This document shows, in pieces, positions 1-22,776 of a stretch of DNA of 22,776 nucleotides. The notes below the pieces were generated by a model, which was not told the origin of the DNA, did no database searches, and was given only the letters and a program-made list of their open reading frames with translations. Position 1 is the stretch's first letter. Every line of letters begins with the position of its first letter. The translations under genes were made by a program, and so were the position numbers. This DNA is from a virus: positions 1-22,776 of IMG/VR virus record IMGVR_UViG_3300035698_010122. One strand, written 5' to 3'.

Positions 1-275
1 CGGGAATCAAACCTTGTTTCCTCTGCTTTAACTGCTGTCCAATGAGGTGCTAATGCTTGACGTGTTAATCTATTGCCATCAGCATCACCAATCGCGGGAG
101 GGGCTAGCTCTCCGATGCCGTTTGCAGTATGGATATTGCTTGACAAGAATGCTCTAAAACCTATGGGAGAAATCTCTCCACCGCGCATAGGCTCGAACCC
201 GCCTCCCTGCATAGGGAGCATATCGGCGCTAACCGTTAAGCTAAGCGCTAACAGAAACCAGATTAATTTTTTCAT
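1..275 (-). CDS. Exported protein of unknown function (3' end cut by window edge)
   Basis: The gene runs off the left edge, leaving about 91 N-terminal residues. It starts with a textbook Sec signal peptide: MKK, a hydrophobic core (LIWFLLALSLTV) and a likely signal peptidase I site after SA (VSA/D). The exported part is rich in Gly, Pro and Met at first (MLPMQGGG, EPMRGGE) and then looks like an ordinary soluble domain. The ATG overlaps the stop of the upstream gene as TAATG, so translation is probably coupled. Its position at the end of the virion operon, next to another signal-peptide protein, suggests a product acting in the periplasm or at the cell surface late in infection. I do not recognise the family. 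A lysis-related role is possible, but no spanin lipobox or catalytic motif is visible in this part. Confidence 0.7.
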   Translation of the reverse strand, partial: MKKLIWFLLALSLTVSADMLPMQGGGFEPMRGGEISPIGFRAFLSSNIHTANGIGELAPPAIGDADGNRLTRQALAPHWTAVKAEETRFDS

Positions 276-610
276 TATTTGTAGTAGCAGACGTTTAATA
301 CTGTTGAGGTGGATTCCTCAATCACCTTTAAGTTACTCAAAGGAGCCCCGGAATAAAAGAAGTTCGTCCCAGCCTCCTGCCGTATCCCGACCGAAGCGGT
401 TGGCGTGCCTCTATCTTGCCATCTGAAAGGCGCGCCCTCAGCGTTCATTAGCACTCGTGTTGCATCACCTGGTAAGTTAGGAAGCGCTTGAGCGGTTGCT
501 AAATCAGTGTCTTGCTCGCAACCTAGTTGCGTGTAGGTTTTCTCATGATCTGCGTCAGCCGCAAAACTTGAGATTGAAAACAAGAGTAAAATCAAAGTTA
601 ATATTTTCAT
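275..610 (-). CDS. Secreted small phage protein with conserved PTASVG / LNVCYY C-terminal motif
   Basis: This 111-residue protein has an N-terminal signal peptide (MKILTLILLLFSISSFA) with likely cleavage near residue 18. The mature C-terminal half reads RWQDRGTPTASVGI (residues 63-76), then a Tyr-Gly turn, and ends VLNVCYYK. From memory, this arrangement (basic-aromatic-Asp-Gly-Thr, PTAxVG, then LNVxYY at the extreme C-terminus) recurs in small phage proteins encoded near tail or capsid genes, usually without a signal peptide. Cys31 and Cys108 could form a disulfide in the periplasm. It overlaps the upstream gene by ATGA and the downstream gene by TAATG. The signal peptide is clear; the function (surface decoration, exported receptor-binding or masking factor) is inference. 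Confidence 0.75.
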   Translation of the reverse strand: MKILTLILLLFSISSFAADADHEKTYTQLGCEQDTDLATAQALPNLPGDATRVLMNAEGAPFRWQDRGTPTASVGIRQEAGTNFFYSGAPLSNLKVIEESTSTVLNVCYYK

Positions 611-894
611 GCGTCTATCCTTTTTAGTTGAGTTTTTGTGTTGCCTAAATTATGAATCGTGTTATTTACTTTATCCATACTAGCGGTCGTTTGATTTATT
701 TTATTTGTTAAGTTAATGGTGAGTCGCACTTGTATAATGTCTACGCACGCCCACTCATCAACTTCCTTGCCGGTCTGGTCGTCTTTGCCTACTACGTGCT
801 GAAAGAATTCGCACTCATGCTCTAAACAAGGCACTTTAATAAGCTTCCCGTCTAAATCATTGCTTGATAATCTTGGGCAAATCTTCTGAGCCAT
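607..894 (-). CDS. Small four-cysteine phage protein
   Basis: This 95-residue protein has cysteines at 6, 23, 28 and 50 (ICPRL, VPCLEHEC, EWAC) in its N-terminal half, then a hydrophilic, Asn/Thr-rich and probably helical tail (residues 55-95). A Cys-Leu-Glu-His-x-Cys core followed by a TGKEVDEWxC segment resembles a conserved family of short uncharacterised proteins beside tail-fibre genes in short-tailed phages. Four cysteines could hold zinc or an Fe-S cluster, but nothing here proves metal binding. The start ATG overlaps the tail-fibre stop (TAATG), and its end overlaps the next gene (ATGA). There is no signal peptide, so the product is cytoplasmic or virion-borne. Its place in the tail block suggests a virion or tail-assembly role. 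Confidence 0.75.
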   Translation of the reverse strand: MAQKICPRLSSNDLDGKLIKVPCLEHECEFFQHVVGKDDQTGKEVDEWACVDIIQVRLTINLTNKINQTTASMDKVNNTIHNLGNTKTQLKRIDA

Positions 895-1580
895 TAGTCT
901 TTCACCGCTATTATCACATCTGCAAATATAGGATCGAGTGATATTGTATGTGTATGAGCAGAACCGCTACCAGTAGAGCTAGTTAGGTGTCCACCAGTCT
1001 CAAGATGTGGCGCACCGGGACCGGTACCAATCGCAGCGTTAGTAGTTTGCCTGTTATATGTATGTGTATGCGCTGGCATTTGTGCTATAGATAAAGCTGT
1101 GCCATCTGTAGCCTTGCTTGAGCTAAAAGCAGTAGTGAATACATCTGAACCGCCGGGACTTCCTACCGTCTCAAAAGTTTGCGTTGATCCATCGACAACC
1201 CGAAGCATCGCATTATTAAGTGTTGCGTCAAGAGTCCATCCGTTAGGTGCGGTTTCTTGCGGAAACAACATTCTAGTGCCTGACGCGAACCCGGAAATTG
1301 ACGCCCAATCTGCCGCTCCTGCCGTTGGGTCTACGCATATATAAACTCCCCCTGCGGCGGTATTAACAATAACCGATCCGACTTCGTAACCATCGGCGCT
1401 ATCGTCGGTCACTGTTGGGGCTGCGGCTGATGTGCCTTTTATCGGCAAATTGGCCTCTATGAAATTCTTTAGGGGATCGGTTAGATTAGTGACAATTGAG
1501 GCATAAGTGACTTTGTTAGCAGTTGTCTTCGTGCCATCGTCTGCCGGGGCAGCATCATTGTAATCAGTGATTGAACTCAT
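894..1580 (-). CDS. Tail fibre / tail-collar-domain protein (probable receptor-binding protein)
   Basis: This 228-residue protein has three visible parts. Residues 1-50 are polar and likely attach to the tail. Residues 65-95 (GSVIVNTAAGGVYICVDPTAG) are a small beta module often seen in fibres. Residues 100-228 form a tail-collar-like domain: GTRMLFPQETAPNGWTLD, the signature just upstream of the collar fold, then two HTH triplets in MPAHTHTY (171-173) and GSAHTHTI (209-211). In T4-type fibre tips such HxH motifs bind iron in an intertwined trimer, so the same is plausible here. The end is DPIFADVIIAVKD. The start overlaps the preceding large gene by ATGA. As the only obvious fibre-like gene in the window it is the best candidate for host recognition; trimerisation and metal binding are inferred. 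Confidence 0.82.
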   Translation of the reverse strand: MSSITDYNDAAPADDGTKTTANKVTYASIVTNLTDPLKNFIEANLPIKGTSAAAPTVTDDSADGYEVGSVIVNTAAGGVYICVDPTAGAADWASISGFASGTRMLFPQETAPNGWTLDATLNNAMLRVVDGSTQTFETVGSPGGSDVFTTAFSSSKATDGTALSIAQMPAHTHTYNRQTTNAAIGTGPGAPHLETGGHLTSSTGSGSAHTHTISLDPIFADVIIAVKD

Positions 1581-4153
1581 TGCTCTTCTTCCTCAGTTTG
1601 TCTTTGCTCTATATTTCTGGTTCCTGCCGATAATAAGTATGATTTAATCGCTTTGACAGCTTTATCAGCTTCTTTCGCTGTTGTTGGCTTCGTAAGAAGC
1701 GCTTTTAATAAGTCTTTGTCTTCAGTAATGGCTTTAGTCACCATCTGATTCACCGCGTCTGTGCCTATTTTCCGTCCTAAATCATCGAAGAAAGCTGAAG
1801 CTCTTGTCGCTAAAGCTAACGAACCTCCCTTGGTGCCTTTCGTTAACTTAGGGATAACGGTTTTCAATGCCAGCATACTTAGCACGCTGGACGCGACCTT
1901 TTGGAATTTATCCGTATTTTGCAATACTGGTGATGTCGAAGTTGCTGCGTTTTTCTGTAAGTCAGCAAGCACTCGCTTAAGACCGGCGATTTGCTCTCGG
2001 TTATAAAGGCCGCTCTTCTGAATTGCCGACATCGTTTTTTTGTCGATGGCGTTTACTACATTCCCTTTCACTAAACGAACATTATTTACTGTTTTGTCAG
2101 ACAAGATTGAATCGAGTATCTTGTCGGTTACTGTGTCCTTAAGTCCTTTTATCGCAGATCCAGACGTATCTTTTGATGCTGTTAACATAAGCGTTCTCAA
2201 CCCCTTTACAGGGTTAGTAGAAGACAATATCTTTGATACTGCCTCTGCTGGGTCTTCGTGCTGCATAACGATACTTAAGGCGCGTTTTCTTGAGCCTGTA
2301 CCGGTCATTACCTTTAGCGCATCCTCGCCTTTTGCTAAAATTTTACTGGAAGCAATGCCTGATTTAATGGCGTCTTGGATTTCCTTCTTAACTACAGGTG
2401 TTTTTTCTAATACAGCGCTGAATTTATTCATGAATTTACGCGCTGATTCTGGATTAATACCTTTTTCAATATCGATTTTCTTGGCAAAGAGCCCAAGCAT
2501 GTAATCGCCTATTGTGTCCCTCATTTCCGGGGAGTCTGCAGCAAATAGCAAGTCAGACACGCCTACTATTCCTTTCTCTTCTGCTGTCAATAATTTGTTT
2601 AGCGTCAGTTCTTCTCTGACTTTTCCGGTGCTTGTCGCATCAAAGCCTCGGGTTTTGCCCACTTCGCCACGATTAAACATCATGTTCTTAGATTTAGACT
2701 GTGCTATTGCGTTGGCTAAGTTATCGCCAGTCGCGTTTTTCTCCATTATATCAAGCAAGGCATCGTCCATTTCCCGCAAAGAACTGAGGGCTATCTTGTT
2801 TGGGGTTTGTCCTGCTTGCTCAGTCGCTATTTGTGACCCAATAGATGTTCTCATTTGCTTGAGGTCGTTCAAGGTAAGTTTCCCTTGTCGGGCTTTCACT
2901 ATAATCTTTTTGACATTGCCGACTTGGTTACTCGGGAGTCCGTCAGCAAATATACCGAATTTGTCTTTAATATTTTTAACCGCAAGCGCCAAAGGTTTGA
3001 CGGACTCAAGGCCGGGGATTTTTTGTTTTAAATCAACCTTGCCCCATAATTGCGACTCTATACCTGACTCCCTTGTGTACGCATCATCTATTAACGATTT
3101 TGCTCGTTTTGACGCTTCTGTTAGCCTTGCGTTATCACCAGATCCAATTCTTTCAGACACTTCCTGAATATCCGCTTTCACTTTATTGAAGCGCTCAGCC
3201 ATTTTTTTCTCAAAAGAGACGACACGTTTTTGTACCTGCTCAACAAAAGCGGCCTCTTTGCCACCGCCTCCGCCAATAGCAACCTTAATTTTATCCTGTG
3301 CTTGCGCCGATACATTAGCTTGTCTTGACAATGAGGCGGTTTCGTCTGCGACCTCTTCTGCTTTGGTTAGCGCTATTAGCCCTTGGTCGCCCGTCTGCTT
3401 ACCAGGCTCTATCTTTAGAACAGCATCATCAAGGTCTAATTTCTCAGCCGCTTTTGCAGCATCATCAGCTTGGGTCTGTATTACCTTAGCGGCTCGATTT
3501 TTAACCCCTTCTTCAGAAACGGCACTACTGACGTCTTTTGCTAAATCGACGCTCTTGTTTATTGTTGATCCGATTATTGAGGTTCCGGCAGACGCCACAA
3601 TCTCGGCGGCTGTTGCTATGTTTGGTGAGTCTGGGGCTGCTATTTGAGCTGTGTTTCTTGCTGTTCCTCCCGCTACTGCTGCTGTTGACTCAAGACCCAT
3701 AAATTTTAATACTTGGCCTTTTACTGTGTTTAAAAGGCCGCCGCCAAGAATAAAAGGCAGCGCTGAAGAAAACACTTCGACAATATTTTCAGCAAGATTT
3801 CCGGGCTCGGCTGTCTTTATATCAACACCCATTTCTTTTAGAGATTCTTTGACGATATGCGAAGGCATGTTTTCAATATCAACCAATGGGATAGACGCTG
3901 CTGTTTCGCTGTCCCCTGCTAGATGTAGAGCGCCCTTTGTCGCGCCGCCTATTAGTGATTGCCCAGCCATAGAAAGCAGATCCGGGATACCCTCTATCCC
4001 GTTAATAAAGCCATTTTTCGCTACTTCAAATAAGTTGTCGAAATCATCATCTTTCTGGGTTTTTTCTTGGACGCCAAAGGCTTTGTCAGCATTAGTATGA
4101 TTTGCTGTCTCTGTTGAGTGCTTAGCGAATAGTTGCTCTGCTGGCGTTGACAT
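1577..4153 (-). CDS. Large internal virion / DNA ejection protein
   Basis: At 858 residues this is the largest protein in the window. It has no catalytic motif I can recognise. The N-terminal 110 residues are amphipathic helix. Residues about 120-205 are Gly/Ala/Ser-rich and hydrophobic (SSALPFILGGGLL, then AAxxAG runs), as in proteins that enter a membrane during DNA ejection. A long charged, coiled-coil-like section (about 210-360) and further helices follow. The C-terminus ends in an acidic tail (RQTEEEEQ). Size, helical content and position between the S74/ejection genes and the tail fibre match the last of the ejection proteins of short-tailed phages (functionally like P22 gp16 or T7 gp16, without claimed homology). 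No lysozyme-type domain is visible. It overlaps the upstream gene by one base and the downstream gene by ATGA. Confidence 0.72.
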   Translation of the reverse strand: MSTPAEQLFAKHSTETANHTNADKAFGVQEKTQKDDDFDNLFEVAKNGFINGIEGIPDLLSMAGQSLIGGATKGALHLAGDSETAASIPLVDIENMPSHIVKESLKEMGVDIKTAEPGNLAENIVEVFSSALPFILGGGLLNTVKGQVLKFMGLESTAAVAGGTARNTAQIAAPDSPNIATAAEIVASAGTSIIGSTINKSVDLAKDVSSAVSEEGVKNRAAKVIQTQADDAAKAAEKLDLDDAVLKIEPGKQTGDQGLIALTKAEEVADETASLSRQANVSAQAQDKIKVAIGGGGGKEAAFVEQVQKRVVSFEKKMAERFNKVKADIQEVSERIGSGDNARLTEASKRAKSLIDDAYTRESGIESQLWGKVDLKQKIPGLESVKPLALAVKNIKDKFGIFADGLPSNQVGNVKKIIVKARQGKLTLNDLKQMRTSIGSQIATEQAGQTPNKIALSSLREMDDALLDIMEKNATGDNLANAIAQSKSKNMMFNRGEVGKTRGFDATSTGKVREELTLNKLLTAEEKGIVGVSDLLFAADSPEMRDTIGDYMLGLFAKKIDIEKGINPESARKFMNKFSAVLEKTPVVKKEIQDAIKSGIASSKILAKGEDALKVMTGTGSRKRALSIVMQHEDPAEAVSKILSSTNPVKGLRTLMLTASKDTSGSAIKGLKDTVTDKILDSILSDKTVNNVRLVKGNVVNAIDKKTMSAIQKSGLYNREQIAGLKRVLADLQKNAATSTSPVLQNTDKFQKVASSVLSMLALKTVIPKLTKGTKGGSLALATRASAFFDDLGRKIGTDAVNQMVTKAITEDKDLLKALLTKPTTAKEADKAVKAIKSYLLSAGTRNIEQRQTEEEEQ

Positions 4154-5568
4154 TATTTCGGCCTTTGCTTTAATTCGCCATCGACATCAGTAAACCACTC
4201 TCCCGGCTTAACTGACTTTAATAACTGATCATTATTCATATCACTTGTGACTTTAACAGGGTTAAATTCTGAGCCCATTGGCATACCGGGAGGCACCCAA
4301 TCCGGGGTATTCGTGTTCTTAGCCTGTGTTTTCAGGTCGTTTGATGTCTGCCTTATGAAATCCGCCCTCATTGATCTATCAAGCACGATGCGCCGCTTAA
4401 AAGACTCTCTGACTTCTGGTGGCAACGTATCACCAGCTAAAACACTTTTAATACCTGCGGCTATCTTCTCATCAAGTCCAGCGACATCAGAAAGGCGCTC
4501 TAAGTCGCCCTGAGCCACTTCTTTGCCTACCCCCGGCAATGTACGCGCAAACATGAAAGTAAGCCTAGTGTCGTCAACTGACTCTCTGTCAGAGTTAAGA
4601 TTAACGCCTTTAGTGTCTTTTATAAAAGCAACATCATCACCAGCAACCTTATGAAAGGTGTCGGTTAACGCTTTTTGGTTTGTTCCTATCGCTGAGGCTT
4701 TCAGTCTGTCCTCTTTGACTTTGGAGATATCAACCATTTGAGCGCCATCTTCTGCCATAATCGGCGTTGCATTTGCGGCGGCATCAACAAGATGTACGTT
4801 ACCGTTATTGTCCACGACTTTGGTTGTTCTTTTCCCGTGAACCGCAAGATTGACGCCTTCCAGCCTGTTGTTTTCATCAGGCGTTAGCGTTCCTTCACGC
4901 TTTTTCTTCATTAGCTCAACTCTCATTTCAATCAATCTTTCTGCTGAAGAGGACGACTCCGAGCCTTCTTTTTCAGGGATCCTTACTAAATCCTGTGTGC
5001 TGCCGGTTTCTTCAAACTTAGCCAGTGATTCTGTAGTGAAGTCGTTAAAAGAGGGCTTGCCTAACTTAGATGTTCCGGCTTTAGGGTTAGCTGTATCATT
5101 TAATTCATTCCTGAAATTCTTGAGTCCTGCCGCAGAGTTGTCAAAAAACGCTGGATCAACTGTCGAAAAGTCGACATCTGGAAATTTCGCCTGAAACGCT
5201 TCAGCGATTTTAGTTTGCTGGCCTCGAAAATCAGTTTCGGCCTCTGCTCCGCCGATTGATGGTCGTGGTGCGCTTGTTGCAGAACCAATCTTATCCCGCA
5301 TACCCCTGATTACTTGCAAATCACTCTGTAATTCAGCAAAACGCGGGTTATTTTCCGGGGTCTTGCTTATTTCAGCGACAACGCTTTTCTCTACGCCATC
5401 AAGCTCTTTTAGTTGCGTTTGAATTTCCTTCTGGGCTTCATCGTCTGCCGCTTGAGCCTGAGCCACTTCTTTTGCCGTTATCTGGGCGTTAAGTCTATTG
5501 GCACCACCTGTTGAATCAATGGCACCACCTAAGCCTCTTAAAATCTGCCCTAGCTTTAGATTGCCCAT
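4153..5568 (-). CDS. Helical internal virion protein, probable ejection protein
   Basis: This 471-residue hydrophilic protein has an N-terminal Gly-rich stretch (ILRGLGGAIDSTGGA) followed by a long Ala/Gln/Glu/Asp-rich helix (residues about 25-95), suggesting a coiled coil. The rest alternates charged helices with loops. There are no membrane segments and no catalytic motif I recognise. It sits between the S74-domain protein and the 858-residue ejection protein, the usual place for a second ejection/internal core protein. Its ATG lies inside the last codons of the upstream gene (13-base overlap), with only a weak Shine-Dalgarno match, so translation probably depends on ribosomes finishing that gene. 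The role is inferred from position and composition. Confidence 0.68.
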   Translation of the reverse strand: MGNLKLGQILRGLGGAIDSTGGANRLNAQITAKEVAQAQAADDEAQKEIQTQLKELDGVEKSVVAEISKTPENNPRFAELQSDLQVIRGMRDKIGSATSAPRPSIGGAEAETDFRGQQTKIAEAFQAKFPDVDFSTVDPAFFDNSAAGLKNFRNELNDTANPKAGTSKLGKPSFNDFTTESLAKFEETGSTQDLVRIPEKEGSESSSSAERLIEMRVELMKKKREGTLTPDENNRLEGVNLAVHGKRTTKVVDNNGNVHLVDAAANATPIMAEDGAQMVDISKVKEDRLKASAIGTNQKALTDTFHKVAGDDVAFIKDTKGVNLNSDRESVDDTRLTFMFARTLPGVGKEVAQGDLERLSDVAGLDEKIAAGIKSVLAGDTLPPEVRESFKRRIVLDRSMRADFIRQTSNDLKTQAKNTNTPDWVPPGMPMGSEFNPVKVTSDMNNDQLLKSVKPGEWFTDVDGELKQRPK

Positions 5569-6398
5569 AATATATCTCGGTTGACCCCTATAAGGTCGTA
5601 ATAAACGTGCTTAATGCCATTAATAATTTCAATAGCCGCAGGGTTCTTTTGTTCTACCTCTTGCGCCATTACGCCGCGCTCTACCTCATTACTGCCTATG
5701 AAATTATACTCATAAATATTATGCCCATTGTATTCGCCAACGTGCTTAATGTTTTCTTTAATTCTGGCGTCTGAGGCGGCGGCTATAGAACCAATGCCCA
5801 CTAATAGGTTGCCTAAGCCAGATCCATCGTTATTTGCTGTTGATTTTGTCCCGGTCGATAACTGCGAAGATATAACCGAATTAACTGTTCCGGCAGACAA
5901 CCCTAATGATGATAATTCCTGAGCTAATTTGTCTTGCGTTAAGCCTCTGAGGTTTGTTTGGATATTACCCTCAATGCCGATTGCTTTTTCCTCTGCTCCT
6001 GCTGTTGCATCGCTAATGGCTCTTGCTACATCTATTTCAGAATTCCGAACCTCTTGGTTAGCAAAAGAGCCCTGTACGTTCCTGCGGCCTAAATCACGCT
6101 TGAGCGCACCAGGTATCCCCGATAACCTCTCAATTAATGGATTGACTGACGCTTGAACAAAGGCTGAATTCCGACCTTGAACACGTTTTAACAAGTCCTC
6201 AAAGCCGGTTCTAACTTGGCCTCTTTGATCGTCAATAATGGACGGTAGGTTTACGCCGGTGGTTTGCACCCCGTTTGTATTGCTGGAATTTAAGGAAGAG
6301 CCGCCGCCTGTTTTTGTGTTGATATTGATGGGAGCAAGTCGTTGCTGCTCTGTCTCCTGCTCTTTATCGCCAAAAAGACCGCTAATTATTGAAGGCAT
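5556..6398 (-). CDS. Virion protein with C-terminal S74 self-cleaving chaperone domain
   Basis: This is a 280-residue protein. Residues 1-200 are polar and helical with no fibre-like beta repeats. Residues 209-280 form a short peptidase S74 / intramolecular chaperone domain: SDARIKENI (209-217), then YNGHNIYEYNFIG, GVMAQEVEQKNP (242-253) and YYDLIGVNRDILWAI at the end. In this family the Ser of SD and the Lys five residues later form the catalytic dyad; both are present (Ser209, Lys214). Self-cleavage would fall just before Ser209, releasing a 72-residue C-terminal fragment and a 208-residue mature protein. The domain normally drives trimerisation of fibres and spikes. Here it is in the ejection-protein block, so the mature part may be an internal or tail-tube component. 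It overlaps both neighbours by 13 bases. Confidence 0.8.
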   Translation of the reverse strand: MPSIISGLFGDKEQETEQQRLAPININTKTGGGSSLNSSNTNGVQTTGVNLPSIIDDQRGQVRTGFEDLLKRVQGRNSAFVQASVNPLIERLSGIPGALKRDLGRRNVQGSFANQEVRNSEIDVARAISDATAGAEEKAIGIEGNIQTNLRGLTQDKLAQELSSLGLSAGTVNSVISSQLSTGTKSTANNDGSGLGNLLVGIGSIAAASDARIKENIKHVGEYNGHNIYEYNFIGSNEVERGVMAQEVEQKNPAAIEIINGIKHVYYDLIGVNRDILWAI

Positions 6399-6928
6399 TT
6401 CATTTTTCCTCGCACATAAAATATGTATTGGTCGCCCCTATGATCACCATAAGGGATTTTGTAGTCCCCGTATATAGGGGCATAATCTTTCATTTTCTTA
6501 AAAAAGCTTCGGGTATCTGATAGCGCTTTAATCACCGCAACCCCGACATCTTTTGAATAACGGCAGTACATTAATATCGCTACAACGCCCCGGACTTTGT
6601 TCATTTTTTTAGCCCAAGGGAACCAAATAACATGCGGCTCGAATGTCCAGCCGTTATACATCGCTAACATAAGACCAACAACACCATAACCATCATCAAA
6701 CGATTTAGTCCTGTCCTCTATGAAAAAAGCGAGATCATACTGGCCGATTATCTTAAAAGCTTCCTGAAGACCTGTCTCTAAATCAGGGGAATCTCCCCCG
6801 GCTTCCTTGTATCCTGCATACAGCCATATTTTATCGGCATGAGTGATATCGCCGTTCTCATCAGCAATAGGCCGAATGTTTGGTTTTTTGTCCTTAAACA
6901 AGGATGTTCTTCTATCTTTTGGGGTCAT
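6386..6928 (-). CDS. GNAT-like virion-module protein
   Basis: This 180-residue protein contains PHVIWFPWAKKMNKVRG (residues 98-114), then a helix and a late FFKKM segment (142-146). This matches a phage family annotated as acetyltransferase-like, in which PHVxWFPWA is followed by N-K/R, a helix, and a C-terminal FF-x(2,3)-YG element. GYGVVGLMLAMYNGW (80-94) would be central strands of a GNAT fold. Members lie between nozzle and ejection genes in many short-tailed phages, as here, and may be structural/internal proteins rather than enzymes. I see no clear R/Q-x-x-G-x-G/A acetyl-CoA loop, so I do not claim catalysis. The start overlaps the nozzle gene end by 17 bases. Confidence 0.68.
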   Translation of the reverse strand: MTPKDRRTSLFKDKKPNIRPIADENGDITHADKIWLYAGYKEAGGDSPDLETGLQEAFKIIGQYDLAFFIEDRTKSFDDGYGVVGLMLAMYNGWTFEPHVIWFPWAKKMNKVRGVVAILMYCRYSKDVGVAVIKALSDTRSFFKKMKDYAPIYGDYKIPYGDHRGDQYIFYVRGKMKCLQ

Positions 6929-8687
6929 TAGGTTGAATTATTAGCCTGTTAATTAGAAAGTTTACACTTGTGTTTAACCTACACTCAATAAAGAACCCTC
7001 CGCCCTTTCCTACGGGTGAAAATCCTTTCTTGGAGATAACATCTTCTACTACCGCACCATCATTCCAATGAGATCCATCGTTCCAAAAAACATCACCGTC
7101 AAAAAATCCCGGATCGCCTATTGTTTCGGTGTCTCTTAAAGGTATGCTCATTGAGCTATTTACGCCTGATTCATCATAAGTGAAAGTTATAATTAGATCG
7201 CATAGCCCTCTGCGCCTGTATTCAACCTTTCCGAGCTGATTAACGAACTCTGACGGTGTCTCTCTGATCATTCTGGTTTTTCTAAACGCGAGTACATCAT
7301 AAGTCCCTGCGTCCCCCGCGCCTTTCGTGCCGTTCATCTTAAATATGTTGCCCGAGTCGTCACCCCAATAAACATCGTATTGGGCGCTCGCCGGTTTACG
7401 CATATAGGTTGCCGCACTCGTATTAAACATACTAGGGTGCTGGGTCTTGTAAACACTCCAAGGCGACTTGTCGGGGCTTAGTAACAAAGCTTCTTTGTCT
7501 ACCACTAAGACCTTGTTTTCTATAAAGAAATAGATTTGCTGCAAGTCTTGATTATAGACCGCTATTGCGTCCTCTAGCCCTTCCGTTTCTTCGTGTATAA
7601 ATCTGGATATATCATCAACTTTTACATCGCCAAATTTATCGGTTGACGAAAGCGAGTCAATGTCTCCTGCGGCTTTCATGTACAAAACATCATTACCTAT
7701 ATCAACCATCGTCTCAGAACCGACCGCAGCCGACCCGGAATAGAACGGCACTATCTGATAATCAGCCGCCGTTGAGCCGGTTAAGCGGAATAATTCACCG
7801 TCAACGGTCGAAAATAGGACGGTATTAAAGAATTTAACGACTGAATTGATTGGCCTTAAATCGGGCGTCAACATATAAAACGCTTCGTCGCCGGTTAATC
7901 CACTGGCAGTTTGCGCCCCTGCTCTTGTTGCGATATCAAAGCTATCGGGGTTTTCAAACTGACTCACTAAAATCATATGGGGATTGAGAGACGTTACCGC
8001 CTGGTTAATATCTTTTATGTTAAATAGCCATATTCTGCCGCCATGCTCAAGTGAATATTTTGCGTATAAATCCACGCTCTTTTCAAAAGTTGGTATTCCT
8101 GCGGCGGTACTGGTTGAAGCAAACTCGAATGTATCGGTGGTTGCTGTAGTAATTAAGACCTCTTCAGTCCCGACCGTGACAAAGTCGTTAGCAACGCAAC
8201 CATGCGCGGTATAAGTTAATACGCCATTGGCGCCTGTGTAATTAATGCCGGTGGCGGTTGTTATTACACCATTGCCAACGCCGTGATTATTTTTAGTGAA
8301 CTCTGAGCCATCCCATTTGTGAATAACATTATTCAAATCTAAGTCGGTTATAACGATTCTATCGTCCAGCGACCAATATGAGCTACGCATGCCGCTTGAT
8401 GTGTTAATAGTGCCGACACCGGTAGAGGTGAACGTGTCAGACATCTGGTATACAGTATCCCCGGCTGTCACGATCAAACTATCCTGATTGTCTCGTTTTA
8501 TAAGCTGCATAATGCCTGATACAGCGCCAGCATTAAGGACGGTTCCGACTAAATCGAACGGGGCTCGCGGGGTAAATGTTCGTGCTTTTGCATCAAGACG
8601 GAAGTTTTCGCCCTCTATACATTCCTCTAAGGATACGTTGAACTCGTCTCTTTGATTAAGTCCGGCTCCAAAAAAGAGATCAGCCAT
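6912..8687 (-). CDS. Tail nozzle / packaged-DNA stabilisation-type tail protein
   Basis: This 591-residue, beta-rich protein has repeated short strand motifs (IMQLIKRDNQDSLIVTAGD, SYWSLDDRIVITDLDLNNV), as in the propeller-like nozzle proteins of short-tailed phages (P22 gp10 type or T7 gp12 type). The N-terminus starts with a Gly-Leu-Asn-Gln segment (FFGAGLNQRDE) and then EGENFRLD, typical of these proteins, which begin by naming the loop that docks on the adaptor. The C-terminal ECRLNTSVNFLINRLII strand pair is also usual. A less typical insert (about residues 140-210) includes GVLTYTAHGCVANDFVTV, a motif seen in many phage structural proteins. It lies directly after the adaptor gene (8-base overlap). 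The family is assigned from context and fold pattern, not from a diagnostic motif. Confidence 0.75.
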   Translation of the reverse strand: MADLFFGAGLNQRDEFNVSLEECIEGENFRLDAKARTFTPRAPFDLVGTVLNAGAVSGIMQLIKRDNQDSLIVTAGDTVYQMSDTFTSTGVGTINTSSGMRSSYWSLDDRIVITDLDLNNVIHKWDGSEFTKNNHGVGNGVITTATGINYTGANGVLTYTAHGCVANDFVTVGTEEVLITTATTDTFEFASTSTAAGIPTFEKSVDLYAKYSLEHGGRIWLFNIKDINQAVTSLNPHMILVSQFENPDSFDIATRAGAQTASGLTGDEAFYMLTPDLRPINSVVKFFNTVLFSTVDGELFRLTGSTAADYQIVPFYSGSAAVGSETMVDIGNDVLYMKAAGDIDSLSSTDKFGDVKVDDISRFIHEETEGLEDAIAVYNQDLQQIYFFIENKVLVVDKEALLLSPDKSPWSVYKTQHPSMFNTSAATYMRKPASAQYDVYWGDDSGNIFKMNGTKGAGDAGTYDVLAFRKTRMIRETPSEFVNQLGKVEYRRRGLCDLIITFTYDESGVNSSMSIPLRDTETIGDPGFFDGDVFWNDGSHWNDGAVVEDVISKKGFSPVGKGGGFFIECRLNTSVNFLINRLIIQPNDPKR

Positions 8688-9414
8688 GATATCGTCTGCC
8701 GTATTTCTTAGGCGGTGGGATTATATTGATAAATTCCATTGTTTTTGCTCGCGCTTGCTGCAACCCTTTGTCGAACTGGATCCCTTGTGGAAATAATAAT
8801 TGCCTTTCTTGGGGCTCCATTCTTAAATAATTAAAATGAATAGCGCAACCTTCTGCGAATGATTCTGCGGCCTGTTCATTTATCATTGGTATTAAATCTG
8901 TTTCAACTGATACGGATACCGATTTCTGGTACCAGTATCTTAATATCCTCCCAGCATTATCCGGGACAGAATAAAAGCCCATTTGCCTAGTAGGGCCTAA
9001 TGATGGGTAGAAATAATGTGGTATGCCGCCTACTTGATCGCGGTAATTCTCAATATCCCTACGTAATGCTTGTTCGCCGCCTTTGTAGCAACGAACTTTA
9101 TGATTTTTTGACGCGCCTGTAGAGGTGGCGGCGTCCACTTCCAGCATAAAAGGATTGTCGTCAGAGAATTTTATAAAGTCAGATTCAACATTATAAAGCC
9201 TTTGATTCGCAACCAATGTGATATAGCCCTCGCCCTCTTCAAAAGGGAGGTTTTTATCTGATAATAAATCGTTTAACTCGCGCTTAATCGCGCGCCGGGC
9301 AAGGTTAAGATGGTTTTCGTGCTGGGTTTCTGAGAATGAGGCAACCTCATCATCATCACCCGAGATAATTCCGCCTTCACGTAAAACAATATTAACCGCC
9401 GCAAGGTAGTTCAC
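8680..9414 (-). CDS. Head-to-tail adaptor / tail tubular protein A-like
   Basis: This 244-residue protein fits the adaptor family under the portal (P22 gp4 or T7 gp11 type) in length, order and pattern. It has an N-terminal helical region (NIVLREGG, LNLARRAIKRELNDLLS), a middle beta region with YNVESDFIKF and PHYFYP, and a C-terminal helix bearing NEQAAESFAEGCAIHFNYLR. It would bind the portal ring and receive the nozzle. The start codon is GTG (GTG AAC TAC), overlapping the stop of the preceding gene as GTGA, so initiation is probably coupled. It is followed with an 8-base overlap by the nozzle gene. Confidence 0.75.
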   Translation of the reverse strand: MNYLAAVNIVLREGGIISGDDDEVASFSETQHENHLNLARRAIKRELNDLLSDKNLPFEEGEGYITLVANQRLYNVESDFIKFSDDNPFMLEVDAATSTGASKNHKVRCYKGGEQALRRDIENYRDQVGGIPHYFYPSLGPTRQMGFYSVPDNAGRILRYWYQKSVSVSVETDLIPMINEQAAESFAEGCAIHFNYLRMEPQERQLLFPQGIQFDKGLQQARAKTMEFINIIPPPKKYGRRYHG

Positions 9415-9653
9415 TTAATAACTACCCCTGTGCCGTATTCGACTTGCAGACCCTTTAAGATAGCGATATCTATCCGCGCCATCTTTATAGCAGAGACATT
9501 TCCGGCCGCATTTGGAATTACAAATTGAAACTCCTTTGCAACGCCTCCCAAAACGACTTCTGCGGTAACAATAGCGTCACCGTTATCTGGCAAGACTTTT
9601 ACTTTTGCCGGTCTATTGACAGACGTTTTCTTTGAAACTTTTTTCTTAGCCAT
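9411..9653 (-). CDS. Small basic-N-terminal virion protein (head decoration/joining candidate)
   Basis: This 80-residue protein begins MAKKKVSKKTSVNRPAK, a very basic tail, followed by a small beta-rich domain (AIVTAEVVLGGVAKEFQFVIP). I chose this ATG rather than one nine codons upstream because GAGAGG lies 10 bases before it, while the upstream ATG sits only three bases after the T-run of the capsid terminator. It follows the major capsid gene and precedes the adaptor gene (GTGA overlap), where decoration, head-completion or head-fibre genes often lie. No family is recognised; the basic tail could touch DNA or the acidic capsid interior. Function is inference. Confidence 0.7.
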   Translation of the reverse strand: MAKKKVSKKTSVNRPAKVKVLPDNGDAIVTAEVVLGGVAKEFQFVIPNAAGNVSAIKMARIDIAILKGLQVEYGTGVVIK

Positions 9654-9683
9654 CCCTATTAATCCTCTCAGGTTAAACATTGT

Positions 9684-9704
9684 AAAAAGGGGGCTTTCGC
9701 CCCC
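9684..9704 (-). terminator. Rho-independent terminator after the major capsid gene
   Basis: On the minus strand a perfect 6-bp stem GGGGGC/GCCCCC with a GAAA tetraloop is followed at once by TTTTT. It lies 12 bases past the capsid stop. Downstream genes have no strong promoter that I can see, so it probably acts as a partial terminator that lowers expression of adaptor and tail genes relative to capsid. Confidence 0.9.
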
Positions 9705-9715
9705 TCAGTTAATGG

Positions 9716-10801
9716 TTATAGCGAGTGGTCAGTGGCAGCAGAGCGTATTTTAGTCGCCCAGCCTTCATTGAGTTTCGCGCCAGTCCAGTGTGCTTTCCAT
9801 GCCAACGAGCCAAGCTCATTGTATGGATCCGCAGCACCGGCAGAACCAGGTGCGTGCTGTATTGCTATTACAGCAGGTACGCGGTTCGGGTTTTGACTCA
9901 TGCCTTTGTAAAGCTGTTCAGCGTGATTAGTACCTAAACCAACTGAACCAAAAGCCTCGCGGCCATAGATAAAAGTCGAATAGATATCATTCAAAATTTC
10001 TGTAGCGCCACGAAGACCAGCTGCGGTAGTCGTGCCCGCGCCGGTTGATACTGGTGCGATTTCAGTAGAACACCATCGAACGCCTTCTACAGCGCCGAAT
10101 TCGTTTACTTTCACATCGGTATAACCCGCATACTGCTCAACAGGAATGAAACCACTAATATCACGGATATTGTTTTCCAAATCAACGTGACATATGCCCA
10201 TATAAGATGAACGTACCGCTTTGGTATCCGTAAGATCCGCCCCAGTCGCCTGAGTGAAGAATTTCATTGCTGAATTACGAGCCAAAGTATTGACAGCCGC
10301 CCGAATATCGGTTGCTGCGATTGCGGTAACAACCGTAGTATCACCAGCCACTTGATTCGCATAACGAATATTAGTTGTCGTATCAAATACGTTACGCATC
10401 AATATATTGAGCGAGTGACCCGCATTTTCACCTAACTTATCAAACAATTTAGCCGACTGAGTATTGACTTGCATCAAGTCAACTTCTTCAGACACGTTGA
10501 TAAAATTACCGTATTTATTAATTACGGCGGTTATGTTGGTGTAAGTCGGGGTTGCAGCAGTTCGGCCAAGCTGAAGTGCGGTCATATCACCCGATAATTC
10601 AGTTAATGGCGTAATTGCCGGTGCCATGTTATCTAACCGTTCCCACTTGACTGACATCGTGCCTTGATTCTTCGACAGATTACCGGGAAGAACTCCATTG
10701 TAATACGGGAAATTGCGCTCCGCAGCACGAAGTAAGCCACGCATCAAATTGTAATTGACCGGGGCGGTTAGATGAGTAAGGGTGTTAGTTACAGTACCCA
10801 T
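9716..10801 (-). CDS. Major capsid protein, N4 gp56-type
   Basis: This 361-residue protein forms the icosahedral shell. It matches the N4 gp56 family of major capsid proteins (HK97-like fold). The N-terminal region contains KNQGTMSVKWERL (residues 44-56), then PLTEL (65-69), the ITAVINKYGNFINVSEEVD segment (about 91-109), and a long helix with LGENAGHSLNILMRNV. The C-terminal part has WCSTEIAPV, a short Gly-rich loop, FIYGREAFGSVGL, and NELGSLAWKAHWTGAKLNE, as usual near the end of this family. A strong AGGAG lies 10 bases before the ATG, the best ribosome site in the head block and fitting for the most abundant product. It follows the scaffold gene and is closed by an intrinsic terminator. 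Confidence 0.92.
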   Translation of the reverse strand: MGTVTNTLTHLTAPVNYNLMRGLLRAAERNFPYYNGVLPGNLSKNQGTMSVKWERLDNMAPAITPLTELSGDMTALQLGRTAATPTYTNITAVINKYGNFINVSEEVDLMQVNTQSAKLFDKLGENAGHSLNILMRNVFDTTTNIRYANQVAGDTTVVTAIAATDIRAAVNTLARNSAMKFFTQATGADLTDTKAVRSSYMGICHVDLENNIRDISGFIPVEQYAGYTDVKVNEFGAVEGVRWCSTEIAPVSTGAGTTTAAGLRGATEILNDIYSTFIYGREAFGSVGLGTNHAEQLYKGMSQNPNRVPAVIAIQHAPGSAGAADPYNELGSLAWKAHWTGAKLNEGWATKIRSAATDHSL

Positions 10802-10830
10802 AGTTATCTACTCCTAAAAATTAAAGCGTC

Positions 10831-11505
10831 CTAACCTCCGCCAACAAGATTTTGCCAATCTCTGTCAAACTGTGCGTTTGAGGAATTACCCATTTTTTCA
10901 TCGAGAGTGGTCTTGCCTTTGGTGTTATTGGAAGCTGATTGAATTGCATCGCTTAACGCACTATCTGTCTCTTGCAGATTGAGATCGGTTTTATACTGAA
11001 CTTTTCCCTTCATTTCATTGGCTAAAACGTTTGTTACGCGCTTCATAGCGGCTTCATTGTTGCCTCTATTTTTCCAAATACCTTGAAAGGCTTTATCGTT
11101 AACCAACTTAAATAACAAGTGTGGCGCGATATCATCAGCTTTAACCCCGGCCTCTTTAGCAATGTCGCTAGAGAGTGAATTAAAAGCGTCCTCTTCTTGC
11201 TGCATGGCAATCTTTTGCTTTTCAGCGTCCAATGTACCTTGCGTTTCAAGAAGACTATGTTTGAGGGCTGCAACCTCATTAGCATTATTGTTCATGTACT
11301 GCATAAAACCTTCCACATCAGTAACAGGATCAGGCATGCTATTGTTAGCACTGGCTTGAGGCTCAGTGTTTTGCAACTGCGGTTCGCTTTGAACAGTTTG
11401 CGTCTGTTGAGGCTCGAACTCCGAATAAAGATCATTCAGTGTTGGTTGACTCTCTCCCGATTGATCAAGTGCTGCACTTTGATCATCATTTGTTTCATCT
11501 GTCAT
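10831..11505 (-). CDS. Capsid scaffolding protein
   Basis: This 224-residue, strongly hydrophilic, helical protein has an acidic, Gln/Ser/Pro-rich disordered N-terminus (residues 1-60), a central coiled-coil-like helix (about 72-110) and a C-terminal section with Asn/Lys residues ending FDRDWQNLVGGG. Position between portal and major capsid, size and composition are those of phage scaffolding proteins, which line the procapsid and leave before DNA entry. I see no protease Ser-His motif, so this is likely a plain scaffold without an assembly protease. The start overlaps the preceding small gene by ATGA. Confidence 0.8.
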   Translation of the reverse strand: MTDETNDDQSAALDQSGESQPTLNDLYSEFEPQQTQTVQSEPQLQNTEPQASANNSMPDPVTDVEGFMQYMNNNANEVAALKHSLLETQGTLDAEKQKIAMQQEEDAFNSLSSDIAKEAGVKADDIAPHLLFKLVNDKAFQGIWKNRGNNEAAMKRVTNVLANEMKGKVQYKTDLNLQETDSALSDAIQSASNNTKGKTTLDEKMGNSSNAQFDRDWQNLVGGG

Positions 11506-11708
11506 GGTAGTTTAACTCCAAAATGTGATAATGCTAAAATATATCCTTCTTTCATCCCTGAGACAAATTTCCAATCATCCGGGTTTTGCCCTTTTGAGTA
11601 GGAAGGTATCGCAGGGGCTTCTTTGAGAATTGCTTCTTCAAATTCTGGCCACCACTTTTGCTCTTTAAGCGGTACTAGATTTAACTTGTGTTTGTCGTAT
11701 ACGCTCAC
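11502..11708 (-). CDS. Small conserved protein between portal and scaffold
   Basis: The best-supported part is the segment after the portal gene: PEFEEAILKEAPAIPSYSKGQNPDDWKFVSGMKEGYILALSHFGVKLP, a compact helical protein of the kind found between portal and scaffold genes in related phages, where it is unannotated. A longer reading would begin at an ATG at 11759 and overlap the portal by about 95 bases. I instead propose the GTG at 11708-11706 (68 residues), which has GGA 8 bases upstream and cuts the overlap to 44 bases. The start remains uncertain. The stop overlaps the scaffold start by ATGA. Function is unknown; a scaffold or portal assembly partner is a guess from position. Confidence 0.6.
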   Translation of the reverse strand: MSVYDKHKLNLVPLKEQKWWPEFEEAILKEAPAIPSYSKGQNPDDWKFVSGMKEGYILALSHFGVKLP

Positions 11709-13605
11709 GTAGTAATTCCAGTTTATGTTGTTCGGTAACAATCTTAGTAACTGCAGCAAAAGTTTGATTGGTTAACTGTCCCTGCTCTTCCATTACTTTA
11801 ATTTGTTCCATAAGGCCATTAACATCTGTTTCCATAATTAATAGCTCTTGTTCGTCGGCTTGTTTTTCTTGGCCTAACTGTTGTATTTCCGCTTGAAGCT
11901 GCTCAATTGCTTGCTCAAATTGCTGCATAAGCTCTGCATTTGCATCAGCATCAATGATAAATCGCTCTGGATCCTTAAGTCCTGAGAAATTCCAAGTTTC
12001 CTGCGTCACCTCTTCCCAATTTGTTCTCTCTGAGATTTGCTGTATTGAAGACGAGAATTGAACGGCGGTAATAAATTTTGAGGCGCGTTGCTCTTCGCCT
12101 AGCACCTCTTTAGATCCAACGACTTCAAAAATAACATTCTCTGGGATGTCTTTCGCGCTTGCCCTCATAAAATCAGGCATATGAAGCTCGTTATTGTAAA
12201 ACTCGTAATTATCAAGCTTCTCTCTGTTCATATCGTTCTGCATGTATAGAAACGGCTTTAAGCCCTGTCTATCAAGGACGCCAAGAAAATCAACCGTTCT
12301 AATTTCTGATTTCTGGTCTTTCTTAGATATTTCAAAAGCGGTCTGTTCTGTGCTGGCTGAAACTCCTGACCTAGTGGCGTCAACCGAAGTCCCGCGTTCG
12401 ACCTCTTGTTTCATTGTTTGGTAGGCTGTAAACATATAAGACGGGTCGCCTATATCAACTACCTTGATTTGAGCGGCGCCACCTTTTACTGCCGTGGACG
12501 ATCCCGGAGTCATATCAAGGCCGCCGTTTGCGACTAATGTAGTGTCATAGCCATCATAATAAGTAGGCGGGTCGTTTTTCCTTTCCGCGCCATCCATGAA
12601 CTTATTAGCTAATTCTGTTGCTAATGTATGGGTTGGGCTGCGTTTAATTAGAGGGGAAGTGTAATATTCAGTTCGAACATCGTCTTTTTCATATCCAGCG
12701 TAAATGATATTTGAGTAAGGCAAATCGTTCTTTTTAGCGAAAATCAACACCTCTTCAGCTAAAACTATCGTGTAATTCTTTAAAACTAACGGTTTTTTGC
12801 CGTTTTCTATCGTTAAATCGCCAATATATCGCACTAATTCAATATCATCTGATGGATTATCGGGTTTCTTGATTTTTTCCTTATTCATAATCCCGCTAAG
12901 TTTTGACACCTTTGTATAAGGCATCCACTCTTTAATAATCATTGAGCCACGATAAAACAAATCGGTGCCTATAATGGCTGGGCTTGGGTCTGGGTAGCAG
13001 TTCCACATTGAATGAGGGTGCCAAACAGGGGCATCCACCTTCTTAACTTGTCCGTTTTTACCGTATTTAACTAATGATTCGTTTCGAGCTTCAGCGACAA
13101 ATCCGCCATGAGCAAGCGCTTCTTTAATCGACATTTTAACTCTGTCACGTAAACCAAAATCTGCGTGTTGCTGAGCCATTAGCGCCCTGATTGTGCCATC
13201 GGTCATTTGCTGCAGCTTGGTATCTATCCCTTTTCCACCGGTTTCTTCATCAATACCGGTATCAATCTCCGCGTGCGGTCTAAACCATTTGCGATCAAGA
13301 GGGAAGGCCATTCTAATAGCGTCTGCGGCAATAATTTCTATCGCGTCAGCCATTGCGCCCATTTGTACAGCAGAGTGCCAGTCGTCTTCGCCACCGGCTT
13401 TATTTGATGTTTTAGGGGGTTCCATTGCTATCTGAGCGTCTATAGTCTTCCAGATAACTTCCATTGCTTTGCGGGTATCGCGGCCTGATCGCCTTCCTAA
13501 CTCAGATGTTACGGCGGTTTGGATTTTCTCGAAGTGCTTCGCGGTTATCTTGAGTTTTTTAGGCTTTTTCTCTGCCTTGGGTATTTCGCCTATTTCGTCT
13601 ACCAA
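11665..13605 (-). CDS. Portal protein
   Basis: This 646-residue protein would form the dodecameric ring at one capsid vertex through which DNA is packed and ejected. The N-terminal half has DDWHSAVQMGAMADAIEIIAADA and then PVWHPHSMWNCYPDPS, the helical and wing/clip layout usual in large portals of short-tailed phages. VDATRSGVSASTEQTAFEIS precedes the crown. The last 90 residues are a long coiled coil (QFEQAIEQLQAEIQQLGQE and on), typical of a C-terminal barrel. It lies straight after terL. The start is a TTG, overlapping the terL stop by 7 bases, with AGGGA 8 bases before; the next ATG is near residue 47 and would cut off the conserved N-terminal helix. Confidence 0.9.
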   Translation of the reverse strand: MVDEIGEIPKAEKKPKKLKITAKHFEKIQTAVTSELGRRSGRDTRKAMEVIWKTIDAQIAMEPPKTSNKAGGEDDWHSAVQMGAMADAIEIIAADAIRMAFPLDRKWFRPHAEIDTGIDEETGGKGIDTKLQQMTDGTIRALMAQQHADFGLRDRVKMSIKEALAHGGFVAEARNESLVKYGKNGQVKKVDAPVWHPHSMWNCYPDPSPAIIGTDLFYRGSMIIKEWMPYTKVSKLSGIMNKEKIKKPDNPSDDIELVRYIGDLTIENGKKPLVLKNYTIVLAEEVLIFAKKNDLPYSNIIYAGYEKDDVRTEYYTSPLIKRSPTHTLATELANKFMDGAERKNDPPTYYDGYDTTLVANGGLDMTPGSSTAVKGGAAQIKVVDIGDPSYMFTAYQTMKQEVERGTSVDATRSGVSASTEQTAFEISKKDQKSEIRTVDFLGVLDRQGLKPFLYMQNDMNREKLDNYEFYNNELHMPDFMRASAKDIPENVIFEVVGSKEVLGEEQRASKFITAVQFSSSIQQISERTNWEEVTQETWNFSGLKDPERFIIDADANAELMQQFEQAIEQLQAEIQQLGQEKQADEQELLIMETDVNGLMEQIKVMEEQGQLTNQTFAAVTKIVTEQHKLELLRERIRQTQVKSSTA

Positions 13606-15164
13606 TTTCTTAGTCCCTTCTTTTTAGATTTAGTGACAGTTCTAACTATTTTAGTCATTGCGTGTCGCCGCATCATGTAAGCATAGCGCGCAGCACTCAT
13701 AATATCATCCTTAATCTTCACTATTTCATTGTTTTTACGGTGATACATGCGCTTTTCTTCAAAAAACTCACTACAATTGGCAAAAATCTTCAAAGTTCCT
13801 TCAATAAATGCGTTTAACATGGCGTCAATGCCTACTTCTACCCCGTTTCCGCCCGATCCTTCCGCATTTCCGGGGCTTGGTGGGTTAGAAAACCGCTCAT
13901 GGTGCATATTTATGTTGTGCGGGTCGTTTCTCAAAATGTCGGCGTGTGGCTTGCCTGAGTCTTTATCGCGCTTCATGCCATCATGAGGCCAAACAACCGG
14001 GATCCAATCAGCGTGTCCAACCTTCATAATATTGGCTAATACGGCTGTTAATACCCTTGAGCCTTTCCAGACACGATAGACATAAGCGATTTGCTCATCC
14101 CGGTCGAAGGCCATCCAGACTAATGCGGCGGGGTGATCGTCTCCAATATCATAGCCAATAATACGAGGCCAATGGCGCGGTATCTCAAACACCTCGCAAG
14201 TTATGTCTTCGTCAGCAACCGGGAATATTAAGCCCGAGCCAACCATAGGCTCACCGGCAGACCTCATTTTTTGCTCATGCAGAGGATAATCCGCTAATTT
14301 CTGTTTTCGTGTTTCTGGGGTCATATGGGGCGCATCATCCCAAGTGGCTTTTGTTAGTCCGTACCCCGGCTTTTCGCCTTCCAGAAAAGTGTAAACCACA
14401 TCAGTTACGCCCTCTTCTGGGGTAAAAGTGATATAAGCAATGCCATTAGTCGATAATAAACCGCGAAGTAACTGACTCCAAATATCAGAAGGGGGTTCCT
14501 CGTCGCACCAAACAACATGAACAACGTAACCCATGAACTTCTTAGCGCCCTGCTCATAGGGTTTAAAATAGAGCTTAGACCAGCCTCCTGAAACGTGTTT
14601 GACTAAAACGGTTTCTATTGCGTTCGGAACGCCGGCCTTTTTGGTTCTTTTGCCGATCAGGTCTTTTGCAATAGAGCCCGTCCCGAGCATATCCTCATCG
14701 GCGGGGTCGCCTAATAGTTCGCGTTGGCACCTGTCTCGGGTTGTCTCATTTGTGGTAGAAGAACAAATTATTTCTACTTTTCTGGTAAATCGATGTCCTT
14801 GCCAGCCATCAGGGTAGATGTCTTGGCCAGCCATAGGGCAGATAAGCGGCGCTTCGTAATTTAAAGTGGAAGGCCAAAACTCAGGATAAAAGAACTCCCC
14901 CGCTTTCGGATAAACGCCGGTTGCATGAAAACCCGTCTCTAGTCCACCGCAATAACTCTTGCCAATCTGGTTCGCACACATCAAAGCGCGTCTTGTCGCT
15001 AAACCAACTTTATCAATATCTGACGGGGCATAGACATATTCGCCTAGTCCTTTTTCAGCGTGGAAGGCTTTTTGAAAGTCGTAGGGGACGTACAAATCAG
15101 ATTTGTGCGTATTATTGTAGTCCCCTAATTCGTCGGCTAATTCAGCCGCTTCTTCATAATTCAC
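13599..15164 (-). CDS. terL: Terminase large subunit (packaging ATPase and nuclease)
   Basis: This 521-residue protein pumps DNA into the procapsid and cuts concatemers. The ATPase domain has Walker A CANQIGKSY (63-71), Walker B VHVVWCDEE (215-223, catalytic Glu among DEE) and coupling motif YITFTPEEG (244-252). The nuclease domain has GYDIGDD (Asp339), WPHDG (Asp395) and a C-terminal DDIMSAARYAYM. Length and motif spacing fit the T4-like/Terminase_6 class. The start is GTG, 11 bases inside the end of the GT8-like gene, with no good Shine-Dalgarno site, so terL translation probably depends on that gene. No small subunit lies immediately upstream, where it would usually be. Confidence 0.95.
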   Translation of the reverse strand: MNYEEAAELADELGDYNNTHKSDLYVPYDFQKAFHAEKGLGEYVYAPSDIDKVGLATRRALMCANQIGKSYCGGLETGFHATGVYPKAGEFFYPEFWPSTLNYEAPLICPMAGQDIYPDGWQGHRFTRKVEIICSSTTNETTRDRCQRELLGDPADEDMLGTGSIAKDLIGKRTKKAGVPNAIETVLVKHVSGGWSKLYFKPYEQGAKKFMGYVVHVVWCDEEPPSDIWSQLLRGLLSTNGIAYITFTPEEGVTDVVYTFLEGEKPGYGLTKATWDDAPHMTPETRKQKLADYPLHEQKMRSAGEPMVGSGLIFPVADEDITCEVFEIPRHWPRIIGYDIGDDHPAALVWMAFDRDEQIAYVYRVWKGSRVLTAVLANIMKVGHADWIPVVWPHDGMKRDKDSGKPHADILRNDPHNINMHHERFSNPPSPGNAEGSGGNGVEVGIDAMLNAFIEGTLKIFANCSEFFEEKRMYHRKNNEIVKIKDDIMSAARYAYMMRRHAMTKIVRTVTKSKKKGLRNW

Positions 15165-15819
15165 TTGAATTCATTGACTCCAAATAATCGCGCCATAGCT
15201 CACTAAATGGACAATTCTTATAAGCTTCAAAGCAAGGCGTCCCCTCAGTGTAGTGTATTAAATAAGGGATCTGAATTGTTTTGTCATACCCTACCAGGTG
15301 ATTCCAGCCTTCAGGCAAGCCACCTATCTCGAATAACTCCGTCCAAGAAAATTGATGAAGCTTAAGGCCTTCTGTTGAATTAACATAAACCGGTGTTAGT
15401 TGAGTGCATTTCGCGCAGTTGAACAACATCATAGAAGACCAGTTCTTTTTCTCGTACTTAGTCTGCGTTGCGCCTAAAAACTTGGTTTCTTCTTTTGGCA
15501 CATGATTATGTTTACGCACCATAACCTTATATTCGTCTTCAGCCATATCAAATAGCTTTTTGATGTCGGTTGTTACCAGCATATCCGCATCTAAAAAGAG
15601 AGCCCAGCCTTCAAAATCACAAAGCCAAGGCACTAAAAAGCGGGTATCGGCAAACTCAGTAGAGGCCATCGGGTCACTATGACCTATAGGGAGTTGGCTT
15701 CGTTTTAACGGGGTAATTGATACCGGTACAGAAGCATGTTCTAAAATTGAATGAGCGAGCACGTGGTACGCCACTGTTTCACGTGAATCATATCCGATAA
15801 ATACTTGTAGTGGTTTCAT
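15154..15819 (-). CDS. GT8-like glycosyltransferase
   Basis: This 221-residue glycosyltransferase has a GT-A-type DxD motif in ALFLDADML (Asp77, Asp79), which binds the metal and sugar nucleotide. The N-terminus reads LQVFIGYDSRETVAYHVL (a Rossmann-like first strand with YDSRE), then TRFLVPWL before the DxD strand. KNWSSMMLFNC and LIHYTEGTPCFEAY near the C-terminus (including a His proposed in the family for metal binding) are typical. It is shorter than bacterial LPS GT8 enzymes (about 300 residues), as expected of the phage branch. It overlaps FkbM (ATGA) and terL (11 bases). The donor sugar and acceptor cannot be told from the sequence. Confidence 0.85.
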   Translation of the reverse strand: MKPLQVFIGYDSRETVAYHVLAHSILEHASVPVSITPLKRSQLPIGHSDPMASTEFADTRFLVPWLCDFEGWALFLDADMLVTTDIKKLFDMAEDEYKVMVRKHNHVPKEETKFLGATQTKYEKKNWSSMMLFNCAKCTQLTPVYVNSTEGLKLHQFSWTELFEIGGLPEGWNHLVGYDKTIQIPYLIHYTEGTPCFEAYKNCPFSELWRDYLESMNSSEL

Positions 15820-16448
15820 GTTGTCACCATTATAAAGTCGCTGTGGATGGAGGCACTTTGTCTGTACCCTAGTTTATTAAGGAATTTAATCGCGGCGTAA
15901 CGATCATCAACAAAGTAACCGTGATCCTTTTGCTCTACACAAATCACCGGCTTACACCTTTTAATCGTCTCAATTGCGCCCTCACACACAAATAACTCAT
16001 AGCCTTCGACATCAATCTTTATAAGATCAACATTTTCAAGGTTAAAATCATCGAGTCGTTTAATTTCTGCTTTTACATTCCCTTTTTCGTCTAAATGGGT
16101 ATGCCCTGTATTGTCGTCTTCCCATTTCAACATCACTTCGCCAGTTTTGTTTCCCAGCGCGCAATCATTCAATGAGTAGTTCCCCGCTACATTTTCCCGG
16201 AAACATTCGCGATGTTCAGGGATAGGCTCAAAGGCGATCACTTCCTCGAAGTCTTTTACTAGATGCATTGACCATAGCCCAACGTGACCACCAATATCTA
16301 CCGCTACCCGTTTTTGTTTACAAGCGTCGATTGATAATCTTATTCGGTCATATTGATACGTGCCGTTTTGAACCACTTCCGAGAACTCGGCTAAATGAAC
16401 TTCTTTATCAGGAAACCAGATATTGTTGACTTGCTTCATAGACCTCAT
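15816..16448 (-). CDS. FkbM-family SAM-dependent methyltransferase
   Basis: This 210-residue protein has clear FkbM hallmarks: SAM motif I VAVDIGGHVGLWS (48-60), acidic post-motif FEPIPEHRECFRENV (73-87) and the family signature LIKIDVEGYELFVCEGA (142-158). FkbM enzymes usually O-methylate sugars or glycosylated natural products, which agrees with the surrounding glycosyltransferases, so I infer capping of a sugar they add. Two ATGs are possible: 16448 and 16439 (M-K-Q-V-N-N). Each has GAGG three bases upstream, and both overlap the preceding gene, by 41 or 32 bases. Its stop overlaps the GT8-like gene as ATGA. Confidence 0.88.
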   Translation of the reverse strand: MRSMKQVNNIWFPDKEVHLAEFSEVVQNGTYQYDRIRLSIDACKQKRVAVDIGGHVGLWSMHLVKDFEEVIAFEPIPEHRECFRENVAGNYSLNDCALGNKTGEVMLKWEDDNTGHTHLDEKGNVKAEIKRLDDFNLENVDLIKIDVEGYELFVCEGAIETIKRCKPVICVEQKDHGYFVDDRYAAIKFLNKLGYRQSASIHSDFIMVTT

Positions 16449-17094
16449 CTACCTCAATTTGGCTCATCATTGTTTTACAATGATCGCACTTAGTTAAACT
16501 CCCGCATGGCGGGGCATTATTTGCCCTGATATTGATATGATCGTCATATCCTAATGTATCAGGACGAGTCATGCCGCCCCATAAAACAACTGAGGGCGTG
16601 TTAAATGCCGCCGCCGCATGATGCAACGCACCATCGACGCCGATAAATAATTTAGCGTGCTTCACATATAGAAAAGCGGTTCTGATATCGGTTTTTATGC
16701 CGGTAACGCCCGCTAGTTTGGGTTTCCCGTATAGTGGCTGAATTATTTCACAATCAAGGCGATCGACTAATTGTTGCCACTTCCACCATGATTTATTTTC
16801 GGAAAAACCTGATTTCGTGTACGGATCGATAAAGATATAGTCTTTGTCAACTTGTCCGGAGACGTACAAATCCCCTCGAATAGCTTTAAAGTGGGGATTG
16901 AATACAAGCCTATTGTGAACGATGGCTTCGACATAAGGGCGGTTGCCTTTTCTGTTTTTCAGTATTATATCATTACCAATAAACGGATTATTCAAAAAAG
17001 CGGCTTCGTATTGCCTTTTCTGAACTTTTTCGTACTCAATGGTAGAGCGCAGGCCGGTATTTGCGTATATCTCACGCACTTGACCGGTTGCCAT
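16408..17094 (-). CDS. GT9-like (heptosyltransferase-type) glycosyltransferase, uncertain start
   Basis: This protein has 228 residues from the only canonical start (MATGQVREIY). The C-terminal half is GT9-like: YIFIDPYTKSGF (86-97), KWQQLVDRL, then LFIGVDGALHHAAAAFNTPSVVLWGG (149-174), the nucleotide-sugar-binding element in ADP-heptose transferases. The CGSLTKCDHCKTM tail has three cysteines. It is short for GT9 (about 330). In-frame codons just upstream, without a stop, encode F-K-I-G-Y-G-D-Y-I, and GT9 proteins begin with a strand-loop carrying G-D whose Asp is a proposed catalytic base. I think the true protein includes it, through a -1 frameshift or an AUA start (see 17115-17121). Confidence 0.72.
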   Translation of the reverse strand: MATGQVREIYANTGLRSTIEYEKVQKRQYEAAFLNNPFIGNDIILKNRKGNRPYVEAIVHNRLVFNPHFKAIRGDLYVSGQVDKDYIFIDPYTKSGFSENKSWWKWQQLVDRLDCEIIQPLYGKPKLAGVTGIKTDIRTAFLYVKHAKLFIGVDGALHHAAAAFNTPSVVLWGGMTRPDTLGYDDHINIRANNAPPCGSLTKCDHCKTMMSQIEVDEVYEASQQYLVS

Positions 17095-17111
17095 GATGTA
17101 ATCGCCGTAAC

Positions 17112-17765
17112 CTATTTTAAATTCCCCTTCTTGTGGTGTCCAAACGGGAAAACGCGGTCGAAAATATTAACCGTGCCTTCTGCTTTTGGGCTTAGATTCT
17201 TTGATTCAACGGCTGTTTGTCGTCGAACAACATCAAAAACAAACCCGTCATGCCACTCTGAAAGGTCTAAAACCTTCTCAGACAGGTATATATCTTCGTA
17301 TGCGTCCGTAAATCGGACATTATCAGGGTGATCGGCGTCCCAACCGACAAAAGAGGTACATACATTGAACCCAATTCGACCCATATAGCATAAATAGGTG
17401 TTTTTCAGGCAGTTTTTAAGGAATTTGGCCTCTACTTTGGCCTTTAGCACTACATCTGAATCAATCCAGAAGACTTTTCCGCCTTTCCTGAGTTCTGCTA
17501 TCTGGGCAAAGGACTTCCGGCAGAAGCGGCTTAACTGGTATCGATAGTCAGGTATGTTCAAAGTTGAACTTACCCGTTGCATCTTCAGGTAATTCCCCAT
17601 TATAGGCGCAAGCGGCAAGTAGGTGATTCGTTTGCTTTTCGGGAAACTCTGCTTAACTTCATAATAAACCGTTAATGGGAAATCGCAGAATTTAATATAG
17701 GACTTAAGAAACTTTTCTCCGTAGAGCTTGTATCCATCGTCCCCAAAGGAGGTGACAAAACGCAT
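17112..17765 (-). CDS. DSD-motif glycosyltransferase of marine-phage type
   Basis: This 217-residue protein has a GT-A-type DxD motif at VFWIDSDVV (Asp102, Asp104). The N-terminus MRFVTSFGDDGYKLYGEKFLKSY and a mid-part LTVYYE fit small glycosyltransferases common in marine phages and in bacterial capsule loci. SEWHDGFVFDVVRR (about 169-182) and FPFGHHKKGN at the end (aromatic-His-Lys-Gly) are also typical of this group. The start has GAGG seven bases upstream and lies 94 bases inside the preceding gene, a long overlap with both ends apparently real. The stop TAG is directly preceded by TTTAAAA, a slippery heptamer in the correct phase. Substrate unknown. Confidence 0.75.
   Translation of the reverse strand: MRFVTSFGDDGYKLYGEKFLKSYIKFCDFPLTVYYEVKQSFPKSKRITYLPLAPIMGNYLKMQRVSSTLNIPDYRYQLSRFCRKSFAQIAELRKGGKVFWIDSDVVLKAKVEAKFLKNCLKNTYLCYMGRIGFNVCTSFVGWDADHPDNVRFTDAYEDIYLSEKVLDLSEWHDGFVFDVVRRQTAVESKNLSPKAEGTVNIFDRVFPFGHHKKGNLK
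17115..17121 (-). other. Candidate -1 frameshift heptamer T TTA AAA (or AUA start site)
   Basis: On the minus strand the last sense codons before the TAG at 17114-17112 read AAT TTA AAA, so T TTA AAA is a slippery X XXY YYZ heptamer in the correct zero frame. After a -1 slip the reading is TTT AAA ATA GGT TAC GGC GAT TAC ATC ATG, joining in frame to the GT9-like gene. Alternatively the AAGGGG at 17125-17130, eight bases before the ATA, could direct initiation at that AUA. I see no strong downstream hairpin. Function inferred. Confidence 0.45.
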
Positions 17766-18322
17766 AAATTAACCTCATAGTGTTCTGCTATCTCAAGTAA
17801 CATTCGATGCTCAATATCCCATTTATGGTTATGAGACACCGTTGTTTTTGGATTGTATACAGAATAATAGTCAAGTTTAGGATCCATTAATGTGTCGAAT
17901 CCCGCCAATATAATTTGTCCACCAATTCGGTGACACGCAATAATTACCGCAGCAAGGCCAGTTGAGACGTTGCGCCCGTCTGCACCGTTACCTTTAAAGC
18001 CGGAGCGACTTCTAAAAATATCATTCCAGTATTCAGTTTCTTCGACCGGGATGATGTAGTTTTTCCCTATTAGCTTCGATTCTTTATTTTTGTCCCAACT
18101 GCCTTTTTTGGGATAGCACCAATATTCTCTAGGCTCGTCCTGCCCGAGCATATTTTGAAGGACTTCGGTTGAACTGCAGATATAATCTGTTTTCATCCCG
18201 TAATCGGCTTTATTGTAAAATCTCTTATAGTGTTTTAGCCGAACTACAGTGTGCTGGTCTATTTTATCGCCCAGACCCGCGCCCATAAGTGACCGGCCAT
18301 GCCCAATAATTATCGTCCCCAT
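17672..18322 (-). CDS. GT29-like (sialyltransferase-type) protein
   Basis: This 216-residue protein has an N-terminal IIIGHGRSLMGAGLGDKID (4-22), in which G-x-G-x-S-L resembles the L-sialylmotif region of GT29/GT42 enzymes. VVRLKHYKRF and the ADYGMKTDYICSST segment follow. A second conserved block, NVSTGLAAVIIACHRIGGQIILAGFD (about 118-143), resembles the S-motif: S-T-G at the helix start and an x-L-x-G-F-D strand. HNHKWDIEHRMLLEIA (about 164-179) carries His residues in the usual place near the C-terminus. Similar short proteins occur in phage and bacterial polysaccharide loci. CMP-sialic acid as donor is not shown; only the fold pattern is suggested. Its last 30 codons overlap the next gene in another frame. 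Confidence 0.6.
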   Translation of the reverse strand: MGTIIIGHGRSLMGAGLGDKIDQHTVVRLKHYKRFYNKADYGMKTDYICSSTEVLQNMLGQDEPREYWCYPKKGSWDKNKESKLIGKNYIIPVEETEYWNDIFRSRSGFKGNGADGRNVSTGLAAVIIACHRIGGQIILAGFDTLMDPKLDYYSVYNPKTTVSHNHKWDIEHRMLLEIAEHYEVNLCVLSPPLGTMDTSSTEKSFLSPILNSAISH

Positions 18323-19320
18323 CTTTCACATACTCTCATTGATTTATACCAAGGGGTTCGCCAAACGCCTTTCCCGGTCATGTATGGCCATTTTAACCGA
18401 TTGTTGCCCGTCCCGAGTTCATTCATTTTCTGATAGGGCGGCTTTATTGCCATAACAAACTGTCCCATTGACCCCGCAACATGGCAAATATAGGAAAATA
18501 CGGAAAACACTTCTCTCACGGCGTACACCAAGGCAAAGACTTCCTCCATGTCATTATGATCAAGCTCAGGGTTCGCCATCCATGAAGGACATTCAGCGCC
18601 ACAAATTTCGCCATCGACTCGGGCGTATTGCAAGCTGACAACGCCTCCTTCCAGAAAGACATCGGGATTGATATCAGATCGTCCCCCCGACCACGAGACA
18701 CCGGTATGGTCGCCGTAAATTTCCTTGTATTTTTTAACGCGCTCCATATCAGGCAAGAGATACGGGGTGCCTGGTGGAGTGATACCCATACGATAACACC
18801 GCAACAAGTCTCCGGCCGGGACAAAGCTATCGAATTCACCTTCTTGATAATCTTCAGGCGTATTTCCCTGCCCCGGTTCGCGCCGCCAGCGTGAAATAAA
18901 GGTCGCGTTTGGGAAAGAGCGTCTAAAAATTGGCAGTAACCGGTCGTCACACTCAATCACCGCAGATGGGCAATCTTTTAAAAATTCGGCAAAGACGGAC
19001 GCGAATAGTATTTCATCCCCTATGCCTTGCTCCGCCAGAATTAGACATTTTTCGTCTTTTCCTGCCCATTTCGGGTATATCCAATCTCTATAAAAGAAGT
19101 CGAGCGCCCATTTTGAGCGGAATTCGTACCCTTGAAAGGAGAAATCCCCGTTCATAAGTCTTGCCGCCGCTAAGCGCCAATTCCATTGTGGATCGTCATT
19201 TTTAAATTGGAGTCGACCCTGCTTTTCCATTTTTTTGAGCCGTTTAACCAACCTGTCCCGTTTAAAGGGAGGCATTTCGTTCTCATTAACAACGGTTATC
19301 AGCGCGTCAAGGTCGCTCAT
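18310..19320 (-). CDS. GT9-like glycosyltransferase of the TPR-associated type
   Basis: This is a 336-residue protein. The N-terminal 85 residues are helical (two helical hairpins, TPR-like remnants) and end in WIYPKWAGKDEKCLIL. Next comes AEQGIGDEILFASVFAEFL (96-114): the E-Q-G-x-G-D-E loop is the glycan-binding/catalytic loop of TPR-linked GT9-like proteins, followed by VIECDDRLLPIFRRSFP. Towards the end, SVFSYICHVAGSMG fits the usual nucleotide-sugar loop with HxAG-x-x-G, and a Trp-rich tail follows. It is the first enzyme of the cassette, and its ATG overlaps the preceding small gene as ATGA. The two GT9-like genes are only weakly similar to each other by eye. Substrate unknown. Confidence 0.8.
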   Translation of the reverse strand: MSDLDALITVVNENEMPPFKRDRLVKRLKKMEKQGRLQFKNDDPQWNWRLAAARLMNGDFSFQGYEFRSKWALDFFYRDWIYPKWAGKDEKCLILAEQGIGDEILFASVFAEFLKDCPSAVIECDDRLLPIFRRSFPNATFISRWRREPGQGNTPEDYQEGEFDSFVPAGDLLRCYRMGITPPGTPYLLPDMERVKKYKEIYGDHTGVSWSGGRSDINPDVFLEGGVVSLQYARVDGEICGAECPSWMANPELDHNDMEEVFALVYAVREVFSVFSYICHVAGSMGQFVMAIKPPYQKMNELGTGNNRLKWPYMTGKGVWRTPWYKSMRVCERWGR

Positions 19321-19475
19321 GACAGTTCATTCAAAAATTCGATTATTTCATTAATCTTATATTCAAGATTAATAAGCCTTTGCTCAGTAGAGATATTATT
19401 GTCCACATATTTAGTGTTATTTATATTGTGTGATATAAAATTATTGGCCGTTACTTCCGGTAATTTCTCAATCAT
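19317..19475 (-). CDS. 52-residue Asn-rich peptide, translationally coupled
   Basis: This short open frame runs from ATG (19475-19473) to TGA (19319-19317) and encodes 52 residues, beginning MIEKLPEVTANNF and ending NEIIEFLNELS. The first half is Asn/Ile-rich; the last 25 residues form an amphipathic helix with Leu/Ile at heptad spacing. The start overlaps the previous stop and the stop overlaps the next start, both as ATGA, and AAGGAAG lies just before the ATG. This exact fit between genes is the main evidence that it is real. It might be a small partner of the glycosyltransferases or a coupling leader; function unknown. Confidence 0.65.
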   Translation of the reverse strand: MIEKLPEVTANNFISHNINNTKYVDNNISTEQRLINLEYKINEIIEFLNELS

Positions 19476-19726
19476 TTCGCTTCCTTTTTTAATTTAGCAC
19501 GTCTTTTCTTCATGTAATCCCGTTGGTACGCAACCTTGTCGAATTTCGCACCAGTCTTCCGCTTATCTGCCGAAGGCTCGATTTTTTTTGAGATACCGAC
19601 TGTCTGCCTAAAACCACACCATTTACACCATAACTGCGTATCTCCTTCTGGATAAATAGGCGGGGCATAGTGCCAATTGTATTTATGTGCCAATCTCATC
19701 ATAAACCGATAAACCTCCCCGCTCAT
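19472..19726 (-). CDS. Small basic protein with one CxxC pair
   Basis: This 84-residue protein has a basic C-terminal third (AYQRDYMKKRRAKLKKEAK) and one CKWCGF motif (residues 34-39) preceded by a Trp, a half-zinc-ribbon look. TRP/TYR-rich residues 15-35 (YNWHYAPPIYPEGDTQLWC) are unusual. The last residues resemble the YQREYM-KKRRA tails of small phage zinc-finger-like proteins, which probably bind nucleic acid. A full zinc site would need two such proteins or extra His ligands, and none is obvious. It overlaps both neighbours by ATGA. Role as a regulator or packaging accessory is inference. Confidence 0.65.
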   Translation of the reverse strand: MSGEVYRFMMRLAHKYNWHYAPPIYPEGDTQLWCKWCGFRQTVGISKKIEPSADKRKTGAKFDKVAYQRDYMKKRRAKLKKEAK

Positions 19727-19881
19727 GGCCGCACCCGATTATAAGCCACTAATAACTCCAAGTAAGCAACCGCGTAAGTCGGCGGTTCCTCCCCCCATGC
19801 GCTCACAGTGCGAGTATTTAGCCCCAATCTTCTGGATAGCTCAGCCTTGGTAATGCCAGCTCTTTCCAGTAATTCCTCCAT
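19723..19881 (-). CDS. Small helix-turn-helix protein (first gene of the late operon)
   Basis: This 52-residue protein (MEELLERAGITKAELSRRLG...) has a helix-turn-helix of Cro/XRE type: helix 2 ITKAELSRRLG (10-20) and recognition helix NTRTVSAWG (22-30), followed by a C-terminal helix AVAYLELLVAYNRV. Minimal Cro-like proteins of this size occur in phages and usually act as dimers. GGAGG sits four bases before the ATG. It is the first gene after two promoter-like sequences that include a 12-bp palindrome, so it may regulate its own operon or act as a late switch. An alternative is a packaging role, since some small terminase subunits carry such a fold; 52 residues is short for that. Confidence 0.75.
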   Translation of the reverse strand: MEELLERAGITKAELSRRLGLNTRTVSAWGEEPPTYAVAYLELLVAYNRVRP

Positions 19882-19911
19882 AAAACCTCCATAGATGTGC
19901 GTCTTTTATAG

Positions 19912-19954
19912 ATGATAAGACTATATATATAGATAAGCAATGAATCTTTTTCAA
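19912..19954 (-). promoter_or_regulatory. Two overlapping sigma-70-like promoters with a 12-bp palindrome
   Basis: Minus-strand promoter 1 is TTGCTT (19940-19935), 17 bases, TATCAT (19917-19912). Promoter 2 is TTGAAA (19954-19949), 17 bases, TATATA (19931-19926). The perfect palindrome CTATATATATAG (19921-19932) lies between the -35 and -10 boxes and would suit a dimeric repressor such as the downstream helix-turn-helix protein. GATAAG occurs on either side. A 30-40 base leader runs to the ATG at 19881. Confidence 0.6.
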
Positions 19955-20020
19955 CGGATTAAGGCAGAGAGAGAGAAAAAGGGCTGTAAAATTTGGACGG
20001 GGGACTATACCAGTGAGCGA

Positions 20021-20035
20021 GCCCCGAAAGGGGGG
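20021..20035. other. GC-rich hairpin with GAAA tetraloop inside the noncoding region
   Basis: The sequence GCCCC GAAA GGGGGG forms a 4-bp CCCC/GGGG stem with a GAAA loop in an AT-rich surround, with another G5 run at 19999-20003. No T-run follows on either strand, so it is not an intrinsic terminator. A cohesive-end or packaging site, or an RNA structure, is possible. Confidence 0.4.
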
Positions 20036-20153
20036 ATAGGGTGCGCGATTCCGTCAAAATGCCGTATATATCAATCATTTAACATAATGGGTGTTATACG
20101 CAGTTGACCTAAGAGCTAGACAGGGCAAGGGCTCAAGTTATCAACAGGCACTA

Positions 20154-20169
20154 TGTTTATCAGTAAACA
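20154..20169. repeat. Perfect inverted repeat TGTTTA-TCAG-TAAACA
   Basis: Six-base arms are perfect complements around a 4-base centre. It looks like an operator half-site pair. Related words recur in the same gap: TGTTAAACA at 20383-20391, GGTTAAACA at 20461-20469 and TGTTTAACA at 20505-20513, with ATTTAACA at 20077-20084. A protein-binding array is plausible; AT-rich background makes chance matches possible. Confidence 0.45.
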
Positions 20170-20533
20170 CTAACATTCAATAGAATCAACAACTTAAGCG
20201 CTGTATACTAAGTAACCATCAAGCCAATACACTGGCGCGATATAAGCTAACTACCTGATAAACCTTATGTAATACCTGGTGGGCTCAAATTGTTTTATTC
20301 CTGACAACTATAATGTATGGACAAAGAACTACCATTTTTATATCAATCAATCACTTAGCTACCTTAAGCTATACGTTACCAATGTTAAACAGATACAAGC
20401 CATTATAGGCACCGAATAAAGCCACAAACAGCATTAAGCCATAGTCTTTTAGTTCTTAAGGGTTAAACAGTGCGTGCAGCCATTTAACGAGACTGTCTCA
20501 TGGATGTTTAACAAGTGAAGGGTGAATAAGCAG

Positions 20534-20556
20534 CGCTTAGAGTTAAGCGGTTTTTA
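20534..20556 (+). terminator. Plus-strand terminator-like hairpin at the convergent end
   Basis: CGCTTA GAGT TAAGCG (20534-20549), a perfect 6-bp stem, is followed by G and TTTTTA on the plus strand. It would stop transcription coming rightward from the noncoding gap. The stem overlaps the stop codon of the minus-strand gene at 20543. The stem is only half GC, so it is a weak candidate. Confidence 0.45.
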
Positions 20557-20884
20557 CTTCCGATATAATAGGCACTAGGTTAAAGCCTTTATCCTTTAAG
20601 CCTTGGCGTATCTTTCCAGACTTATCATTGATAATGGTATCAACAACTTTTTCAACAGCCATGACAGGATCGAACGTCTTTCGGATCTCTTTCAAGTCTT
20701 CCGGGGCTACTTTGGGAAGGATTCTTTCTACTTGGTTCTTAATAGCGTTTATCTGTGCAACGCTGCAGGACTTCTCTCCCATTGCGATCTCAAACTCTAA
20801 TTTTAATAGCTTAGTAAGGTTTGCCGCAGTCGTCTGGCGTGCGGTATTAATATGCCTGTTTAATAAGTTTACGTCGTCGGCCAT
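20543..20884 (-). CDS. Helical 113-residue protein, unknown (terminase small subunit candidate)
   Basis: This 113-residue protein is nearly all helical, with helices near residues 3-30 (LLNRHINTARQTTAANLTKLL), 30-55 (with SCSVAQINAIKNQV) and 60-95 (LKEIRKTFDPVMAVEKVVDTIIND). No signal peptide or membrane segment is present. AAGGAA lies upstream of the ATG and a perfect TATAAT at 20936-20931 could drive it. It is the only minus-strand gene outside the late operon, separated from it by 660 noncoding bases, and no small terminase subunit is recognised beside terL. Size and helical content would suit a small terminase subunit, but this is weak evidence; a regulator or early factor is as likely. 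Confidence 0.65.
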   Translation of the reverse strand: MADDVNLLNRHINTARQTTAANLTKLLKLEFEIAMGEKSCSVAQINAIKNQVERILPKVAPEDLKEIRKTFDPVMAVEKVVDTIINDKSGKIRQGLKDKGFNLVPIISEVKTA

Positions 20885-20930
20885 CTTATTGATTTCCTTG
20901 ACGTTTTTTAATAGTAATAAACATACTCAT

Positions 20931-20957
20931 ATTATACGCTCATTTTATACAATGTAA
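20931..20957 (-). promoter_or_regulatory. Candidate promoter for the 20543-20884 gene
   Basis: Minus-strand TATAAT (20936-20931) is a perfect -10 box. The best -35 is TTACAT (20957-20952), 15 bases away, a weak match. The leader to the ATG at 20884 is about 40 bases. It diverges from the plus-strand promoter at 20984. Confidence 0.5.
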
Positions 20958-20983
20958 TAGGGCAAATGATATTAAATAAGTCC

Positions 20984-21012
20984 TTGCGTTGTACTACATT
21001 TAGTACTATAGT
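20984..21012 (+). promoter_or_regulatory. Sigma-70-like promoter of the plus-strand gene set
   Basis: TTGCGT (20984-20989), a 17-base spacer and TATAGT (21007-21012) stand upstream of the gene at 21050, whose ATG follows AAAGGAG. The 13-bp direct repeats at 20988 and 21011 overlap both boxes, so a regulator bound there would control this promoter. Confidence 0.65.
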
Positions 21013-21023
21013 TGTACTACATT
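20988..21023. repeat. 13-bp direct repeat GTTGTACTACATT x2 (operator candidate)
   Basis: Copies at 20988-21000 and 21011-21023 are identical and start 23 bases apart, about two helical turns, so they face the same side of DNA. Between them lies the palindrome TAGTACTA (21001-21008). They overlap the -35 and -10 of the plus promoter. Confidence 0.75.
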
Positions 21024-21049
21024 AGATATTAACAAAGGAGAATACAATC

Positions 21050-21568
21050 ATGAACAACAATAAAACAGAATACTCAATACTTGTAACACGTTTCAATAGC
21101 TCAATTGGGACTGATTCAATAAAGGCTAGTATTATTACCCTAGAGAATGGCAAGCCGCGAAATATATCATATATGGATTACGACGCGGCCGACAATCAAC
21201 ATTATTCTTGTCTTTCCTTAGGTGCCTTTGCTGGTGACTATTCAGATAATACTTTAGTCATCAGCGATGTCGAATATGACTCAATATTGTCTGTTGATCT
21301 AAACAAAGCCAATAAGATGCTTAAAACATTAAAAGCGATCACTCGTAAACTTGACAAGATTGAAGCTTTAAATGGTTACACGAAAGATTACGCAATGTCG
21401 GTGACTCGTTTTGCTCAATCTATAAACGCAAAATACATTGTAACAGTTAGGGAGCAAAGCCGATCAAGTCATTATGACAGTTCAGAATATAACCTTGATA
21501 ACTATGAGACAGGGCGATACCAGATAAACAAATTGATTGATTCTATGCTCGAATCAAAAGCGGCATAA
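21050..21568 (+). CDS. 172-residue protein of unknown function (early-side)
   Basis: This 172-residue protein is polar and alpha/beta by eye. The first 75 residues are beta-prone (YSILVTRFNSSI, ASIITLENGKP), with SLGAFAGDYSDNTLVIS in the middle and a helix NKANKMLKTLKAITRKLDKIEA near 84-106. The end is acidic and Tyr/Asn-rich. A strong ribosome site (AAAGGAG, 7 bases) and its own promoter make it clearly a gene. It is the first of five plus-strand small genes divergent from the late operon, typical of early or accessory phage genes. I recognise no family; an anti-host or regulatory role is only a guess from position. Confidence 0.85.
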   Translation: MNNNKTEYSILVTRFNSSIGTDSIKASIITLENGKPRNISYMDYDAADNQHYSCLSLGAFAGDYSDNTLVISDVEYDSILSVDLNKANKMLKTLKAITRKLDKIEALNGYTKDYAMSVTRFAQSINAKYIVTVREQSRSSHYDSSEYNLDNYETGRYQINKLIDSMLESKAA

Positions 21569-21598
21569 ATAAATTAACTACTTAGGAGAATATAAACC

Positions 21599-22186
21599 AT
21601 GCAAACACAACAAATCACAACATACTCATTTAACGAGTTACCAGACAGAATGAAAGATACCGTTATATCTAATATGCGCGATATTAATACCGATTATGAT
21701 TGGTACGAATACGACGATTTTAAATCAATTTGTTCAATACTTGGTGTTGATGTCGATAATATCTACTTTTCAGGCTTTTCTAGTCAAGGTGATGGCGCTT
21801 GCTTTGAAGGCTCTTATTCTTACAAGTCCGGCTTGCTTAAAGAAATTAAAGAATACGCACCAAAAGATAAGGAATTGCACCGTATAGCCAAAGAATTACA
21901 GCTTATTAAATATCGCGGTGTATCTGCGTCTATTAAGCATAGCGGCCAATATTACCATGAAATGTGTGCCAATATATCAGTATATCAAGAGGAGGATGAT
22001 GGATATTCTGACGATGATGCGCCGATTGAAATTGCCGACGACATAGCCGAATTAATGCGCGATTTGATGCGCTGGTTGTATAAATCACTTAATGATCAAT
22101 ATGACTATTTAACTTCAGAAGAGGTCGTTATAGAAGCGATTGAAGCTAATGACTACCAATTCACTGATAATGGCGACATATTCTAA
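21599..22186 (+). CDS. Conserved phage protein with SGFSSQGDGACFEG motif
   Basis: This 195-residue acidic protein contains YFSGFSSQGDGACFEGSY (residues 56-73), a motif recurring in many uncharacterised phage and plasmid proteins of similar length. Residues 1-35 are the usual lead: a helix FNELPDRMKDTVISNMR, then an acidic Trp/Tyr patch. The centre has GVSASIKHSGQYYHEMCANISV and the C-terminal part is helical (IADDIAELMRDLMRWLYKSLNDQYDYLTSEE), which also follows that family. Net charge is strongly negative (EEDDGYSDDDAP at 131-142), as in DNA-mimic or anti-defence proteins, but function is not known. The start has AGGAG nine bases upstream; it lies 30 bases after the previous gene. Confidence 0.85.
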   Translation: MQTQQITTYSFNELPDRMKDTVISNMRDINTDYDWYEYDDFKSICSILGVDVDNIYFSGFSSQGDGACFEGSYSYKSGLLKEIKEYAPKDKELHRIAKELQLIKYRGVSASIKHSGQYYHEMCANISVYQEEDDGYSDDDAPIEIADDIAELMRDLMRWLYKSLNDQYDYLTSEEVVIEAIEANDYQFTDNGDIF

Positions 22187-22226
22187 AAAGCTACTATTTA
22201 ACTATTACTTAACAAGGGGATTTATT

Positions 22227-22412
22227 GTGTACTCCGAAATTACAAAAGCAGTATTTGACAAATTAGTAGCCTTAAATCATAAGCCTGAAAAGGTTGAGGA
22301 TTTAGAGCTTGCACGTAAATTTCACTATAACAGCCTAGGGGTTCGATTACTTCAGATTGATAATTTTATATCTAGTGTAAGCCAATACTACATACAAGAT
22401 ATAAACGCATAA
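22227..22412 (+). CDS. 61-residue unknown protein, GTG start
   Basis: The frame is open from further upstream, but the first good start is GTG at 22227 with AAGGGGA six bases before; the ATGs upstream lie inside the previous gene and lack such a site. The product (VYSEITKAVFDKLVALN...) is alpha-helical with a Tyr-rich end. Sits in a tight run of small genes (40 bases after the previous, 9 before the next). No family recognised. Confidence 0.6.
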   Translation: MYSEITKAVFDKLVALNHKPEKVEDLELARKFHYNSLGVRLLQIDNFISSVSQYYIQDINA

Positions 22413-22421
22413 GGGGGATTT

Positions 22422-22589
22422 ATGAAAAACTTAATATTGCCAATTATCGCAAAGAATCACACGAAACTTGATCCTGATTATGCCGATCTGCTTTTGAAGG
22501 TTGGCGCGATCAAGGTTGCATCCATTACCGGCGCAAATGTCTTTTTTATTAGCCAGTACAACACACATTTTTTCACTAAAGCAGCATAA
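22422..22589 (+). CDS. 55-residue unknown protein
   Basis: The frame runs from ATG (22422) to TAA (22589), with AAGGGGG five bases upstream. The 55 residues begin MKNLILPIIAKNH and have a short hydrophobic second half (VASITGANVFFIS) ending THFFTKAA. It is too weak for a sure membrane segment. It lies nine bases after the previous gene and 18 before the next. Unknown function. Confidence 0.6.
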   Translation: MKNLILPIIAKNHTKLDPDYADLLLKVGAIKVASITGANVFFISQYNTHFFTKAA

Positions 22590-22607
22590 CAAGAGGATAA
22601 AAACAGC

Positions 22608-22775
22608 ATGAAACATAAAAATATGCGAATACCTGACGACCTGGATCAATTTATCCAGTCGAAAGCAGATAAAGCCGCGCTTGTATCTGGTAAAAATGCA
22701 AAATGGACTAAAGGATTAACATCATTTCTTTATAGTCTGTCTGAAGTTAAACGATTTATTAAAAAGGTGAAATAA
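22608..22775 (+). CDS. 55-residue basic protein, ribbon-helix-helix-like
   Basis: The frame from ATG (22608) to TAA (22775) has AGAGGA eight bases upstream. The sequence MKHKNMRIPDDLDQFIQSKA begins with a short strand-like segment and the I-P-D-D-L-D turn seen at the start of ribbon-helix-helix DNA-binding proteins, followed by two helices (one around SKADKAALVSG, the next TSFLYSLSEVKRFIKK) and a very basic end. A DNA-binding repressor or antitoxin is possible. It stops one base before the window edge. Family call is tentative. Confidence 0.6.
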   Translation: MKHKNMRIPDDLDQFIQSKADKAALVSGKNAKWTKGLTSFLYSLSEVKRFIKKVK

Positions 22776-22776
22776 C

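Follow-up and report, generated by a model that had tools for sequence, protein, structure and literature searches.

The DNA analysed here (the window) comprises 22,776 bases of an uncultured virus record. Its minus strand carries a podovirus late operon, with terL, the portal gene and the major capsid gene, and the tail and ejection proteins encoded further along. Six ORFs at window positions 15154-19320 run in the same direction as terL and the virion genes and are transcribed in the order F, E, D, C, B, A, with terL following (Table 1). Their position agrees with that given by a first-pass annotation of this DNA, which had proposed a cassette for sugar transfer and methylation. Pfam families and predicted folds bear out its reading of five glycosyltransferases, with at least four types among them (two GT9-like, one GT29, one DSD-type with a GT-A fold in D, and one GT8-like) plus an FkbM-family methyltransferase.

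Table 1. Genes of the cassette, the small ORFs that precede it and the virion genes discussed here, in window coordinates.
Feature	Position	Strand	Assignment	Evidence
Small HTH-like ORF, 52 aa	19723..19881	-	possible first gene of the unit	HTH judged by eye
Small ORF, 84 aa	19472..19726	-		WCKWC motif; 4-nt overlap with next ORF
Small ORF, 52 aa	19317..19475	-		4-nt overlap with start of F
F	19320-18310	-	first, likely initiating glycosyltransferase	GT9-type GT-B domain
E	18322-17672	-	GT29 (sialyltransferase-like) glycosyltransferase	PF00777
D	17765-17112	-	GT-A glycosyltransferase	predicted fold; D102-S-D104 and C-terminal H211-x-K-G
C	17094-16408	-	compact GT9-like protein, variable slot	PF01075
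B	16448-15816	-	FkbM-family methyltransferase, variable slot	PF05050
A	15819-15154	-	GT8-like glycosyltransferase	DxD and His
terL	15164-13599	-	large terminase, next gene of the cassette unit	PF03237 E 2e-23; PF17289 E 3e-13
Portal	11665..13605	-	portal / head-tail connector	phrog_332 E 3e-18
Major capsid protein	9716..10801	-	candidate acceptor	phrog_1357 E 5e-40

Neighbouring genes of the cassette overlap at F/E (13 nt), E/D (94 nt), C/B (41 nt), B/A (4 nt) and A/terL (11 nt). The earlier description of a set joined by overlapping starts and stops holds for these junctions and fails for D/C, a 17-nt gap that is the only cassette junction lacking an overlap. The cassette is joined to terL as had been proposed. 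Three small ORFs precede F, with a 4-nt overlap at each junction including that with F, and this layout suggests that the unit begins at least three small genes before F, at 19881, and so earlier than had been proposed. The 84-aa ORF among them gave no match in a PHROG search. An operon promoter had also been placed next to the cassette; in a promoter scan, promoter-like matches upstream were not clearly more frequent than in shuffled sequence, which does not confirm this element. An Rfam search returned no match. We also considered a position of the cassette between terS and terL. Genes of 111-136 aa upstream of F look terS-like, but the profiles gave no support for the gene of the window.

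E is a member of GT29 by its match to PF00777 (E 6e-7, 29.6 bits against a cut-off of 23), and its family profile matches solved GT29 sialyltransferases in a PDB search (2wml, E 1e-4). The window has no recognised gene for making sialic acid. B belongs to the FkbM family by both PF05050 (E 3e-19, 70.1 bits, cut-off 22.7) and TIGR01444 (E 5e-24, 85.4 bits, cut-off 37.7). C aligned with PF01075 (GT9) at E 1e-7 and 31.6 bits (cut-off 22), over residues 134-194 only, in its C-terminal part, and resembles RfaQ (NF007742, E 7e-10). The match of A to PF01501 (GT8, E 4e-4, 20.3 bits) lies under the cut-off of 24.3. A is for this reason termed only GT8-like, although D77 and D79 of its DxD motif and the C-terminal H189 are invariant in 18 members; it also matches phrog_28018 (E 4e-45).

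Pfam searches with F and D gave no match, and both proteins were modelled by AlphaFold2 from alignments of relatives (mean pLDDT 88.8 in each case). A structure search had been named as the check that could show these proteins not to be glycosyltransferases; instead, the F and D models have GT-B and GT-A folds. Among known structures D matches LARGE1 (Z 14.5), GlyE (13.9), glycogenin (13.8) and WbbM (13.6) and is, judged from its model, a GT-A enzyme of GT8/GT6 type. The GT-B domain of F, at about residues 88-336, is of GT9 type (WaaC Z 13.7, 3tov Z 13.7, TibC Z 12.8). Across 64 F members Q98 G99 x G101 D102 is invariant, and E97 and H280 are nearly so. The fold and the invariant G101-D102 place F in GT9 despite the lack of a Pfam match. 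Searches of the PDB with the sequence profiles of F and of D found no catalytic relative. In fold, WaaC, a heptosyltransferase of LPS, and TibC, a heptosyltransferase of proteins, are equally close to F.

The N-terminus of F in the model is a short helical stretch of about 85 residues, which stands where other members of the family have TPRs. No TPR was detected in the window F with the profile of group I alone. A mixed profile does find TPR, and the F proteins of group II have it, whereas the window F has only these roughly 85 helical residues. The catalytic motifs of the cassette glycosyltransferases are conserved across relatives. No membrane segment was found in any cassette protein of the window, and the enzymes are thus cytoplasmic, in the compartment in which the proteins of capsid and tail are synthesised.

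The GT-B domain of F is homologous to that of a large bacterial TPR-glycosyltransferase (TPR-GT) family, with 27-38% identity to bacterial loci by tblastn. Matches of the F profile in bacterial genomes reached E 3e-84; a better match, at 3e-112, is a phage-like contig (L194). The association with flagellin was examined in 34 genomes picked solely for holding an F relative, 21 of which have flagellin genes. In 10 of these 21, among the matches listed, no more than 10 kb separated an F relative from a flagellin gene, against 0.85 expected under uniform scatter as a simple null. Of 77 bacterial loci, about 30 have A close to F-type genes.

Two known systems resemble F. The autotransporter heptosyltransferases TibC and AAH share its GT9-type fold, and the acceptor of TibC is a protein. 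TibC has an iron finger and forms a dodecamer. These enzymes differ from F in that identity is about 10% and the phage has no autotransporter acceptor. FlmG of Caulobacter crescentus combines TPRs with a GT-B domain; its TPRs bind flagellins, and O-glycosylation takes place in the cytoplasm (PMC7591256). The F family has the same layout, a GT-B domain preceded by TPRs at the N-terminus of a soluble, cytoplasmic protein, and includes members near flagellin genes; it is by way of this family that the window F is compared with FlmG. The window F differs from FlmG in being phage-encoded, in its short helical N-terminus and in standing beside at least three further glycosyltransferases.

A TerL search yielded 80 related viral contigs, of which 28 have 5 kb or more of sequence ahead of terL. 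A version of the cassette lies directly upstream of terL in all 19 sister contigs of this length; the marine clade that comes next by TerL has it in none of its nine contigs. Related phages do then carry the cassette at the same place, as the first-pass annotation had asked, and the 19/19 occurrence rules out chance; some of the 19 contigs are near-copies of one another. By TerL score, 18 of the 19 rank above every contig that lacks the cassette. E is present in 19 of them, F and D in 17 each, Gmd (GDP-mannose 4,6-dehydratase) in 16 and A in 14. One more contig, L026, ends within F and holds a fragment of it, and L010 starts inside E. The usual order in relatives is F, a small gene in some cases, E, D, a variable slot, A and terL. 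Throughout the lineage, at identities of 26-45%, the order of F and E is kept and so are the residues of their active sites. A tree built from 120 F domains placed 42 of the 43 group I sequences in one set (SH-aLRT 100), apart from bacteria and from most of group II. Given this grouping and the contrast between 19/19 sisters and 0/9 marine contigs, group I F, with the set upstream of terL, is on the sequence evidence an old trait of the lineage that has been under selection.

The slot between D and A is occupied in the window by C (GT9) and B (FkbM) and in most relatives by Gmd and a DegT-family enzyme, a 3-dehydratase of ColD type. Homologues of C occur upstream of terL together with F in three further contigs (L033, L035 and L037). 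Other genes found in the slot in some relatives encode 2OG-Fe oxygenase-like proteins, cytidylyltransferase/cupin proteins, methyltransferases and radical SAM/SPASM proteins. Gene content across the contigs shows an F/E/D/A core that is inherited with the phage lineage, and a D-A slot that is swapped between phages.

The Gmd of the relatives matches at E 4e-95. Their DegT enzyme was considered as a perosamine synthetase, a reading ruled out in favour of ColD type by the PDB scores (WbdK/ColD E 6e-101 against perosamine synthetase E 4e-21) and by the active site, in which His replaces the PLP lysine in 19 of 21 readable members. From the ColD-type match and the Lys-to-His exchange, the expected product is a GDP-4-keto-3,6-dideoxyhexose. 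The two genes are present, and the pair would constitute a GDP-3,6-dideoxyhexose pathway. Gmd with a ColD-type enzyme is a route to O-antigen sugars such as colitose. The relatives' DegT enzyme shares the ColD match and the Lys-to-His exchange with the ColD/WbdK and Gmd system of colitose synthesis; here the pair is phage-encoded, is missing from the window itself, and has a product that is only predicted.

A related set occurs in a podovirus group that is unrelated to this lineage and has a different capsid (L136-L184 and MW202512). In these phages a TPR-fused F is accompanied by a methyltransferase and A, and 16 records have this set flanked by the major capsid gene on one side and a tail-adaptor or stabilisation gene on the other. 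In the cultured capsid relatives Paracoccus phage KLEP18-1, Rhizobium phage RHph_Y1_10 and Burkholderia phage BcepIL02, that capsid-adjacent position is taken up solely by small genes, structural or unnamed, with no annotated sugar gene. Taken together, the two placements indicate that two phage lineages keep F with A within the particle-assembly block. Among cultured or otherwise annotated phages the cassette proteins are all but missing, with matches in 3 records for F, 2 for D and 18 for A, and in none for E at the threshold used. A adjoins a GT29-like gene and a methyltransferase in Stenotrophomonas phage DLP6 and adjoins D in Pelagibacter phage Mosig; in Caulobacter phage CcrColossus, a tail gene and an endolysin lie close to A and to a gene annotated as GT9. 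These are large phages of other families, and they differ from the present lineage in that the F profile finds no homologue in those regions.

We consider it probable (about 0.6) that the cassette is a phage-encoded module for cytoplasmic O-glycosylation of one or more virion proteins, expressed from the late operon. A virion-protein acceptor is favoured because F belongs to the flagellin-linked TPR-GT family and has a TibC-like fold, because the genes lie late and their products lack membrane segments, and because two unrelated phage groups place the set among head or tail genes. Of the acceptors listed in the first-pass annotation (a virion protein, modified DNA or host LPS), a virion protein is the best of the three, LPS is less probable, and modified DNA is disfavoured by the finding that none of 22 long relatives has a thymidylate-synthase-family gene.

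The main rival is late remodelling of the host LPS core or O-chain, in which soluble GT9, GT8 and GT29 enzymes at the inner membrane would transfer sugars made by the phage onto lipid A-core and progeny or competing phages would then avoid debris or the dying cell. We hold it to be a minority possibility. The resemblance of C to the LPS heptosyltransferase RfaQ and the fit of F to WaaC point this way, as do the O-antigen type of sugar expected from Gmd with the ColD-type enzyme and the use of GT9, GT8 and FkbM types in LPS core synthesis. Moreover, GT8 genes of marine pelagimyophages have been interpreted as O-chain modifiers (PMC7029224). Against LPS stand the lack of any recognised membrane glycosyltransferase, flippase or polymerase among the cassette genes and the membership of F in the TPR-GT family, which in bacteria clusters with genes for flagellin. 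The location within the particle-assembly block in two unrelated phage groups would also be late for protecting the cell. That same flagellin link of the cellular F family could point to a host surface protein such as flagellin or pilin, glycosylated so as to block superinfection or to shed a receptor. Superinfection-exclusion genes are, however, normally expressed early or from prophages, and the cassette sits in a late virion operon with capsid or terminase neighbours in two lineages, so that we regard this acceptor as rather improbable.

Phage glycosyltransferases are best known for DNA modification, and hypermodification of phage DNA, with the enzymes acting on a hydroxymethylated base, would be in keeping with the 2OG-Fe(II) oxygenase-like genes in the slot of some relatives. 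A thymidylate-synthase-family gene, a class that would include base hydroxymethylases, was nevertheless found in 0/22 long relatives, whose records may be incomplete as the window itself is a fragment, by a search whose control was positive in 9/14 genomes. A cytosine-C5 methylase scored above cut-off in only four of the 22. On these two counts DNA glycosylation appears very unlikely; a Tet/JBP search gave no match, its control being silent too. We give equally little credence to the view that an insertion hot spot has collected sugar genes of the host ('auxiliary metabolic genes') as passive cargo that serves no single function. The middle slot is indeed freely exchanged and takes up radical SAM and other unrelated enzymes, but F and E retain order and active-site residues throughout the lineage at the identities given above, and group I F forms one old set in the tree.

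If the acceptor is a virion protein, F, derived from bacterial TPR-GTs that decorate flagellin, would attach the first sugar to Ser or Thr of a structural protein. Judging from their families, E, D, C and A would extend the chain and B would O-methylate the glycan. The first-pass annotation had suggested an oligosaccharide capped by methylation, but the order of the genes says nothing about the order of these steps. The module would be made together with the virion proteins from the late operon, and in relatives the slot would add a supply of GDP-3,6-dideoxyhexose. The glycan might, more speculatively, mask or retune the particle surface towards receptors, grazers, defences or antibodies. The capsid protein is our leading guess for the acceptor, solely on account of the second phage group, whose set adjoins the capsid gene. 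A search for the acceptor through Ser/Thr-rich stretches in virion proteins was uninformative. The capsid protein has a Ser/Thr-rich loop near residue 252, in relatives too, but the loop is Ser/Thr-rich in all aligned members and the comparison had no cassette-free control.

To our knowledge, proven cases of glycosylated phage particles are rare. Virion glycosylation is known in mycobacteriophages (Freeman et al. 2023, as cited in PMC12619734) and is there likewise the work of phage-encoded glycosyltransferases, which we propose here for capsid or tail proteins. The mycobacteriophages are siphoviruses of actinobacteria with proven glycans, whereas the phages described here are podoviruses; the present set of FlmG, GT29 and GT8 types is larger, and the relatives have a sugar-nucleotide pathway of their own. 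Virion glycosylation by phages is thus already known. New are the enzyme set and its lineage-wide fixation in a virion operon, along with a sugar slot that phages swap and the connection with flagellin-type TPR-glycosyltransferases.

We further suggest, tentatively and with the odds against it, that this lineage of uncultured podoviruses uses a flagellin-type cytoplasmic system captured from bacteria to furnish its own particle with a glycan of several sugars that can be swapped, and that most members make their own 3,6-dideoxyhexose donor. The virion would then bear a coat resembling O-antigen, with outer sugars that phages exchange much as bacteria exchange serotypes. A lineage-wide cassette that is tied to virion genes and has a recognisable protein-glycosylating lead enzyme offers a concrete, testable source of particle glycosylation. 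Viral genes of gmd and DegT type are usually listed as host 'auxiliary metabolic genes', and some of them may serve the particle itself. If this is true, phage surfaces would vary through enzymes as well as through protein sequence.

A stretch of some 650 bases lies upstream of the small-gene run, the three small ORFs that precede cassette gene F, and has no ORF of at least 60 aa on either strand. A hairpin overlaps the stop of the 113-aa gene that borders this stretch, and T-rich stretches follow the hairpin on both strands. From its position and a faint pattern, the 113-aa protein may be the small terminase subunit; profiles did not support this identity. The late operon of the window finishes, at its 3' end, with genes for two small proteins whose N-termini resemble signal peptides; the last of these is truncated by the contig end.

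A radical SAM/SPASM protein adjoins A, the GT8-like gene of the cassette, in many relatives and is absent from the window.

Features of the window and of related loci
Feature	Position	Remark
Radical SAM/SPASM protein	L015:7563-8501	adjoins A
Radical SAM/SPASM protein	L026:6347-7294	adjoins A
Methyltransferase, A, GT29-like gene, glutaredoxin, another glycosyltransferase	L189:6762-10658	consecutive; cultured Stenotrophomonas phage DLP6
Group I cassette and terL	L194:1064-9697	entire
Stretch without ORFs of at least 60 aa	window 19890-20540	flanked by small-gene run and 113-aa gene
113-aa gene	window 20543-20884	
Hairpin	window 20534-20549	
Two small proteins	window 3-610	

In uncultured alphaproteobacterial single-cell genomes (L196, L203, L207, L213 and similar loci), a TPR glycosyltransferase gene of the F type adjoins a gene of the A type that runs in the other direction, and such neighbours are a possible bacterial source of the F and A pair. 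The entire cassette of group I, the phage lineage of the window, was also found with terL on a metagenome-assembled contig binned as a gammaproteobacterium (L194). This contig is a phage or prophage, and its binning offers a hint of a gammaproteobacterial host.
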